Shown: positions 1 to 64,000 of the stretch, in pieces
Layout of the letters: every line of letters starts with the position of its first letter
Numbering within the stretch: the first letter of the stretch is position 1
Source: Zobellia alginiliquefaciens
Lineage (GTDB): Bacteria > Bacteroidota > Bacteroidia > Flavobacteriales > Flavobacteriaceae
Direction: 5' to 3'
DNA: 64,000 nucleotides
Assembly: GCF_029323795.1 (NCBI RefSeq)
Contig: NZ_CP119758.1
Location: 62,001 to 126,000, forward strand
The notes under the pieces: generated by a model
What the model saw: only the letters and a program-made list of their open reading frames with translations
What the model was told of the DNA's origin: nothing
The model's database searches: none
Translations under genes and position numbers: made by a program

Positions 1-109
1 CTAATGCCTGCGGCGGACACTCAAACGTAATACCATACAAATGGTCTTCCAGACCCATATCATAGAGCATTTGCGTTACCGCTGGCATAAAGGAGCAAAC
101 TTTAAGCAT
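1..109 (-). CDS. BtuF-like cobalamin-binding protein, N-terminal part only
   Basis: Only the first 36 codons are present; the gene runs off the left edge. The start is the ATG at 107-109. The visible protein begins MLKVCSFMPAVTQMLYDMGL and goes on to GITFECPP. This matches the N-terminus of substrate-binding proteins of the BtuF/FepB fold that handle corrinoids or iron complexes (family knowledge). There is no signal peptide in the visible part, which is common for this subgroup. It starts 5 bases after the stop of the BtuG-like gene, so it is probably the third gene of the riboswitch-led operon. Family assignment is fair; the exact substrate is inferred from the riboswitch. Confidence 0.7.
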   Translation of the reverse strand, partial: MLKVCSFMPAVTQMLYDMGLEDHLYGITFECPPQAL

Positions 110-114
110 CAGAT

Positions 115-1188
115 TTAATTAAAATATATACCTCCTGGAATAATTCCTACAGGAATAGTATTAGTTAATTCTTTTGATGTTAAATCATAAATGTACAGAT
201 CCCCTTTACTGGCATAATCTTTTGCATCGGTGCCATATAATTTTCCGTCATTAACAGTCATACTATAAAAAGAGACATCACTAATGTAAGCTTCGGTTGG
301 TAAAGCATCTGAATCGGAACTAAAAGAATAAACTGCATTAGACATACCAAAATAAAATATATCATCTTCAACGCTCAAATCACCGGGGTGTTGAGTAGTT
401 TCAAAATCAAAAGTTTGTGCTATGCTATTATCAGATGTACTAATTTTTGTGAGTGTCCCATTAGTTTCTGTTCCTGTGTATTCCGGTGCTCCACTACTTA
501 ATACCCATAAATTACCAACAGTATCCCATTGCATTGAATTTGGAAAATCTCCAACAACAAGTGTAGATAACACGGTGTCCGTAGAAGTATCTATTACTGA
601 AACTTTGTTATTTTGACCGAATGCCCCTTGATGTGCAACATATACAAAATCCGTATTAGAGGTTATCGCTTCCGGTCCTAACTCGGTAGGAATGGGTTTT
701 GAAACAGTATTCGTAGTTAAATCGATAATGGCGACAAAATCATCAGTTTCATCTGCCGTTTCCCCCCAGTTAGTAACATAACCCTTTCCATTGGCAATAG
801 TCATATACCTAGGGTTTAAGAGTCCTTCATCAATTACCGCTTCACTTTTAAAGGTATTTCGGTTTACAACATGAATCTTATGTGAATTATTGACAACTAT
901 GTACGCTAGTTCATCATCAAACGCTATGGACTGTACTATGTTTCCAAGGTCTTCATTATTCTCTAGATTAAAAATTTCATCTTCTACAAGTAAGGAATCG
1001 TTGGATATATAAGTTACCGTTCCCGTACCATTATTGAACGGACCTTCATTTGTAATCAATATTCCGTCTTCGTAAGCTCCCTTAGCATCTTGTTCTTCTT
1101 CCATCGTAACCCCACCGTCATCATTGGAACAACTAACAGTAAATAAGGCTGACAAAGCAGCTAAAATTGATATTTGTTTAATTTTCAT
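115..1188 (-). CDS. BtuG-like beta-propeller surface lipoprotein (YncE/DUF5074 type)
   Basis: The 357-residue protein has a lipoprotein signal ending in TVSC with the lipidated cysteine at residue 20. The following SNDD is acidic, as in surface-exported Bacteroidota lipoproteins. The rest is repeated beta-propeller strands of the YncE/DUF5074 kind, such as GYVTNWG near residue 135 and the typical C-terminal PVGIIPGGIYF. In Bacteroides, BtuG proteins of this family are surface lipoproteins that cap the BtuB receptor and bind vitamin B12 very tightly (established for that genus). Position between a TonB receptor and a BtuF-like gene, under a cobalamin riboswitch, supports the same role here. 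Binding itself is inferred. Confidence 0.8.
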   Translation of the reverse strand: MKIKQISILAALSALFTVSCSNDDGGVTMEEEQDAKGAYEDGILITNEGPFNNGTGTVTYISNDSLLVEDEIFNLENNEDLGNIVQSIAFDDELAYIVVNNSHKIHVVNRNTFKSEAVIDEGLLNPRYMTIANGKGYVTNWGETADETDDFVAIIDLTTNTVSKPIPTELGPEAITSNTDFVYVAHQGAFGQNNKVSVIDTSTDTVLSTLVVGDFPNSMQWDTVGNLWVLSSGAPEYTGTETNGTLTKISTSDNSIAQTFDFETTQHPGDLSVEDDIFYFGMSNAVYSFSSDSDALPTEAYISDVSFYSMTVNDGKLYGTDAKDYASKGDLYIYDLTSKELTNTIPVGIIPGGIYFN

Positions 1189-1199
1189 TACCCTCTTTT

Positions 1200-3044
1200 T
1201 TAAATTTTAAATTTTAGTTTTAATTGTACATTTCTGTTTGGCATAGGCCGATAAGCTACATTCTGGTAATTTTTATTGAAAAGATTATTGACCTGCAACA
1301 TAGTTTCAACAATCAATTTCCCTTTCGTTTTTATGTTTCCACCAACACCTAAGTTTGAAATAGAATATCCGGGTAATGATTCTGAATTGTCCGAAGTGAT
1401 AAAGACACTTCCGTTTACGGATAGTTGATAGAACAATAGCCAATCTCCAAATGCGTAACTTAGGTTTGAGTTTGCCTTATGTTCAGGCACATACATTAAA
1501 GTATTTTCTGTATCATTGTTCATTGCTTTAGTAAACCCGTAACCGTTTTTCCAACTCAGATGATGCGCTCCCCATTTCTCTTCTAATTTCAAGGAAACTT
1601 CTAGCCCATAATTAGATGCATCGTTTATATTAGTAGGAGTCCAGATTCCATCATTATTTGGCCGCCACTGAATCAGGTCTTCGGAAGCAATATAGAAAGC
1701 GGCCCAATGAAAAGTATATTTCTCCTTGTTAAGGGTATACCCTATTTCGGCTTGTAATGAAGATTCGGGCTTAACATCCGGGTTGCCCCCTGATCCACCT
1801 CCTAATACCCAATAAATCTCATTAAATGTGGGAATTCTATAGTTTTTTGAGGCGTTGAGATGAACTGAATGGCTCAAATTCAACACATACTTAACATCTA
1901 ACCCATATACGAGAGGGCTGTTATAATCGTTAACAAACTCTTTTCGAAGATTGACACCATAACTAATCTTTTCACTTAAATTCTGCTTGAACAAAAATGT
2001 GGTAGCCAGTGTTTTTCTTTTGACTTTTTCAATAGAAGTTCCGTCTCCTGTGATATGGCTGTAATCGGCAATTCCATTTAATAGGATATTTTTAAAATGG
2101 ACTTTATAGTCATAATTAACTAAAAACGTATTGGTATTTCCAAAAGAAAAATCTTCACGGTCTTTGTTATCAAAATATTTATACTTTTCATAAAGATACC
2201 CCGCTTTAACACGGTGAATTCTATTTTGGTTAAAATGGCTCCACTCCAATAGATTTCGAACATTAATATCTTTGTAGTTTGAGTTTGATGGGGCTGTAAT
2301 CGTACCTGAAAAATCACGGTCTCCTATAAAAGTGTTATGATAAAATTTCAGTAATTGCTTCTCAGAAAGTTGATGCCCTATATTTCCATTAATATTGACG
2401 TTTTCATAGGCCCCGTTTTCATTTCTTTTATCGGTATCTAAATATTTATAATCATTATTAGATACCAGATAGTTTACACCGAAACCTATTGTTGTTTTTT
2501 CTGATCCAACTGAAGTACGGTAATTGATATTTTTAGTATCAAAACTTCCATAACCCAATAACAACTCATGATCTGAATGCTTATTAAATCGAAAAACATC
2601 ATTTAAATGAATACTACCGCCAATAGCTCCACTACCAAATTGTACACTACCGCCACCACTACGAATACTAATGGAACCGTAATTCCTAGGTACAATGGTA
2701 TTAAAATCAACCTGACCCGTCAGTTGTGAATTAATATTGATTCCATTCCAAATAACAGCTGTTTGTGAGGCGTTAGTACCACGGAAAGATGGAGAAGAAA
2801 TCATTCCTAATCCATTTTCTTTTAAATAAATACTAGAGTTAAATTGTAAAAGATCAGTCAAAGAGCTACCATTACGGTCAACTAAAGAATCTTTCAGAAC
2901 ATTTACCTTTCCACTAGAAAAATGTAAAAGCCGAACATCAGTAAGAATTACTTCGTCCAAAACTGTTATGCTATCCTGTTGGGCATTGCCAAACAAAGTG
3001 CATAATAAAATAAGAATAATCAAAAATGGTCTATAATCTCTCAT
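1200..3044 (-). CDS. btuB: TonB-dependent outer-membrane receptor, BtuB-like
   Basis: The 614-residue protein starts with a signal peptide (cleavage near GNAQQ, residue 22). A plug domain follows at about residues 28-150, with motifs SSPSFRGTNASQTAVIWNG and SGAIGGSIHL. The rest is a 22-strand-type barrel ending in a strand that closes with KLKFKI. The length equals that of E. coli BtuB rather than the much larger SusC-type receptors. The gene is the first after a cobalamin riboswitch, so it most likely imports cobalamin or related corrinoids with energy from TonB/ExbBD. The BtuG-like gene follows 11 bases downstream. Receptor class is certain; substrate is inferred from the riboswitch. Confidence 0.85.
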   Translation of the reverse strand: MRDYRPFLIILILLCTLFGNAQQDSITVLDEVILTDVRLLHFSSGKVNVLKDSLVDRNGSSLTDLLQFNSSIYLKENGLGMISSPSFRGTNASQTAVIWNGININSQLTGQVDFNTIVPRNYGSISIRSGGGSVQFGSGAIGGSIHLNDVFRFNKHSDHELLLGYGSFDTKNINYRTSVGSEKTTIGFGVNYLVSNNDYKYLDTDKRNENGAYENVNINGNIGHQLSEKQLLKFYHNTFIGDRDFSGTITAPSNSNYKDINVRNLLEWSHFNQNRIHRVKAGYLYEKYKYFDNKDREDFSFGNTNTFLVNYDYKVHFKNILLNGIADYSHITGDGTSIEKVKRKTLATTFLFKQNLSEKISYGVNLRKEFVNDYNSPLVYGLDVKYVLNLSHSVHLNASKNYRIPTFNEIYWVLGGGSGGNPDVKPESSLQAEIGYTLNKEKYTFHWAAFYIASEDLIQWRPNNDGIWTPTNINDASNYGLEVSLKLEEKWGAHHLSWKNGYGFTKAMNNDTENTLMYVPEHKANSNLSYAFGDWLLFYQLSVNGSVFITSDNSESLPGYSISNLGVGGNIKTKGKLIVETMLQVNNLFNKNYQNVAYRPMPNRNVQLKLKFKI

Positions 3045-3090
3045 ACCGTTAAAGACCTTTTACCCGAAAGTCTTATTTAAGGTTATGAAA

Positions 3091-3262
3091 TTGGCAGGTC
3101 TCCTGACTTGCTCAAAGCTGTCTTACCTTCCCATCTATTTATAGACAGTGGTTTAGAAGAAAACAACATCCTCAAAAAGAGGTGCCAACTACAACTTGGC
3201 ATGAACTTACAGTTGCGGGAACAGTTCCGGATTTTAACCGGATTCCCTTTTAATCGATAAAG
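3091..3262 (-). promoter_or_regulatory. Cobalamin riboswitch
   Basis: Read on the minus strand, the leader holds the conserved parts in the right order. GGGAATCCGGTTAAAATCCG begins near 3247, followed by AACTGTTCCCGCAACTGTAA. CCACTG is at 3151-3146, then TGGGAAGG near 3131. The B12 box AGTCAGGAGACCTGCC is at 3108-3093. The element ends about 45 bases before the ATG of the TonB receptor, so it can act on translation or early transcription of the receptor operon. Such elements normally switch genes off when adenosyl- or other cobalamin is bound (family knowledge). Confidence 0.96.
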
Positions 3263-3298
3263 CAGAAATATACTGCCGTATCAAACCAAAATTCGCGG

Positions 3299-3328
3299 CG
3301 AAGGTAATAAATTCATTGACAAATACAA
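3299..3328 (-). promoter_or_regulatory. Promoter of the cobalamin-uptake operon
   Basis: On the minus strand TTG (3328-3326) is followed after 19 bases by TACCTTCG (3306-3299). This is one base off the Bacteroidota consensus TTG-N19-TAnnTTTG. Transcription would begin about 25-30 bases before the riboswitch. Confidence 0.6.
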
Positions 3329-3331
3329 CCT

Positions 3332-3365
3332 AAAAAAAAACACCCTTCATATGAAGGGTATTTTT
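3332..3365. terminator. Bidirectional rho-independent terminator
   Basis: A perfect 18-bp palindrome (ACCCTTCAT and its complement, 3342-3359) has nine A on its left and five T on its right. On the minus strand it ends the FKBP gene. It also separates that transcript from the cobalamin operon. Confidence 0.85.
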
Positions 3366-3383
3366 ATCGTAAAGCATTATAAT

Positions 3384-3851
3384 TTAATTTACTTCTAAAA
3401 GATTAACCTCAAAAACAAGTACAGAACCACCAGGAATACCACGATTGTCCGAATTGCCATAACCCAATGCCGCAGGAACTAAAAGAATACCGTTTCCACC
3501 TTCTTTGAAGTACGTAATACCTTCTGTCCAACCCGCAATAACCTGTTGTAAATTAAAAGTGATTCCCTCAGCACTACTTTCATCAAAAACAGAACCATCT
3601 AAGTAATATCCCTTGTAAGCTACGGTAACATCTGAAGTAGCTGTGGGGTTTTCGCCAGTACCTTCTTCTTCTATAACGTAATACAAACCAGAGTCACTTC
3701 TGGTGGCATCCAAACCGTTTGCCTCAACATACGCCTTAATATCCTCTTCGTTTTGAACCGTATAATCAATAACCTCCTTAGGTTCATTTTTATCATCATC
3801 TCCACAAGAAACGAATACGACCAAGGCTAAAACAAATAAAACTTTCTTCAT
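3384..3851 (-). CDS. FKBP-type peptidyl-prolyl isomerase lipoprotein
   Basis: The 155-residue protein has a lipoprotein signal ending FVSC (Cys16) followed by GDDDKNE. An FKBP domain covers about residues 70-155, with the typical VAYKGYYLDGSVFDES, the GWTEGI turn and ALGYG. Such proteins speed up cis-trans isomerisation of proline bonds and act as folding helpers, here anchored to a membrane outside the cytoplasm. The gene stands alone. TATATTTG lies on the minus strand at 3879-3872, 21 bases before the start, and matches the -7 element; I see no clear -33 element. A strong terminator follows. Confidence 0.92.
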   Translation of the reverse strand: MKKVLFVLALVVFVSCGDDDKNEPKEVIDYTVQNEEDIKAYVEANGLDATRSDSGLYYVIEEEGTGENPTATSDVTVAYKGYYLDGSVFDESSAEGITFNLQQVIAGWTEGITYFKEGGNGILLVPAALGYGNSDNRGIPGGSVLVFEVNLLEVN

Positions 3852-4071
3852 TACTATTATTTTTTAAGCCTCAAATATAATGAACTAATAATTGGACTTA
3901 AACTATTTTAACCCTAGCTAATTATTAATTTAACAGGACGGTGATAACCAAAGGGTTATATGCACAAAATCTAAAAAATAATTACCCAAGCCCTTTCCTC
4001 TTAGGATATAAAGACATTACCTTTATTGCCGAAACAAAACGAGGCCACACACCTAGTACAAAAACAAACAC

Positions 4072-5220
4072 TTGAAAAACAGCATTTTAATACTTGTATT
4101 CTGTCTATTCATCGCTTGCAAGACCGATAAAAAAAATGACTCCCCTTTACAAAGCGCCCCTCCCACAAAAATTGAAATTAACCATGCTAAAGGCTTTTCA
4201 ATAGAAACAACAAATAACGGCCTAACACTTATTGAAGTGTCATCTGCCTGGCCCGGTGCTACTACTTCCTTTAAATACGCGCTGGTTCCAAAAAACAAAA
4301 TGGCATCAATAACGCTCAATAAAGAAGAATATGATGCTATTGTTGCAACACCAATAGAACGTTTAATAGTAACCTCCACAACGCATATTCCGTCTCTTGA
4401 GGCCTTAGGCGTTACCAATAGTTTGGTAGGTTTCCCCAAGACCTCTTTAATTTCTTCGGAGCATACTCGAAAAAGAATTGATAATGGAGATATTGAAGAA
4501 CTAGGGAATAATGAAAATCTAAATACGGAAATCGCTATAAGCCTAAGACCTGAAGTTGTTGTAGGTTTTGGTATCAACAATCAAAATAAAGCGTACGAAA
4601 CGCTTGTACGTTCTAACATTCCTGTGGTTTACAATGGTGATTGGACAGAAGAATCCCCGCTAGGCAAAGCCGAATGGATTAAGTTCTTTGCTCCATTTTA
4701 CGGTTTGGAGACCAAAGCGGACAGTATTTTTAAGTCTATTGAAAACTCATACGTACAAACAAAAGCCATTGTAAAAGAGGTCACTAAAAAACCTACCGTA
4801 CTTACCGGAGGTCTATACAAAGACGTGTGGCATGTGGCCGGAGGAAAAAGCTGGATGGCACAATTCCTAAAGGATGCCAAAACGGATTATCTCTGGAAAG
4901 AAACGCAAGAAACCGGTGGTCTTAGCCAAAGTTTAGAGACCGTTCTTGCTACGGCACAACATGCGGATTATTGGCTGAACCCTTCTATGCTAACTTCCTA
5001 CGAAGAGGTTGAAGAAGCTAATAAACACTACACCCAATTTGATGCGTATGAAACCAAAAAGATTTTCTCCAATACTATTTCAAAAGGAGCTACCGGTGGA
5101 CTACTGTATTATGAATTAGCCCCAATGCGGCCCGATTTAGTTTTAAAAGACCTTATTCATATTTTTCATCCTGAATTGTTACCTGACCATCAACTTTTCT
5201 TTTTTAAGCCTTTGGAATAA
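4072..5220 (+). CDS. ABC transporter substrate-binding lipoprotein (iron/cobalamin type)
   Basis: The 382-residue protein starts with TTG at 4072; no ATG is in a better place, and this start gives a clean lipoprotein signal ending FIAC (Cys16). The body has the two-lobed fold of BtuF/FepB-type binding proteins: RLIVTSTTHIPSLEALG (residues about 101-117), RPEVVVGFG, and a C-terminal RPDLVLKDLIHIFHPELLP. It carries the cargo to the permease encoded directly behind it; the stop and the next start touch. It lies next to the cobalamin-riboswitch operon, so corrinoid is a likely cargo, but iron-siderophore cannot be excluded. No riboswitch is seen in the 220 bases upstream. Confidence 0.85.
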   Translation: MKNSILILVFCLFIACKTDKKNDSPLQSAPPTKIEINHAKGFSIETTNNGLTLIEVSSAWPGATTSFKYALVPKNKMASITLNKEEYDAIVATPIERLIVTSTTHIPSLEALGVTNSLVGFPKTSLISSEHTRKRIDNGDIEELGNNENLNTEIAISLRPEVVVGFGINNQNKAYETLVRSNIPVVYNGDWTEESPLGKAEWIKFFAPFYGLETKADSIFKSIENSYVQTKAIVKEVTKKPTVLTGGLYKDVWHVAGGKSWMAQFLKDAKTDYLWKETQETGGLSQSLETVLATAQHADYWLNPSMLTSYEEVEEANKHYTQFDAYETKKIFSNTISKGATGGLLYYELAPMRPDLVLKDLIHIFHPELLPDHQLFFFKPLE

Positions 5221-6252
5221 TTGCGAAATCCTAAAACATACCGTTATTCTTTTTTGCTCTTGCTTGCTATTTTAATACTTGCTTTGGCCATTAATATCTG
5301 TTTGGGCTCAGTTTCAATACCCTTTTCACAAACGTTACACTCTGTTTTTGGAACTCCTATTGAAAATAGCGCTTGGGAATATATTATTTGGAATTACAGA
5401 ATCCCCAAAGCTTTCACGGCGGTGTTGGTAGGCGCTGGATTATCTTTAAGTGGACTCCTTATGCAGACCTTGTTCAGAAATCCACTTGCCGGGCCATTTG
5501 TACTGGGCATAAGTTCCGGTGCTAGTTTAGGAGCCGCTCTGTTGATTATGGGTTCATCAACACTCACCGCACTATTTGGATTTAGCTTTATAACTGATGT
5601 TTCTCTTGCCATAGTCTCCAGTATTGGTAGCTTTTTGGTACTTCTGGCGGTTATAACTGTTGCGTCTAAAGTAAAGGATACTATGGCCCTTTTAATTATT
5701 GGACTAATGTTCGGCAGTATTAGTGCCGCAGTGGTAAGTGTTCTTTCTTATTTTACTAATGCCGAAAAACTTCAGCAGTTTGTATACTGGTCATTTGGTA
5801 GTGTGGGGAACCTTTCATGGCATCAATTAGGATTATTATTTGCTATTGTTTTTTTGGGAATTCTTCTTGCCGTATTTTCTATAAAACCTTTGAACGCCTT
5901 TTTACTAGGAGAGAATTATGCAAAGAGCTTAGGAGTGAACCTTATTCGTTCCCGTTATCAAATTATAATTGCAACAGGCCTATTAGCCGGAGGTATTACT
6001 GCCTTTGCCGGTCCTATTGCTTTCATCGGCTTGGCCGTTCCGCATTTAACCCGCCAGATATTCAATACAACGGAACACCGCATATTGGTTCCTGCAGTTC
6101 TAATATATGGCGCTATTCTCATGCTCATCTGTGATACCATAGCACAATTACCCAACAGCGCCGAAGTTCTTCCCATAAATGCCATTACCAGTATTTTTGG
6201 AGCTCCCGTGGTAATTTGGCTACTAATCAGAAAAAGAAAAATGGTGTTTTAA
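5221..6252 (+). CDS. FecCD/BtuC-family ABC permease
   Basis: The 343-residue membrane protein has about ten hydrophobic segments and the FecCD signature. Visible motifs are IWNYRIPKAFTAVLVGAGLS (residues about 58-77), RNPLAGPFVLGISSGASLGA and, near residue 264, AGPIAFIGLAVPHLTR, the loop that contacts the ATPase. It forms the inner-membrane channel for cobalamin or iron complexes. The start codon is TTG directly after the stop of the binding protein, so the two are probably coupled. Its TAA stop overlaps an ATG (6252-6254), which usually marks the start of the next gene, but no sizeable ORF follows from it now. Confidence 0.92.
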   Translation: MRNPKTYRYSFLLLLAILILALAINICLGSVSIPFSQTLHSVFGTPIENSAWEYIIWNYRIPKAFTAVLVGAGLSLSGLLMQTLFRNPLAGPFVLGISSGASLGAALLIMGSSTLTALFGFSFITDVSLAIVSSIGSFLVLLAVITVASKVKDTMALLIIGLMFGSISAAVVSVLSYFTNAEKLQQFVYWSFGSVGNLSWHQLGLLFAIVFLGILLAVFSIKPLNAFLLGENYAKSLGVNLIRSRYQIIIATGLLAGGITAFAGPIAFIGLAVPHLTRQIFNTTEHRILVPAVLIYGAILMLICDTIAQLPNSAEVLPINAITSIFGAPVVIWLLIRKRKMVF

Positions 6253-6388
6253 TGAAATCCGTTTTCTTAGAAGCTTTAATTTATACATATCTGACCATAT
6301 GTTATAGCTTCCATAGTTCTAATTCTATAGTTTTACCAACGGATAAACCGTTTTCCTAATTACATTTTAATAAATCATACCATCCAAG

Positions 6389-7264
6389 ATGAGAACTAAA
6401 TTAACCTACCTGATTTTACTTTTTGCTTTTACAGCTAATTTCATAAACGCCCAAAAAAACGACCAAGAATGGGAAAACCTATTGGACAAAGACCTTACTA
6501 ATTGGGATATTTTTATTGGTGTTCCCCACACATCTTTGGACCTAGAAGGATATGAAAAAGGAGATGGCATGCACGGAACGCCAATTGGCCTGAACAAAGA
6601 CCCTTTAAACATCTTTACAACTACTCAAGAAAACGGAGAAACCATCTTAAATGTAAGCGGTGAGATTTATGGAGGATTAAGCACCAAAAAAGAATATGAA
6701 AACTACCATTTAGTCTTTGATATAAAGTGGGGAACCAAAAAATACGAACCACGCCTAAAAGATAAAAGGGACAGCGGTGTACTTTATCATGCGCAAGAAC
6801 CTCACGGACAATTTTGGAACGTTTGGATGCGTGCCCCTGAAATGCAAGTACAAGAAACCGATTGTGGCGACTTTTTTCCATTGGCAGGTGTAAGCATGGA
6901 TATCAAAGCTTCAAAAAAGAGCGAGAACGGAAAAGACTTTTGGTTCTATGATCCAAAGGGAGAAATGAGAACTTTTAAGACCGGAGGTGACGGACGCTGT
7001 AGAAGAATTGCTAATTTTGAAAATCCACATGGGGAATGGAGCCGTTTAGAGCTTATTTGCATAAATGATAAAGCCTATCATATCGTAAACGGAAAAGTAG
7101 TTATGGTGCTTGAAAATGCCAAGGAATACACAAAAGAGGGAATTGCTAAATCACTGACCAAAGGAAAAATTCAATTTCAATCAGAAGCTTGCGAAGTGTA
7201 TTACAAGAATATTAAAATAAAGAATATCAATAAATTACCAAAAAACATCAAGAAACAACTTTAA
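6389..7264 (+). CDS. Secreted DUF1080 protein (3-keto-disaccharide hydrolase-like)
   Basis: The 291-residue protein has a signal peptide (cleavage near INAQK, residue 22) and a DUF1080 domain, a concanavalin-like beta-sandwich also annotated as 3-keto-disaccharide hydrolase. Visible pieces are WENLLDKDLTNWDIFIG near the start, DIKWGTKKYEP, RDSGVLYHA, APEMQVQETDCGDFF, and a C-terminal GKIQFQSEACEVYYKNIKIK. Members bind or cut modified sugars in the periplasm or outside the cell (family knowledge). It has no clear link to metal or vitamin uptake, yet it sits between permease and ATPase of one transporter and ends one codon before the ATPase frame opens. I read it as an insertion into that operon. 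Confidence 0.85.
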   Translation: MRTKLTYLILLFAFTANFINAQKNDQEWENLLDKDLTNWDIFIGVPHTSLDLEGYEKGDGMHGTPIGLNKDPLNIFTTTQENGETILNVSGEIYGGLSTKKEYENYHLVFDIKWGTKKYEPRLKDKRDSGVLYHAQEPHGQFWNVWMRAPEMQVQETDCGDFFPLAGVSMDIKASKKSENGKDFWFYDPKGEMRTFKTGGDGRCRRIANFENPHGEWSRLELICINDKAYHIVNGKVVMVLENAKEYTKEGIAKSLTKGKIQFQSEACEVYYKNIKIKNINKLPKNIKKQL

Positions 7265-8059
7265 TCAGAAATCGTCGTCGGTCTTCATAAAAAACATAGT
7301 ACTCTTTCTGTTGCCAACCTATCTATTGGGTATGGCGAAACGACCATCGCCCAAAATATTAATTTTGATTTAAAACCTGGTGAACTTACCGCCATAGTTG
7401 GGATTAATGGAATAGGAAAGTCTACCTTACTACGTACCTTGGGTAACGCCCAAACTAAGCTAGACGGTCGCTTAACCATTAAAAGTAAGCCTATTGAGGC
7501 CTACTCACCACAGGACTTATCATCTAAAATAAGCTTGGTGCTCACGGAGCCTATCGCTTCTAAAAACCTCTCCGTAATTGAGTTGGTGGCTTTGGGAAGA
7601 CAACCCTACACCAATTGGCTAGGCACGCTAACTACGGCTGATAAGCAGAAAATAAAAGATGCGCTCAGCTCCCTAGAGTTGGACGATTTGCAGCATAAAA
7701 AATGTTACGAATTGAGTGATGGGCAATTACAACGGGTAATGATCGCTAGAGCCTTGGCCCAAGATACTTCTATTATCCTGTTAGACGAACCTACCACTCA
7801 TTTAGACCTCTATCACAAAATACAGATATTAAAACTCCTCCGTTCCATTGCCCATACCACTAAAAAGACGGTAGTTTTTACTACTCATGAAATTGAAATG
7901 GCCATTCAACTTTGCGATAAAATGGTTTTATTAGATGGGAAAGAAAACAACTTTGGACAACCCTGTGAACTTATTGAACAAAAGGCTTTTGAGTCATTAT
8001 TTCCTTCCGATACCGTCTCCTTTGAGCCTAAAACCGGTTCTTTTCGAATAAAAAAGTAA
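7265..8059 (+). CDS. ABC transporter ATPase (FecE/BtuD type) without a normal start codon
   Basis: The open frame begins right after the DUF1080 stop and encodes about 264 residues. All ATPase motifs are present: Walker A GINGIGKST (near 7400-7426), the LSDGQ signature near 7714, Walker B IILLDEPTTHLD, and a switch histidine in TTHE. N-terminal family sequence is recognisable from VANLSIGYG (about 7310) onward. No ATG, GTG or TTG lies in frame between 7265 and Walker A. The first is the TTG at 7439, which would remove Walker A. The protein therefore uses a rare start such as ATT or ATC, or is not made in full. It would drive the permease at 5221-6252. Confidence 0.8.
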   Translation, partial: SEIVVGLHKKHSTLSVANLSIGYGETTIAQNINFDLKPGELTAIVGINGIGKSTLLRTLGNAQTKLDGRLTIKSKPIEAYSPQDLSSKISLVLTEPIASKNLSVIELVALGRQPYTNWLGTLTTADKQKIKDALSSLELDDLQHKKCYELSDGQLQRVMIARALAQDTSIILLDEPTTHLDLYHKIQILKLLRSIAHTTKKTVVFTTHEIEMAIQLCDKMVLLDGKENNFGQPCELIEQKAFESLFPSDTVSFEPKTGSFRIKK

Positions 8060-8124
8060 CCCCTAAGAGATGTTTGGTTTTAACACCAATCTTGTATCTT
8101 TACCCCGAACACTTTACTTTACAA

Positions 8125-9471
8125 ATGAACATTTACCTCATCTATTTATTAATTGGGCTCATATGCCTTGCCGTGGGTTATTTCCTCGGGAATTACATTC
8201 AAAATTTAAAAACCAAATCCAGTCAAAGTGCGCTAGAAGAACGTGAACAGCAATTGCACTCCAACCTGGTTTTGTTAGAGCAGCGCTTGCGGGATAGTGA
8301 AGATCAAAAAATTGGGCTACAGTCCGAAAAAGAACAATTAGGTAATCAAATCGTTCGTTATCAGGCGGATTTAGAAAATCTTCAGCTTAAAAACAGGGAA
8401 CAGAAAGACGAGGTTGAAAAGCTTCAGGAAAAATTCACCAAAGAATTTGAAAATCTTGCCAATAAAATTTTAGAGGAAAAAAGCTTAAAATTCACGGAGC
8501 GTAACGAAAAAAATATCAAGGATATTTTATCTCCCTTAAATGAAAAAATACAGCTGTTCGAGAAAAAAGTAGAAGAAAGTCAGAAAGAGAATATCAGTAT
8601 ACATTCCGCTTTAAAAGAACAACTCCTTAATTTACAGAGTCAAAACCTTAAGATTACCCAAGAAGCCGAAAACCTTACCAAAGCCTTAAAAGGTGATAGT
8701 AAAATGCAAGGGAACTGGGGCGAATTGGTATTGGAACGTGTACTTGAAAAATCAGGATTGGAAAAGGATCGTGAGTATACCGTTCAACAAAGTTTCACGA
8801 GGGAAGACGGTTCTAGAGTACTCCCGGATGTTATCATCAACCTTCCGGATGGAAAGAAAATGGTTGTAGATTCCAAGGTCTCGCTTACCGATTATGAACG
8901 GTTTGTAAACGCGGAAGACGAGTTGCGAGACAAATTCCTAAAAGACCACATCAACTCCTTAAAAAGGCACGTAGATCAACTTTCAGCAAAGAAATACGAA
9001 GACCTTTATGCTATGGAGAGTCCAGATTTTGTATTAATGTTTGTTCCCATAGAACCTGCATTTGCCATTGCAATAAACAATGACAACACCCTATATAACA
9101 AAGCTTTTGAACAGAATATTGTAATTGTCACTCCTTCAACTTTATTAGCTACTTTACGTACTATAGATAGCATGTGGAACAATGAAAAGCAACAACGTAA
9201 CGCCATTGAAATAGCAAGACAAGCAGGTGCCCTTTATGATAAGTTTGAAGGTTTTGTAAACGACCTCACTAAAGTGGGCAAGAAAATGGACGAAGCCAAA
9301 TCTGAATATAAAGGTGCCATGAACAAGCTTGTTGAAGGTCGCGGTAACATAGTAATCAGTATAGAAAAATTGAAAAAAATGGGTGCGAAAGCTAAAAAAT
9401 CCATTCCAGAACCCATATTAAAACGCGCTCAAGATGATGATTTTGAAAGCGAACTAAATTTAGAACCATGA
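8125..9471 (+). CDS. rmuC: DNA recombination protein RmuC
   Basis: The 448-residue protein has one N-terminal membrane segment (residues about 4-22), a long coiled coil (about 30-190), and the RmuC nuclease-like domain. Visible motifs are GNWGELVLERVLEKSGL (near residue 195), LPDGKKMVVDSKVSL, and FVLMFVPIEPAFAIAI. RmuC limits inversion-type rearrangements at short inverted repeats (family knowledge). I chose the ATG at 8125 because an upstream TTG at 8074 would put non-hydrophobic sequence in front of the membrane anchor. Its stop overlaps the next start (ATGA), so it heads a coupled run of three genes. Confidence 0.93.
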   Translation: MNIYLIYLLIGLICLAVGYFLGNYIQNLKTKSSQSALEEREQQLHSNLVLLEQRLRDSEDQKIGLQSEKEQLGNQIVRYQADLENLQLKNREQKDEVEKLQEKFTKEFENLANKILEEKSLKFTERNEKNIKDILSPLNEKIQLFEKKVEESQKENISIHSALKEQLLNLQSQNLKITQEAENLTKALKGDSKMQGNWGELVLERVLEKSGLEKDREYTVQQSFTREDGSRVLPDVIINLPDGKKMVVDSKVSLTDYERFVNAEDELRDKFLKDHINSLKRHVDQLSAKKYEDLYAMESPDFVLMFVPIEPAFAIAINNDNTLYNKAFEQNIVIVTPSTLLATLRTIDSMWNNEKQQRNAIEIARQAGALYDKFEGFVNDLTKVGKKMDEAKSEYKGAMNKLVEGRGNIVISIEKLKKMGAKAKKSIPEPILKRAQDDDFESELNLEP

Positions 9472-9833
9472 AAAAATCGCTTTTTATAACCTTGGGCCTT
9501 ATTGTTGCCCTATTCGGTATCGTTTACGCATTTATATATTTCGTTCCCTATAGTGATGGTATACGCTCTGGCGAGCTTATTAAAATAAGTCATAAGGGAG
9601 TTATCATAAAAACCTGGGAAGGTGAAATTAGCCAAGGTATTTCAGGTGCTCAAATTTTTTCCTTTTCTGTGCTGGATAAGGACAAAGAGGTTATTGAAAA
9701 CCTACAAGAGTACCAAGGGCAATACGTGAAATTACACTACGTTGAACGTTTTGCCACATTCCTTTGGATGGGTGACACCAAGTATTTTGTAACCCAGGTA
9801 GAGAAAGAACAATCACCTCATTTTAGAAACTAA
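9468..9833 (+). CDS. Small membrane-anchored protein of unknown function
   Basis: The 121-residue protein has one N-terminal hydrophobic segment (residues about 5-27) and then a soluble domain rich in beta strands (SGELIKISHKGVIIKTWEGE, YVKLHYVERF, GDTKYFVTQVEK). No catalytic motif can be seen. Its start overlaps the rmuC stop by four bases and its stop overlaps the thioesterase start (TAATG), so the three are very likely made from one message. The domain may face the periplasm. I do not recognise a function. Confidence 0.75.
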   Translation: MKKSLFITLGLIVALFGIVYAFIYFVPYSDGIRSGELIKISHKGVIIKTWEGEISQGISGAQIFSFSVLDKDKEVIENLQEYQGQYVKLHYVERFATFLWMGDTKYFVTQVEKEQSPHFRN

Positions 9834-10378
9834 TGGAAAAATTTAAGAGCGCTAGCGAATCTAGGGTATCGATTACAGAACTAATGTTGCCCTCCCACTC
9901 CAATTTTGGCGGTAAGGTACACGGAGGACATATTTTGAACCTTATGGATCAAATTGCTTTTGCATGTGCCTCAAAACATTCGCAAATGTACTGCGTAACC
10001 GCTTCCGTAAACCGTGTAGACTTTTTGCACCCGGTAGAAGTAGGTGAACTATTGACATTGCGCGCCTCTATCAATTACACCGGAAGAACATCAATGGTAG
10101 TAGGGGTTCGCGTAGAGTCGCAAAACATTACTTCGGGTACTAAAAGGCATTGTAACTCATCTTATTTTACCATGGTTGCCAAAGATGAAAACGGAAAAGG
10201 GGTACCCATTCCCGGACTGCTTCTAGAAAACGAACAAGGTGTGAGACGTTTTTCCAGAAGCAAGCAACGCAAAGAAGAGGCATTTTCAAGAGATACCCAG
10301 TTTGACTCTTCTCAGTTTAAAATGGAAATGCATTTAGAAAGTCTAACCAACGAAAACGTTAAACTTGACCTTCCGTAA
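9833..10378 (+). CDS. Acyl-CoA thioesterase, hotdog fold
   Basis: The 181-residue protein belongs to the YciA/BACH-type hotdog thioesterases. The N-terminal part shows NFGGKVHGGHILNLMDQIAF (about residues 24-43), where the aspartate in LMDQ is the usual catalytic residue, then FLHPVEVGELLTLRA and a GRTSMVVGVRVE strand. These enzymes split acyl-CoA into free acid and CoA. The length fits a single hotdog domain plus a charged tail. It is translationally coupled to the gene before it. Its last 20 bases overlap the convergent pgl gene. Confidence 0.9.
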   Translation: MEKFKSASESRVSITELMLPSHSNFGGKVHGGHILNLMDQIAFACASKHSQMYCVTASVNRVDFLHPVEVGELLTLRASINYTGRTSMVVGVRVESQNITSGTKRHCNSSYFTMVAKDENGKGVPIPGLLLENEQGVRRFSRSKQRKEEAFSRDTQFDSSQFKMEMHLESLTNENVKLDLP

Positions 10379-11084
10379 TTTTTGCGGCTGCGGCCTTGTC
10401 TAAAAACCAAAGTAAATCTCCTGATGCAGGAGCCACTAAATTGGCGGGATACCTATTGTACGCACCTTCACTATTGATTATTTCGCCAACTTTTTCCTCT
10501 TTACTAGCGCCTGTTACCAAAAAGGCTACCGTTTTAGATTGATTAATAACATTACCTGTTATTGTAATACGCTTTTGGCCTGATTCTGGGTGAACCGCTA
10601 CTGAACATAAACTTTCAGATTCCCACAATTCTATTTCATGTGGAAAAATTGATGCGGTATGGCCATCATCTCCCATTCCTAAAATAACCAAATCAAACTG
10701 AGGAAAACCGTTCTCGGATGGAAGTTGTTGTTTTAGCACTTCAGCGTAACGTACAGCTTCTTCTGCCGGCTTGTCCTCTCCTTTGATTCTATGAATATTC
10801 TCTTCCGGAATATCAATTTTTGACAATAGGTGTTCTACGGTCATTTTATAATTACTCTCATCATCAGTAGGAAGCACACAACGTTCGTCTCCCCAATAAA
10901 AATGAACCTGTTTCCAATCTATTCGTGTCCCAAACTCTTTTGCCAGCACATCAAAAACTATTTTTGGCGTGCTTCCACCAGAAAGTGCAACATGAAAAGC
11001 TCCGTTTCCATTCGCTTTTTCCACAAAATAGCTTGAAAACTCTTGGGCAACCTCACTTTTATCTTGATATATCTTTAATTCCAT
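10359..11084 (-). CDS. pgl: 6-phosphogluconolactonase
   Basis: The 241-residue protein shows the NagB/Pgl fold: HVALSGGSTPKIVFDVL (about residues 32-48), the VHFYWGDERCVLPTDDESNY segment, and DLVILGMGDDGHTASIFPH, the signature of the sugar-phosphate site. It hydrolyses 6-phosphogluconolactone, the second step of the oxidative pentose phosphate pathway. It lies 55 bases behind zwf on the same strand, with a stem-loop in between, and gnd is divergent upstream, so all three enzymes of the oxidative branch are together. It overlaps the convergent thioesterase by 20 bases. Confidence 0.95.
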   Translation of the reverse strand: MELKIYQDKSEVAQEFSSYFVEKANGNGAFHVALSGGSTPKIVFDVLAKEFGTRIDWKQVHFYWGDERCVLPTDDESNYKMTVEHLLSKIDIPEENIHRIKGEDKPAEEAVRYAEVLKQQLPSENGFPQFDLVILGMGDDGHTASIFPHEIELWESESLCSVAVHPESGQKRITITGNVINQSKTVAFLVTGASKEEKVGEIINSEGAYNRYPANLVAPASGDLLWFLDKAAAAKITEGQV

Positions 11085-11100
11085 ATTTTCTTTAAATATA

Positions 11101-11130
11101 AAGTGCCGCCCATTGTTAGGTACGGCACTT
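11101..11130 (-). promoter_or_regulatory. Stem-loop between zwf and pgl
   Basis: AAGTGCCG (11101-11108) pairs perfectly with CGGCACTT (11123-11130) around a 14-base loop. On the minus strand no run of T follows, so it is not a standard terminator. It may stabilise the end of zwf mRNA or lower pgl expression; both are inferences. Confidence 0.5.
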
Positions 11131-11139
11131 GATTAAATA

Positions 11140-12672
11140 CTAACAAATAACGCAGAAACCTGGGTCATCCGTTAAGCTAGGTCCAGGATTTCTCCATTCA
11201 CCAATACCATCTATTAATTCATTAGAATTTTCAGGGCCCCAAACACCTGCGGCGTATCCGTACATTCTAACATCTTTTCCTTTTTCCCAATACTTTAAAA
11301 TTGGATCTACAAACTCCCAAGCTGCCTCAACCTCATCCGCTCTTGCATAAAGCGTAGCATCTCCTTGCATAGCATCTAACAATAAACGCTCATAAGCCTC
11401 CATAACATGAGTTTCCGCTAAACTGGAATAGTAAAAATCTAAATTGGCACGTTCCACTTTAAAGCCTTGCCCAGGTACTTTTACTCCAAATTTTATCAAT
11501 ATACCTTCATCTGGTTGTATACGGATAACCAATTTATTATCCTTGCTATCCAGTCCTGTATCCTGAAAAACCTGGTGATGTGGCGTTTTAAAGTGAATAA
11601 CCACTTCCGTTGCTTTGGTAGGCATTCGCTTAGCGGTACGCACATAGAAAGGCGTATCTTTCCATCTCCAGTTATCTACAAAAAACTTAATTGCTGCATA
11701 GGTTTCCGTAGTTGAATCTTTATCTACCCCTTCTTCTTCGCGATACCCTTTTACTTCTTTTCCGTCAATTACGGATTTAGTGTATTGCGCACGAATGGTG
11801 TTATCAAACAATTCTTGATCGGTTTTCATCACGCGAAGCGATTTTAACGCTTTTACTTTTTCGTTTCTAATATCCTCTGGAGCATCGCTTATCGGCGGCT
11901 CCATAACTATTAAAGAAACAATTTGTAACAAGTGGTTCTGAAACATATCCCGTAGCGCACCAGAAGTATCATAATAACCACCTCTCTTTTCCACTCCAAC
12001 ACTCTCCGCATTGGTAATTTCTACGTGATGGATGTAATTACGGTTCCAAAGCGGCTCAAAAATACTGTTCGCAAAACGCGTTATCAAAAGGTTTTGAACT
12101 GTTTCCTTGCCTAAATAGTGGTCAATTCTATAAATCTGATGCTCTTCAAAAAACTTCTGAATACCTTTATTTAATTGTTTAGCGGTATCTAGGCTATAAC
12201 CAAATGGCTTTTCTACGATCAAGCGTTTCCAGCCATTGTTTTGAGTTCCCATACCTGCATCCGATAATCTTTGAGCTATTGTCTTATACAAAGTAGGAGG
12301 TGTAGAAAGGTAATATATAATATTCCCAGATGTTTGGTATTTATTCTTCAGGTCCTCTACCCTCTTTCGCAAACGGCCGTAATCCGTATCATAGCTCCCG
12401 CCTAAATCTTCATAGAAGAACTTACTTGCAAAATCCTTTACACGATCATCCTCTAGATTTTCCAACTTATCTTTTAAGTAGCTGCTTTCCAAAACCACTT
12501 TATTTCTGAAAGCGCTGTCCGTCATATCGCTCCTACTTGCCCCAAGTACCACAAAATTATCAGGGAGCTGATCTGCCTGGTAAAGATTAAAAAGTGCGGG
12601 TACAAGTTTTCTTGCTGTAAGGTCGCCAGAAGCGCCAAATATAACAAGAATCTGATTTTCTGTTTTATTCAT
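11140..12672 (-). CDS. zwf: Glucose-6-phosphate 1-dehydrogenase
   Basis: The 510-residue protein has the NADP-binding GASGDLTARKL at residues 13-23 and the active-site RIDHYLGKE near residue 182. Further on it has the RNYIHHVEITNAESVGVEKRGG-type region and a C-terminal FVDPILKYWEKG. It oxidises glucose 6-phosphate to 6-phosphogluconolactone and makes NADPH. The length is normal for the family. It is followed by pgl and is divergent from gnd. A good promoter lies 34 bases upstream. Confidence 0.97.
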   Translation of the reverse strand: MNKTENQILVIFGASGDLTARKLVPALFNLYQADQLPDNFVVLGASRSDMTDSAFRNKVVLESSYLKDKLENLEDDRVKDFASKFFYEDLGGSYDTDYGRLRKRVEDLKNKYQTSGNIIYYLSTPPTLYKTIAQRLSDAGMGTQNNGWKRLIVEKPFGYSLDTAKQLNKGIQKFFEEHQIYRIDHYLGKETVQNLLITRFANSIFEPLWNRNYIHHVEITNAESVGVEKRGGYYDTSGALRDMFQNHLLQIVSLIVMEPPISDAPEDIRNEKVKALKSLRVMKTDQELFDNTIRAQYTKSVIDGKEVKGYREEEGVDKDSTTETYAAIKFFVDNWRWKDTPFYVRTAKRMPTKATEVVIHFKTPHHQVFQDTGLDSKDNKLVIRIQPDEGILIKFGVKVPGQGFKVERANLDFYYSSLAETHVMEAYERLLLDAMQGDATLYARADEVEAAWEFVDPILKYWEKGKDVRMYGYAAGVWGPENSNELIDGIGEWRNPGPSLTDDPGFCVIC

Positions 12673-12705
12673 AATGAGATGGTGTCCTAATACTATTTAA
12701 GGGAA

Positions 12706-12736
12706 CAAAAGTATCGAAAAGATGCAGCAATACCAA
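12706..12736 (-). promoter_or_regulatory. zwf promoter
   Basis: On the minus strand TTG (12736-12734) is followed after 20 bases by TACTTTTG (12713-12706). This is a full match to the Bacteroidota consensus, placed in the zwf-gnd divergent gap. On the plus strand TAATTTTG at 12779-12786 could be the -7 element for gnd. Confidence 0.7.
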
Positions 12737-12844
12737 CGAGTTTACCCTAAGATAACTTCACATTTCAATAAATTGGTTTAATTTTGACCCTATTGATCAA
12801 AAGCAATGATTTTTTGGTCATTCTAGTAATTTTAAAATTAGAAC

Positions 12845-14257
12845 ATGGAAGAAAAATATGATTTTGGATTGGTAGGCCTCGGTGTAATGGGGCGTAACTT
12901 TATATTGAATGTAGCGGATAACGGTTTTTCTGCTTATGGCTATGATTTAGATGCCGAAAAAGTAGCTGCTTTAAAAGAAGAAGGTGGCCATGAAGCCAAG
13001 GTGAATGCTACATCCAATATAAAAACTTTTGTCAAGTCTTTGGCGCAACCAAGAAAAATTATGCTTTTGGTTCCTGCAGGTAAAATTGTCGATTCTGTTA
13101 TTGAGAGTCTTTTGCCACATATTGATAAAGGTGACATTATTATAGATGGAGGAAATTCATTTTTTACAGATACAGATCGTCGTGAATCATACCTGCACGA
13201 TAAAGGCATTAACTTTTTTGGAGCCGGTGTTTCCGGTGGCGCTAAAGGTGCCCGTTTAGGACCTAGTATTATGCCTGGAGGATCAAAAACTGCTTATCAG
13301 CATATAAAACCTATTTTTGAAGCTGTTTCCGCAAAGTATAAAGGTGAGCCTTGTGTTGCTTATTTAGGACCAAAATCATCTGGAAACTACGTAAAAATGG
13401 TACACAACGGCATTGAATACGGTTTAATGCAGTTGACGTCTGAAATCTATGACTTGCTTAAAAAAGCTGGTGATTTCTCTAATGACGAGCTTCACACCAC
13501 ATATTCTAAGTGGAACGAAGGCCGTTTACAATCTTTCTTGGTTGAAATTACTTCTAAAATTTTCATTCAGAAAGATGAGCTAAATTTGAGTAAACTAGGT
13601 TTGTTAGACCAAATCTCGGATAGGGCAAAACAAAAGGGTACCGGAAAATGGACTAGCCAAAATGCAATGGACTTAGGTATACCTGTTCCTTCTATTGATA
13701 TTGCCGTAAGTATGCGTGAGATATCTGCATTGAAAAATGAAAGAATAGAAGCGGACAAACTATACGATCGCCCAGAAGTTGAAAAAATTGACAAGGAAGA
13801 GTTGGCTAAAATGGCCGAAGAAGCGCTATACTTCTCATTCATTATAACTTATGCTCAAGGACTTCACCAATTGGCAGATGCATCCAAAGAATACAATTAC
13901 AACTTGAATATTGCTACAATCGCTAAAATCTGGCGTGAAGGTTGTATTATTCGTGCTGGTTTATTGGCCGATATTTCTGAAGCTTTTGAAGCAGACCAAA
14001 ACTTACCGAACCTTTTACTTTCAAATCAATTTATAGATAAGGTTCAAAGCACGGTAGGCTCAGCAAGAAAATTAGTCGCCCATGCTGCCAAAAACGGTAT
14101 TCCGTTACCTGGACTTTCAAATTCGCTTACCTATTTTGATGCTTACACCTCTAGCAGGTTGCCATTAAATTTGATCCAAGCGCAAAGAGATTTCTTTGGT
14201 TCGCACACTTATGAACGATTGGACCAAGAAGGTATTTTTCATACGGAATGGGAATAG
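12845..14257 (+). CDS. gnd: 6-phosphogluconate dehydrogenase, decarboxylating
   Basis: The 470-residue protein has the NADP-binding GLVGLGVMGRNF at residues 8-19 and IIDGGNSFFTDTDRR near residue 100. The substrate-site segments VSGGAKGARLGPSIMPGG and SGNYVKMVHNGIEYG (about 180-194, with the catalytic lysine) follow. The C-terminal helical part ends in SHTYERLDQEGIFHTEW. It converts 6-phosphogluconate to ribulose 5-phosphate, CO2 and NADPH. It completes the oxidative pentose phosphate set with zwf and pgl on the other strand. A perfect 14-bp AT palindrome (12827-12840) sits right in front of the start codon. Confidence 0.97.
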   Translation: MEEKYDFGLVGLGVMGRNFILNVADNGFSAYGYDLDAEKVAALKEEGGHEAKVNATSNIKTFVKSLAQPRKIMLLVPAGKIVDSVIESLLPHIDKGDIIIDGGNSFFTDTDRRESYLHDKGINFFGAGVSGGAKGARLGPSIMPGGSKTAYQHIKPIFEAVSAKYKGEPCVAYLGPKSSGNYVKMVHNGIEYGLMQLTSEIYDLLKKAGDFSNDELHTTYSKWNEGRLQSFLVEITSKIFIQKDELNLSKLGLLDQISDRAKQKGTGKWTSQNAMDLGIPVPSIDIAVSMREISALKNERIEADKLYDRPEVEKIDKEELAKMAEEALYFSFIITYAQGLHQLADASKEYNYNLNIATIAKIWREGCIIRAGLLADISEAFEADQNLPNLLLSNQFIDKVQSTVGSARKLVAHAAKNGIPLPGLSNSLTYFDAYTSSRLPLNLIQAQRDFFGSHTYERLDQEGIFHTEWE

Positions 14258-14309
14258 ACATCAAGTTTTAAATACATCGGTTTTCATTAATTGATAACCT
14301 AAGATTAAC

Positions 14310-14347
14310 AAAGGTCGGCGTGGATAACGCCGGCCTTTGTTCTTTTA
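14310..14347 (+). terminator. Rho-independent terminator of gnd
   Basis: AAAGGTCGGCG pairs over 11 positions (one G-U) with CGCCGGCCTTT around a 7-base loop, followed by a T-rich tail. The 262 bases between gnd and the kinase hold this terminator and no recognisable gene. Confidence 0.88.
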
Positions 14348-14519
14348 ATCAAGCGCATATTCGGGGCACTCCTACTCTCTTTAAATTTCGGTACGGACGC
14401 CAAGCAAGTGCCATCCATCGATCTATCGCCAACTTCATAATCTATTGTAAAGTAAATTCTTATATTAGCCTGTTAATAAGGTCATTCCCCGCAATTTTAT
14501 ATTGGCCCATAATGTTTTC

Positions 14520-16748
14520 ATGAGTATATTAAGACCATTCGTATTTGTTTTATTTCTTTCCCACCTAACCACTGTCCTCGCACAAAACACAACGGATTGG
14601 CAGCGAGATACGTTAGAATCATACGTGAACAGGTCCAACGACGCTTACGATCAATACAATTATAAGGAAGCTATAAAATATGCCTCTATACTCATAGAAA
14701 AAGGTCATGAGTATAATTATGATTATTATGAATTTTTAGGATATGACATATTAGGTGGAATATATTCCGAAACCGAAGACACTGTAAAAGGCAAAATTTA
14801 TTCTAAGAAAGCCTTAGAATTAGCAAGGTCCACAGAATCCGATAGCCTTATAGCATGGGGAGCTTTAAATTTGGGGATTCTTTATTCCGAAAATGAGCAG
14901 ACCTATGCCAAAGCCATAAAATATTTTAAAGAAAGTATAGAGCTAAACGAAAAAAACCAAGATTATGACGAGGTTTATCTAACCTATATCAACTTAATAT
15001 GGACCTATCTGGAAAACAACCAAATTGATGATGCCCATACTTTTCTAAAAAAAGCAGAGGCTCTATCTGAGAAAAAGATAGATTCAATTGATAAACTATA
15101 TATGGATCTGCTATATGGTAAATATTATCTAGCAAGGAAAAAATATGATGCCGCCGCTGAAAAATTAGAAAAAATTGCTTCCACGGCAGATGAAAACGAC
15201 AATACGGATTTAGCCATTGAAGCTTACGAGGATTTATCCAAACTTTACAGTGAAACCGATGACTTTAGAAAAGCGTTTGCCAATTTAGACAAGCATAACC
15301 AATTTAAACAAAAGGCATATACGTTAAAAAAACTGGAAGAGACGGAAAAGGCCATGGCAAAATTTAATTTGGAACAAGCCCACAAGGACCTCCAATCCGC
15401 TTTAAAAGAGCAAGCCTATTCAGAGGAATTAATTTCTAAATCAAAATCGCTCACCACAGCTCTTGTTGTAGCCATTGTAATACTTGTTTTCACCCTTATA
15501 GGTATAATCGTCTTCTTCAAAACAAGAAGGCAGTATATCAAAAATCTAAGATTAAAAAATAAGGAACTTAGTATCGCCAACGAAAAGGCAGAAAAACTAT
15601 CCAAAGTAAAAACTAAATTCCTTTCAACTGTCAGTCACGAATTAAGAACACCTCTCTACGGCGTAATTGGTATTTCTACATTATTAAAAGAAGATGAAAA
15701 GTTAAAGGGTTATGCAGACGACCTCAATTCCTTAAAGTTTTCTGCGGATTATTTACTCGCTCTCATCAACGATGTTCTTTTGCTGAGCAAAATGGATGCA
15801 GAAGCCATTACTTTATCAAAAACGCCATACGAATTGGATACCCTCATCCAAAACATTGTTCGTTCTTTTGAATTTACACTACAAAAAAACAGCAATAAGT
15901 TACATGTACATATAGATGAAAAACTGCCCAATCAACTTATTGGTGACCCTATAAGGCTATCTCAAATACTTATCAACTTAGTGGGCAACGCTATTAAATT
16001 TACCGAGAAGGGAAATATTTGGTTGGAGCTAAACTTAATTGAGACGGTTGGAAACGGAACCTACAGAACAAAATTCAGTATAAAAGATGATGGCCCTGGC
16101 ATACCTAAAAATATGCAGAAAGAAATCTTTAATGAGTTTACACAAATTGAAAATAAAAACTACAGCTACACAGGAACAGGCCTTGGTCTTACTATCGTTA
16201 AAAAAATTCTTGATATTTATGGAAGTGAAATAAAGCTGAAGAGCGAGCCTAACAAAGGGGCGGAATTCAGTTTTGTACTCACCATAAAGGAACACAACAA
16301 AAAAAGCGAAGAAGAACCTCAGCAAAGCGCTATTTTAAATACTTCCGAATCTTCTGAAAATGGACAAGCTAGACATGTTCTCATTGTTGATGACAATAAG
16401 ATAAACCAAAAGGTAACTCAGAAAACATTAGAAAAACATCACATTCAATCAAGTTTGGCCGATGATGGCGCACAAGCCGTAGCACTCTGTAAATCCAATA
16501 CTTACGATTTGATTCTTATGGATATAAACATGCCAAACATAAATGGAATGGAAGCGACGAAGATGATTAGACAATTCAACAAAGACATTCCCATTATTGC
16601 GCTAACAGCGGTTGAGTTGGATGAAGGAAGAAAAGAAATACTAAATTCCGGTATGGATGATATTATCCACAAACCTTACAACCTTCCCGAATTTTTAAAT
16701 ACCATTTTTAAACACCTCCCTAAAGAAGAAATGGATTTATCACATTAA
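14520..16748 (+). CDS. TPR-containing hybrid histidine kinase / response regulator
   Basis: The protein is 742 residues from the ATG at 14520; a TTG at 14502 would spoil the signal peptide. It has a signal peptide (to about residue 22), tetratricopeptide repeats in the periplasm (about 30-270), a coiled coil, and one membrane helix (about 310-333). HisKA follows with SHELRTPL (His near 373), then HATPase with LVGNAIKF, DDGPGIP and GTGLGLTIVKK. A C-terminal receiver has DDNKINQK and LILMDINMP (Asp near 667). It should sense a signal through the TPR part and pass phosphate inside the same chain. No DNA-binding output domain is present, so a partner is needed. Confidence 0.95.
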   Translation: MSILRPFVFVLFLSHLTTVLAQNTTDWQRDTLESYVNRSNDAYDQYNYKEAIKYASILIEKGHEYNYDYYEFLGYDILGGIYSETEDTVKGKIYSKKALELARSTESDSLIAWGALNLGILYSENEQTYAKAIKYFKESIELNEKNQDYDEVYLTYINLIWTYLENNQIDDAHTFLKKAEALSEKKIDSIDKLYMDLLYGKYYLARKKYDAAAEKLEKIASTADENDNTDLAIEAYEDLSKLYSETDDFRKAFANLDKHNQFKQKAYTLKKLEETEKAMAKFNLEQAHKDLQSALKEQAYSEELISKSKSLTTALVVAIVILVFTLIGIIVFFKTRRQYIKNLRLKNKELSIANEKAEKLSKVKTKFLSTVSHELRTPLYGVIGISTLLKEDEKLKGYADDLNSLKFSADYLLALINDVLLLSKMDAEAITLSKTPYELDTLIQNIVRSFEFTLQKNSNKLHVHIDEKLPNQLIGDPIRLSQILINLVGNAIKFTEKGNIWLELNLIETVGNGTYRTKFSIKDDGPGIPKNMQKEIFNEFTQIENKNYSYTGTGLGLTIVKKILDIYGSEIKLKSEPNKGAEFSFVLTIKEHNKKSEEEPQQSAILNTSESSENGQARHVLIVDDNKINQKVTQKTLEKHHIQSSLADDGAQAVALCKSNTYDLILMDINMPNINGMEATKMIRQFNKDIPIIALTAVELDEGRKEILNSGMDDIIHKPYNLPEFLNTIFKHLPKEEMDLSH

Positions 16749-16763
16749 CATATCCTTTTCAAA

Positions 16764-17114
16764 ATGGCCAAAGTTGAATATCATATTTACGTTATAGAGC
16801 TTTCTAAAAAAGTTTTTACGGAAAACAGGCGTTTCCGTGAAGCCAACCCACAATTTAATGGGGTCTTGGAATGCCTGTACGTTGGCATGACCAGCAAAAC
16901 CCCAAAGGAGCGCTTTGAACAACATAAAAAAGGTTACAGAAATAAAAAAGGGCACAACCTTTCCTCCAGCATCGTAAAAAAATATGGCTCCTACTTAAGG
17001 CCGAGCCTATACAACCATATTAAACCGCTAAACAATAGAACGGATGCTTTAAAGATGGAAGAAATTTTAGCTTTAGAACTGCGCCGAAAGCGATATGCTG
17101 TGTGGTTTAACTAA
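16764..17114 (+). CDS. GIY-YIG-like small protein
   Basis: The 116-residue protein resembles a stand-alone GIY-YIG domain: HIYVIEL near residue 7, then CLYVGMTSKTPKERFEQHKKG (about residues 36-56), and a C-terminal helix with KMEEILALELRRKRY. In the family the two tyrosine-containing strands, an arginine and a glutamate build the nuclease site; here YVG replaces YIG and ERFEQH and MEE could supply the others. Cellular role unknown. It begins 15 bases behind the kinase gene and may be co-transcribed with it. Confidence 0.65.
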   Translation: MAKVEYHIYVIELSKKVFTENRRFREANPQFNGVLECLYVGMTSKTPKERFEQHKKGYRNKKGHNLSSSIVKKYGSYLRPSLYNHIKPLNNRTDALKMEEILALELRRKRYAVWFN

Positions 17115-17160
17115 GTACCATTACCCTTTCTACTGATTCATTTCAAAATTAGTAACTTTA

Positions 17161-17174
17161 GAGAAGTACTTCTC
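17161..17174. promoter_or_regulatory. 14-bp palindrome upstream of an acyl-CoA synthetase
   Basis: GAGAAGTACTTCTC is a perfect palindrome, 27 bases before the start codon and directly behind TAACTTTA (17154-17161), which is near the -7 consensus. It could be an operator or an RNA hairpin. No regulator can be named. Confidence 0.4.
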
Positions 17175-17200
17175 AACGCTTAATATCTCAACCAAAACTT

Positions 17201-18826
17201 ATGGAAGGATTGATAATGGATTACCCACTGACCACTACCACCATTCTTGAATATGGAAACAGTGCTTTTAATTACAAAAAAATAATCAGTCATTTACCAA
17301 GCGGAACTAGGCACGAATATACTTTTGGCGACCTCTATAAACGTTGTAAAAAATTAGCGAGCGCACTTACCAATAAACTAGGCGTTACCAAAGGTGATAT
17401 GGTGGGTACTTTTGCGTGGAACCACTACCAGCATGTTGAGCTGTACTACGGTATCCCAAGTATAGGTGGTATTTGCCACACTATAAACATTAGGCTTTCT
17501 TCTCAACAAATTGAATTTATAATCAACCACTCAGAAGACAAGGTAATTTTTATTGATGCCTCATTAGTTCCACTGATGGAAAAAATAGCACATAAACTAG
17601 AAACCGTAGAACACTATGTTATTATAAATGGATCGGAACTCTTCAGTACTACCCTAAGAAATACAATTCACTATGAAGATTTACTGGAGGACGAACCCGA
17701 AGAATTCGAGTGGCCAGAACTAAATGAAAATGATGCTTGCAGCATGTGCTATACTAGTGGTACTACAGGTTTACCAAAAGGTGTTCTTTACACTCACCGA
17801 TCTACATATCTACATGCACTAACCATATCCACACCAAATGCGGCCAACTACAGCAGCACGGATATAGTACTGCTTATTGTACCCCAATTTCACGTTATGG
17901 CCTGGGGATATCCCTACCTATGTCTGATTACCGGATCGGATATGGTCTTACCCTCTTCCAATCTACAGCCAGAAGTAATTATTTCAATTTTACAGAAAGA
18001 GAAAGTTACAAAAGCCAATGGCGTTCCTACCATATGGATGGGTGTTTATGATGCGCTAAAGAAAAATCCTCCCAGACCTAAGTTAAAGCTAGAAGAATAC
18101 TTAGTAGGCGGATCTGCTCTTCCTGCAAGTTTAATAAAAGGCATGGAAGATGATTTTGGTATAAAAGGCGTACAAGCTTGGGGAATGACAGAAACCTCAC
18201 CCTTGGGTACCGTAAGCCGGTTACAACCCCATCACCAAAGCCTTTCTAGGGAAGAAAAACTAAAAATACGCGCTAAACAAGGTATTGAATTCCCAGGGAT
18301 TCAAATGCGCGTTATTGGGAATGATGGCTCCGTAACCGAGCGAGATGGAAAAAGTATGGGAGAATTACAAGTGAAAGGTGCTTGGGTGATTAAATCCTAC
18401 TTTAAAACCAACAATAGAGATAATTTTACCGATGATGGATGGTTTAGAACAGGAGATGTAAGCACAATTGACAATGACGGCTTCATGCACATTACGGACC
18501 GAACGAAAGACCTGATAAAAAGTGGAGGTGAATGGATATCTAGTGTTGCCTTAGAATCTGCATTAATGGCCCATCCCAAAATAAAAGAAGCTGCCGTAAT
18601 TGCTATTCCCGATGAAAAATGGGCGGAAAGACCTTTGGCTATCCTAGTTTTAAACATAAAAAACGAAACACCCACGGATGAAGAGCTTAAAAATTTCCTA
18701 AGTAATGAATTTGCCAACTACCAAATTCCTGACAAATTTGTGTGTGTTTCTCAAGTACCACGCACCAGTGTAGGCAAATTTGACAAGAAAGAAATACGAC
18801 GACTTTATGCCCTTGGAAAATTATAA
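17201..18826 (+). CDS. Acyl-CoA synthetase (AlkK-like, AMP-forming)
   Basis: The 541-residue protein is an adenylate-forming enzyme. The P-loop CYTSGTTGLPKGVLYTHR is near residue 183, QAWGMTETSPLG near 326, the GWFRTGDVSTID loop near 414, and the C-terminal KSGGEWIS and PRTSVGKFDKKEIR hold the catalytic lysine. Medium- or long-chain fatty acids are activated to acyl-CoA. The N-terminus may begin at 17201 or at the second ATG (17216); I kept the first. It is separate from the fatty-acid regulon at 47-56 kb. Confidence 0.9.
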   Translation: MEGLIMDYPLTTTTILEYGNSAFNYKKIISHLPSGTRHEYTFGDLYKRCKKLASALTNKLGVTKGDMVGTFAWNHYQHVELYYGIPSIGGICHTINIRLSSQQIEFIINHSEDKVIFIDASLVPLMEKIAHKLETVEHYVIINGSELFSTTLRNTIHYEDLLEDEPEEFEWPELNENDACSMCYTSGTTGLPKGVLYTHRSTYLHALTISTPNAANYSSTDIVLLIVPQFHVMAWGYPYLCLITGSDMVLPSSNLQPEVIISILQKEKVTKANGVPTIWMGVYDALKKNPPRPKLKLEEYLVGGSALPASLIKGMEDDFGIKGVQAWGMTETSPLGTVSRLQPHHQSLSREEKLKIRAKQGIEFPGIQMRVIGNDGSVTERDGKSMGELQVKGAWVIKSYFKTNNRDNFTDDGWFRTGDVSTIDNDGFMHITDRTKDLIKSGGEWISSVALESALMAHPKIKEAAVIAIPDEKWAERPLAILVLNIKNETPTDEELKNFLSNEFANYQIPDKFVCVSQVPRTSVGKFDKKEIRRLYALGKL

Positions 18827-18866
18827 AAAAAAGCTCGTAACAAATTCATTGTCACGAGCTTTTTTA
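18827..18866. terminator. Bidirectional terminator between the synthetase and carB
   Basis: AAAAAAGCTCGT-ACAA pairs with TTGT-ACGAGCTTTTTT, with one mismatch in the stem. Both flanks are A/T runs, so it can end both convergent genes. Confidence 0.88.
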
Positions 18867-18883
18867 CATTTTAACCTGAACTA

Positions 18884-21739
18884 TTATTTGCTCAGATACA
18901 TCTTTCTTCTAGCGTAAAGATTATAGAAATCATCATCTTTTAAGCTATCAATAAAAAGAATACTCTCTCCTGTGCTCTTCATTTCAGGTCCTAAATTCTT
19001 ATTTACGTTCGGGAACTTATTAAAAGAAAAGACCGGTTGTTTTATTGCAAAACCATTTAGCTCTGGTTTAAAATCAAAATCTTTTACTTTTTTATCACCT
19101 AACATAACCTTAGTTGCATAGTTCACATAAGGTTCCTTATAAGCCTTAGCTATAAACGGAACTGTTCTAGACGCCCTAGGGTTGGCTTCAATGATATAGA
19201 CCATATCATCTTTTATTGCAAACTGAATATTAATAAGACCTACCGTATTCAATGCCAAGGCAATTTTTTTGGTGTGGTCTTTTATCTGTTGCATTACAAA
19301 CTCACCTAGGTTGAACGGTGGCAAGGTTGCATTAGAATCTCCCGAGTGAATTCCACAAGGTTCAATATGTTCCATTATACCAATAATGTATACATCTTCA
19401 CCATCACAAATGGCATCGGCCTCTGCTTCAATTGCACCATCTAAGTAATGGTCCAACAACAATTTGTTATTCGGTATTTTTCTAAGAAGGTCCACTACAT
19501 GCGACTCCAATTCCTCCTTATTAATCACAATCTTCATTCCCTGACCTCCCAAAACATAAGATGGTCTTACTAGTAACGGAAAGTCCAATTCATCAGCAAG
19601 TGTTAAAGCCTCATCTGCGGTTTCCGCAATACCATACTTTGGAAAAGGAATATCGTTTTGTTTCAGCATTTCAGAGAAACTACCCCTGTCTTCAGCTAAA
19701 TCCAACGCTTCAAAACTAGTTCCTATAATTTTGATTCCGTATTTAGATAGTTTTTCAGCTAATTTTAAAGCGGTCTGTCCGCCCAACTGAACAATAACAC
19801 CTTCTGGTTTCTCATGACGGATAATATCATAGATATGCTCCCAAAAAACCGGTTCAAAATATAATTTATCGGCCGTATCAAAATCGGTTGAAACCGTTTC
19901 TGGGTTACAGTTGATCATAATGGTTTCATAACCACATTCCGCAGCAGCAAGTACACCGTGCACACAACAATAATCAAACTCAATTCCTTGTCCAATTCTA
20001 TTTGGCCCGGAACCAAGAACTACAATCTTTTTACGATCCGTAACAATACTGTCGTTCTCAACGTAACGTGTGCCATCCGGCTTTTCTATCTCCGCTTCAA
20101 AAGTAGAATAGTAGTACGGTGTCATGGCTTTAAACTCCGCAGCACAGGTATCAACCAGTTTGTAAACCCTGTTGATATTCATTTCCTCGGTTCGCTTCTT
20201 ATGCACCTCACTCTCATAACAATCTAGCATGTGAGCAATTTGTCTGTCGGCAAAACCTTTTTGCTTCGCTTCCAACATTAAGTCTTTGGTAAGCGTCGCT
20301 ATTGTATAGGTAGAAATTTCTTTCTCCAATAAATGCAGCTCTTCGTACTGTTTTAAGAACCACATATCAATTTTGGTAATATCATGGATTCTACTCAACG
20401 GAATACCTAATTGAATAGCGTCATAAATAACAAAAACACGATCCCAACTCGGTATCGTCAGTTTTTGAATAATCTGATCATAATTATTATAACCTTTGCC
20501 ATCTGCACCTAACCCATTTCTTTTTATCTCAAGAGATTGAGTGGCCTTGTGCAACGCTTCTTGGAACGAACGTCCAATACCCATAACCTCACCCACGGAT
20601 TTCATCTGAAGTCCTAAAGTACGGTCAGAACCTTCAAATTTATCAAAGTTCCATCTAGGTATTTTTACAATTACATAATCAAGAGTTGGTTCGAACAATG
20701 CCGATGTTGACTTTGTAATTTGATTTTCCAATTCATCCAAACGGTAGCCGATCGCCAATTTTGTTGCAACTTTAGCAATAGGGTATCCGGTTGCTTTTGA
20801 TGCCAATGCCGAAGAACGTGAAACTCTTGGGTTAATCTCAATGGCAATGATTTCTTCATCATCATCCGGACTCACAGCGAACTGAACGTTACATCCTCCT
20901 GCAAAATCACCAATACTACGCATCATATGAATGGCCATATCACGCATTTTCTGATACGTTCTATCGGACAAGGTCATTGCTGGGGCCACAGTTATTGAAT
21001 CTCCGGTATGAATACCCATTGGATCCATATTCTCTATAGCACAAATAATAACAACGTTATCGTTATTATCACGCAACAATTCCAACTCATACTCCTTCCA
21101 ACCCATCAAGGCCTTATCTATCATTACTTCATGAATTGGGGAAATCTCCAACCCACGACTCAGCAATTCATCAAAGTCCTCTGGTTTATATACTATTGCC
21201 GCACCAGCACCTCCTAAAGTATAAGATGCTCTAATTACCAATGGAAAGCCAAACTCCTGAGCTATTTCTTTTCCTTTTAAGAATGATGTAGCCGTAGCCT
21301 GTGGCGCCATCCCAACACCAATTTTAAGCATCAACTCACGGAACTGCTCACGATCCTCGGTAATGTTGATTGCATCAATATCAACACCTATTAGATCAAC
21401 CCCAAAATCTTTCCAAATTCCTTTTTCATCTGCCTCTATACATAAGTTAAGAGCAGTCTGCCCACCCATAGTTGGCAATACCGCATCAATTTGAGGATGT
21501 TCTTTTAGTATTTCAATAATTGACTTGGTAGTCAACGGTTTTAAATACACGTGATCAGCCATTGATGGATCCGTCATTATAGTAGCCGGATTACTATTTA
21601 TCAATATAGTCTCAATACCATCTTCACGTAATGAACGTAAAGATTGAGAACCTGCATAATCAAACTCACAAGCTTGACCTATAACAATGGGACCGGAGCC
21701 GATCAGTAGTATGGATTTTAAATCTTTTCTTTTTGGCAT
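18884..21739 (-). CDS. carB: Carbamoyl-phosphate synthase large subunit, without C-terminal allosteric domain
   Basis: The 951-residue protein has both ATP-grasp halves: LLIGSGPIVIGQACEFDYAG near residue 11 with EINPRVSRSSALASKATGYP, and VLGSGPNRIGQGIEFDY near residue 560 with EANPRASRTVPFIAKAY. It joins ammonia, bicarbonate and ATP to carbamoyl phosphate for pyrimidines and arginine. E. coli CarB is 1,073 residues. This one stops shortly after GPEMKSTGES, so the MGS-type domain that binds UMP and ornithine is missing. The stop is clean and a terminator-bounded end follows, so it does not look like recent damage. No carA gene is next to it in this window. Confidence 0.95.
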   Translation of the reverse strand: MPKRKDLKSILLIGSGPIVIGQACEFDYAGSQSLRSLREDGIETILINSNPATIMTDPSMADHVYLKPLTTKSIIEILKEHPQIDAVLPTMGGQTALNLCIEADEKGIWKDFGVDLIGVDIDAINITEDREQFRELMLKIGVGMAPQATATSFLKGKEIAQEFGFPLVIRASYTLGGAGAAIVYKPEDFDELLSRGLEISPIHEVMIDKALMGWKEYELELLRDNNDNVVIICAIENMDPMGIHTGDSITVAPAMTLSDRTYQKMRDMAIHMMRSIGDFAGGCNVQFAVSPDDDEEIIAIEINPRVSRSSALASKATGYPIAKVATKLAIGYRLDELENQITKSTSALFEPTLDYVIVKIPRWNFDKFEGSDRTLGLQMKSVGEVMGIGRSFQEALHKATQSLEIKRNGLGADGKGYNNYDQIIQKLTIPSWDRVFVIYDAIQLGIPLSRIHDITKIDMWFLKQYEELHLLEKEISTYTIATLTKDLMLEAKQKGFADRQIAHMLDCYESEVHKKRTEEMNINRVYKLVDTCAAEFKAMTPYYYSTFEAEIEKPDGTRYVENDSIVTDRKKIVVLGSGPNRIGQGIEFDYCCVHGVLAAAECGYETIMINCNPETVSTDFDTADKLYFEPVFWEHIYDIIRHEKPEGVIVQLGGQTALKLAEKLSKYGIKIIGTSFEALDLAEDRGSFSEMLKQNDIPFPKYGIAETADEALTLADELDFPLLVRPSYVLGGQGMKIVINKEELESHVVDLLRKIPNNKLLLDHYLDGAIEAEADAICDGEDVYIIGIMEHIEPCGIHSGDSNATLPPFNLGEFVMQQIKDHTKKIALALNTVGLINIQFAIKDDMVYIIEANPRASRTVPFIAKAYKEPYVNYATKVMLGDKKVKDFDFKPELNGFAIKQPVFSFNKFPNVNKNLGPEMKSTGESILFIDSLKDDDFYNLYARRKMYLSK

Positions 21740-21800
21740 TCGTTGTATTCTTTAAATCTTTGGCTATAAATTGTTACAAATATCAGTACAAATCTGACAT

Positions 21801-21834
21801 AAAAAAAGGTGTTACTTATAAAAAGCAACACCTA
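21801..21834 (-). terminator. Terminator of rpmH
   Basis: On the minus strand AGGTGTT pairs with AACACCT around a 20-base loop, followed by a run of T (21807-21801). It lies 25 bases behind the rpmH stop. Confidence 0.8.
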
Positions 21835-21858
21835 TATATTTCTAAAAAAATAATATCA

Positions 21859-22026
21859 TTATTTTTTATGTCTCGGTTCAGAGGATACAGAAAGTTTTTT
21901 TCTTCCTTTAGCTCTTCTACGAGCTAAAACTTTTCTTCCATTTACGGACGCCATACGCTCCCTAAATCCATGTTTATTTCTTCTCTTTCTTTTTGAAGGC
22001 TGATATGTTCTTTTCTGTCCGGGCAT
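21859..22026 (-). CDS. rpmH: 50S ribosomal protein bL34
   Basis: The protein is only 55 residues, very basic, beginning [20 protein letters not shown] and containing [26 protein letters not shown], the classic L34 pattern. The C-terminal SEPRHKK tail is typical of Bacteroidota. It is a component of the large ribosomal subunit near the exit tunnel. It has its own promoter and terminator, 119 bases upstream of carB. Confidence 0.97.
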
Positions 22027-22084
22027 TGTATTATCCTTTTCTTTGTGTGATCAAATTTGCGAAACCGCTCGCTAAAACTGGGCG

Positions 22085-22114
22085 CAAATATACAAAGACT
22101 TTTCTCTCTGACAA
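22085..22114 (-). promoter_or_regulatory. rpmH promoter
   Basis: On the minus strand TTTG ends at 22112 and is followed after 19 bases by TATATTTG (22092-22085). It is a perfect consensus promoter, as expected for a ribosomal protein gene. Confidence 0.8.
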
Positions 22115-22210
22115 ATACATTTTGAAAAATATTTTTATTGAATGCCTGCCGCCTAGCGATTGGTTTTTATTACTTTTGCCAAAATCGGATTTTAGCAACA
22201 AAATCAATCT

Positions 22211-23116
22211 ATGAGAAACTTTTTGAGCATTCTTTTCATTGTTCTATCAAGTACCGTTTCTTTAGCTCAGACGCAACTTGAATACAAATTGAAGAAAAAT
22301 GCCATCTTCACGGTAAAGCAAAATGCTGAACAAATCATTACGCAAGAGTTAGATGGAGCGTCACACATACTTACCAATAAAATTGATGGTGTATTAGAGT
22401 TTAAAGTACTAGAAGTAAGAGATACCACGTATATGATAGCTCTTAAATTTAAAGACTTAAACCTTAATATGACGTCTAGTATACAAGGTGAATTGATGGA
22501 TGTGCATGCGCAAGAAGTAAACGAAAACGACATGCAATCCCAGATTTTCAATAGTCTACTGAACAGACCCGTGAATATCACCCTTGCAAAAACCGGAGAT
22601 ATTCTAGAAGTAAAAGGAGGCGATAGTCTTGTTGCAAAAATGGCACAAGCATCCGGTCTTGAAGACGAGTTTTCTTTAAATATGATGAAAAAATCCTTGC
22701 AGAAAGAATTTGGGTCAGAAGCGCTATCCAATAGCTACAAGCAAATGACATTTATTTACCCTACTAAAAAAGTAAAAGTAGCGGATACCTGGAAAAACAC
22801 GTATTCAGGAAAATTGCAAGCCAACAATACCTGGACCTTAAAAGGAATTACTGCGGATACGGCAAATGTTACGGGAACAGCGGAGGTAACTATGGATGTA
22901 ACCGAAGCCGCAACAACTATGAAGCTCAAAGGCTCTCAACAAACAAATATCATTACGAATGCCGCAACCGGCTTTATCAAAAAAATGACGGTAAAAGGGG
23001 TTTCTAAGGGATCATCTACCATGACTCAAATGGGAGACCAAGAAATTCCTACTACCATAAAGTCTTCCATTACGTACGAACTCATTTCTAATTTAAACGA
23101 ACCGATCAACAATTAA
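22211..23116 (+). CDS. Exported DUF6263 family protein
   Basis: The 301-residue protein has a signal peptide (cleavage near SLAQT, residue 20) and a predominantly beta body with repeated pattern such as ITQELDGASHILTNKIDGVL, VKVADTWKNTYSGKL and GFIKKMTVKGVSKGSSTMTQ. This fits the DUF6263 family of periplasmic or outer-membrane-associated proteins in Bacteroidota, whose function is unknown. TACTTTTG at 22171-22178 matches the -7 element; a -33 box is not evident. A TPR membrane protein follows after 5 bases, so the two probably form a unit. Confidence 0.8.
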   Translation: MRNFLSILFIVLSSTVSLAQTQLEYKLKKNAIFTVKQNAEQIITQELDGASHILTNKIDGVLEFKVLEVRDTTYMIALKFKDLNLNMTSSIQGELMDVHAQEVNENDMQSQIFNSLLNRPVNITLAKTGDILEVKGGDSLVAKMAQASGLEDEFSLNMMKKSLQKEFGSEALSNSYKQMTFIYPTKKVKVADTWKNTYSGKLQANNTWTLKGITADTANVTGTAEVTMDVTEAATTMKLKGSQQTNIITNAATGFIKKMTVKGVSKGSSTMTQMGDQEIPTTIKSSITYELISNLNEPINN

Positions 23117-23121
23117 TACAC

Positions 23122-23637
23122 ATGTTCAACAAAAATCTTAAACTGGTCATTGCAGGACTAATTATAGCTTACGCCATATATCAATTCATTGAAGGTAATA
23201 TTGGTAACGGAATCTTTTTAATTCTTTTATCCCTAATTTTTATTTTTCTTTATTTCAGAAATGAAATTATCCTACTGGCTTTCCTTCGCATGAGAAAGCA
23301 AGATTTAGAGGGAACCCAAAAATGGCTCAGTAAAATTAAAAACCCTGAAGCAGCCTTAACCACAAAGCAGCAAGGTTACTACAATTACCTACATGGTATC
23401 ATTCACTCTCAAAAGAACCTTACCCAAGCTGAGAAGTATTTTAAAAAAGCTTTGAAATTAGGTCTCACCATGGACTATGACATTGCGATGGCTAAATTAA
23501 GTCTAGCAGGTATTGCCATGCAAAAAAGAAGAAAGAGAGAAGCTACAACCCTTCTACAAGAAGCCAAAAAACTGGATAAGAGCAACATGCTTACCGATCA
23601 AATAAAAATGATGCAGCAGCAGATGAAGAAAATCTAG
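23122..23637 (+). CDS. Membrane protein with TPR repeats
   Basis: The 171-residue protein has two N-terminal membrane helices (residues about 7-24 and 28-46) and then a cytoplasmic helical part. It includes a tetratricopeptide-like unit QGYYNYLHGIIHSQKNLTQA, then EKYFKKALKLG, and a basic, glutamine/methionine-rich tail. TPR units normally hold protein partners. It is 5 bases behind the DUF6263 gene. I do not recognise a specific function. Confidence 0.75.
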   Translation: MFNKNLKLVIAGLIIAYAIYQFIEGNIGNGIFLILLSLIFIFLYFRNEIILLAFLRMRKQDLEGTQKWLSKIKNPEAALTTKQQGYYNYLHGIIHSQKNLTQAEKYFKKALKLGLTMDYDIAMAKLSLAGIAMQKRRKREATTLLQEAKKLDKSNMLTDQIKMMQQQMKKI

Positions 23638-23704
23638 ACCATTAGTTATTAATGGTTAGCGAAGTAGCCAAACATTCTCTTACATCTAAAATCATTTTGA
23701 CAGT

Positions 23705-25177
23705 TTACAGCAAGGGCGCCCACAGGCGACTGAAGGACTCTTTCAGTTTTCTTACTATTCCTCGATCTTTCCATCGTTCCAAATCAACTTCCTCGCACTC
23801 TTTCAAGTCATCAAGAAAGATTGCCGCAAGCTCATTATTGACGGCTTTATTGTATAGCATTGCGTTTATCTCAAAGTTTATGGAAAAGCTTCTATAGTCT
23901 AAATTGGCCGTACCCACGGTTGAAAATTGATTATCGATAACCATGGTTTTAGCATGAATAAAACCTTTACAATACCTGTAAATTTTAATACCGGATTCCA
24001 AGCAGTATTCAATATATGAATCTCCTGCATATTGTGCAGCCCAAGAATCCGATTCATATGGAATTATTATCCTAACATCTAACCCACTTCTAGCAGCTGT
24101 TGCTAGAGCCGTTAAAATTGCATCATTAGGCATAAAATAAGGCGAGGTAATATAAATACGCTCATTAGCACTGCTAATGGCGCAAAATATAGCCTCCATA
24201 ATATTGGCCCAATCCGTATCCGGACCACTGGCCGCAATCTGCACGGCAACAGGTCTCTCCGTTTCCGGTTTGTTCTCCGGAAAAAACGATTCTTCTATTT
24301 TAATCTCATCATTAGAAGCAAAATTCCAGTTCAATAAAAACGAAGACTGCAAAGATCCTACTGCCCCACCCTGAATTCTTAAATGCGTGTCACGCCAATA
24401 ACGAGGGTTTTTATAGCTATTGTCATAGCGTTGTGCCAGGTTTATTCCGCCCACATACCCGGTTACTCCATCAACAACAACAATCTTTCTGTGATCCCTA
24501 TAATTCAGCTTACCCGTGGAGTTTGAAAAAAGAACGGGCATAAAAGCATAGTGTTCTATTCCGGATTTGGTCATTTTGCGTTTAACCGAGTTTGAAATCT
24601 TACTACCCACATCATCATATACCAATCTTACCTTAACACCTGCTTCAGCCTTTTCCCTTAGTATATTAATCAACTTACTACCAAGCTCATCATCAAATAG
24701 AACAAAATATTCCATGTGAATATACTTTTCTGCTCCGCTTAGATCTTCAAACAAGCGTTTAAATTTTTCTTCGCCGTTTATTAGTATTTCTACGTTATTT
24801 TCAAAAGTAAGAACGGCTTTCTCGTTGTTTTTCAACAACTTATAAATCTTAAAGATATCTTCACCATACTTTTCTTCAAAATCCTCAGTTTCACTATGGT
24901 CTAATTTAAAATTAGAGCGCCATTCTTGTATGGTCTGATTGTCCAGAAAATATTTTTTTTCGAAAATTTTAGATTTTCGGTAATCCTGTCCAAATAAATA
25001 ATATACCACCAAACCAAAAAATGGCAATATGGCAAGAGCAAAAAGAAAAGAAAGTGTCTTTACCGGATTCTTATTTTTTAAAAGAATAAAAAAGGAGAGT
25101 ATAACAACCAGTATATAGTTAATGGATAAAAGAATTAACCATAGGTTGTCATTGAAAAAATGTACTGCTGTATCCAT
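23705..25177 (-). CDS. cls: Cardiolipin synthase
   Basis: The 490-residue protein has two N-terminal membrane helices (about residues 10-30 and 40-60) and two phospholipase D motifs. HKD1 is in NYRDHRKIVVVDGVTGYVGG (about residue 225) and HKD2 in GFIHAKTMVIDNQFSTVGTA (about residue 406). It joins two phosphatidylglycerols into cardiolipin in the inner membrane. Length and layout are those of the bacterial ClsA type. The gene stands alone, convergent with the TPR gene. Confidence 0.95.
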   Translation of the reverse strand: MDTAVHFFNDNLWLILLSINYILVVILSFFILLKNKNPVKTLSFLFALAILPFFGLVVYYLFGQDYRKSKIFEKKYFLDNQTIQEWRSNFKLDHSETEDFEEKYGEDIFKIYKLLKNNEKAVLTFENNVEILINGEEKFKRLFEDLSGAEKYIHMEYFVLFDDELGSKLINILREKAEAGVKVRLVYDDVGSKISNSVKRKMTKSGIEHYAFMPVLFSNSTGKLNYRDHRKIVVVDGVTGYVGGINLAQRYDNSYKNPRYWRDTHLRIQGGAVGSLQSSFLLNWNFASNDEIKIEESFFPENKPETERPVAVQIAASGPDTDWANIMEAIFCAISSANERIYITSPYFMPNDAILTALATAARSGLDVRIIIPYESDSWAAQYAGDSYIEYCLESGIKIYRYCKGFIHAKTMVIDNQFSTVGTANLDYRSFSINFEINAMLYNKAVNNELAAIFLDDLKECEEVDLERWKDRGIVRKLKESFSRLWAPLL

Positions 25178-25247
25178 CTTTGTGGTTGTTGAGCAGACCT
25201 AAAGATAGTCTATCTCAAGTTGGTACCAAAAGATGAGAAATAAGGCG

Positions 25248-25292
25248 AAAAAAAATGACCTCAATACAGTTTTTACATAACTGCATTGAGGC
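25248..25292 (-). terminator. Terminator of the transglycosylase gene
   Basis: On the minus strand GGCCTCAATGCAGTT pairs with AACTGTATTGAGGTC (minor mismatches), followed by eight T. It lies 28 bases behind the gene. Confidence 0.88.
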
Positions 25293-25319
25293 CGAATCCT
25301 TTTACTCTATTGTTATTTT

Positions 25320-26285
25320 TTACTTGCCTATTCTGTAATATCCCTTATTAGGGATCTCTACTGTATATTTTTTACGAGAGCTGTTGTTTAAATGCGCTTC
25401 TCTAAGCCAAGGGTTGTGTCTCTTTAATATTTTGTAATTGATTTCATACTGTTGGGCAAAATCTGCAAAACTCAATACAGGTTCATCAATCTCAACTTTA
25501 AAAGTAGGGACAGCTTGGTACATATCTTTTTTATCGATATCAAAACCATATTTTTCCGGGTGACTTAAAATTTCTTTTATAGCCATGATACGGAAAACAT
25601 ATCTTCCGGTCTCCTGCCCTAGCAAAAGGTCATAATAATCACTTACCTGCTGAATGCCTAAATATTTATTGATAGCGCCTGCTCCTGCGTTATACGAAGC
25701 AGCGGTCAACGTCCAACTTCCATATCTTTTATAATTTCTATTTAAATACTCACAAGCAACTTCTGTGGCTTTTTCCAAGTTGTAACGTTCATCTACATTT
25801 CTGTTTACCTCTAAGCCATGCTCTTGCCCAGTAGCTTTCATTATCTGCCAAAACCCAGCGGCACCGGCATGGGAAACCACATTTTGAAGTCCGCTTTCAG
25901 CAACGGCCAAATATTTAAAATCATCCGGGATACCATTTTTTGCTAAAATTGGCTCTATAATAGGAAAATACATATTTGCTCTTTTAATTAACAATACAGC
26001 ATTTGACTGCCAATAAGTGTTAACTAAAAACTCACGATCAATACGCTCCATAACCTCTGGATCATCTTGTGGCACAGCCTCTCCGGCAAAACTTAAATCC
26101 TCTGGTATCTCTATTGCAGAAATGCGATACCCTTCCGCAACGTTTTTATCTATTTCCCTCTTTTCGTTTTCGGTAACATCAGCATCGCCCTTAGCAGGTT
26201 CCACATTACTCTGTACGGCAAATATCAAAGTGCTCACAACAAAAAAGACGCCCAAAAGCATCAATACATTCTTTAAAATCTTCAT
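25320..26285 (-). CDS. Lytic transglycosylase (MltD-like) with LysM-like tail
   Basis: The 321-residue protein has an N-terminal signal/anchor segment and an SLT domain: LAVAESGLQN (catalytic glutamate near residue 127), SHAGAAGFWQIMKATGQEHGL, and TAASYNAGAGAINKYLG. It cuts peptidoglycan glycan strands and leaves 1,6-anhydro-muramic ends. The C-terminal part, LSFADFAQQYEINYKILKRH, resembles a LysM sugar-binding unit. TAACTTTG on the minus strand (26316-26309) fits the -7 element 24 bases before the start. Confidence 0.92.
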   Translation of the reverse strand: MKILKNVLMLLGVFFVVSTLIFAVQSNVEPAKGDADVTENEKREIDKNVAEGYRISAIEIPEDLSFAGEAVPQDDPEVMERIDREFLVNTYWQSNAVLLIKRANMYFPIIEPILAKNGIPDDFKYLAVAESGLQNVVSHAGAAGFWQIMKATGQEHGLEVNRNVDERYNLEKATEVACEYLNRNYKRYGSWTLTAASYNAGAGAINKYLGIQQVSDYYDLLLGQETGRYVFRIMAIKEILSHPEKYGFDIDKKDMYQAVPTFKVEIDEPVLSFADFAQQYEINYKILKRHNPWLREAHLNNSSRKKYTVEIPNKGYYRIGK

Positions 26286-26470
26286 TTTTTGGTATTGTAC
26301 GGTTTATTCAAAGTTAGTAAACTCTTTCCTAATTTTTCTACACTAAATGCACTCAAATGTCGCTTTAACTTAAATAAGTAAAACTTAACAAAAAAATATC
26401 CGCATTAAAAATAGATACTGAACACACAATTCATGTAAAAGGAATAAACGAGCCCTTTACTACAACTCAA

Positions 26471-27133
26471 TTATTGCAAAATAATTGTGGGCAAATGCTC
26501 GTTAAACCATCTAGCACGATGGATTATCATGGTATGTGTTCCGTTTTTAACAGTAATACAGTCCTTAATATTACCGATAGGAAAAACAACATCTTTCTCT
26601 CCATGTATATGAACCAATCCTGGGATTGTTTCAACTCGTTTCCAATTAACAATTTGGTTAATGGACCAATCTATATAGTATTTATCCCTTATGGACAAAT
26701 ATTCCTCATAAAGTGCAAGGCGTTTATTTACGGTCTCTCCAAAAGCATACTTTGCCAGAAGCTCTACATTATTAACAAGACCCGTAGGCAAAATTTTATG
26801 TATACGGGTATACTTAGCAAAGACCATACGCTTAGGCAGCTCAGAAGCATCTTTAACACTGGAGACTACTATAACTTTTCTAAAAGATTTAAACCTAGCC
26901 ATTTCCTGAACTAGCATACCTCCAAAGGAAACCCCTACTAAAACCGCATTCTCATGATGAATATTTTCGTTCATCTTTTTGGCATATTCCTCTAGTGACA
27001 TATTCTTCCGCGGCACGAACCACTCCAAAAGATGTTGTGCAAATTTTTCCTCAGGTAGAGCAATATGTCTAAAGATAGATGGGTTAGCTGCCATTCCCGG
27101 CATAAAATAGATATGAATTCTAGAATCACTCAT
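26471..27133 (-). CDS. Alpha/beta hydrolase
   Basis: The 220-residue protein starts with YFMPGMAANPSIF, the oxyanion-type first loop, and carries the nucleophile elbow GVSFGGM (Ser near residue 68). HIHGEKDVVFP near residue 177 provides the acid, and GTHTMIIHRA the histidine. The catalytic triad is therefore complete. Substrate is not evident; small-ester or acyl hydrolases of this size are common. It is divergent from the GNAT gene. Confidence 0.88.
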   Translation of the reverse strand: MSDSRIHIYFMPGMAANPSIFRHIALPEEKFAQHLLEWFVPRKNMSLEEYAKKMNENIHHENAVLVGVSFGGMLVQEMARFKSFRKVIVVSSVKDASELPKRMVFAKYTRIHKILPTGLVNNVELLAKYAFGETVNKRLALYEEYLSIRDKYYIDWSINQIVNWKRVETIPGLVHIHGEKDVVFPIGNIKDCITVKNGTHTMIIHRARWFNEHLPTIILQ

Positions 27134-27151
27134 AATTACTACACACAGGAA

Positions 27152-27186
27152 TTGTTAGGAAATTAACATTATTTTCACTACTTTTG
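27152..27186 (+). promoter_or_regulatory. Probable promoter of the small GNAT gene
   Basis: TTG (27152-27154) is followed after 24 bases by TACTTTTG (27179-27186). The -7 box is a full match; the spacing is slightly long. The message would have a leader of about 110 bases. Confidence 0.5.
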
Positions 27187-27302
27187 CTGTCGACTTTGGG
27201 GGAATTCCATTGTTTATACAAATCTGAGCAAAAGTATACAAAATTACGATTTGAGAACACCGTGATTTTCTTACCTCTTGCCGTCATCTAAAATCAAACT
27301 AT

Positions 27303-27596
27303 ATGAATGAAGTAGAAATTATTGACAACAGTTTCTTGCGTCAATTCGAAACAAAGGTTGAAGGTATTTTAGCCAAGATCGAGTATTCTTCGCAAGAACG
27401 CAAAGTATTTCTAACAAAATTAGTAGTGCCTGAAGAAATCACCAAAGAAGGTTTCAAAGAAGATTTTATCAAGTCCGTTCTTAACCACATTCAGGAGCAG
27501 AATCTTAGAGTAGTCCCTACGAGTCCACAAATTGCCGGTTTTTTACGCAAAAACAGACAGTACAAAGAGATGTTGCCCGTAGGCATTAGAATCTAA
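27303..27596 (+). CDS. Small GNAT-type N-acetyltransferase (YjdJ-like)
   Basis: The 97-residue protein matches the compact GNAT variants of the YjdJ type: a short beta core (AKIEYSSQERKVFLTKLVVP), an acetyl-CoA-side helix, and LRVVPTSPQIAGFLRKNRQY near the end, which is the most conserved segment. Such proteins lack much of the standard GNAT fold and their substrates are unknown. The gene is monocistronic with its own terminator. Confidence 0.75.
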   Translation: MNEVEIIDNSFLRQFETKVEGILAKIEYSSQERKVFLTKLVVPEEITKEGFKEDFIKSVLNHIQEQNLRVVPTSPQIAGFLRKNRQYKEMLPVGIRI

Positions 27597-27623
27597 CGAA
27601 ATTTCAGAGTTTTTTTGAAGATG

Positions 27624-27650
27624 AATCCCGCAACTAGCGGGATTTTTTTT
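27624..27650. terminator. Rho-independent terminator of the GNAT gene
   Basis: AATCCCGC pairs with GCGGGATT around a 5-base loop, then seven or more T. It lies just before the convergent mtaB stop. Confidence 0.92.
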
Positions 27651-27653
27651 GTC

Positions 27654-28982
27654 CTATGCTTTTACGACCTCTTTCTGGAAATTAAAACGAACTAACCCAT
27701 CTTCATCTATTTCCTTTAATTCTACATGATGCAGCGTATTTACCAACTCCGGGTTCCAAGGTGCTTTTACCTTCACATAATTGCTCGTAAACCCATGAAT
27801 ATAGCCTTCTTTGTTTTCCCCCTCAAAAAGCACCTGATACGTTTTACCTAATTGACTTTCATAGAAAGCCCTTCTTTTTTTAACGGAAAGTCCACGTAAC
27901 ATCTTGCTGCGTTTATTTCTAACCTGTTTTGGCACTACACCTTCCATTTCTGCCGCGGCGGTATTATCGCGCTCCGAATACGTAAAAACATGCAGATATG
28001 ATATATCCAATTCATTTAAAAAATGATACGTCTCTAAAAAGTGTTCATCGGTCTCTCCCGGAAACCCAACTATGACATCTACACCAATACAGGCATGAGG
28101 CATGGTTTCCCTAATTCTTTTTACCCTATCTACATACAAATTGCTCATGTACCGGCGGCGCATCAACTTTAAAATAGCATCGCTACCACTTTGCAAAGGA
28201 ATATGAAAATGTGGCACGAACGAGTTGCTTTGAGAAACAAAATCTATCGTTTCGTTCTTTAACAGATTAGGTTCTATGGAAGAAATACGAAGACGATGAA
28301 TGCCCTCTACCTTATCCAGAGCTTTCACCAAATCTAAAAATGTGTGTTCATGCTTCTTATTACCAAACTCACCTTTTCCGTAATCACCTATATTAACTCC
28401 GGTTAGAACAATTTCCTTAATACCCTTTTCAGAAATTTCGGCTGCGTTCTTTAGCATATTCTGCAACGTATCACTTCGTGAAATGCCCCTAGCCAACGGA
28501 ATGGTACAATACGTACATTTATAATCGCATCCATCCTGCACCTTTAAAAAAGCCCGTGTACGATCGCCAATTGCATAACTGCCTACATAAAAATCCGCAT
28601 CCTCTATTTCACATGAATGGACTTCACCAAAATCATTTTTAGTCAGGTCATTTATATAATCCGTTATCTTGAATTTCTCCGTAGCACCCAAAACCAAATC
28701 GACACCATCCACAGCTGCCAGTTCCTCAGGCTTCAACTGTGCGTAACAACCAATGGCAGCCACAAAAGCCTCTGGATTAACTTTCTGTGCTTGCTTCACA
28801 ATGGTCTTAAACCTTTTATCGGCATTCTCGGTTACAGAACACGTATTAATTACATACATATCTGCATGTTCAGAGAAATCTACGCGGTCAAAACCATCCT
28901 CCTGAAAACCTCTGGCAATGGTGGATGTTTCGGAAAAATTGAGTTTACAACCCAATGTATAGAAGGCAACTTTCTTTTTCAT
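27654..28982 (-). CDS. mtaB: tRNA t6A37 methylthiotransferase MtaB
   Basis: The 442-residue protein is a radical-SAM methylthiotransferase. The N-terminal UPF0004 domain starts FYTLGCKLNFSET and includes NTCSVTENAD and AAIGCYAQ, which hold cluster cysteines. The radical-SAM motif CDYKCTYC is near residue 150 and a TRAM domain closes the protein. It turns t6A37 of tRNAs into ms2t6A. I chose the ATG at 28982, because the longer frame starts with TTG and adds only a basic stretch. The Cys pattern separates it from MiaB and RimO fairly well. Confidence 0.93.
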   Translation of the reverse strand: MKKKVAFYTLGCKLNFSETSTIARGFQEDGFDRVDFSEHADMYVINTCSVTENADKRFKTIVKQAQKVNPEAFVAAIGCYAQLKPEELAAVDGVDLVLGATEKFKITDYINDLTKNDFGEVHSCEIEDADFYVGSYAIGDRTRAFLKVQDGCDYKCTYCTIPLARGISRSDTLQNMLKNAAEISEKGIKEIVLTGVNIGDYGKGEFGNKKHEHTFLDLVKALDKVEGIHRLRISSIEPNLLKNETIDFVSQSNSFVPHFHIPLQSGSDAILKLMRRRYMSNLYVDRVKRIRETMPHACIGVDVIVGFPGETDEHFLETYHFLNELDISYLHVFTYSERDNTAAAEMEGVVPKQVRNKRSKMLRGLSVKKRRAFYESQLGKTYQVLFEGENKEGYIHGFTSNYVKVKAPWNPELVNTLHHVELKEIDEDGLVRFNFQKEVVKA

Positions 28983-29034
28983 ATTCTTACGCTTTGCTTT
29001 CGTATTCAATTGATGCTATAATTTTTAGAGGATG

Positions 29035-29067
29035 CAAATATACGAACTTGTTACCAGCCCATTACAA
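29035..29067 (-). promoter_or_regulatory. mtaB promoter
   Basis: On the minus strand TTTG ends at 29065 and is followed after 22 bases by TATATTTG (29042-29035), a full match to the -7 consensus. Confidence 0.65.
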
Positions 29068-29208
29068 ACAAGAAGTGTTTGAATTTATGAATGTTACAGG
29101 TTCTAACAACCAAACCAACTCACAAAGGCCGCCTATCTACTTAAAAAAGTTTTATTTTTTCAGAATTACATGCAAAAAGTTAGGTACCTATAACCTCCTA
29201 ATACATGT

Positions 29209-30384
29209 TTAGTAATTCCTCCACTTTTTAGTTAGCTCAAAAACATGTTCCAAAATCCGAGCTTCTTGATCATCAAACTCCACATTTCTCCTAGCCATCA
29301 TTACCTTGGCTGCATCAAAAGCCTTTGATGTACTGTACGTAGAAAAACCCGAAGCACCGCCCCAACTAAAACTTGGCACAAAATTACGTGGAAAACCAGG
29401 AACATAAATATTACAGTTCACACCAATTACGGTACCTGTATTGAACATGGTATTAATTGCCGTCTTACTATGGTCTCCCATCATGAGTCCACAAAACTGT
29501 AAACCCGTTTGCTCAAATTTTTCCGTAGCGTAATTCCATAAACGTACTTTTGCGTAATTGTTCTTAAGGTTGGAGTTATTAGAATCCGCACCAATGTTAC
29601 ACCACTCCCCTAAAACAGCATTACCCAAATACCCTTCATGACCTTTACTTGAATAACCGAAAATTACTGAATTACTGATTTCACCGCACACCTTTCCGTA
29701 AGGTCCTATAGTTGTGGCTCCGTATATCTTGGCTCCCATTTTCACTACGGCGTTATTACACAAAGCAAAAGCCCCACGTATAAGGTTTCCTTCCCAAACC
29801 TGAGAATCCTTACCTAGATAAATAGGACCATCCGTAGCATTCAAAATACTATGTTCCACTTGCGCGCCTTCTTCCATGAAAATTCGCTCAGGGTGAATTA
29901 ATGTATTGGTTTTAGGTATGGGCGCACTTTTTCTACCTTCCGTAATGAAATCAAAATCTGCCTGAATAGCTTCTCCATTTTTGGAAAAAATATCCCATGT
30001 ATGCTCAATTCTAATTATATCCTCATCAAATTCAATGTGATCGTACGTTGAAAAATCAACCTCTTCTTGACTCTCATGAGTAAAAAAAGCAATGACTTCA
30101 TCACCTTGAAAAATAGCCTCGTTTTCTTTTAAGTCCTGAACAAGGTCAACTAATGTTTGATTTGGCAAAAAAGACGCATTGATCAATACATTTTCTTCCA
30201 TTTCAACCATAGGAAATTTTTCGGACAGATACTCCTCCGTTATCGTCGTAGTAGTGTTTCCGAGATACTTTTCCCACTTTTCACGTATCGTTAATATACC
30301 CACACGGATATCCGCAACAGGCCGTGTAAAAGTGAAAGGCAGCAGGTTATCCCGTACCGTACCGTCAAAAAGAATATAGTTCAT
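29209..30384 (-). CDS. GlmU-family putative sugar nucleotidyltransferase
   Basis: The protein is 391 residues from the ATG at 30384 (a TTG nine bases earlier would add three residues). The N-terminal half begins NYILFDGTVRDNLLPFTFTR and PVADIRVGILTIREKW. The C-terminal half is a left-handed beta-helix of hexapeptide repeats (AQVEHSILNA, GPIYLGKDSQVWEGNLI, GAKIYGATTIGPYGKVCGEI) with LGEWCNIGADSNNSNLKNNY. The family is widespread in Bacteroidota and likely moves nucleotidyl or acyl groups onto sugar phosphates; the exact reaction is not known. It is not the housekeeping GlmU, whose N-terminal pyrophosphorylase signature is absent. Confidence 0.8.
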   Translation of the reverse strand: MNYILFDGTVRDNLLPFTFTRPVADIRVGILTIREKWEKYLGNTTTTITEEYLSEKFPMVEMEENVLINASFLPNQTLVDLVQDLKENEAIFQGDEVIAFFTHESQEEVDFSTYDHIEFDEDIIRIEHTWDIFSKNGEAIQADFDFITEGRKSAPIPKTNTLIHPERIFMEEGAQVEHSILNATDGPIYLGKDSQVWEGNLIRGAFALCNNAVVKMGAKIYGATTIGPYGKVCGEISNSVIFGYSSKGHEGYLGNAVLGEWCNIGADSNNSNLKNNYAKVRLWNYATEKFEQTGLQFCGLMMGDHSKTAINTMFNTGTVIGVNCNIYVPGFPRNFVPSFSWGGASGFSTYSTSKAFDAAKVMMARRNVEFDDQEARILEHVFELTKKWRNY

Positions 30385-30468
30385 GGTTGGCAATTTTATG
30401 CTAAAGTAGGTATTCTCTTTTTTTAATCCATTCGTTCACCCATAGAAATATAGGTAAGATTATAAACT

Positions 30469-30500
30469 AAAAAAGCCTCCGACAATTGTGGAGGCTTTCT
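30469..30500. terminator. Terminator of rpmE type B
   Basis: On the minus strand AAAGCCTCC pairs with GGAGGCTTT, followed by TTTTAG. It is 20 bases behind the rpmE stop. Confidence 0.85.
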
Positions 30501-30519
30501 AAATATCTTAAACAAGAAT

Positions 30520-30807
30520 TTATTTTTCTTCTTTATCAGCTTTAGCTGCTGCAGGTTTCTTCTTGAACTTGTCGTATTTGCTTTTGAACTTATCAATACG
30601 TCCGGCAGTATCCAGAAGTTTAGCCTTACCAGTATAGAACGGGTGAGATGTTCTTGAAATTTCTAATTTTACCACTGGGTATTCAACACCATCAACTTCA
30701 ATAGTTTCTTTGGTAACTGCTGTAGATTTAGTTAAAAAAACCTCGTCATTAGACATGTCTTTAAAAGCAACTAATCTATAATTCTCTGGATGTATATCTT
30801 TCTTCAT
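30520..30807 (-). CDS. rpmE2: 50S ribosomal protein bL31, type B
   Basis: The 95-residue protein starts [20 protein letters not shown] and has [30 protein letters not shown], the type B L31 pattern. The zinc-binding CxxC of type A L31 is absent, so no zinc is needed. The alanine/lysine tail ([11 protein letters not shown]) is usual in Flavobacteria. The gene stands alone between a consensus promoter and a terminator. Confidence 0.97.
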
Positions 30808-30858
30808 TATAAATAAAATTTAACGCACCCATTCCGACAGGCACTCATTTTAAGGCTG

Positions 30859-30888
30859 CAAATTTAGTTAATTTTCCTGAATTCACAA
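30859..30888 (-). promoter_or_regulatory. rpmE2 promoter
   Basis: On the minus strand TTG (30888-30886) is followed after 19 bases by TAAATTTG (30866-30859), a perfect consensus promoter. Confidence 0.8.
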
Positions 30889-30926
30889 TCTAAATACAAA
30901 AAAAGAAAGAAAAAAGATATTTTTAC

Positions 30927-30961
30927 TTGTAACAAAGTAACAAAAACAAGCACTAACTTTG
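30927..30961 (+). promoter_or_regulatory. Promoter of the DUF4199 gene
   Basis: TTG (30927-30929) and TAACTTTG (30954-30961) are 24 bases apart, slightly above the usual range. The -7 box is a full match and lies 26 bases before the start codon. Confidence 0.55.
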
Positions 30962-30987
30962 AAAACAACCAAAAACATTATAGAAAG

Positions 30988-31509
30988 ATGGAAGATACTC
31001 AAGCTCAAACGGGAAAATTTTCGCTTAATTACGGCCTAATAGTTGGTGCTGTTGGCATAGCCTTTGGTATTATGTTATACGTAATGGATATGCAATATGA
31101 ACGGGGTTTTGCCGTACAAGCAACTCAAACCTTAATTTTGGTTGCCGGTATTGTATTGGGTATTTATCAATTTAAAAAAGCCAATTCAAACTTTTTAACA
31201 ATTTCGGAAGCTTTAAAAGTTGGCGCAGGAGTTGCTCTTATTGCAGGCCTTTTAGGTATACTCTATTTTTATATTTTCTCTAACTTTATAGAACCGGATT
31301 TCATGGATAATATGTATGAAATAGGAAAACAACAGGCTTTAATAGATAACCCTAAACTTACGGAAGAACAAATTGATCAAGGTATTGAAATGCAAAAGTC
31401 GTTCTCTTGGATGACTTACCCCATAATTTTAGTCATGAACATCCTTATTGGTCTTGTTGTAGGTGTCATTACAGGTCTAATTCTTAAAAAAGATAAACCT
31501 GCATATTAG
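30988..31509 (+). CDS. DUF4199 membrane protein
   Basis: The 173-residue protein has four membrane helices (about residues 14-32, 45-60, 73-95 and 142-165) with a longer loop between the third and fourth. This is the DUF4199 layout, a Bacteroidota family of unknown function. The glycosyltransferase 190 bases downstream is probably a partner, since cell-envelope work fits both, but this is inference from position only. Confidence 0.85.
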   Translation: MEDTQAQTGKFSLNYGLIVGAVGIAFGIMLYVMDMQYERGFAVQATQTLILVAGIVLGIYQFKKANSNFLTISEALKVGAGVALIAGLLGILYFYIFSNFIEPDFMDNMYEIGKQQALIDNPKLTEEQIDQGIEMQKSFSWMTYPIILVMNILIGLVVGVITGLILKKDKPAY

Positions 31510-31699
31510 ATTTACCTATCTATATTCACTTGACTTTTTTAGCTTAGGATTTTGTATTTTTTTAACTATCAATACTTTATGACCGACGAACATTGCATTT
31601 TCTAAAAATCAAACTAAAAGAAAGAAGTGTTATAGGATAAAAGTTTAAATAACTTCAATATCAAAATTGTATTTTTGGTCAGATATATAGAAACTTTGC

Positions 31700-32674
31700 A
31701 TGGATCTGTCCATAATTATACCCTTACTTAACGAAGAAGAATCTTTAAAAGAACTTCATGATTGGATTTTAAAGGTCATGCGTGCCAATAATTTCCAGTA
31801 TGAAATTATTTTTATAGATGATGGCAGTACTGATGATTCTTGGAAAACAATCACGGAACTTGCGCAATCCAACCCGAATGTAGAAGGGCTACGGTTCAAA
31901 AAGAATTTTGGTAAATCCCAAGCGCTACATGCCGGCTTTAAAGCTGCAAAAGGCAATGTAGTTATTACTATGGATGCGGACCTACAAGATGACCCGGAAG
32001 AAATACCAGAACTGTACCGATTGATAAAAGAGGACAAATACGATTTGGTTTCAGGTTGGAAGAAAAAAAGATTCGATTCCGTACTTTCAAAAAACATGCC
32101 TTCAAAATTGTTCAATTGGGCGGCACGTAAAACCTCGGGGGTAAAACTGCATGATTTTAATTGTGGCCTCAAAGCTTTCGATAAAAAAGTAATCAAAACT
32201 ATTGAGGTTTCGGGCGAAATGCATAGATATATTCCCGTTTTGGCCAAAAATGCCGGTTATGGCAATATTGGAGAAAAGGTTGTAAAGCACCAAGCACGAA
32301 AATACGGACACACCAAATTTGGCATGGAACGTTTTATAAACGGTTTTCTAGATTTATTGACCATTTGGTTTGTATCTAAATTTGGTCGCCAGCCCATGCA
32401 TTTATTTGGGGCTTTGGGCGTTCTCATGTTCATTATAGGCTTTGGTTTTGCCATCTATTTGGGTGTGGACAAGCTTTTTATAAACCCTTACGGAAGATTA
32501 ATAACCGATCGCCCGCAATTTTTCATTGCACTTACAGCAATGATTATTGGTACTCAGTTATTTTTAGCAGGGTTTTTAGGTGAAATTTTGATAAGATCAC
32601 GAAAAAATGAAACACGTTATACCATTTCCGAAGAAATAGGTCCAGAGTCAAAAGCAAAGGAATATTCTTCGTAA
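31700..32674 (+). CDS. Family 2 glycosyltransferase, polyprenyl-phosphate type
   Basis: The 324-residue protein has a GT-A domain with IIFIDDGSTDDSW near residue 37 and TMDADLQDDPEEIPELY near residue 91 (metal-binding aspartates), plus HDFNCGLKAFDKKV. Two C-terminal membrane helices follow (about 232-262 and 272-298). This is the DPM1/GtrB layout, in which a sugar is moved from a nucleotide sugar to polyprenyl phosphate at the inner membrane. TATTTTTG at 31670-31677 can serve as the -7 box. The phosphohexomutase follows after 39 bases. Confidence 0.9.
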   Translation: MDLSIIIPLLNEEESLKELHDWILKVMRANNFQYEIIFIDDGSTDDSWKTITELAQSNPNVEGLRFKKNFGKSQALHAGFKAAKGNVVITMDADLQDDPEEIPELYRLIKEDKYDLVSGWKKKRFDSVLSKNMPSKLFNWAARKTSGVKLHDFNCGLKAFDKKVIKTIEVSGEMHRYIPVLAKNAGYGNIGEKVVKHQARKYGHTKFGMERFINGFLDLLTIWFVSKFGRQPMHLFGALGVLMFIIGFGFAIYLGVDKLFINPYGRLITDRPQFFIALTAMIIGTQLFLAGFLGEILIRSRKNETRYTISEEIGPESKAKEYSS

Positions 32675-32713
32675 GTTTAAGCGCTAAATAATACACATAA
32701 TACAGACACTACT

Positions 32714-34423
32714 ATGGATGCCATTCTAAATACCGCCAAATCTTGGTTGACCGATTTTTTTGACCCAGAAGTAAAAAAAGAAGTTCAACATCTAATTGAT
32801 AACGACACTGAAGAGTTAAAGGACAGATTCTACAAGAATATGGAATTTGGAACCGGTGGCATGCGAGGTGTAATGGGTGTTGGCACCAATAGAATAAATA
32901 AATATACTTTAGGTAAAAGTACGCAAGGCCTAAGCAATTATCTTATAAAAACATACGGATCAAAGGATGTAAAAGTAGTTATCGCTTTTGATTGTCGTCA
33001 CAATAGCGACACCTTGGCAAGAACCGTAGCTGAAGTACTTTCTGCAAACGGAATCAAAGTTTTTCTTTTTTCTGAATTACGCACCACTCCAGAATTATCT
33101 TTTGCCGTTAGACATTTAGGTTGCCACGCTGGTATAGTCCTTACAGCCTCTCACAACCCGCCAGAGTATAATGGCTATAAAGTATATTGGACCGACGGCG
33201 GACAAATTGTTCCTCCACAGGATGGCGAGATTATATCAGAAATCAATTCGCTTTCTTTTGAGGACATTAAGTTCGAGGCCAATGATAGTCTAATTGAAAC
33301 TATTGACAAAGAAGTTGATGAAGCTTTCATAACTGAATCGGTAGCTAATGGAAACTTTAACGCTGCAGGTAAAGATGATTTTCAAATAGTTTTTACATCG
33401 CTTCACGGTACATCCATAACTGCTATTCCAGAAGTATTAAAAAGAGCCGATTACAGAAATGTAACCATTATTGAAGAGCAGGCCAAACCTGATGGTGACT
33501 TCCCTACGGTGAAATCTCCAAACCCTGAAGAGCCTGAAGCTCTTTCAATGGCAGTTGCAAAAGCCGAGGAAATAGGAGCTGATATGGTCGTAGGAACAGA
33601 CCCGGATAGTGATCGTTTGGGAATTGCCGTTCGCAACCTAGATGGGGAAATGGAAATTGTGAACGGAAACCAGGCTATGGTCCTAATGACCAAATTTTTG
33701 CTGGACAAGCAAAAAGCAAAAGGTTTTAAAGGAAATGAATTTATAGCAACTACCATTGTTTCCACTCCCATGATGGAAGCTATGGCCAAATCATACGGTG
33801 TTGAGTTCAAGACCGCACTTACCGGTTTTAAATGGATTGGCAAGATGATAAAGGACTTCCCTGAATCGAACTTTATCGGTGGTGGCGAAGAAAGTTTCGG
33901 TTATATGGTGGGCGATTTTGTTCGTGATAAAGATGCCGTTACCTCTACCCTATTGGCTTGCGAAATTGCTGCTCAAGCTAAAGCGGATGGTAGTTCTTTT
34001 TACAAAAAGTTGATCGACTGTTATGTTGACTATGGTTTCTATAAAGAGAAGCTGATTTCCATCACCAAAAAAGGAATGAGCGGTGCCGAAGAAATCAAGC
34101 AAATGCTAAAAGACTTTAAAGAGAATCCTGTTTCTTCCGTAGCAGGTTCTAAAGTAAAATGGATTGAAGATTACAACACCTCTATCGCCAAAAATGTATT
34201 GACCGGTGAAGAAAAAGCTATCGATATTCCAAAATCCAACGTTTTAATATACGAAACTGAAGATGGTACCCGCATAGCGGCAAGGCCAAGTGGAACGGAA
34301 CCAAAAGTTAAGTTTTATATCAGTACGAACACAAAGCTGGATAAAGCAGAAGATTTCAAAAAAGTCTCTAAAGAACTGGATGATAAAATCCAGGATATTC
34401 TTACGGAGCTTAATCTTGGTTAA
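32714..34423 (+). CDS. Phospho-sugar mutase (phosphoglucomutase/phosphomannomutase)
   Basis: The 569-residue protein has all four signature loops of the alpha-D-phosphohexomutases. TASHNPPEYNGYKVYW carries the phosphoserine (near residue 146), GTDPDSDRLG binds magnesium (near 295), GGGEESFGYMVGDF recognises the sugar (near 390), and RPSGTEPKVKFYI the phosphate (near 525). It interconverts 1- and 6-phosphates of glucose or mannose. The length fits the PgcA/PGM2-like branch. Its stop overlaps the next start (TAATG). Confidence 0.93.
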   Translation: MDAILNTAKSWLTDFFDPEVKKEVQHLIDNDTEELKDRFYKNMEFGTGGMRGVMGVGTNRINKYTLGKSTQGLSNYLIKTYGSKDVKVVIAFDCRHNSDTLARTVAEVLSANGIKVFLFSELRTTPELSFAVRHLGCHAGIVLTASHNPPEYNGYKVYWTDGGQIVPPQDGEIISEINSLSFEDIKFEANDSLIETIDKEVDEAFITESVANGNFNAAGKDDFQIVFTSLHGTSITAIPEVLKRADYRNVTIIEEQAKPDGDFPTVKSPNPEEPEALSMAVAKAEEIGADMVVGTDPDSDRLGIAVRNLDGEMEIVNGNQAMVLMTKFLLDKQKAKGFKGNEFIATTIVSTPMMEAMAKSYGVEFKTALTGFKWIGKMIKDFPESNFIGGGEESFGYMVGDFVRDKDAVTSTLLACEIAAQAKADGSSFYKKLIDCYVDYGFYKEKLISITKKGMSGAEEIKQMLKDFKENPVSSVAGSKVKWIEDYNTSIAKNVLTGEEKAIDIPKSNVLIYETEDGTRIAARPSGTEPKVKFYISTNTKLDKAEDFKKVSKELDDKIQDILTELNLG

Positions 34424-36249
34424 TGGAGTATTTCAAAAAAATCCTACGGTTTGCAAAGCCGTATAAATTATTTGCATTTTTAAATATTATATCGAACATT
34501 CTCTATGCCTTGTTCTCAACACTGGCAATGATTTCGTTGTTCCCTATGTTAACGGTCCTTTTCAATAAAACTGAACCGCTTTACGTAAAGCCGGAATGGA
34601 AAGGACTGTCTAGTGCCAAGGACTATATTACGGAATACCTAAATTTTTTCGTTACCGAAAGAAGTCAGCAAGGCGATGCCGGCGATGTCCTCATGCTAAT
34701 GGTAATTCTAATAATTAGTATGTTCTTCATGAAGAACGTATTTAATTACCTCGCCATGTACTTTATTACTTTTTTGCGTAACGGGGTACTTAAAGATTTA
34801 CGGAATGAACTGTATGACAAAACAGTAGAATTGCCCATTTCATACTATTCGGAAAAGAGAAAAGGTGACACCATAGCCCGCATAACTTCTGATGTTTTAG
34901 AAATTCAACATTCATTTCTATCTATTTTAGAACTGATTGTAAGGGAACCATTGACTATAATCTTTACGATTATAGCCATGCTGTCCATAAGTCCAAAACT
35001 AACACTATTTGTATTTTTGTTCCTTCCGCTTTCTGGTTTTTTAATTTCATTAATAGGAAAATCACTGAAAAGAAAATCCGCCAAGGTTCAAAAAGAACAA
35101 GGCTTTTTCTTATCTATTTTAGAGGAGACCTTAGGTGGTTTACGGGTTATAAAAGCTTTTAATGCGGAATCTAGATTTTCAAAAACATTTCAAGCCTCCA
35201 CCAAAAGATTTTTTAATTTCTCCAATAGCCTACTCAACAGACAAAACTTAGCTTCACCTACAAGTGAGTTCTTTGGTATTGCCGCAATTGGTGTTATCCT
35301 GTGGTACGGTGGGCAAATGGTGCTTGTAGAACAGACATTGGAGCCTGGGCTATTCATTACCTACATGACGCTTTCGTATCAGATTTTAACGCCTGCAAAA
35401 GCAATTAGCAAAGCTTCATACAGTGTAAAAAAAGGAAACGCCGCCGCAGAAAGGGTCATAGAAATCCTTGAAACCAAAAACCCTATCGTAGACAAGCCAG
35501 ATGCTTTGGTCAAGGAAACTTTTGATAAAGGGTTAGAAATTCAAAATATATCTTTTAAATATGAAGATGAATATGTATTAAAAAACTTCAATTTAAAAGT
35601 TCCTAAAGGAGAAACCGTAGCGCTTGTTGGGCAATCTGGTAGTGGAAAAAGTACGATTGCGAACCTGGTGACCCGTTTTTATGACGTTAATGAAGGTAAG
35701 ATTACCATAGACGGTCACAACATAAAAGACATATCCAAAAAGTCTTTAAGAGGTCTTCTTGGCCTTGTTACACAAGATAGCATCTTATTTAATGACACCG
35801 TAACTAGCAATATTTCCTTGGGCAAAGAAAACGCAAGTAGAGAAGAAATCATAGAAGCGGCAAAAATTGCCAATGCGCACGATTTTATAGTAGACCTACC
35901 TAAAGGCTATGACACCAATATTGGCGACAGCGGCAACAAACTCAGTGGTGGTCAAAAGCAACGTTTATCCATTGCAAGAGCGGTATTAAAAAATCCTCCC
36001 ATCATGATATTGGACGAGGCCACTTCTGCCCTAGATACGGAGAGCGAACGCCTGGTACAAGATGCTTTGGAGAAAATGATGCGCAATAGAACTTCCATAG
36101 TTATCGCCCATAGACTTTCCACCATCCAGAATGCCAATACCATTGTGGTACTTCAAAAAGGAGAAATAGTGGAACAAGGCTCTCACGATGAACTCATCGC
36201 TAAAGATGGCGCTTATAAAAAACTAGTGCAAATGCAATCTTTGGGCTAA
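34423..36249 (+). CDS. MsbA-like ABC exporter, fused permease and ATPase
   Basis: The 608-residue half-transporter has six membrane helices in the first 330 residues and one ATPase domain: Walker A GQSGSGKST near residue 404, signature LSGGQKQRL near 507, Walker B IMILDEATSALD near 527 and the AHRLS switch. It dimerises to flip lipids or export lipophilic molecules. It is translationally coupled to the phosphohexomutase and sits with a polyprenyl-type glycosyltransferase, so lipid or glycolipid export is likely; cargo is not visible. Confidence 0.9.
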   Translation: MEYFKKILRFAKPYKLFAFLNIISNILYALFSTLAMISLFPMLTVLFNKTEPLYVKPEWKGLSSAKDYITEYLNFFVTERSQQGDAGDVLMLMVILIISMFFMKNVFNYLAMYFITFLRNGVLKDLRNELYDKTVELPISYYSEKRKGDTIARITSDVLEIQHSFLSILELIVREPLTIIFTIIAMLSISPKLTLFVFLFLPLSGFLISLIGKSLKRKSAKVQKEQGFFLSILEETLGGLRVIKAFNAESRFSKTFQASTKRFFNFSNSLLNRQNLASPTSEFFGIAAIGVILWYGGQMVLVEQTLEPGLFITYMTLSYQILTPAKAISKASYSVKKGNAAAERVIEILETKNPIVDKPDALVKETFDKGLEIQNISFKYEDEYVLKNFNLKVPKGETVALVGQSGSGKSTIANLVTRFYDVNEGKITIDGHNIKDISKKSLRGLLGLVTQDSILFNDTVTSNISLGKENASREEIIEAAKIANAHDFIVDLPKGYDTNIGDSGNKLSGGQKQRLSIARAVLKNPPIMILDEATSALDTESERLVQDALEKMMRNRTSIVIAHRLSTIQNANTIVVLQKGEIVEQGSHDELIAKDGAYKKLVQMQSLG

Positions 36250-36308
36250 GCAATTAAACCTTTTGCTAAATTTATAGTCTTAACTATAAGAATTTAAGCC
36301 CAATCCAT

Positions 36309-36863
36309 TTGATTGCAGAGGAAACCTTAGTAAATCAGTTACAAGAGACAAAAACGCAGGCCAGCGCTTTTGAGGTATTGGTAGACACTTATAAAGAGCG
36401 TCTATACTGGCATATTCGTAGAATTGTGTTAAACCATGATGATGCAGATGATGTGCTACAGAATACTTTTATAAAGGTTTACAAAAACATTTCAAATTTT
36501 AAGGGAGATAGTAAACTCTATTCTTGGATCTATAGGATAGCTACCAACGAGGCGCTTTCATTTTTGAAAAGCAAATCCAGGATGATGGGAGTCAGTGATG
36601 GAGAATTACAAGACCGTTTAGTCGAAAATCTTAAAGCGGACGTATATTTTGAAGGTGAAGAAATACAATTAAAGCTACAGCAGGCCATAGCAACCCTGCC
36701 AGAAAAGCAAAAACTAGTCTTCAACATGAAATACTTCCAAGAGCTTAAATACGAAGAAATTTCAGAGATTCTTGAAACATCGGTCGGGGGTTTAAAAGCC
36801 TCTTATCATCTGGCAACCAAGAAGATTGAAGCACATTTAAAAGAACAGAAAGAATATCTTTAG
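36309..36863 (+). CDS. ECF-type RNA polymerase sigma factor
   Basis: The 184-residue protein starts at TTG (36309). Region 2 is at about residues 22-90 (DDADDVLQNTFIKVYKNI, then SWIYRIATNEAL), a linker follows, and region 4 is at about 125-178 (LPEKQKLVFNMKYFQELKYE and SVGGLKASYHLATKKIE). It directs RNA polymerase to a set of stress or envelope genes. The membrane protein and the periplasmic sensor-like protein directly behind it form a typical sigma/anti-sigma/sensor unit. Confidence 0.93.
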   Translation: MIAEETLVNQLQETKTQASAFEVLVDTYKERLYWHIRRIVLNHDDADDVLQNTFIKVYKNISNFKGDSKLYSWIYRIATNEALSFLKSKSRMMGVSDGELQDRLVENLKADVYFEGEEIQLKLQQAIATLPEKQKLVFNMKYFQELKYEEISEILETSVGGLKASYHLATKKIEAHLKEQKEYL

Positions 36864-36874
36864 CAGTATAGCGT

Positions 36875-37396
36875 ATGAAGCCATTCGATAAAAAAAATCC
36901 GTTTAAAGCCCCTGAAGGGTATTTTGAAAAGTTTAATAAAAACCTTTTTGAAAAGCTCGCTAGCGAAGGTGCAGCCATACCTAAAAAGGAAGGTTTTGAA
37001 CTTCCTGACGGTTACTTTAATTCTTTTAATGACAGACTTCTAAATAAATTAAAAGAAGAACAAGAAAGCAAGGTCATTCCATTAAAACCCTTTAAAAAAT
37101 ATTACTACGCAGTAGCGGCCGTGGCTGCAGTATTGATAGTTGCCTTGACATTAAACTTGAATTTGAACAAAACAAATGAAATTGGTTTTGATGATTTGGC
37201 ACAATCAGATATAGAGAACTATTTTGACCAAAATGAATTGGACCTTACAAGCTATGAATTAGCGGAAGTAATGCCTATTAGTGAGCTTGAAATGACGGAT
37301 ATGTTCGAAAGTAATTTTAGTGACGAAAACGTGCTAGATTATCTTGATGAGAACATAGATTATTTTGACGAATTAAATCTTGTATACAATGAATAG
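36875..37396 (+). CDS. Probable membrane anti-sigma factor with a repeated PxGYF motif
   Basis: The 173-residue protein has a cytoplasmic part with two copies of one motif, APEGYFEKFNKNLFEKL (about residues 12-28) and LPDGYFNSFNDRLLNKL (about 43-59). One membrane helix follows (about 76-95), then an acidic periplasmic part. It starts 11 bases behind the sigma factor gene and overlaps the sensor gene by 8 bases. By position it should hold the sigma factor at the membrane. No zinc-finger anti-sigma motif (HxxxCxxC) is present, so this would be a non-classical one. Confidence 0.65.
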   Translation: MKPFDKKNPFKAPEGYFEKFNKNLFEKLASEGAAIPKKEGFELPDGYFNSFNDRLLNKLKEEQESKVIPLKPFKKYYYAVAAVAAVLIVALTLNLNLNKTNEIGFDDLAQSDIENYFDQNELDLTSYELAEVMPISELEMTDMFESNFSDENVLDYLDENIDYFDELNLVYNE

Positions 37397-37853
37397 ATTA
37401 AAGAAAATAGTTGTAACCATGGTGCTTTTATTAGCCTCTGTGCAGTTTTATGCGCAGAAATCCCATGATTACGACAAAATAAAGACCCTAAAAATCGCTT
37501 ATCTAACAGAGCGCTTAAACTTAAGTAGCAAAGAAGCACAGGCTTTCTGGCCTATCTACAACGAATACGAAGATAAACGTGGTGCGCTTAAAGAGAAAGA
37601 GTACAATCAGATACGCAGCAAGGTAAAGGAATCTGAAAAGCTGTCGGAAAAAGAGGCGAATTCAATTATTGAACTATTCCTTAAAATTGAACAGGAAGAG
37701 GAAGATATTAGAAAGGACTTCATTAAAAAAGCGGCAGGAGTTATTACGGCCAAGAAAACGCTGTTACTATTGCGTTCAGAGGAAGAATTTAAACGCCAGC
37801 TCATTAGAAAATATCATCAAAAGCGGGACGAAGGCGGCAGGAACATGCCCTAA
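37389..37853 (+). CDS. Periplasmic sensor of ECF sigma factor (Spy/CpxP-like)
   Basis: The protein is 154 residues from the ATG at 37389; an earlier TTG at 37380 adds three residues. It has a signal peptide (cleavage near FYAQK, residue 20) and then an all-helical, charged domain with LTERLNLSSKEAQAFWPIYN, YEDKRGALKEKEY and a basic C-terminus. This pattern is found in proteins annotated as sensors of ECF-type sigma factors in Flavobacteria. It overlaps the anti-sigma gene and likely modulates it from the periplasm. Confidence 0.75.
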   Translation: MNRLKKIVVTMVLLLASVQFYAQKSHDYDKIKTLKIAYLTERLNLSSKEAQAFWPIYNEYEDKRGALKEKEYNQIRSKVKESEKLSEKEANSIIELFLKIEQEEEDIRKDFIKKAAGVITAKKTLLLLRSEEEFKRQLIRKYHQKRDEGGRNMP

Positions 37854-37865
37854 AGCATAAAGGAC

Positions 37866-38894
37866 CTATTTAAAAATCAGTTTTGCTATTCTATTTTTCC
37901 CGGCGGCATAAGCCACATTTTCAGCTTGAAAACGAATTGTATAAAAGGACTCATCGGACAGTTGTTTCCAGGTAGTTCCTCTATCGCTTGAGTACGATAT
38001 GCCTGTAAACCCAATGGCTAGAAGACCTTTGCCATCGGAGCCGGGAACAAATTGAACACAACTTTTGTATTGCGGATTTTGACCATCCGCTATCAGTTGC
38101 CAAGTATTTCCTCCATCAATAGTTACGGCCTTATTGGCCGTATTGACTTCGGGCTTGGTAAAATCACCTCCTATGGCAAATCCTATATTTTCATCATAAA
38201 AATCGATTGAAAAAATGCCCTGGGTCTCTACATCACTGCTCACCGGAGTGTTTTGAACTTCCCATGTTTTTCCTTTATCACCCGAAAAATAAACTCGACT
38301 TTTAGTTGTCCCTATCCAAGTTTTGTCACCCAGCACTTTAATATTCGTATTGCTAGCCGCAAAAGCCCCTTCTCCCCTTACACTCCTCGGAAGTTGTTCG
38401 CAGGGCAATTTACTCCATGTATTTCCCCCGTCCCTGGTTATCAGAATACTTAAGCAACCGTTCATTGCATCTCCAACCACAATACCCTCAGAATCGTTCC
38501 AAAAAGTCATAGCATCATAGAAAACACTGTCATCTTCCTCCGTGTACACCAATTCCATGCTTCCGTTTTCACCTGTTTTATATAACAATGCCGGATTTGC
38601 AATAGATATCATAAAAAAATCCGTGGAAGTATGGGCAATAGCTCGAAACTCCGGAGTAATAGAATCATATTTTTGTATACTTTCCCTAACCTTACCCGTA
38701 GCTAGATCCACACTTCCAAATATACCGTTACTGCCGGCATACCCTAAACTGTTTCCCATAATCTCTATCGCACGGATACTTACGGAATCTTCATAAATAG
38801 TTTCAATTTCAACGGAAGTAAATGGTTGATTTTTTTGCTTTTCAGCACAAGAAATAAAAAGAATGGCAGTCAAAAGAGGGAATAGAAATCGCAT
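37866..38894 (-). CDS. Ycf48/BNR-type beta-propeller lipoprotein
   Basis: The protein is 342 residues from the ATG at 38894, which gives a lipoprotein signal ending FISC (Cys16); an earlier TTG adds six residues. The body repeats sialidase-like Asp-box strands: SRDGGNTWSKL-like ITRDGGNTW, FSGDKGKTWEV, TIDGGNTWQLI, YSSDRGTTWKQL. It resembles the Ycf48 photosystem II assembly family, which in non-photosynthetic bacteria is an exported propeller of unknown job. On the minus strand TATTTTTG lies about 20 bases before the start. Confidence 0.85.
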   Translation of the reverse strand: MRFLFPLLTAILFISCAEKQKNQPFTSVEIETIYEDSVSIRAIEIMGNSLGYAGSNGIFGSVDLATGKVRESIQKYDSITPEFRAIAHTSTDFFMISIANPALLYKTGENGSMELVYTEEDDSVFYDAMTFWNDSEGIVVGDAMNGCLSILITRDGGNTWSKLPCEQLPRSVRGEGAFAASNTNIKVLGDKTWIGTTKSRVYFSGDKGKTWEVQNTPVSSDVETQGIFSIDFYDENIGFAIGGDFTKPEVNTANKAVTIDGGNTWQLIADGQNPQYKSCVQFVPGSDGKGLLAIGFTGISYSSDRGTTWKQLSDESFYTIRFQAENVAYAAGKNRIAKLIFK

Positions 38895-38966
38895 ACGTAC
38901 AAAGTTTCTCAAAAATAAAGGTAATCCAACAGCAAAACAATACCTTTGCAGCCTTAATTTTTTGTA

Positions 38967-40181
38967 ATGAAGCTACATAGAAACTTGGTTTTCGCAGTAA
39001 TCGATGCCTTGAACTTGATTTTTAACGAAGGAGAATATGCCGATAAGGTAGTACAGAAAGTACTAAAATTCGATAAACGCTGGGGTTCTCGCGACCGTGG
39101 TTTTATTGCCGAAACTACTTATGAAATGGTGCGTTACAAGCGTTTGTATTCTGAAATTGCCGAAGTAAAGGCGCCTTTCAGCAGACCGGACCTTTTTAGA
39201 ATGTGGGCGGTATGGGCCGTTTTAAAAGGAATAAAACTTCCGGATTGGAAACAGATAGAACCTACCCCGGAACGCCGTATTAAAGGACGATTTGATGAAC
39301 TTTCCAATATTAGAAAATTCCGCGAATCACTTCCGGATTGGATTGATGAGATTTGTTTGGAGGCTTTGGGCGAAAAACTGTGGAACGAAGAAAGTGCTGC
39401 ACTTAACGAGCAAGCAGAAGTAATTCTACGAACCAACACCTTAAATACAAACAAAGAAGCCCTTCGTAAAGCTTTGCTTGATGAGGGTATAGTTGTTGAA
39501 CCGATCAAAGGGTACGCCAGTGCACTTAGGTTACCAGAACGTGCCAATGTTTTTGTTACCGAATCATTTAAGAAGGGTTATTTTGAAGTTCAAGATGCCT
39601 CGTCTCAGCTTGTAGCGGAATATTTAGATGTAAAACCAGGACAACGTGTAGTAGATACCTGTGCCGGAGCCGGCGGAAAATCACTTCACTTGGCTGCGCT
39701 TATGGAAAATAAGGGTCAGCTTATTTCCATGGACATCTACAGTAGTAAGTTAAAAGAGTTAAAAAGACGTGCTAGACGGAATAATGCCCATAATATTGAA
39801 ACCCGTGAAATAGATTCTACCAAAGTATTCAAAAAGTTATACGGTAGTGCGGACCGTGTTTTGATAGATGCTCCTTGTACAGGTATTGGAGTGTTACGTA
39901 GAAACCCGGACAGTAAATGGAAAATGCAACCTGAGTTTCTTGAAAAAATTACGAAAACGCAGCATGATATCATTCGCAGTTATAGCAAAATAGTAAAGCC
40001 AGGCGGAAAGATGGTTTATGCGACTTGCTCAATTCTTCCGCAGGAAAACAATGACCAAGTGACCTCATTTCTCGCATCTGAAGAAGGAAAGGACTTCAGT
40101 TTGGTAAAAGAGAAGAAGATTTTCGCTTCAAAAAGTGGTTTTGACGGGTTTTATATGGCATTGTTAGAAAAGAAAAGCTAG
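38967..40181 (+). CDS. RsmB/NOP-family RNA cytosine-C5 methyltransferase
   Basis: The 404-residue protein has an N-terminal NusB-like part and a SAM domain: VDTCAGAGGKSLHLAAL near residue 230, the catalytic-side DAPCTGIGVLRRNPD near 301, and YATCSILPQENNDQV near 352. Both cysteines of motif IV and VI are present. It methylates cytosine in rRNA or tRNA. TACCTTTG at 38942-38949 fits the -7 element 18 bases before the start. Confidence 0.92.
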   Translation: MKLHRNLVFAVIDALNLIFNEGEYADKVVQKVLKFDKRWGSRDRGFIAETTYEMVRYKRLYSEIAEVKAPFSRPDLFRMWAVWAVLKGIKLPDWKQIEPTPERRIKGRFDELSNIRKFRESLPDWIDEICLEALGEKLWNEESAALNEQAEVILRTNTLNTNKEALRKALLDEGIVVEPIKGYASALRLPERANVFVTESFKKGYFEVQDASSQLVAEYLDVKPGQRVVDTCAGAGGKSLHLAALMENKGQLISMDIYSSKLKELKRRARRNNAHNIETREIDSTKVFKKLYGSADRVLIDAPCTGIGVLRRNPDSKWKMQPEFLEKITKTQHDIIRSYSKIVKPGGKMVYATCSILPQENNDQVTSFLASEEGKDFSLVKEKKIFASKSGFDGFYMALLEKKS

Positions 40182-40401
40182 TTTTTCAATTTGCATAACA
40201 TAGGTTTTTAAACTTTGTTCCATTGATAGTATTGAATGAATTCACTTTCATTTAGTACTAAACCGAGAAGAATTTAATCTCGATTATCGAGTAATCAACA
40301 GGCTGTTAACTTTTAGTTTGAAAAATTTGTAATACTCCTTTAAAAAGAGCCTTTTAAAGGCTAAATTTGCGCTTTCTCAAACCTATCAATTTACAAGCTA
40401 G

Positions 40402-43400
40402 ATGATTCACTTCTTCGGGGATGCAGCCAATAAAGTTTATGCCGTTCAAACGGTTGAAGAACTTTCACAGGAAAACATAAATAAATTAACGTGGTTGTTC
40501 GGCAACCTACCAAAAATAAATACGGCGTCTATAGACGCCTTTTTTGTTGGCCCTAGGGCGGCAATGATTACGCCATGGAGTACCAACGCCACAGAAATCA
40601 CCCAAAACATGGGTATTGAGGGCATCATCAGAATAGAAGAGTTCAAAGCATCAAGCGAAGACTTTACCGATTTTGACCCTATGCTTTCTGAAAAATTCAA
40701 TGGTTTATCTCAATCCATCTTTAAAATTGATGTAAAGCCTGTCGCTGTTCAAGGCATAGAAAATATAGGCGAGTACAACAAACAAGAAGGTTTAGCCTTA
40801 AGCGACGAAGAGGTAACTTACTTAGAAAACCTTGCTACAAAATTGGGTAGAAAACTGACCGATTCCGAGGTTTTCGGTTTTAGCCAAGTGAATTCAGAAC
40901 ATTGCCGCCATAAAATATTCAACGGTACTTTTGTAATCGATGGCGTTGAAAAACCGTCTTCGCTTTTCAAACTGATCAAGAAGACGTCACAAGAGTTTCC
41001 TAACGATATTGTATCTGCATATAAGGATAACGTAGCTTTCGTAAAAGGGCCAAAAGTGACCCAATTTGCCCCAAAAAGTGCCGATAAACCCGATTTTTAT
41101 CAAGAAACGGAGTTTAATTCGGTAATTTCCTTAAAAGCGGAAACACACAATTTTCCAACAACGGTAGAACCTTTTAATGGCGCTGCAACAGGTTCCGGTG
41201 GTGAAATTCGTGACCGTTTAGCCGGTGGAAAAGGTTCATTACCATTGGCAGGAACCGCTGTTTACATGACGGCATACTCCCGTTTGGAAGAAGACAGACC
41301 TTGGGAAAAAGCTTTTCCAGAAAGAGAATGGTTGTACCAAACGCCAATGGACATCCTTATAAAAGCATCTAATGGTGCATCGGATTTTGGAAATAAATTT
41401 GGACAACCTCTTATTGCAGGTTCCGTATTGACTTTTGAGCATGACGAATCTAAAGACAGTGATAATACAAATACCAGAAAATTAGGTTTTGATAAAGTAA
41501 TCATGCAAGCCGGTGGTATCGGTTACGGAAAAGCAGAGCAAGCTTTAAAAGACACACCTAAAGATGGTGATAAAATTGTAATCTTAGGTGGTGACAACTA
41601 CCGTATTGGTATGGGTGGTGCCGCCGTTTCCAGTGCGGATACAGGTGCATTTAGTTCTGCCATAGAACTGAACGCCATACAACGTTCCAATCCGGAAATG
41701 CAGAAAAGAGCGTCCAATGCCATTCGTGGTATGGTAGAAAATGATGTAAACCCTATTGTTTCGATCCATGATCATGGTGCGGGTGGCCATCTTAACTGTC
41801 TTTCTGAATTGGTAGAAGATACCGGTGGGAAAATAGACTTGGATAAACTTCCTGTGGGAGACCCTACCCTATCGGCCAAGGAAATCATCGGTAACGAATC
41901 CCAAGAACGTATGGGCTTGGTTATCGGTAAAGAAGATGTTGATCTGTTACACCGTATTGCCGATCGTGAGCGTTCTCCTATGTATGAAGTGGGTGATGTA
42001 ACGGGTGACCTTAAATTTACTTTTGAATCCGCTACAACCGGTGAAAAACCAATGGATTTGAATTTAGAGGATATGTTCGGAAGTTCCCCTAAAACCATAA
42101 TGACCGATGCTACGGTTCAAAGAAATTATACAAACCCCGAATATTCATTGGAGTTTTTCCATGATTACTTGGAACAGCTACTTCAACTGGAAGCAGTTGG
42201 TTCTAAAGATTGGTTAACAAACAAAGTAGACCGTTGTGTGGGAGGCCGTGTTGCCAAACAACAATGTGCTGGGCCTTTGCAGCTTCCTTTGAACAATTGT
42301 GGTGTTATGGCATTGGATTTTAAAGGAAAAGAAGGGATAGCTACTAGTATTGGCCACTCTCCTATTTCCGGGCTTATTGACCCAGCTGCAGGTAGTTTGA
42401 ACAGTATTGCCGAATCTTTGACCAACATCATTTGGGCTCCGCTTAAAGACAATTTGAAGTCCGTTTCGCTTTCTGCCAACTGGATGTGGCCTTGTAAAAA
42501 CGAAGGGGAGGATGCCCGTTTGTACGAAGCGGTAGAAGCAGTTTCCAACTTTTCTATTGCATTAGGTATCAACGTACCTACCGGAAAGGATTCCCTTTCC
42601 ATGAAACAAAAATATAAAGATGGAGATGTTATCGCTCCCGGTACAGTGGTTATTTCCGCAGCAGGAAATTGTGATGATATTACTAAAGTAGTTGAACCGG
42701 TATTCAACAAAAATGGCGGTTCGGTTTACTACATCAACCTATCAAAAGATAGCTATAAATTAGGTGGTTCTTCCTTTGCCCAGATCCATAATACTATTGG
42801 TAGCGAAACGCCAAGCATAAAAGATACAGCCTATTTTAAAAATGTTTTCAACGCCATTCAAAACTTGATAAAGGAGGATGACATTGTTGCTGGACACGAT
42901 GTGGCTTCCGGTGGATTGATTACGACTTTATTGGAAATGTGTTTTGCCGATACCAATCTGTCCGCTGAATTGGATGTATCGAACCTTGGTGAAGCAGATA
43001 CTATAAAATTACTTTTCTCTGAAAATTCGGGAATCGTTTTTCAATCAAAAGATGAATCTGTTGAGCAAAAATTAGCGGACCTCAACATTGATTGTAAGAA
43101 AATAGGAAATGTGGTTTCAGGTACCGTTTTAAAAATCAAAAACGGTGGAATGGAAATGGGTCTGAACATTAATTCTTTAAGAGATACTTGGTTCAAGACT
43201 TCTTATTTACTGGATAGTAAACAAACAGCCAATAATTTGGCCAAAGACCGTTTTGACAACTATAAAAATCAACCGCTTCAGTACAAATTCCCTGAAAACG
43301 TTGATTTGAGTAGTATTCCATCAAACACCGGAAACAGACCCAAAGCTGCCATTCTACGTGAAAAAGGTAGTAATTCTGAACGGGAAATGGCAAACGCTAT

Positions 43401-44085
43401 GTACTTGGCCGGTTTTGATGTAAAAGACGTGCATATGACCGATTTGATTTCTGGTCGTGAAACGCTTGAAGACATTCAGTTTATTGGTGCCGTAGGCGGG
43501 TTTTCAAACTCGGACGTTCTGGGCAGTGCCAAAGGTTGGGCCGGTGCTTTTAAGTACAACGAAAAAGCAAATGCCGCCCTTAAGAATTTCTTTGCTAGAC
43601 CTGATACCCTATCTATCGGAATTTGTAACGGTTGCCAATTATTTATGGAATTAGACCTCATAAACCCTGAGCACGAAACACACGGAAGGCTAACCTATAA
43701 TGACTCCAACAAACATGAGAGTAATTTTACATCGGTAAAGATTCAAGAGAACAGTTCTGTAATGCTTTCAAGCTTAGCAGGAAGTACCCTAGGTGTTTGG
43801 ATTTCTCACGGAGAAGGTAAATTTAGCCTACCACATGACGAAAGTGAATATGGAATCGTTGCCAAATACGGTTACGAAGGCTACCCTGCCAACCCCAACG
43901 GAAGCCACTTTAATACCGCTATGTTGTGCGATGTAACTGGTCGCCATTTGGTAACCATGCCACATATTGAACGCTCTATTTTCCCTTGGAACTGGGCGTA
44001 TTACCCAGAAGGAGCCAATGATGCGGTTTCTCCATGGCTAGAGGCTTTTGTGAATGCTAAAAAATGGATTTTGGAGACAAACTAA
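40402..44085 (+). CDS. purL: Phosphoribosylformylglycinamidine synthase, large type
   Basis: The 1,227-residue protein is the single-chain form with an AIRS-like synthase and a C-terminal glutaminase. Visible motifs are GFSQVNSEHCRHKIFNG near residue 160, LKAETHNFPTTVEPFNGAAT, the duplicate LSEL/DVASGGLITTLLEM half, and ICNGCQLFMELDL (nucleophilic Cys near residue 1075). It makes FGAM in purine synthesis. TAAATTTG at 40362-40369 is a full -7 box, just behind the palindrome AGCCTTTTAAAGGCT (40349-40363). The 220 bases upstream hold nothing else that I recognise. Confidence 0.97.
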   Translation: MIHFFGDAANKVYAVQTVEELSQENINKLTWLFGNLPKINTASIDAFFVGPRAAMITPWSTNATEITQNMGIEGIIRIEEFKASSEDFTDFDPMLSEKFNGLSQSIFKIDVKPVAVQGIENIGEYNKQEGLALSDEEVTYLENLATKLGRKLTDSEVFGFSQVNSEHCRHKIFNGTFVIDGVEKPSSLFKLIKKTSQEFPNDIVSAYKDNVAFVKGPKVTQFAPKSADKPDFYQETEFNSVISLKAETHNFPTTVEPFNGAATGSGGEIRDRLAGGKGSLPLAGTAVYMTAYSRLEEDRPWEKAFPEREWLYQTPMDILIKASNGASDFGNKFGQPLIAGSVLTFEHDESKDSDNTNTRKLGFDKVIMQAGGIGYGKAEQALKDTPKDGDKIVILGGDNYRIGMGGAAVSSADTGAFSSAIELNAIQRSNPEMQKRASNAIRGMVENDVNPIVSIHDHGAGGHLNCLSELVEDTGGKIDLDKLPVGDPTLSAKEIIGNESQERMGLVIGKEDVDLLHRIADRERSPMYEVGDVTGDLKFTFESATTGEKPMDLNLEDMFGSSPKTIMTDATVQRNYTNPEYSLEFFHDYLEQLLQLEAVGSKDWLTNKVDRCVGGRVAKQQCAGPLQLPLNNCGVMALDFKGKEGIATSIGHSPISGLIDPAAGSLNSIAESLTNIIWAPLKDNLKSVSLSANWMWPCKNEGEDARLYEAVEAVSNFSIALGINVPTGKDSLSMKQKYKDGDVIAPGTVVISAAGNCDDITKVVEPVFNKNGGSVYYINLSKDSYKLGGSSFAQIHNTIGSETPSIKDTAYFKNVFNAIQNLIKEDDIVAGHDVASGGLITTLLEMCFADTNLSAELDVSNLGEADTIKLLFSENSGIVFQSKDESVEQKLADLNIDCKKIGNVVSGTVLKIKNGGMEMGLNINSLRDTWFKTSYLLDSKQTANNLAKDRFDNYKNQPLQYKFPENVDLSSIPSNTGNRPKAAILREKGSNSEREMANAMYLAGFDVKDVHMTDLISGRETLEDIQFIGAVGGFSNSDVLGSAKGWAGAFKYNEKANAALKNFFARPDTLSIGICNGCQLFMELDLINPEHETHGRLTYNDSNKHESNFTSVKIQENSSVMLSSLAGSTLGVWISHGEGKFSLPHDESEYGIVAKYGYEGYPANPNGSHFNTAMLCDVTGRHLVTMPHIERSIFPWNWAYYPEGANDAVSPWLEAFVNAKKWILETN

Positions 44086-44104
44086 ACCAACTACATAGTA
44101 AATT

Positions 44105-44142
44105 AAAACGGCGTGTACCCAAAAGTACACGCCGTTTTTTTT
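44105..44142 (+). terminator. Strong terminator of purL
   Basis: AAAACGGCGTGTAC pairs perfectly with GTACACGCCGTTTT around a 6-base loop and ends in eight T. Confidence 0.95.
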
Positions 44143-44157
44143 GTAGTTTAGTTGAAC

Positions 44158-44610
44158 ATGAAAATCCGAAGAGCAAACCGAAAGGATATTCCTGGAATCG
44201 TGCAACTATTGAGCAATGATAAATTGGGCAAACTGCGGGAAGCTTATGCAGAACCGCTACCCGAAAAATATTATGAAGCTTTTGATGCTATAAGTCAAGA
44301 CCATAACCAAGAGTTGGTAGTTATTGAAGACAATACTCAGGAAGTTATTGGAACGCTTCAGTTAACCTTTATTCCCTATTTAACTTACCAAGGTGGAATC
44401 CGTGCCCAGATAGAAGCCGTGCGTGTTCATGAAAATTACAGAAGTAAAGGCATTGGTAAGCAACTGTTTAAATGGGCCATACAACGTGCAAAGCAAAAAG
44501 GCGCACACGTTGTACAGCTCACCACGGACAAAAAACGTCCGGAAGCTTATAAATTTTATGAAAATTTAGGTTTTAAAGCTAGTCATGAAGGGATGAAATT
44601 ACACCTCTGA
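44158..44610 (+). CDS. GNAT family N-acetyltransferase
   Basis: The protein is 150 residues from the ATG at 44158 (TTG at 44152 is upstream in frame). It has the GNAT core: ELVVIEDNTQEVIGTLQL, IEAVRVHENYRSKGIGKQLF (the acetyl-CoA loop) and RPEAYKFYENLGFKASHEG. It acetylates an amine of an unknown substrate. It begins 16 bases behind the purL terminator and is convergent with the T9SS protein gene. Confidence 0.9.
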   Translation: MKIRRANRKDIPGIVQLLSNDKLGKLREAYAEPLPEKYYEAFDAISQDHNQELVVIEDNTQEVIGTLQLTFIPYLTYQGGIRAQIEAVRVHENYRSKGIGKQLFKWAIQRAKQKGAHVVQLTTDKKRPEAYKFYENLGFKASHEGMKLHL

Positions 44611-44624
44611 CTTCACTCAAAAAC

Positions 44625-47222
44625 TTATTTCACCATTAATTTACTACTCCAAGTTTTATCATTACTACTGGTTATTTTATAGAAATATAGTCCAGGAGTT
44701 AAATTATTTCGTTTCACTACAATCATATTCTGACCTGCTTTGGAGTCTCCGCTCATATCATGTGATGCGATTTTTTTACCCGCCATATTAAACAATTCAA
44801 AAGTAAATGTACCAGAATTCTCTTCGTAAAAATAAAGGCTAGACTCCGCTTGCATAGGGTTAGGATACACTATAGACTCTGAAGTATCATCAGATATAAA
44901 AACCCGTTTTTCTTCAATATTGTTAAAAGACACATTGGAAAGGCTCATTTGCTTTTCTTCCAAGGTTCCACCTTCGGCCAACAAATTAAAATTAATCACT
45001 TTTAAACTTGAAAAGTCGGTAGTAGAATTCGTAGAACTCTTAAAATTCCCAGCCAACAAATTAAATGATTTGGTTTCGGCCGATAGGTTTACATTTTGCG
45101 AAAACGTTACCCCATTCCCATCAAGCAACTTCACTTCTAAAGTTCCTGTTCCGCTAGCTTCAAAAGAGAGTTTTCCGTAATCGGATAAATCAACCGCTGT
45201 AAACCTGGGGCTCATTGCACGATATACTCCAACATAACTTGATGTCTTTCCGCTAAGCTCAATATTTCGCTCTACCGGGTACCCATCACCCGTATAAGGT
45301 GCTTGCACTGATTTTACCTCGTAATTTTCTACCGTAGTTCCTTCTGCAGAACTATCAAGACCCCATGGGGCATCTGCTACGAAAAGGTCATCTGGAGTAC
45401 CATTGGCATGACTCACCCTAAATCCGAAGTCAAAAATATTTCCGGTACTTAACGCTACAGAATCTAAATACCCGTCTATTGGTGCTGACAATTTCATAGT
45501 TTCCGTTGAACTTGTCTCTGTCTTTTTAAGTCCGCCTTCTAACTGAATTTGCTCGGTTTTATTACTATTCACCAAGTTCAGAATAACTTCGCCTTTTACA
45601 TATTTAGCCGATTTTACAAATACTGGCGGTGGTGTAGAACCCTTATATTCAGCAATTGGGCTATGCACCTCTAACAGGTTTAAAATTTCATCGGCAAGCA
45701 ATAGTAGGTCATCTACCGTATTGGACCAGATTTGAAAGTTGTAAAATGCCGTATCTTCTGCGTAAGCATCAATATTCCAGTGTGATTCCACAACAAATTC
45801 ATTACTGGCATTTAACCTGGCTGAAAAAGTCAATGCAAATTCCGTACTTCCATCTGGCTGTTTGATAATCGATTTAATAAAATCCTTCTCTCGTAATTGT
45901 ATGTTAGATACAGATAGTAGTTGTGCGCCTAGGAATCTATCACAAATAAATTTACTGTGCTCATAAACTTTGTTATCCGTCTTAATTACCATAAGCGCAC
46001 CAATATTATCATCCTTCTTTAAGTAATCTACAGAATAGATATCCGAAGCATTGGTTAGGTCCAACAAATCTGCCGGAGAAGATTCTATGGTACTGGACTC
46101 ACCTACAACATCTAAAGGCACCAACTGAGTTAAAGGAATTTGATCAGGGGTAGACTTTCCCGCTTTAGCGTAACTAGCACCCTTCATAAGCCTTTTGGCG
46201 GTATGCTTGTTGAATTTATAATTGGTTTTCGCACGGTTATAGTTTCTTTCCCCAATGAGAGAGGATAAACGGTCATTACTTTCTAAACCACCATCATTGG
46301 CACCTGAAGTTAAGTTTATTGTAGGACATGCTGCCACACCTGAACAAGATGGGTCATCACAATCTACAAGACCATCTCCATCATCATCTAAACCATTGAT
46401 ACAATCTTCTTGAGGCACAGGAGCAGTAGGACATCGCGCACCATCGTTACTTGACGCCGCAGGACCAAATGCAAAAATATTAGATTTAATAATGCCTAGT
46501 GAAATATCTTGAGCTCTTTCTATTTTATATACAGAACCGGTCTGGTTTGCCGATACATAAAAATTTCCATCAACATCAAAATATACTGCACCAAATGTAT
46601 AATTTAACCCCTGTAAAATAGGCACTACACCTAATGCCTCTACTATACCGGTCTCTGGAGTAATCCTATACAATATATTAGTGTTCTTTTCTACAGAGTA
46701 GAGTTTTTCATCCTGAGCATTAAACGCCCAATCATGTATATTTAAGCTCTGACTTAAAGAAAAAACACCTAAATAATCTAAGTAGGTATTAGACTCCGGG
46801 TTAAGATCAATTTTGTAAAAAGAGGCTCCTCCGGCCTTGAAGTAGTATATACCATCAATTGAAATATCGCCAACATATTTGTTCCCAGAAGGTAATCCAG
46901 GAATTTCATATTGGTCAACTTCAAAATTCTTGCCAATACGCACAATGGAGCTGGACGGAGTTGACAAATAACCCCAAATATACCCATCTGACGAATTGTA
47001 GGCTGCAGCATTCACATTGCCAGGGGTAATATTTTCGGCAACTAAATACGAACTACCCGAAGCAAGATCAAGTGCATAAATATCATTATACTGAAACAAG
47101 TAGGCGTTGTAATCACACTCAAAAGGTGTGGATTGGGCTTTTGCCCCTACATTACATAGTAAAAGTAACATTGAGACCACAAAAAGCTTAGTGGTTGAAC
47201 TAATAGTGTATTTTTTCATCAT
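44625..47222 (-). CDS. T9SS-exported protein with N-terminal propeller-like domain
   Basis: The protein is 865 residues from the ATG at 47222; an ATG at 47246 is also possible but precedes a worse signal peptide. After the signal (cleavage near AKAQS) comes a beta-propeller-like half (about residues 25-270). Then follows a calcium-binding type segment GLDDDGDGLVDCDDPSC near 290, a middle region of unknown fold, a beta-sandwich part, and a C-terminal T9SS type A sorting domain beginning near VYPNPMQ (about 784) and ending LMVK. It should be secreted across the outer membrane and fixed to the surface or released. Function unknown. Confidence 0.85.
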   Translation of the reverse strand: MMKKYTISSTTKLFVVSMLLLLCNVGAKAQSTPFECDYNAYLFQYNDIYALDLASGSSYLVAENITPGNVNAAAYNSSDGYIWGYLSTPSSSIVRIGKNFEVDQYEIPGLPSGNKYVGDISIDGIYYFKAGGASFYKIDLNPESNTYLDYLGVFSLSQSLNIHDWAFNAQDEKLYSVEKNTNILYRITPETGIVEALGVVPILQGLNYTFGAVYFDVDGNFYVSANQTGSVYKIERAQDISLGIIKSNIFAFGPAASSNDGARCPTAPVPQEDCINGLDDDGDGLVDCDDPSCSGVAACPTINLTSGANDGGLESNDRLSSLIGERNYNRAKTNYKFNKHTAKRLMKGASYAKAGKSTPDQIPLTQLVPLDVVGESSTIESSPADLLDLTNASDIYSVDYLKKDDNIGALMVIKTDNKVYEHSKFICDRFLGAQLLSVSNIQLREKDFIKSIIKQPDGSTEFALTFSARLNASNEFVVESHWNIDAYAEDTAFYNFQIWSNTVDDLLLLADEILNLLEVHSPIAEYKGSTPPPVFVKSAKYVKGEVILNLVNSNKTEQIQLEGGLKKTETSSTETMKLSAPIDGYLDSVALSTGNIFDFGFRVSHANGTPDDLFVADAPWGLDSSAEGTTVENYEVKSVQAPYTGDGYPVERNIELSGKTSSYVGVYRAMSPRFTAVDLSDYGKLSFEASGTGTLEVKLLDGNGVTFSQNVNLSAETKSFNLLAGNFKSSTNSTTDFSSLKVINFNLLAEGGTLEEKQMSLSNVSFNNIEEKRVFISDDTSESIVYPNPMQAESSLYFYEENSGTFTFELFNMAGKKIASHDMSGDSKAGQNMIVVKRNNLTPGLYFYKITSSNDKTWSSKLMVK

Positions 47223-47455
47223 ATTTATTCGATTTGGGCTAAACATCTAATGGTAAAGGAATTTTCCTACATTAATTTAGAATGTTATCATAACCTGTTC
47301 GTTTACAATTTATTGTAGATGAATGGTTAAAATCGATATACTACATCTCGGTAAATTTCGTTATGAAATTTGTGATCAGACTACACATTATTTATTAATG
47401 TAATTTTAAAATCCCGTGTTCTTTCACTATTTTGCAACGACATTTATAAACGCAT

Positions 47456-49228
47456 ATGCAGAACGTTACCAGACTATTTGATTTTCCCTATTATCAACTG
47501 GAAAAACATAACCTACAGAAATCTCTTGTCTCAAAATATGAGGGCCAGTGGGTTAGCACTTCTACTAAAGAGTATATTGACAAAGCAAATACTATAAGCA
47601 GAGGTCTCTTACGATTGGGTGTACAGCCTAACGATAAAATTGCCGTTATTTCATTGACCAACCGTACGGAATGGAACATTATGGATATTGGTATTCTTCA
47701 ATTAGGCGCACAAAACGTTCCCGTATACCCTACCATATCAGAAGAAGATTATGCGTATGTATTAAATCATTCTGAAGCAAAATTCTGTTTTGTTTCATGT
47801 ATTGAAGTATATGAAAAAGTAAAATCCGTTGAAGACCAGATACCAAGTTTGCAGCACATTTATTCTTTTGATGATATTTCTAGTTGTGATAATTGGGAAA
47901 AGGTACTGGAATTAGGAGCTGATAAATCTAATCAAGACGAAGTTGAAAAACTAAAAGATGCGGTCAAGGCTGATGACCTTGCTACCTTAATATATACTTC
48001 TGGAACAACGGGAAGACCAAAAGGTGTAATGTTATCTCACAATAATTTGGTTAGCAATGCTTTGGAAAGCTCCAAACGTTTCCCTATTGAAGACGGCAAT
48101 ACTAAAGCCCTTAGTTTTCTACCCTTGTGCCATGTATATGAGCGTATGTTAATTTATCTATACCAATACAGAGGTGTAACCATTTACTATGCCGAGTCAT
48201 TGGATAAAATTAGTGACAACCTAAAAGAAACCAGTCCGCATGTTATGACAGCCGTACCAAGGCTTTTAGAAAAAGTCTATGATAAAATATATGCCAAGGG
48301 CACCGAGCTTTCCGGTATAAAGAAAAAACTTTTCTTTTGGGCCGTAAACCTTGGACTTAAATTTGAGCCCTATGGACAAAACGGTTGGTGGTACGAAACA
48401 CAATTATCCATAGCCAGAAAACTTATTTTCAGCAAATGGAAAGAAGGTCTAGGTGGCAACCTTAGTCTTATTGCTTCTGGTAGTGCAGCCTTGCAACCCC
48501 GACTTTCACGCATATTTAATGCCGCTGAATTCGGTCTTATGGAAGGTTATGGTCTCTCAGAGACCTCACCGGTAATATCAGTTAACGACATGCGCGATGA
48601 AGGGTTCCGTATTGGCACTGTGGGCAAACCTATTGATAGAACCGAAGTAAAAATTGCCAGTGACGGAGAAATCTGTATAAAAGGCCCACAGGTCATGATG
48701 GGGTATTATAAGGACCCCGACAAAACCAGCGAAGTTATGCAAGATGGCTATTTCCTTACCGGTGATATTGGTGAAATAGATGCAGACGGATTTCTAAAAA
48801 TTACGGACCGCAAAAAAGAAATGTTCAAAACCTCTGGAGGTAAATATGTAGCGCCTCAGTTATTGGAAAACAGGTTTAAGCAATCTCGCTTTATTGAGCA
48901 AATTATGGTAGTTGGTGAAGGTGAAAAGATGCCGGCCGCTTTAATTCAACCAGATTTTGATTTCTTGCACCAATGGGCAACAAAGAACAACATTACCGTA
49001 CCCGAGAATTCTGATATTATTCAAAACGAACAGGTAATGGCTCGCTACCAACAAGAAGTTGATGAAGCCAATGAAAAATTTGCCAAATGGGAAAAGGTAA
49101 AACAGTTCCGTCTAACTCCGGATGTTTGGAGTATAAGTGAAGGACACCTTACCCCTACCCTTAAATTGCGTCGTAAGATTGTAAAAGAAAAATATATGCA
49201 TCTTTATAACGACATTTATGGGCGCTAA
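47456..49228 (+). CDS. Long-chain fatty acid-CoA ligase
   Basis: The 590-residue protein is an adenylate-forming enzyme of the FAA1/FadD type. IYTSGTTGRPKGVMLSHNN is near residue 179, EGYGLSETSPVISVND near 363, GYFLTGDIGEIDADGF near 430, and TDRKKEMFKTSGGKYVAPQ near 450. It activates long-chain fatty acids with ATP and CoA at the membrane. It is the first gene of a set with MarR, fadN, fadA and fadE, so it most likely feeds beta-oxidation. It is separated from marR by 186 bases that hold the marR promoter and palindrome. Confidence 0.92.
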   Translation: MQNVTRLFDFPYYQLEKHNLQKSLVSKYEGQWVSTSTKEYIDKANTISRGLLRLGVQPNDKIAVISLTNRTEWNIMDIGILQLGAQNVPVYPTISEEDYAYVLNHSEAKFCFVSCIEVYEKVKSVEDQIPSLQHIYSFDDISSCDNWEKVLELGADKSNQDEVEKLKDAVKADDLATLIYTSGTTGRPKGVMLSHNNLVSNALESSKRFPIEDGNTKALSFLPLCHVYERMLIYLYQYRGVTIYYAESLDKISDNLKETSPHVMTAVPRLLEKVYDKIYAKGTELSGIKKKLFFWAVNLGLKFEPYGQNGWWYETQLSIARKLIFSKWKEGLGGNLSLIASGSAALQPRLSRIFNAAEFGLMEGYGLSETSPVISVNDMRDEGFRIGTVGKPIDRTEVKIASDGEICIKGPQVMMGYYKDPDKTSEVMQDGYFLTGDIGEIDADGFLKITDRKKEMFKTSGGKYVAPQLLENRFKQSRFIEQIMVVGEGEKMPAALIQPDFDFLHQWATKNNITVPENSDIIQNEQVMARYQQEVDEANEKFAKWEKVKQFRLTPDVWSISEGHLTPTLKLRRKIVKEKYMHLYNDIYGR

Positions 49229-49349
49229 TAATGCCGCTTACATTTGTCGTACATTTCAACGTAAAATATTATTTTCCTAAAAAAAGTCCTCACAACCTAC
49301 GAATAAAGCTATTTCTTTATAATAGCATTGCTTTTCTGATTTAAATTTC

Positions 49350-49391
49350 AAAAATATATTATGCATGCATAATATATTTTTTGTATATTTG
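49350..49391 (+). promoter_or_regulatory. 32-bp perfect palindromic operator and -7 box in front of marR
   Basis: Bases 49350-49381 form a perfect 32-bp palindrome; each half reads AAAAATATATTATGCA toward the centre at 49365/49366. The -7 box TATATTTG (49384-49391) starts two bases behind it, 24 bases before the marR start. A MarR dimer on this site would block the promoter, so self-control and control of the fad genes downstream is the simple reading. No second copy of the core TTATGCATGCATAA was found in this window. Confidence 0.8.
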
Positions 49392-49414
49392 GTGACCGTC
49401 AACCCACCTTATGT

Positions 49415-49897
49415 ATGAAAGATATTACTATAGACTACGCATTGCGAGCCACATGGCAAGCCGTAGCTCGTATGTACAACGAAGAGGCTAAAAAATTTGA
49501 CTCTACCATGGCCGTGGGTTTTACACTTTTAAGTGTAGATCCTAAGACCGGAACCCCTTCTACGGCCCTTGGGCCCAAAATGGGAATGGAAGCCACAAGC
49601 CTGTCCCGTATTCTAAAAAGAATGGAAGAACAGGGTTTAATAGAGAGAAAACCCAACCCTAAAGACGGAAGAGGCGTTTTGATTTATTTGACGGAATTTG
49701 GACTCGAAAAGAGAAATGATTCAAAGAATGTTGTATTAAGGTTCAACGATTCCGTAAGAAGCCATGTTTCCGAAGAAAAAATAAAAAGCTTTTTTGAGGT
49801 CATGGATACTATAAATGAACTCATAGCAGAAAAGAACATATATACTAATGATAACCTGATTAACGGTCAAGATACCCTTGATTCTGAAACAGATTAA
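49415..49897 (+). CDS. MarR family transcriptional regulator
   Basis: The 160-residue protein has a winged-helix domain with LGPKMGMEATSLSRILKRME (recognition helix, about residues 48-67), then EQGLIERKPNPKDGRGVLIY, the wing, and helices for dimer contact at both ends. Such proteins are usually repressors released by a small ligand. The position between an acyl-CoA ligase and fadNAE, plus the palindrome over its promoter, suggests that fatty acids or acyl-CoA are the signal. Ligand and targets are inferred. Confidence 0.9.
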   Translation: MKDITIDYALRATWQAVARMYNEEAKKFDSTMAVGFTLLSVDPKTGTPSTALGPKMGMEATSLSRILKRMEEQGLIERKPNPKDGRGVLIYLTEFGLEKRNDSKNVVLRFNDSVRSHVSEEKIKSFFEVMDTINELIAEKNIYTNDNLINGQDTLDSETD

Positions 49898-49919
49898 TTA
49901 ATAACCCAATAACTACATC

Positions 49920-52325
49920 GTGAACAAGCATATTAAAAAAGTAGCAGTCATCGGATCCGGAATTATGGGTAGCGGCATTGCTTGCCATTTCGCAAATATC
50001 GGAGTAGAAGTGTTGTTGCTAGATATCGTTCCAAGAGAATTGAACGATAAAGAAAAAGCAAAAGGATTAACTCTAGAAGACAAGGCGGTGCGCAATCGGT
50101 TGGTAAACGACTCATTAACTACGGCCTTAAAATCTAAACCTTCTCCTATCTATCATCAAAAATTCGCTTCGCGTATCTCCACTGGAAATCTTGAGGATGA
50201 TATTGCAAAAGTGAGCAAGGTAGATTGGATTATTGAAGTGGTTGTAGAACGTCTTGATATCAAGAAAAAGGTTTTTGAAAATCTTGAAAAACACCGTACT
50301 CCAGGTACTTTAATCACGTCTAACACTTCTGGTATTCCTATTAAGTTTATGTCAGAAGGTAGAAGTGACGATTTTCAGAAGCATTTCTGTGGAACACATT
50401 TCTTTAACCCAGCGCGTTACTTAAAATTGTTCGAAATTATTCCTGGTCCGGAAACATCGCAAGAAGTACTTGACTTTTTAAATGGCTACGGAGAACAGTT
50501 TTTAGGAAAGACTTCCGTTGTAGCCAAAGACACTCCTGCTTTTATAGGAAACCGAATCGGAATCTTCAGTATTCAAAGCCTCTTTCACACCGTAAAAGAT
50601 ATGGGCATGACCGTTGAAGAGGTTGATAAGCTTACCGGACCTGTAATTGGCAGACCTAAATCCGCCACTTTTAGAACGGTTGATGTTGTAGGCCTGGATA
50701 CTTTGGTTCATGTGGCTAATGGTATCCACGAAAATTGCAAGGATGATGAACGATTAGCACTTTTTGAGCTTCCTGATTTCATCAATACCATGATGGAAAA
50801 CAAATGGCTGGGAAGCAAGACTGGGCAAGGTTTTTATAAGAAGACAAAAAACAAAGAAGGGAAAACGGAAATACTCACGTTGGATTTGGACACCATGGAC
50901 TATCGTTCCAAGAAAAGTGCCAAATTCGCCACACTGGAGCTTACCAAAACCATAGATAAGGTAGTAGACCGTTTTGCTGTTCTGGTTGGAGGAAAAGATA
51001 AAGCCGGAGAGTTCTACAGAAAAAGTTTTGGACAACTATTCGCTTACGTATCACACAGGATTCCTGAAATAACGGATGAACTATATAAGATTGATGACGC
51101 CATGAAAGCCGGTTTTGGCTGGGAACATGGACCATTCCAAATTTGGGATGCCGTTGGGTTGGACAAAGGATTGGAGTTTATTAAAGCCGAAGGATTGGAA
51201 GCTGCCCCTTGGGTAACAGACATGAAGACTTCGGGAAATGAATCTTTCTACTCTATAAAAGATGGGGCTACCTATTTCTATGACATTCCAAAGAAGTCCA
51301 TGGAAAAAATACCAGGTCAGGATGCTTTTATCATTTTGGACAATATCAGAAAATCAAAAGAAGTATTTAAAAATAGTGGTGTTGTAGTTGAGGATTTGGG
51401 CGATGGCATTTTAAATGTGGAGTTCCAATCCAAGATGAACACTATTGGCGGTGATGTTCTTGCCGGCCTTAACAAAGCTATTGATTTAGCTGAAAAAGAC
51501 TTTCAAGGTTTGGTGGTTGGTAACCAAGCAGCAAACTTCTCTGTAGGTGCCAATATTGGTATGATTTTCATGATGGCCGTTGAGCAGGAATATGATGAGC
51601 TTAATATGGCTATTAAAATGTTTCAGGATACGATGATGCGTATGCGCTACTCGGCTATTCCTACCGTTTCCGCACCCCACGGCATGACCCTTGGTGGTGG
51701 TTGTGAGCTATCCCTACATGCGGATAAAGTGGTTGCTGCTGCAGAAACTTACATCGGTCTTGTTGAATTCGGGGTTGGGGTTATCCCTGGTGGTGGTGGT
51801 TCTAAAGAGTTTGCCGTTCGAGCTCAGGACACCTTTAAAAAGAACGATGTTGAATTAAACGTACTTCAAGAATATTTCTTGACCATTGGTATGGCCAAAG
51901 TATCCACATCTGCTTACGAAGCTTATGATTTAGGTATTCTTCAACACGGAAAAGATATCGCAGTCGTAAATAAAGATCGGCAGATTGCAACCGCAAAGGC
52001 ACACGCTAAATTAATGGCCGAGGCCGGATATACACAACCTGTAAAGCGAAGTGATATAAAAGTACTCGGAAAACAAGCGTTAGGTATGTTCTTGGTAGGT
52101 ACGGATTCTATGGAAGCAAGTCACTACATCAGCGAGCACGATAAGAAAATCGCCAATAAATTGGCTTACGTTATGGCTGGTGGAGATTTATCCGAACCGA
52201 CCATGGTAAATGAGCAATATCTATTGGATTTGGAAAGAGAGGCCTTTTTATCTCTTTGTACGGAGAGAAAGACGCTAGAGCGTATCCAACATATGTTAAA
52301 GACAGGTAAACCTTTAAGAAACTAG
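49920..52325 (+). CDS. fadN: 3-hydroxyacyl-CoA dehydrogenase / enoyl-CoA hydratase, FadN type
   Basis: The 801-residue protein starts at GTG. The dehydrogenase is N-terminal, with the NAD loop GSGIMGSGIACHFAN at residues 13-27 and CGTHFFNPARY near 158. The hydratase is C-terminal (about 480-700), with GMTLGGGCELSLHAD near 589 and GVIPGGGGSKEF near 621. This is the reverse order of E. coli FadB/FadJ and equals Bacillus FadN (789 residues). It carries out hydration and oxidation in beta-oxidation. It lies 22 bases behind marR. Confidence 0.93.
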   Translation: MNKHIKKVAVIGSGIMGSGIACHFANIGVEVLLLDIVPRELNDKEKAKGLTLEDKAVRNRLVNDSLTTALKSKPSPIYHQKFASRISTGNLEDDIAKVSKVDWIIEVVVERLDIKKKVFENLEKHRTPGTLITSNTSGIPIKFMSEGRSDDFQKHFCGTHFFNPARYLKLFEIIPGPETSQEVLDFLNGYGEQFLGKTSVVAKDTPAFIGNRIGIFSIQSLFHTVKDMGMTVEEVDKLTGPVIGRPKSATFRTVDVVGLDTLVHVANGIHENCKDDERLALFELPDFINTMMENKWLGSKTGQGFYKKTKNKEGKTEILTLDLDTMDYRSKKSAKFATLELTKTIDKVVDRFAVLVGGKDKAGEFYRKSFGQLFAYVSHRIPEITDELYKIDDAMKAGFGWEHGPFQIWDAVGLDKGLEFIKAEGLEAAPWVTDMKTSGNESFYSIKDGATYFYDIPKKSMEKIPGQDAFIILDNIRKSKEVFKNSGVVVEDLGDGILNVEFQSKMNTIGGDVLAGLNKAIDLAEKDFQGLVVGNQAANFSVGANIGMIFMMAVEQEYDELNMAIKMFQDTMMRMRYSAIPTVSAPHGMTLGGGCELSLHADKVVAAAETYIGLVEFGVGVIPGGGGSKEFAVRAQDTFKKNDVELNVLQEYFLTIGMAKVSTSAYEAYDLGILQHGKDIAVVNKDRQIATAKAHAKLMAEAGYTQPVKRSDIKVLGKQALGMFLVGTDSMEASHYISEHDKKIANKLAYVMAGGDLSEPTMVNEQYLLDLEREAFLSLCTERKTLERIQHMLKTGKPLRN

Positions 52326-52330
52326 GGTTT

Positions 52331-52354
52331 AGTATTGAGATATTAGTATTGAGT
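52331..52354 (+). repeat. Left inverted repeat of four-helix-bundle element 1
   Basis: AGTATTGAGATATTAGTATT begins the 24-base left arm, which pairs with 52715-52738 at 20 of 24 positions. The arm has two copies of AGTATTGAG. It starts 5 bases behind the fadN stop. Confidence 0.7.
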
Positions 52355-52364
52355 AGTTAGAGAA

Positions 52365-52713
52365 ATGCACAAAGTAGAAAATTTAAAAATATGGAATAAG
52401 GCTATTGAGTTAGCCAAGTCCATTTATCTACTGGCAGCTGAATTACCTTCTGAAGAAAAATACGGACTAATTTCTCAAATTAAAAGATGTTCTGTTTCAA
52501 TTCCCTCCAATATAGCCGAAGGGAGCTGGCAGAAACTCTCAAAAAGAGTTTAAATATTTTCTGAGTATCGCTAATGGTTCTGCATATGAACTACACACGC
52601 AACTCATACTTTTAATAGAATTAAACTTAGTAAAAAAAGAAAAAGTAAAACCCGTAATTGAGGTTTGTGTTGAAATTCAAAAAATGAACTATTCGTTTCA
52701 AAAAGCATTATGA
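52365..52713 (+). pseudogene. Four-helix-bundle protein gene (23S rRNA IVP family), frameshifted
   Basis: The reading starts MHKVENLKIWNKAIELAKSI and holds the family hallmark QIKRCSVSIPSNIAEG. Right after it, at GGG (52521-52523), one extra base shifts the frame and stops the protein at residue 62. In the +1 frame the missing part is intact: AGRNSQKEFKYFLSIANGSA, then YELHTQLILLIELNLV and a C-terminal NYSFQKAL. The full protein would be about 115 residues, normal for the family. It lies between fadN and fadA on the same strand and is flanked by inverted repeats. Family role in 23S rRNA intervening sequences is known; function here is unknown. Confidence 0.85.
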
Positions 52714-52714
52714 A

Positions 52715-52738
52715 TCTCAATACAATTAACTCAATACT
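52715..52738 (+). repeat. Right inverted repeat of four-helix-bundle element 1
   Basis: TCTCAATACAATTAACTCAA begins the right arm, directly behind the TGA of the four-helix-bundle gene. A further CTCAATAC copy follows to 52746. It can form a stem with 52331-52354 that encloses the whole gene. Confidence 0.7.
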
Positions 52739-52753
52739 CAATACAATTTTATA

Positions 52754-53944
52754 ATGAAAACTGCATATATAGTTAAAGCATACAGAACAGCTGTCGGAAA
52801 AGCTCCGAAAGGTGTTTTCAGGTTTAAGCGAACAGATGAACTCGCCGCAGAAACCATTGAGTACATGATGAAAGAATTACCCGATTTTGACAAAAAACGG
52901 ATTGATGATGTCATCGTAGGCAACGCCATGCCAGAAGGATCGCAAGGCCTGAATATGGCACGATTGATTTCTTTAATGGGATTGGATATCGTTGATGTAC
53001 CTGGCGTTACGGTGAACCGTTTTTGCTCCTCAGGTATTGAAACCATTGGTATTGCCACGGCAAAAATACAATCGGGAATGGCTGACTGTATCATTGCCGG
53101 TGGTGCAGAAAGTATGAGCTCTGTACCTATGACAGGATATAAAACCGAATTGAATTATGATTTGGTAAGCGAAGGTCACGAAGATTACTATTGGGGTATG
53201 GGAAACACTGCCGAAGCGGTAGCAAATGAATACAAAGTCTCTAGAGAAGACCAAGATGAGTTTGCATATAATTCTCATATGAAAGCTTTAAAAGCACAAG
53301 CTGAAGACCGTTTTCAAAATCAAATCGTGCCTATTGAAGTAGAGCAAACCTACATTGATGAAAACGGTAAAAAAGCAACAAAAAAGTATACGGTAACTAA
53401 AGATGAAGGTCCTAGAAAGGGCACTTCGGTAGAAGTGCTAAATAAACTACGTCCTGTTTTTGCAGCTGGCGGTAGCGTAACTGCAGGTAATTCATCTCAA
53501 ATGAGCGATGGTGCTGCTTTTGTAATGGTAATGAGCGAAGATATGGTGAAAGAGTTGAATCTGGAGCCTATTGCCCGTTTGGTAAATTATGCAGCTGCCG
53601 GTGTCCCTCCAAGAATTATGGGTATAGGTCCTGTTGCGGCTATTCCAAAAGCTCTAAAACAAGCAGGATTAAAGCAAGATGATATTGAACTTATTGAACT
53701 GAATGAGGCATTCGCTTCGCAATCACTAGCAGTAATTCGTGAACTTGGTCTAAACAAAGATATTGTAAACGTAAATGGTGGCGCTATTGCATTGGGTCAC
53801 CCATTAGGATGTACAGGAGGTAAACTATCCGTGCAACTGTTCGATGAAATGAGAAAGAGAAACATGCAAGGTAAGTATGGTATGGTAACCATGTGCGTGG
53901 GCACCGGACAAGGGGCTGCGGGTATTTTTGAGTTTCTTTCTTAA
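52754..53944 (+). CDS. fadA: Acetyl-CoA C-acyltransferase (3-ketoacyl-CoA thiolase)
   Basis: The 396-residue thiolase has the acylated cysteine in [12 protein letters not shown] (near residue 92), [11 protein letters not shown] near 317, the histidine in [16 protein letters not shown] near 350, and the second cysteine in [11 protein letters not shown] near 381. It splits 3-ketoacyl-CoA with CoA in the last step of beta-oxidation. The gene order fadN-fadA-fadE equals that of the Bacillus fadNAE operon. It is separated from fadN and fadE by the two four-helix-bundle elements. Confidence 0.95.
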
Positions 53945-53963
53945 GAAGAGAAAAGAAAATAGA
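53945..53963 (+). repeat. Left inverted repeat of four-helix-bundle element 2
   Basis: GAAGAGAAAAGAAAATAGA starts at the base behind the fadA stop. It pairs with 54336-54356 at 17 of 19 positions with a two-base bulge. The sequence differs wholly from the arms of element 1. Confidence 0.6.
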
Positions 53964-53974
53964 ATAAGGACTGA

Positions 53975-54332
53975 ATGGCTAAGCGTCATAACTATAAGAA
54001 TTTAAAAATTTGGAAACTGGGTTTGGAAATTGCTAATGACATTTCTGATCTATTATATAAGTTTTCCAAAGCATGAAAGATTCGATTTAAGTTCGCAAAT
54101 GAGTAGGTGCTCCATTTCAATTCCAAGCAACATTGCGGAAGGATCTGCTAGAACTGATAAATCATTTAGCCATTTTATTAATATCTCTTTGGGTTCTTCC
54201 TTTGAATTAGGAACACAATTATTAATTGCCAAGAATAGAAAGTATATAACCGATAATAAATTAAAACTACTTGAAGATAAAATAGAAGAATTTCAGAAAA
54301 TGACTATGAGTTTTCAAAATAGTCTTTCGTAA
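53975..54332 (+). pseudogene. Second four-helix-bundle protein gene (IVP family), frameshifted
   Basis: The reading starts MAKRHNYKNLKIWKLGLEIA and reaches DLLYKF, where one extra T in TTTT (54062-54065) shifts the frame and stops the product at residue 33. The other frame carries the rest intact: PKHERFDLSSQMSRCSISIP, SNIAEGSARTDKSF, SSFELGTQLLIA and SFQNSLS. The restored protein would be about 118 residues. It shares NLKIW, the RCS-SIPSNIAEG core and EL-TQL with the gene at 52365 but is clearly diverged, so the two are not a recent duplication. It lies between fadA and fadE. Confidence 0.85.
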
Positions 54333-54335
54333 ATC

Positions 54336-54356
54336 TCTTTTCTCTTTTCTAACTTC
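54336..54356 (+). repeat. Right inverted repeat of four-helix-bundle element 2
   Basis: TCTTTTCTCTTTTCTAACTTC lies 3 bases behind the stop of the four-helix-bundle gene. It is the pyrimidine-rich partner of the purine-rich arm at 53945-53963. Confidence 0.6.
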
Positions 54357-54373
54357 TAAATACTATTAATAAC

Positions 54374-56185
54374 ATGAGTACAGAATCAACAAATAAAGAA
54401 ATTCTACGAGGCGGCCAATTCCTTGTCAAGGAAACCAATTGCGAGGACATCTTCACTTTAGAAGATTTGAACGAAGAGCAAAGAATGATGCGTGACAGTA
54501 CCAAAGAGTTCGTTGATCGCGAACTTTGGGCGCATTGGGAACGTTTTGAAAAAAAGGACTATGCCTATACCGAAGAATGTATGCGCAAAGCCGGCGAACT
54601 AGGTCTTTTAAGTGTGGCCGTTCCAGAATCGTATGGAGGAATGGGTATGGGCTTTGTCTCTACCATGTTAGTTTGTGATTATATTTCAGGGGCAACGGGC
54701 TCTTTTAGTACTGCATTTGGTGCACATACGGGTATTGGGACTATGCCAATAACCTTGTATGGAACGGAAGAGCAAAAACAAAAATATGTTCCAAAATTAG
54801 CTTCAGGTGAATGGTTCGGAGCGTATTGTTTAACAGAGCCCGGTGCCGGTTCGGATGCCAATTCCGGTAAGACCAAAGCTGTACTTTCCGAAGACGGAAA
54901 ACACTATAGTATAACCGGACAAAAAATGTGGATTTCCAATGCTGGCTTCTGTAGCTTGTTTATTGTATTTGCTCGCATTGAGGACGACAAGAACATTACA
55001 GGGTTTATCGTAGAGAACAAACCAGACAATGGTATCTCTCTAGGTGATGAAGAGAAAAAATTAGGTATTCACTCCTCCTCTACTCGCCAAGTATTTTTTA
55101 GCGATACAAAAGTACCAGTTGAAAATATGCTTTCTAAGCGTGGCAATGGCTTCAAAATTGCCATGAATGCTTTGAACGTGGGTCGTATTAAATTGGCTGC
55201 GGCTTGTTTGGATGCACAAAGACGTGTCATCAAAGAAGCTGTTACGTATGCTAATGAGCGCATTCAATTTAAAACACCTATTATGAACTTCGGTGCCATA
55301 AAAGCAAAGATTGCAAATATGGCCACCAATGCCTACGCTGGTGAATCAGCAAGTTACCGTGCCGCAAAAAATATTGAAGACCGTATTGCCATTCGTGAAG
55401 CAGAGGGCAACTCTCACCAAGAAGCAGAACTAAAAGGTGTGGAAGAATACGCCATTGAGTGTTCTATTTTAAAGGTTGCCGTTTCCGAAGACGTTCAAAA
55501 CACAACGGATGAAGGTGTTCAGATTTTTGGAGGAATGGGCTTTAGTGCGGATGCTCCTATGGAAAAGGCCTGGAGAGATGCTAGAATCTCTAGAATATAT
55601 GAAGGCACCAACGAAATTAACCGAATGCTCGTTGTAGGAATGCTTGTTAAAAAAGCCATGAAAGGCCATGTTGACCTATTAGGACCAGCTACTGCTGTTG
55701 GTGAAGAGCTAATGGGAATCCCTTCTTTTGATACACCCGATTTTTCTGAGCTTTTTGCCGAAGAAAAAGATTTAATTAAGCGATTGAAAAAAGTATTCTT
55801 AATGGTTGCTGGTAGTGCCGTACAGAAATATGGTCCTGAATTAGAAAAACATCAGCAACTGATGCTTTCTGCCTCAGATATTCTTATTGAAATTTATATG
55901 GCTGAAAGCACCATTTTAAGAACAGAGAAAAATGCCAAACGTTCTGGTGAAGACTCTCAACAAACGCAAATTGCCATGTCCAAATTGTATTTATACAATG
56001 CTACTGAGACCATCATACAAAAAGGAAAAGAAGCGATTATCTCTTTTGCCGAAGGTGATGAGCAACGTATGATGCTAATGGGCTTGAAACGCTTTACCAA
56101 ATACACAAATAATCCTAATGTAGTTGCTTTACGTACGCAAATAGCGGATAAAGTTGCCGCAGATAACGCATATACTTTTGATTAG
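54374..56185 (+). CDS. fadE: Acyl-CoA dehydrogenase, FadE type
   Basis: The 603-residue flavoprotein shows YCLTEPGAGSDANSGKTKA near residue 155, the FAD-side WISNAGFCSLFIVFARI, RIKLAAACLDAQRRVI, and IFGGMGFSADAPMEKAWRDA with RISRIYEGTNEINR near 400. A C-terminal helical extension is typical of Bacillus FadE (594 residues). It introduces the trans-2 double bond into acyl-CoA and passes electrons to ETF. It ends the fad run and is followed by a terminator. Confidence 0.94.
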   Translation: MSTESTNKEILRGGQFLVKETNCEDIFTLEDLNEEQRMMRDSTKEFVDRELWAHWERFEKKDYAYTEECMRKAGELGLLSVAVPESYGGMGMGFVSTMLVCDYISGATGSFSTAFGAHTGIGTMPITLYGTEEQKQKYVPKLASGEWFGAYCLTEPGAGSDANSGKTKAVLSEDGKHYSITGQKMWISNAGFCSLFIVFARIEDDKNITGFIVENKPDNGISLGDEEKKLGIHSSSTRQVFFSDTKVPVENMLSKRGNGFKIAMNALNVGRIKLAAACLDAQRRVIKEAVTYANERIQFKTPIMNFGAIKAKIANMATNAYAGESASYRAAKNIEDRIAIREAEGNSHQEAELKGVEEYAIECSILKVAVSEDVQNTTDEGVQIFGGMGFSADAPMEKAWRDARISRIYEGTNEINRMLVVGMLVKKAMKGHVDLLGPATAVGEELMGIPSFDTPDFSELFAEEKDLIKRLKKVFLMVAGSAVQKYGPELEKHQQLMLSASDILIEIYMAESTILRTEKNAKRSGEDSQQTQIAMSKLYLYNATETIIQKGKEAIISFAEGDEQRMMLMGLKRFTKYTNNPNVVALRTQIADKVAADNAYTFD

Positions 56186-56211
56186 TATATAATTCAAGTG
56201 TTTGTTATAAC

Positions 56212-56243
56212 AAAAAAACACCCCTGTCGGGGTGTTTTTTTTA
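56212..56243. terminator. Bidirectional terminator between fadE and the GH15 gene
   Basis: AACACCCC and GGGGTGTT pair around TGTC, with seven A before and eight T behind. It ends the fad operon and can also end the convergent GH15 gene. Confidence 0.95.
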
Positions 56244-56262
56244 TATCCTAATTTTCTGAAGT

Positions 56263-58065
56263 TTAACTACGCATAGATTCCCTGATACTCTCTGCACTTT
56301 CTTTTTTAGAGAAATTCACGGCACATTCAATTAAAGCCAAATGTGAATACGCTTGCGGGAAGTTACCCAACAACCTTTTGGTTTTAAAATCTAAATCCTC
56401 ACTGAACAACCCTAAGTGATTACTGTAGCTCAGCAACTTTTCAAATTGTTTTAGCGCTTCGTCATGCTCGCCTATTTTAAACAAACTGTTTACGTACCAA
56501 AATGTACAGACCGTAAAGGAAGATGAAGGCAGACCAAAATCGTCTTCATTCTTATAACGGTATAACAGCCCATCGTTACTCAACTCTTTTCCAATTGCTT
56601 TTACTGTTTTCTTATAACGTTCATCGGAAGCATCTACACAGCCGTAAGACTCCATAAGTAAAACAGATGCATCCAAGTGTTTAGAACCATAGGATTGGGT
56701 GTACGCTCCCACTTCTTCGTTCCATGCATTCTCATAGATATCATTCCAAATTTCTTCACGAAGCGGCTCCCACTTTTCAATTTTATGCTTCTTACCTAAC
56801 ATTTCGGCTACTTTAATAGCTCTATCCAAGGCCGTCCAACATAATACTTTTGAAAAGGTAAAATGTCTATCTTCGGTTCTGAACTCCCATATTCCTTTAT
56901 CGGCTTCTTTCCAGTTGTTTCCTACAATCCAGACAATACCTTTGGTTATGGACCATAAATCTTCGCCATTTTCAATATCTACGCTAAACTTTACCATTTG
57001 TTCGTAGATGACATCCATCAGGATACCATAAATATCATTTTGTTTTTGATGGTACGCCGCATTACCGATACGAACAGGTTTTGACCCCTTATAACCACTT
57101 AAGTGCTCTAGAGTCTCTTCCGTTAGCTTTTTCTCTTTATTGATTCCGTACATGATCTGCAGTTTCTCTGCTTTATCAGGAATAAGGTCTATAATAAACT
57201 TCAGGTAACGGCGAGCTATATTTTTATGTCCCAACTCGGAGACCACTTTTATTACCATAGAAGCATCGCGTATCCAGCAAAAACGATAATCCCAATTACG
57301 GACCTCCCCTATTGTTTCTGGTAATGATGTTGTAGCTGCCGCCAAAACAGCACCAGACTTATCATAGCTTAGTAGCTTTAAAGTAAGTGCGCTACGCGAA
57401 ATCTCTTTGTTGAATTTTTTATATGTAGGAGTCTTGGTTGACCAATTTAACCAGTAGACCTTGGTTTTTTCAAGTTCTAGATACGCCTGGGTCGTTGTGG
57501 GCGTGAATATCTTCTCATTATACCCCATTAGAAAAAAGCCATCTTCGTATAAAGTCAGTTCTTTACCTGCAAGAACATCTTCTTTCTTAAAACTTGTATA
57601 TAGAAAAACAGTATCGAATTTAACCTCATGCGTCAGGCTGGCAATAAAATCCTTTTTCACATAACTTTTGGTTTCACCAGCGGCATATTCTAATCTAGGA
57701 TTATACAGCACCTTAAATTTAGGTTTCCCGGTTATCAATTTTACATACCTTACAAATTCTGGCGGTGCAATATATGTACCGTCATCTTTGCGAAAACGTG
57801 GCATAAAATCATGAATTTCAAAACAATTTTCACCATCATCGAAAGTCGTAATTAAAATACAGGTTTTGGGTTCGTAACTTTGTTCAATCGTATAGTCGTC
57901 ACTCACTAAAAATTCAAAACTGCCCCCTATTTCCTCATCTAATAATTTTCCAAAAACCGAGGGCGAATCAAATTCCGGCAAACAACACCAATCTACGCTT
58001 CCTGTTTTTGATATTAACGCTGCACTTCGGCAATTTCCTATTATTCCGTAGTCTAAATTATCCAT
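56263..58065 (-). CDS. Glycoside hydrolase family 15 protein (glucoamylase/trehalase-like)
   Basis: The 600-residue protein has an N-terminal beta-sandwich (NLDYGIIGNCRSAALISKTG, SVDWCCLPEFDSPSVFG) and an (alpha/alpha)6 barrel with NWDYRFCWIRDASMVIKVV near residue 260. GIWEFRTEDRHFTFSKVLCW near 395 probably carries the general acid, and FPQAYSHLALIECAVN closes it. No signal peptide is visible, so it is cytoplasmic. Some GH15 members hydrolyse trehalose. Being divergent from a trehalose synthase/phosphatase fusion, it may be the matching trehalase, but starch- or glucan-type activity is equally possible from sequence alone. Confidence 0.88.
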   Translation of the reverse strand: MDNLDYGIIGNCRSAALISKTGSVDWCCLPEFDSPSVFGKLLDEEIGGSFEFLVSDDYTIEQSYEPKTCILITTFDDGENCFEIHDFMPRFRKDDGTYIAPPEFVRYVKLITGKPKFKVLYNPRLEYAAGETKSYVKKDFIASLTHEVKFDTVFLYTSFKKEDVLAGKELTLYEDGFFLMGYNEKIFTPTTTQAYLELEKTKVYWLNWSTKTPTYKKFNKEISRSALTLKLLSYDKSGAVLAAATTSLPETIGEVRNWDYRFCWIRDASMVIKVVSELGHKNIARRYLKFIIDLIPDKAEKLQIMYGINKEKKLTEETLEHLSGYKGSKPVRIGNAAYHQKQNDIYGILMDVIYEQMVKFSVDIENGEDLWSITKGIVWIVGNNWKEADKGIWEFRTEDRHFTFSKVLCWTALDRAIKVAEMLGKKHKIEKWEPLREEIWNDIYENAWNEEVGAYTQSYGSKHLDASVLLMESYGCVDASDERYKKTVKAIGKELSNDGLLYRYKNEDDFGLPSSSFTVCTFWYVNSLFKIGEHDEALKQFEKLLSYSNHLGLFSEDLDFKTKRLLGNFPQAYSHLALIECAVNFSKKESAESIRESMRS

Positions 58066-58167
58066 TCGATAAAATTCTTAATTCAATAGAGTAACGTATT
58101 GTAATTACCCTTCTTTTTCACGAAATTTAGAGAAATTAAATATAAAAAACAGCAAAATATCCAATTT

Positions 58168-60384
58168 ATGGGCAAAACTATCATAATCTCAAATAGACTA
58201 CCCGTTCAGTTACAAATTAGCAACGGAGCCATTACTGCAATACCGAGCGTAGGTGGGTTAGCCACAGGTATGAAATCAGTACATTCCGGTGGTGATAGCC
58301 TATGGATCGGCTGGAGTGGGCTTACAGAAGAGGATATCTCACCAGAATTGGAGCCCAAAATAGATAAAGCACTTGCGGAACACGGTTCTTCTAAAGTAAA
58401 CCTGACCGAAGAAGAAATAGAGGGGTTTTATTACGGGTTTAGTAACCGAACCATTTGGCCCTTATTTCATTACTTTCTAGAGTATTCGGAGTTTCAATTG
58501 GCCTATTGGAATACCTACAAACAAGTAAACCAAAAATTTGCGGATGCCATTTTAGAAAATGCCGAAGATGGCGATACCATTTGGGTACATGATTACCAAT
58601 TAATGTTGGTACCACAAATGGTGCGTAAAGAAAGACCCAATGTTTCCATAGGCTTCTTTTTGCACATTCCTTTTCCATCTTTTGAAATATTCAGGACCTT
58701 ACCTTGGCGTGAAGAACTGTTAGAAGGTGTGCTCGGTTCAGACTTAATAGGTTTTCACACATACGACTACGAACGCCATTTTCTAAGTTCGGTAAGGCGT
58801 TTGTTAGGCCTTGAGGTCAGTTTTAACGACATATCCATTGGTGACCGTTTGATAAAGGTGGATTCCTTCCCAATGGGTATCGATTACAAGAAATTCAGCG
58901 ACGCTGCAAAGGTACATTTTGATAAAGCCGAAAGTGAACAGTCCGAGTTACAACAACGGTTGAATACACACAAGAAAACAGACCCGGACGCAAAATTCTT
59001 CTTGTCCATAGACCGGTTGGATTACAGTAAGGGTATAGCCAAACGTTTGTACGCATTTGAGTATTTCCTTAACAAATACCCGCAATACAAAGAAAAAGTA
59101 CGGTTGATTATATTAGCGGTTCCCTCCCGCTCCAATGTACCACAATACCAATTGTTAAAAAGAGAAATAGACGAACTGGTAGGCCGTATTAATGGAGAAT
59201 TTTCAACTGTTAGCTGGACGCCTATCTGGTATTTCTACCGCTCTATGCCGTTTGAGAATCTAATTGACCTTTACACTTCTAGCGATATTGCTTGGCTAAC
59301 CCCACTAAGGGACGGGATGAACCTTGTGGCGAAAGAGTATATTGCTACCCGAACCGATAAAACCGGGGTTTTAATTTTAAGTGAAATGGCAGGTTCCGCT
59401 AACGAAATGAACGAATCGCTACTTATTAACCCTAATAATTTTGAACAGACGGCAGATGCTTTGCACGAGGCCATAAATATGCCGGTAGAAGAACAAAAAT
59501 CAAGAAATGAAGTGCTTCAGAAAAGACTGGCCAGATATAATGTTGAAAAATGGGCCAATGATTTTATGACCTCATTAAAATCTCAGAATGAACGTGAAGC
59601 CTCCAATGTTTCCCGTAAACTAAATGAAACCCTATTAGAGAAGATTACCGAAAAATATTCGAAAGCAAAAAAACGATTGCTGTTTTTAGACTATGACGGA
59701 ACCCTTTCCGGCTTTCACAATGATCCACAAAAAGCAGGCCCCGATGAGGAGCTATACAAGTTGCTAGACATACTCCATGAGCAAGAAAACACCGTGGTCT
59801 ATCTTATTAGCGGTAGGGACAAGGACACTTTTACCAAATGGTTCTTACCTAAAAAATACAATATGATCGTAGAGCACGGCGTTTGGATTTCCCAAAAAGG
59901 AGAACCTTTTAAAATGCTTGAAAATGTAAAAAATGATTGGATGGAAAACGTGCGCCCCGTTTTAGAATCTTTCGTGGACCGTACTCCTGGAAGTTTTATA
60001 GAAGAGAAAAACTACAGTCTAGCATGGCACTACAGAAAGACCGACCCTGATTTTGGCGATAAAAGAGCAACAGAACTTTCGGAAACGCTTACCAGCTTAA
60101 TAGGTACGGATGATCTAAGCTTGCTTAACGGGAACAAAGTGGTTGAAGTAAAAAGCAGTAACGTAAACAAAGGCCGCGCGTCTATGCGTATTCTTGGCGA
60201 AGGTGAAGGGGAATATGATTTTGTTTTCGCTATAGGTGATGATTGGACAGATGAGTTTATGTTCCAAGATTTACCAGAAAGTACGGTTAGCGTAAAAGTA
60301 GGACGGCAAAAAACCGCTGCAAAATACTACGTAGAGAACACGCAAAAAGTTAGGGTCCTTTTACAAAAATTTGCTGAAAATTAA
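58168..60384 (+). CDS. Fused trehalose-6-phosphate synthase / trehalose-phosphatase
   Basis: The 738-residue protein joins a GT20 synthase (residues about 1-465) and a HAD-type phosphatase (about 495-738). The synthase shows SNRLPVQLQI, GGLATGMKSVHSG, WVHDYQLMLVPQMVRKERPN and RDGMNLVAKEYIA. The phosphatase shows LFLDYDGTLSGFHNDPQKAG near residue 507 and GDDWTDEFMF near 690. It makes trehalose 6-phosphate from UDP-glucose and glucose 6-phosphate and then releases trehalose, a protectant. The adjacent divergent GH15 gene may degrade the product. The 102-base gap between them holds the promoters, which I could not place with certainty. Confidence 0.95.
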   Translation: MGKTIIISNRLPVQLQISNGAITAIPSVGGLATGMKSVHSGGDSLWIGWSGLTEEDISPELEPKIDKALAEHGSSKVNLTEEEIEGFYYGFSNRTIWPLFHYFLEYSEFQLAYWNTYKQVNQKFADAILENAEDGDTIWVHDYQLMLVPQMVRKERPNVSIGFFLHIPFPSFEIFRTLPWREELLEGVLGSDLIGFHTYDYERHFLSSVRRLLGLEVSFNDISIGDRLIKVDSFPMGIDYKKFSDAAKVHFDKAESEQSELQQRLNTHKKTDPDAKFFLSIDRLDYSKGIAKRLYAFEYFLNKYPQYKEKVRLIILAVPSRSNVPQYQLLKREIDELVGRINGEFSTVSWTPIWYFYRSMPFENLIDLYTSSDIAWLTPLRDGMNLVAKEYIATRTDKTGVLILSEMAGSANEMNESLLINPNNFEQTADALHEAINMPVEEQKSRNEVLQKRLARYNVEKWANDFMTSLKSQNEREASNVSRKLNETLLEKITEKYSKAKKRLLFLDYDGTLSGFHNDPQKAGPDEELYKLLDILHEQENTVVYLISGRDKDTFTKWFLPKKYNMIVEHGVWISQKGEPFKMLENVKNDWMENVRPVLESFVDRTPGSFIEEKNYSLAWHYRKTDPDFGDKRATELSETLTSLIGTDDLSLLNGNKVVEVKSSNVNKGRASMRILGEGEGEYDFVFAIGDDWTDEFMFQDLPESTVSVKVGRQKTAAKYYVENTQKVRVLLQKFAEN

Positions 60385-60449
60385 AATCTAACCTTATTCG
60401 ATAATGTTCGCGCAAGCATAGCATAGCGCTTATTATTCCTTAAAGACTT

Positions 60450-60489
60450 AAGCCCGAAAGCATAGCAGTTTGTCTTTCGGGCTTTTTTA
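60450..60489 (+). terminator. Terminator of the trehalose gene
   Basis: AAGCCCGAAAG pairs perfectly with CTTTCGGGCTT around a 13-base loop, followed by TTTT. Confidence 0.93.
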
Positions 60490-60577
60490 TTTGGCTAGTC
60501 AGAATGCGTTCTATAATAATGATCTGCATGGTCAAAAAATGGTAAATTTGCCCAGATTACCCTACTAAAACACCCTA

Positions 60578-61750
60578 TTGAAACCACGCGCGCATATTCT
60601 CCCCGTCATAATTATCTCTCAATTTGCCTGTACCTCTTTATGGTTTGCAGGCAATGCTATTGTAGACGAGCTAACTTTAAAAACGGGATTAGGTTCTGAA
60701 ATTATCGGTTATGTACTTTCTTCAGTACAGTTCGGTTTTATAATTGGCACCTTGGTTTTTGGACTATTTATGATTGCCGACCGTTTTTCTCCTTCTCGCG
60801 TATTTATGATTTGCTCCATTTTAGCGGCACTTTGCAACTTTCTGCTACTTGCGGATACCTTATCCAAATGGACGCTGTTATTCGCTCGTTTTGGAACGGG
60901 ATTTTTTCTTGCCGGTATTTATCCTGTTGGAATGAAAATAGCTGCGGATTATTACCAAAAAGGATTAGGTAAAGCTTTAGGATATTTGGTAGGTGCACTC
61001 GTTTTGGGAACTGCATTTCCGTATTTTGTGAGTGGTACCAGTTTGGGAAGTGATTTTACTTTGGTGATAAAAATAACTTCGGCACTCGCTGTTGCAGGCG
61101 GTTTGGGGTTATGGCTCTTTGTTCCCAATGGCCCGTTTCGTAAACCAAGCGCTAAACTTTCCTTAGGGGCGGGACCATTACTCTTTAAACTCCATAGTTT
61201 TAGACAGGCCGCTTTTGGCTATTTTGGGCATATGTGGGAACTCTACGCCTTTTGGGCCTTTACCCCACTTGCCGTTCAGACGTACAATGAAATTAGCGGT
61301 TCCGAGCTTTCCGTTGCCTTGTCTACGGGAATTATAATTGCTTTAGGTGGATTATCATGTGTTTTAGGTGGACTAATCTCCTTACGAACGGGAAGCCGTA
61401 AAGTGGCTATAATTTCACTTATAATTTCAGGGTTATTATGTATGTTATCTCCCCTACTCTTTTCTCTTCCCGTACAGTTGTTTTTATTGGGATGGGGACT
61501 TTGGGGTATGGCCGTCACGGCAGATTCCCCCCAATTTTCTAATTTGGTGGCAGCTTCCGTGCCTCCGGAATTAAAGGGAACTGCATTAACATTGGTGAAC
61601 TGCATTGGCTATGCCGTTAGTATCTTTAGCATTCAGCTACTTTCTTTGTTATCCGAAACTATTGATGTTACTTACCTCTTTACCGCATTAGCTTTAGGAC
61701 CTGCAATTGGACTTATAGGTTTACTTGGAAAAACACGTACAAAAGCTTAA
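60578..61750 (+). CDS. MFS transporter
   Basis: The 390-residue membrane protein starts at TTG (60578), since no ATG precedes the first helix. It has 11-12 hydrophobic helices and the MFS pattern of two halves, with ARFGTGFFLAGIYPVGMKIA (motif C-like region) near residue 107, and a central loop near residue 190. It moves a small molecule over the inner membrane; the residues do not reveal the substrate. It stands alone. Confidence 0.88.
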   Translation: MKPRAHILPVIIISQFACTSLWFAGNAIVDELTLKTGLGSEIIGYVLSSVQFGFIIGTLVFGLFMIADRFSPSRVFMICSILAALCNFLLLADTLSKWTLLFARFGTGFFLAGIYPVGMKIAADYYQKGLGKALGYLVGALVLGTAFPYFVSGTSLGSDFTLVIKITSALAVAGGLGLWLFVPNGPFRKPSAKLSLGAGPLLFKLHSFRQAAFGYFGHMWELYAFWAFTPLAVQTYNEISGSELSVALSTGIIIALGGLSCVLGGLISLRTGSRKVAIISLIISGLLCMLSPLLFSLPVQLFLLGWGLWGMAVTADSPQFSNLVAASVPPELKGTALTLVNCIGYAVSIFSIQLLSLLSETIDVTYLFTALALGPAIGLIGLLGKTRTKA

Positions 61751-61755
61751 AAAGA

Positions 61756-61798
61756 AGAAGGGAAACCTATACACAGGGATTAGTTTTTATTCCCTTCT
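61756..61798. terminator. Weak hairpin behind the MFS gene
   Basis: AGAAGGGAA pairs with TTCCCTTCT around a 25-base loop. On the minus strand a short T run follows. It may end the MFS transcript or the remnant gene at 61816. The gap 61751-62147 holds only this and that remnant. Confidence 0.4.
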
Positions 61799-61815
61799 AA
61801 AATAATTTAACCTCA

Positions 61816-62007
61816 TTACTTCTCCTCTATTTTCTCCATGGCTATCTTTGCACAATCAAGGACTCTTTTTATTGTTGAATTGGGTTCATTTTTTTGGTAA
61901 AAAATATAACCAAGTAAAACTACATACTCTCCAAACAACAAAGAAAACCAGAATTGAAATATAAAAGTGGGCTGCCAAAAGCTGATTTTGCCATATAGGA
62001 TAGAAAT
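61816..62007 (-). pseudogene. Remnant of a small membrane-protein gene
   Basis: A 64-codon open frame without ATG, GTG or TTG start encodes a convincing protein end: YGKISFWQPTFIFQFWFSLL, FGEYVVLLGYIFYQKNEPNS and TIKRVLDCAKIAMEKIEEK. One probable membrane helix and a charged tail are visible. The N-terminal part is cut off by a stop at 62008-62010. I do not recognise the family. It may be a decayed gene or one with an unusual start. Confidence 0.35.
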
Positions 62008-62147
62008 TTAGTTACAAGTCAAAATCCTTTTTCTAGTGTTTCTTTTAATGCTCTGTATTTAAGTGCGCTAACAGCCTAGTTGGATAATAATCATTGATAA
62101 TACATACAAAACCAAGAATCCTTTCTAAATATTACGCTATTCTGTAA

Positions 62148-62599
62148 GTCTATGTGGACTCTAAAGCTATTCCAAATTGCAACGGCATTACTATTTCTCC
62201 TAATGACAACTATTGTACTTGGCATCAAATAACGGAATTGCAGTTGTTGATGTAACGTCCAAAGAATTACTCAACAAACCTAAAGAGGAATATTCCAGTG
62301 TAGATGGCCTAAAATTTTATGAAAACAAATTATACGGAATAGTAAATGGTTGGGGAGATAATACTCAAAACGGACTTTATAAATTTGAGCTTCACTCTAC
62401 GGGTACAGAAATTGAAAAGAGTAAAAAATTAGTAGAGTTTACAGAGCGTTTCAGAATACCCACCACTTTTGATATTTCTAACGGCTACATCTATTTTATT
62501 ACAAATACACAAATAGATAATCTGGACGGTGATACCAATAAGATTCTAGACTCGAACAAGCTAGAGCCTTATACAATGATGAAAATTAAAGCAGAATAA
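62148..62599 (+). pseudogene. Remnant of an SMP-30/gluconolactonase-like beta-propeller gene
   Basis: The frame from 62148 reads VYVDSKAIPNCNGITISPND and NY up to about 62213. There one base seems lost, and the frame starting with TTG at 62213 reads on: YLASNNGIAVVDVTSKELLN, DGLKFYENKLYGIVNG and FDISNGYIYFITNTQ. NGITISPND-YLYLASN is the usual strand of SMP-30/NHL-type propellers. The N-terminal two thirds are missing; a stop lies at 62145-62147. A short product of 128 residues could still be made from the TTG, but it would be a partial propeller. Confidence 0.65.
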
Positions 62600-62611
62600 A
62601 ACACCCTCTAT

Positions 62612-62640
62612 AAAAAAGGTGAAGCTAAATACTTCACCTT
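62612..62640. terminator. Terminator of the lipoprotein gene at 62664
   Basis: AAGGTGAAG pairs with CTTCACCTT around a 7-base loop. On the minus strand six T follow. It also lies behind the propeller remnant. Confidence 0.85.
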
Positions 62641-62663
62641 AATTCTATACTACAGTAAAGGTT

Positions 62664-63161
62664 TTATTTTTGGCAAAGAGTTGCTGTAAAGGCACCGTCT
62701 ATACTGTTCTCTCCTTTTTCGGAATCTCCTCCTCTTACTCTTCCTGAAATTGTAGTTTCAGTAACTTCCGTAATAATAACTTCTGCACCAAAATAAGAAG
62801 CTGTTCCAAAATCTTCCCCATCAGTATAGAAAAAATAAGGACCATTTCCATCATACTCGCCTACAGTTAATTCCACATCAGACTCTATAAAAAAGGAAAT
62901 ATCTCCAACAGATTGAAATTCATCGCATTCTTCCGTTTCACTAAAAAGTTTAAATTCATAACCTGCATCTCCAAAACTTTCTCCTTTTGTAAAATGCGTA
63001 GTTGCCGGAGTAAAGGCTTCAGAATTTAAAAAACCTGATACTGCAGCTGTGGTAATTTCTGATTCCGAAGAACTTTCTTCGTCCGTCTCATCCGTTGAAC
63101 AGGAAATAAAAAAGGTACTACAAGCCAATACAAGACTTGGGATAATAAACTTACGTTTCAT
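62664..63161 (-). CDS. Lipoprotein of unknown function
   Basis: The 165-residue protein has a lipoprotein signal ending FISC (Cys21) followed by a long acidic/serine stretch (STDETDEESSSESE), which suggests surface display. The remaining part is beta-rich: AAVSGFLNSEAFTPATTHFT, GEYDGNGPYFFYTDGEDFG, VTETTISGRVRGGD and a final IDGAFTATLCQK. Two further cysteines (near residues 79 and 163) could form a disulfide. No enzyme motif can be seen. The gene stands alone. Confidence 0.75.
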   Translation of the reverse strand: MKRKFIIPSLVLACSTFFISCSTDETDEESSSESEITTAAVSGFLNSEAFTPATTHFTKGESFGDAGYEFKLFSETEECDEFQSVGDISFFIESDVELTVGEYDGNGPYFFYTDGEDFGTASYFGAEVIITEVTETTISGRVRGGDSEKGENSIDGAFTATLCQK

Positions 63162-63451
63162 CTATATCTATTTTTAAGTTCAGAGTAGATCTAACGAATA
63201 AAAAAAACTTTTATTTGGTTGAAATATATTTAATTCTAAACCCTAGCCCATAGAAATGAACCTAGGAGCATTTGCAAAAACCTTCTTTAGAATTATGAAT
63301 TACAGATGAAAGACAAAAGCAAACTGTTTTTATAACTGTACAGAATAAACAACAACCTTTTGTTCTCAAATTTACCAAAATTGGCCAAAGATTGACCTAC
63401 CGGACCATGTAGTAAAGACTGAAATTTGCAGTAAATATTAAATCATAGAAA

Positions 63452-63901
63452 ATGAAAACGAAATTAGTTACATGCATTTGTCTTGCTCTGTTAGGTACCG
63501 TATTTGCTTTCTCGCAAAACAACACATCTGAAGAAAATAAATTCGAATTTGGAGCACCGGAACACTTTATAGATGGGTATTCGCTCAATTTTCAATATCA
63601 AAATGGAACCGCCATTCATATGGAATTTAATAATGGTAAAGCAAAGTATGAATGGATAGCCGGACCTACAAAAGGAAATGGAAACCAGGACATTCCTTAC
63701 CGTTCCCGTATAATTGGTGACGACCTTTACTTAATCAATTGGCATGAAACCGGAAAAAAAGACTATTTGACCCTAGTTTTTGATTTTAAAAAAATGATTG
63801 TACATAGCTCCATAATAGTCGGTTACGAAAACAAACCTGAAAGAACTTTAAAAACTGTATTCAGAAGTGGTATTATAGACCATCTGAAAAAACCCGAATA
63901 A
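63452..63901 (+). CDS. Exported protein, possibly calycin-like (MoaF-related)
   Basis: The 149-residue protein has a signal peptide (cleavage near AFSQN, residue 22). The mature part looks like a small beta barrel: GYSLNFQYQNGTAIHMEFNN, AKYEWIAGPTKGNGNQDIPY, IIGDDLYLINWHETGKKDYL and LVFDFKKMIVHSSIIVGYEN. The order of strands and the W-H-E-T segment recall MoaF/phenolic-acid-decarboxylase-type calycins, which bind small hydrophobic molecules. This assignment is tentative. The 290 bases upstream hold no gene and no promoter that I can place with certainty. Confidence 0.7.
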   Translation: MKTKLVTCICLALLGTVFAFSQNNTSEENKFEFGAPEHFIDGYSLNFQYQNGTAIHMEFNNGKAKYEWIAGPTKGNGNQDIPYRSRIIGDDLYLINWHETGKKDYLTLVFDFKKMIVHSSIIVGYENKPERTLKTVFRSGIIDHLKKPE

Positions 63902-63960
63902 AATTTTCCATACACTTACCAAGTAAACAATCTATCACTTTAACAATTGGCTATTGCTAT

Positions 63961-63997
63961 AAGCCTGATGATGTTTAGGTAAACATCATCAGGCTTT
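63961..63997. terminator. Strong hairpin at the right edge
   Basis: AAGCCTGATGATGTTTA pairs perfectly over 17 bases with TAAACATCATCAGGCTT around GG. T-rich sequence follows on the right. It lies 60 bases behind the last gene and probably ends that gene and one beyond the window. Confidence 0.8.
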
Positions 63998-64000
63998 ATA

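Follow-up and report, generated by a model that had tools for sequence, protein, structure and literature searches.

Intervening-sequence-like elements with mirrored heptad arms in the spacers of a fad operon of Zobellia alginiliquefaciens

Both gaps of the fadN-fadA-fadE operon in the window (the whole stretch of 64,000 nucleotides of Zobellia alginiliquefaciens DNA that was analysed) hold a gene of the IVP family enclosed by two arms made of seven-base repeats. We propose, with a probability of roughly 0.6 for this reading as a whole, that each gap carries its own decaying copy of a compact element which moves horizontally and resembles the intervening sequences (IVS) of 23S rRNA, and whose stem would be cut in the mRNA. 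In such an element a G-rich heptad arm and its C-rich mirror enclose a gene that encodes an S23/IVP four-helix-bundle protein, about 115-124 amino acids long. The repeat unit is private to each element and mirrored on its two sides, and the anatomy, the variability and the spread of these loci argue for an IVS-like element that resides in operon spacers. The IVS kind is already known; what is new here is a form that sits between operon genes and has heptamer arms which are mirrored and private to each element.

Two elements in the fad operon

The three fad genes all run in the same direction (Table 1); 5' of them, at 47456-49897 and in this direction too, lie genes for a FadD-like ligase (AMP-binding) and for a regulator of the MarR family. 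A preliminary description had given the lengths of the two gaps and placed an IVP-family gene in each, and both points stand: the gaps measure 428 nt (gap1, between fadN and fadA) and 429 nt (gap2, between fadA and fadE), PF05635 is matched with 72 and 45.8 bits by the two pieces in gap1 and with 94.7 bits by the main piece in gap2 (cut-off 33.8), and the two pieces scanned with TIGR02436 (four helix bundle protein) both lie above its 24-bit cut-off. That description had overlooked that the IVP genes of both elements are split over two frames; intact copies are present in relatives of the genus. The PF05635 search of the genome of the window (G000) gave 8 matches corresponding to 7 genes, and of the other IVP genes of this genome one is interrupted by TGA in frame and another by TAG. 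No Rfam match was obtained over 49400-56400, and neither element lies inside an rRNA gene.

Table 1. Features of the fad operon and of its two elements (positions in the window)
Feature	Position	Strand	Basis
fadN-like 3-hydroxyacyl-CoA dehydrogenase / enoyl-CoA hydratase gene, host gene 5' of gap1	49920..52325	+	
Element 1, left arm, degenerate heptads, units TATTGAG / ATATTAG	52326..52364	+	
Element 1, broken IVP gene, frame one, PF05635 positions 1-53	52365..52553	+	profile match
Element 1, broken IVP gene, frame two, PF05635 positions 54-104, including stop	52537..52713	+	profile match
Element 1, right arm, heptads CTCAATA, complement of left arm	52714..52753	+	
fadA-like thiolase gene, flanked by both elements	52754..53944	+	
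Element 2, left arm, AGAAAAG-type repeats	53945..53974	+	
Element 2, broken IVP gene, frame one, including stop	53975..54076	+	translation
Element 2, broken IVP gene, frame two, PF05635 positions 18-104	54030..54332	+	start is a mechanical ORF call
Element 2, right arm, TCTCTTT heptads, divergent from its counterpart in the intact G005 relative	54333..54373	+	
fadE acyl-CoA dehydrogenase gene, host gene 3' of gap2	54374..56185	+	

The four arms have a 7-nt period, with a lag-7 self-match of 0.47, 0.44, 0.62 and 0.65, although in two of them another lag equals or nearly equals lag 7; the preliminary description had not remarked on this period. The inverted repeats reported around each gene were found again: 52331-52354 and 52715-52738 form 20 of 24 Watson-Crick pairs, and 53945-53963 and 54336-54356 form 17 of 19 in a hand count that admits a 2-nt bulge (11 of 19 without a gap). 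The expectation of a stable stem held for gap1 only, where the duplex is stronger than in dinucleotide shuffles (z -3.1, p 0.0065), but not for gap2 (z -0.8, p 0.19); folding of the whole gaps divided them in the same way (z -2.93 and z +0.27), with the end arms paired in both minimum-energy structures. The weakness of the gap2 stem in G000 (-14.4 kcal/mol) had not been noticed before. In the intact gap2 relative of G005 the stem, with an uninterrupted core of 17 bp, reaches -23.7 kcal/mol, a value that base shuffles rarely equal (p 0.003), and the left arm of G000 can be paired with the right arm of G005 at -23.2 kcal/mol. Since the left arm of G000 still fits the right arm of G005, and the stem of G005 is strong, we read the gap2 stem of G000 as decayed on one side.

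Loci compared and tests

IVP loci were collected in two sets. The family set holds 137 loci of the genus and the family, namely 110 of the best-scoring places among the matches listed and 27 matches from the own genome and the genus; the two elements of the window were left out of it, as were L065 and L069, which are split copies. The named set holds 84 loci. Four of them come from cyanobacterial plasmids, the others from genome contigs of several phyla, where they are the best 80 of 587 confirmed. The resulting 221 loci fall into 101 site clusters, of which 75 contain a single locus. As the fad sites are over-represented (51 of the 221 loci at fadN-fadA and 19 at fadA-fadE) and the counts are not independent, counts with one locus per site are also given. 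Locus L245, which is misframed (6-codon ORF), is included in every count. The strands of neighbouring genes were scored by the longest ORF, and the genus was compared in nine genomes, G000-G008.

A heptad window is a 35-nt stretch of the flank in which lag 7 gives 20 or more matches, or 23 or more of 35 in the stricter version. As a control, spacers with a length of 45-800 nt were sampled in 464 kb of G000 and in 400 kb of genome G107; at the stricter threshold their shuffles gave 0 and 0.6.

Heptad arms across relatives

The self-match of the left flank in the family set peaks at lags 7, 14 and 21 (0.425, 0.379 and 0.367, with shuffles at about 0.30) and rises less at lag 8 (0.337); the lag-7 value of the named set, 0.416, is similar. 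Heptad windows were found at 152 of the 221 loci versus 5 in shuffles, and when every other lag between 4 and 12 was examined in the same way, the criterion was passed by 29 loci at lag 8 and by no more than 8 at any of the rest. With one locus per site, about 61 of 101 sites have lag-7 windows and about 16 have lag-8 windows. Under the stricter version 86 of the 221 IVP loci pass, versus 1 of 221 sampled spacers of G000 and 5 of 181 of G107, and a strict array detector returned a single lag-7 array in 400 kb of each of these two genomes and none in the window.

It had been anticipated that the proposal would fall if most relatives carried the gene at conserved places without inverted repeats. 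Inverted pairing is significant (p<=0.05) at 138 of the 221 loci, or about 62 of 101 with one locus per site, so that relatives without it are not the majority; direct pairing reaches this level at 37 loci. Either a heptad window or inverted pairing is present at 184 of 221 loci, and the 37 with neither feature include L002 and L006 of G000. The duplex energy of the arms as RNA is a weaker test: its median z over the 221 loci is -1.76, with p<=0.01 in 65 and p<=0.05 in 102, and none of the five other loci of G000 is significant at 0.05 (L002 has p 0.07).

When 11 further plasmid loci are added (232 in all), the threshold is passed by 129 arrays on the left side and by 129 on the right. Left arrays are mostly G-rich (112 of 129) and right arrays mostly C-rich (118 of 129), and the 103 left units containing AG fall into as many as 78 distinct AG-rotated words. 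Despite this diversity, the left unit and the complement of the right unit differ in at most one of 7 bases at 46 of the 85 loci with two arrays, as compared with 4.8% of cross pairs. The same was found within single sites, where the match between the arms of one element was compared with foreign arms in 2000 permutations: it is 25.7 against 19.4 +- 0.8 (maximum 22.2) at fadN-fadA and 24.9 against 17.1 +- 1.1 (maximum 21.2) at fadA-fadE. Own pairing thus exceeds all 2000 permutations at both gaps, which indicates that the left and the right arm change together. Across sites, arm similarity grows with protein identity, a score of 24 being reached by 3% of the pairs at 35-45% identity and by 34% of the 61 cross-site pairs above 65%.

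Of 13 loci on cyanobacterial plasmids, 9 have inverted pairing at p<=0.05 against base shuffles, five of these with clear heptads on both sides (L260, L322, L325, L326 and L329); L330 has an 8-nt period instead, L327 has p 0.07, and L261 has neither inverted nor direct heptads. At L262 and L263 the heptads flanking the IVP gene are direct, not inverted. The Gemmatirosa locus L332 has neither arm feature, and the arms of L248, L231 and L257 appear by eye to be tandem units of nine bases rather than seven.

Place and orientation

IVP genes lie in the sense direction between co-directional genes at 126 of the 137 loci of the family set, or at about 52 of 59 clusters with one per site; the other 11 have convergent or divergent neighbours, and none is antisense. 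In the named set 68 of the 80 scorable loci are sense between co-directional genes, 3 are antisense and 9 are placed otherwise (4 were set aside). Co-directional spacers make up 146 of the 221 background spacers sampled in G000 and 111 of the 181 in G107. The preliminary description had presented the element within the fad operon; the element is not specific to fad. The three antisense loci between co-directional genes are L228, L260 and L261, and the hosts of the last two are genes for the beta and alpha subunits of ribonucleotide reductase in Nostoc and secretion genes in Calothrix.

Some IVP genes of cyanobacterial plasmids stand between consecutive CRISPR genes, twice between cas6 and cas4 and once between cas10 and cmr3 (L262, L323 and L330). 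An excerpt of a CRISPR survey has '23S rRNA IVP' in its list (PMC10910872), and IVP genes in such places may be the reason for this entry.

The IVP protein

The IVP gene of gap1 in G006, when compared with each of the three other intact gap1 genes (G003, G004 and G005), has a dN/dS of 0.06-0.08, and among these three the ratio is 0.78-1.04, on 4 to 9 changes. Over longer distances, therefore, the IVP ORF is under purifying selection. In PDB, a profile built from 12 relatives hits 2gsc (E 6.9e-37) and 2rld (5.7e-16), each with five chains, and an excerpt of PMC4990558 describes the protein of Xanthomonas as a homopentamer.

Two other identities were considered. None of 12 relatives matched the PADLOC anti-phage models at E 0.001. 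The accessory protein Avd of diversity-generating retroelements (DGR) was rejected, as the main piece of gap2 scored 28.9 bits with bAvd (cut-off 40) and 20.9 bits with Avd NF033474 (cut-off 80).

Gain, loss and spread

Within the genus, gap1 is empty (a 4-nt spacer) in G001, G002 and G007, holds a gene-less hairpin in G008 and is occupied in five genomes, of which G000 alone has a broken gene. Only G000 and G005 have the element in gap2, which is empty in the remaining seven of the nine genomes. Considering 37 fadA loci (9 of the genus and 28 others of the family), an IVP gene is present in gap1 in 9 and absent in 28, and present in gap2 in 7, six of which were found by regular expression and one (L028) by eye. 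A spacer which we name argE-argH holds an IVP gene in five genomes and heptad hairpins in G001, G003 and G004; upstream of argH in G002 neither gene nor heptad hairpin is visible by eye. Between groES and groEL the IVP gene occurs in G000 alone of the nine genomes. There (L265) the spacer is replaced by the IVP element, and the other eight genomes (L264 and L266-L272) have by eye a common spacer that is unrelated to it, measures about 100-120 nt and contains small hairpins.

Measured in 100-nt windows, G003, G004 and G005 share 95-100% identity across the gap1 element, as against 76-97% in the coding windows on either side, and identity is slightly higher within the 100-200 nt beside the element. 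The flanks of G003 and G007 are about 97% alike, yet only G003 has the element in gap1. The near-identical copies could result from ordinary recombination of short tracts. Empty and occupied spacers, compared by eye, differ along most of their length, with no target duplication seen, and no transposase or movement mechanism was found.

Hairpins without a gene bear on a second explanation, in which the arms act on DNA as ends for recombination or replication, by which the element or a hairpin made of arms alone would be copied or exchanged, and RNA pairing is incidental. Of the 28 fadN-fadA spacers without the gene, 13 are 70-141 nt long, and 7 of these 13 pass the tests for both hairpin (p<=0.05) and heptads (lag-7 self-match of at least 0.48), as does 1 of 11 gene-less fadA-fadE spacers tested, with thresholds that were set after seeing the data. 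These spacers, the argE-argH hairpins, the rise of arm similarity with protein identity across sites and the existence of antisense copies speak for arms that work on DNA. However, the sense bias in operon gaps and a relative located in 23S rRNA (see below) better fit a role in RNA, and no enzyme for such a process was found, so we regard this explanation as unlikely.

It could also be supposed that the IVP gene is an ordinary operon gene of Bacteroidota, vertically kept, with a hairpin on each side that tunes the expression of fadN, fadA and fadE. The large share of the two fad sites in the sample, the signature of purifying selection in the comparison of G006 with the other intact gap1 copies, and the unit TATTGAG, which by eye is common to many gap1 elements of different genera, are in line with vertical inheritance. 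A kept gene, on the other hand, is hard to reconcile with 101 site clusters that are mostly single loci, with its absence from 28 of 37 fadN-fadA gaps and, within the genus, from gap1 of three genomes and gap2 of seven, with its broken state in G000 and with near-identical copies in diverged flanks elsewhere; we consider this reading quite improbable.

Long heptamer arrays without an IVP gene

For each of two perfect heptamer patterns 120 family genomes were scanned, with occurrences in 13 genomes for one pattern and in 4 for the other; of the at least 23 distinct arrays listed, 20 were examined (19 loci and L300). An IVP profile match within about 3 kb was obtained for none of the 20, with the three positive controls detected, and an inverted partner above the shuffle maximum was present at two (L382 and L300). 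The notion that tandem heptamers are, as a rule, arms of IVP elements is therefore not supported for long perfect arrays. Long arrays of this kind include L300 (contig C1 of G000, near 4714158), L365, L363, L366 and L343. Counted on stop-to-stop ORFs, eleven of the 20 start within about 20 nt of the end of a gene, with the G-rich strand being the coding strand of that gene, and the polarity of these eleven is that of the left arms of IVP elements.

These arrays would suit an origin of the heptads by polymerase slippage and of the hairpins by template switching, with the IVP gene merely ending up alongside, but the excess of strict heptad windows at IVP loci over sampled spacers and the mirroring of own arms make this very improbable.

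Relation to 23S rRNA intervening sequences and other repeats

The likeness to 23S rRNA IVS drawn in the preliminary description is borne out by the shared protein family, by the enclosing inverted arms and by a relative that lies inside 23S rRNA itself. This locus (L331, on a plasmid of Azospirillum lipoferum; RF02541, 2137 bits), the one 23S-located relative read, has inverted heptad arms (p 0.005), while Rfam gave no match on 20 other IVP loci. The heptad arms of the Azospirillum copy tie the operon elements to the classical intervening sequences. According to excerpts of PMC4990558, the IVS of Coxiella has a 28-bp stem that RNase III cuts in vitro, and heptameric repeats, variable in number, lie 5' of its S23p ORF. 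The elements share with 23S IVS the PF05635/TIGR02436 protein, a similar size (428 nt in Coxiella), a sense ORF and complementary enclosing arms; they differ from them because the fad elements are in spacers of a protein-coding operon and not in rRNA, and because a genome has several sites (seven genes in G000). The earlier interpretation thus holds as to IVS likeness, and is refined in that the element is found well beyond fad and that both copies of the window are decaying.

Seven-base units in spacers are also a feature of the tandem intergenic heptamers described in the SPADE survey (PMC6344855), for Xanthomonas and Nostoc (PMC4692102) and as TAACTGA repeats (PMC4679880). Inverted pairs of heptamers number 70 cases in Xcc and 75 in Xac among Xanthomonas, and only few in Nostoc, according to an excerpt of PMC4692102. 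The excerpts of these three open-access papers contain no link of heptamers with IVP, S23 or four helix bundle proteins. Small size, inverted repeats, location in spacers and the existence of gene-less forms recall MITE or REP elements. As a rule, the ends of a MITE are common to its copies. Unlike MITE or IS-type elements, the elements described here have a great variety of left units, and their own arms match better than foreign ones.

Proposed mechanism and implications

The following steps are proposed by analogy with the rRNA case. The element, sitting in the sense direction in spacers of co-directional genes, would live off host transcription as 23S IVS do. In the transcript its arms could pair and form a stem around the ORF, which RNase III, a double-strand RNase, may cut, so that the cistrons would be separated and the IVP message released. 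If stems are cut in this way, insertion in important operons would be tolerable. Cutting of the fad mRNA by RNase III would follow from this scheme; movement by the element's own means and any role of the protein are likewise putative.

As a tentative and rather unlikely extension, these loci might represent a widespread selfish class of IVS-like elements of mRNA, each with a private heptad word, in which the pentamer ring of the IVP reads the array with one heptad per subunit; the element would be cut from mRNA and copied to new spacers, and the gene-less hairpins would be its dependants. If true, this would provide an origin for a part of the unexplained tandem heptamers of bacteria.

Private mirrored heptads frame both the IVP genes of operon spacers and a copy in 23S rRNA. 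If cutting of the stems takes place in mRNA, intervening sequences would exist also in protein-coding operons such as groES-groEL and fad, where they would split transcripts without splicing.
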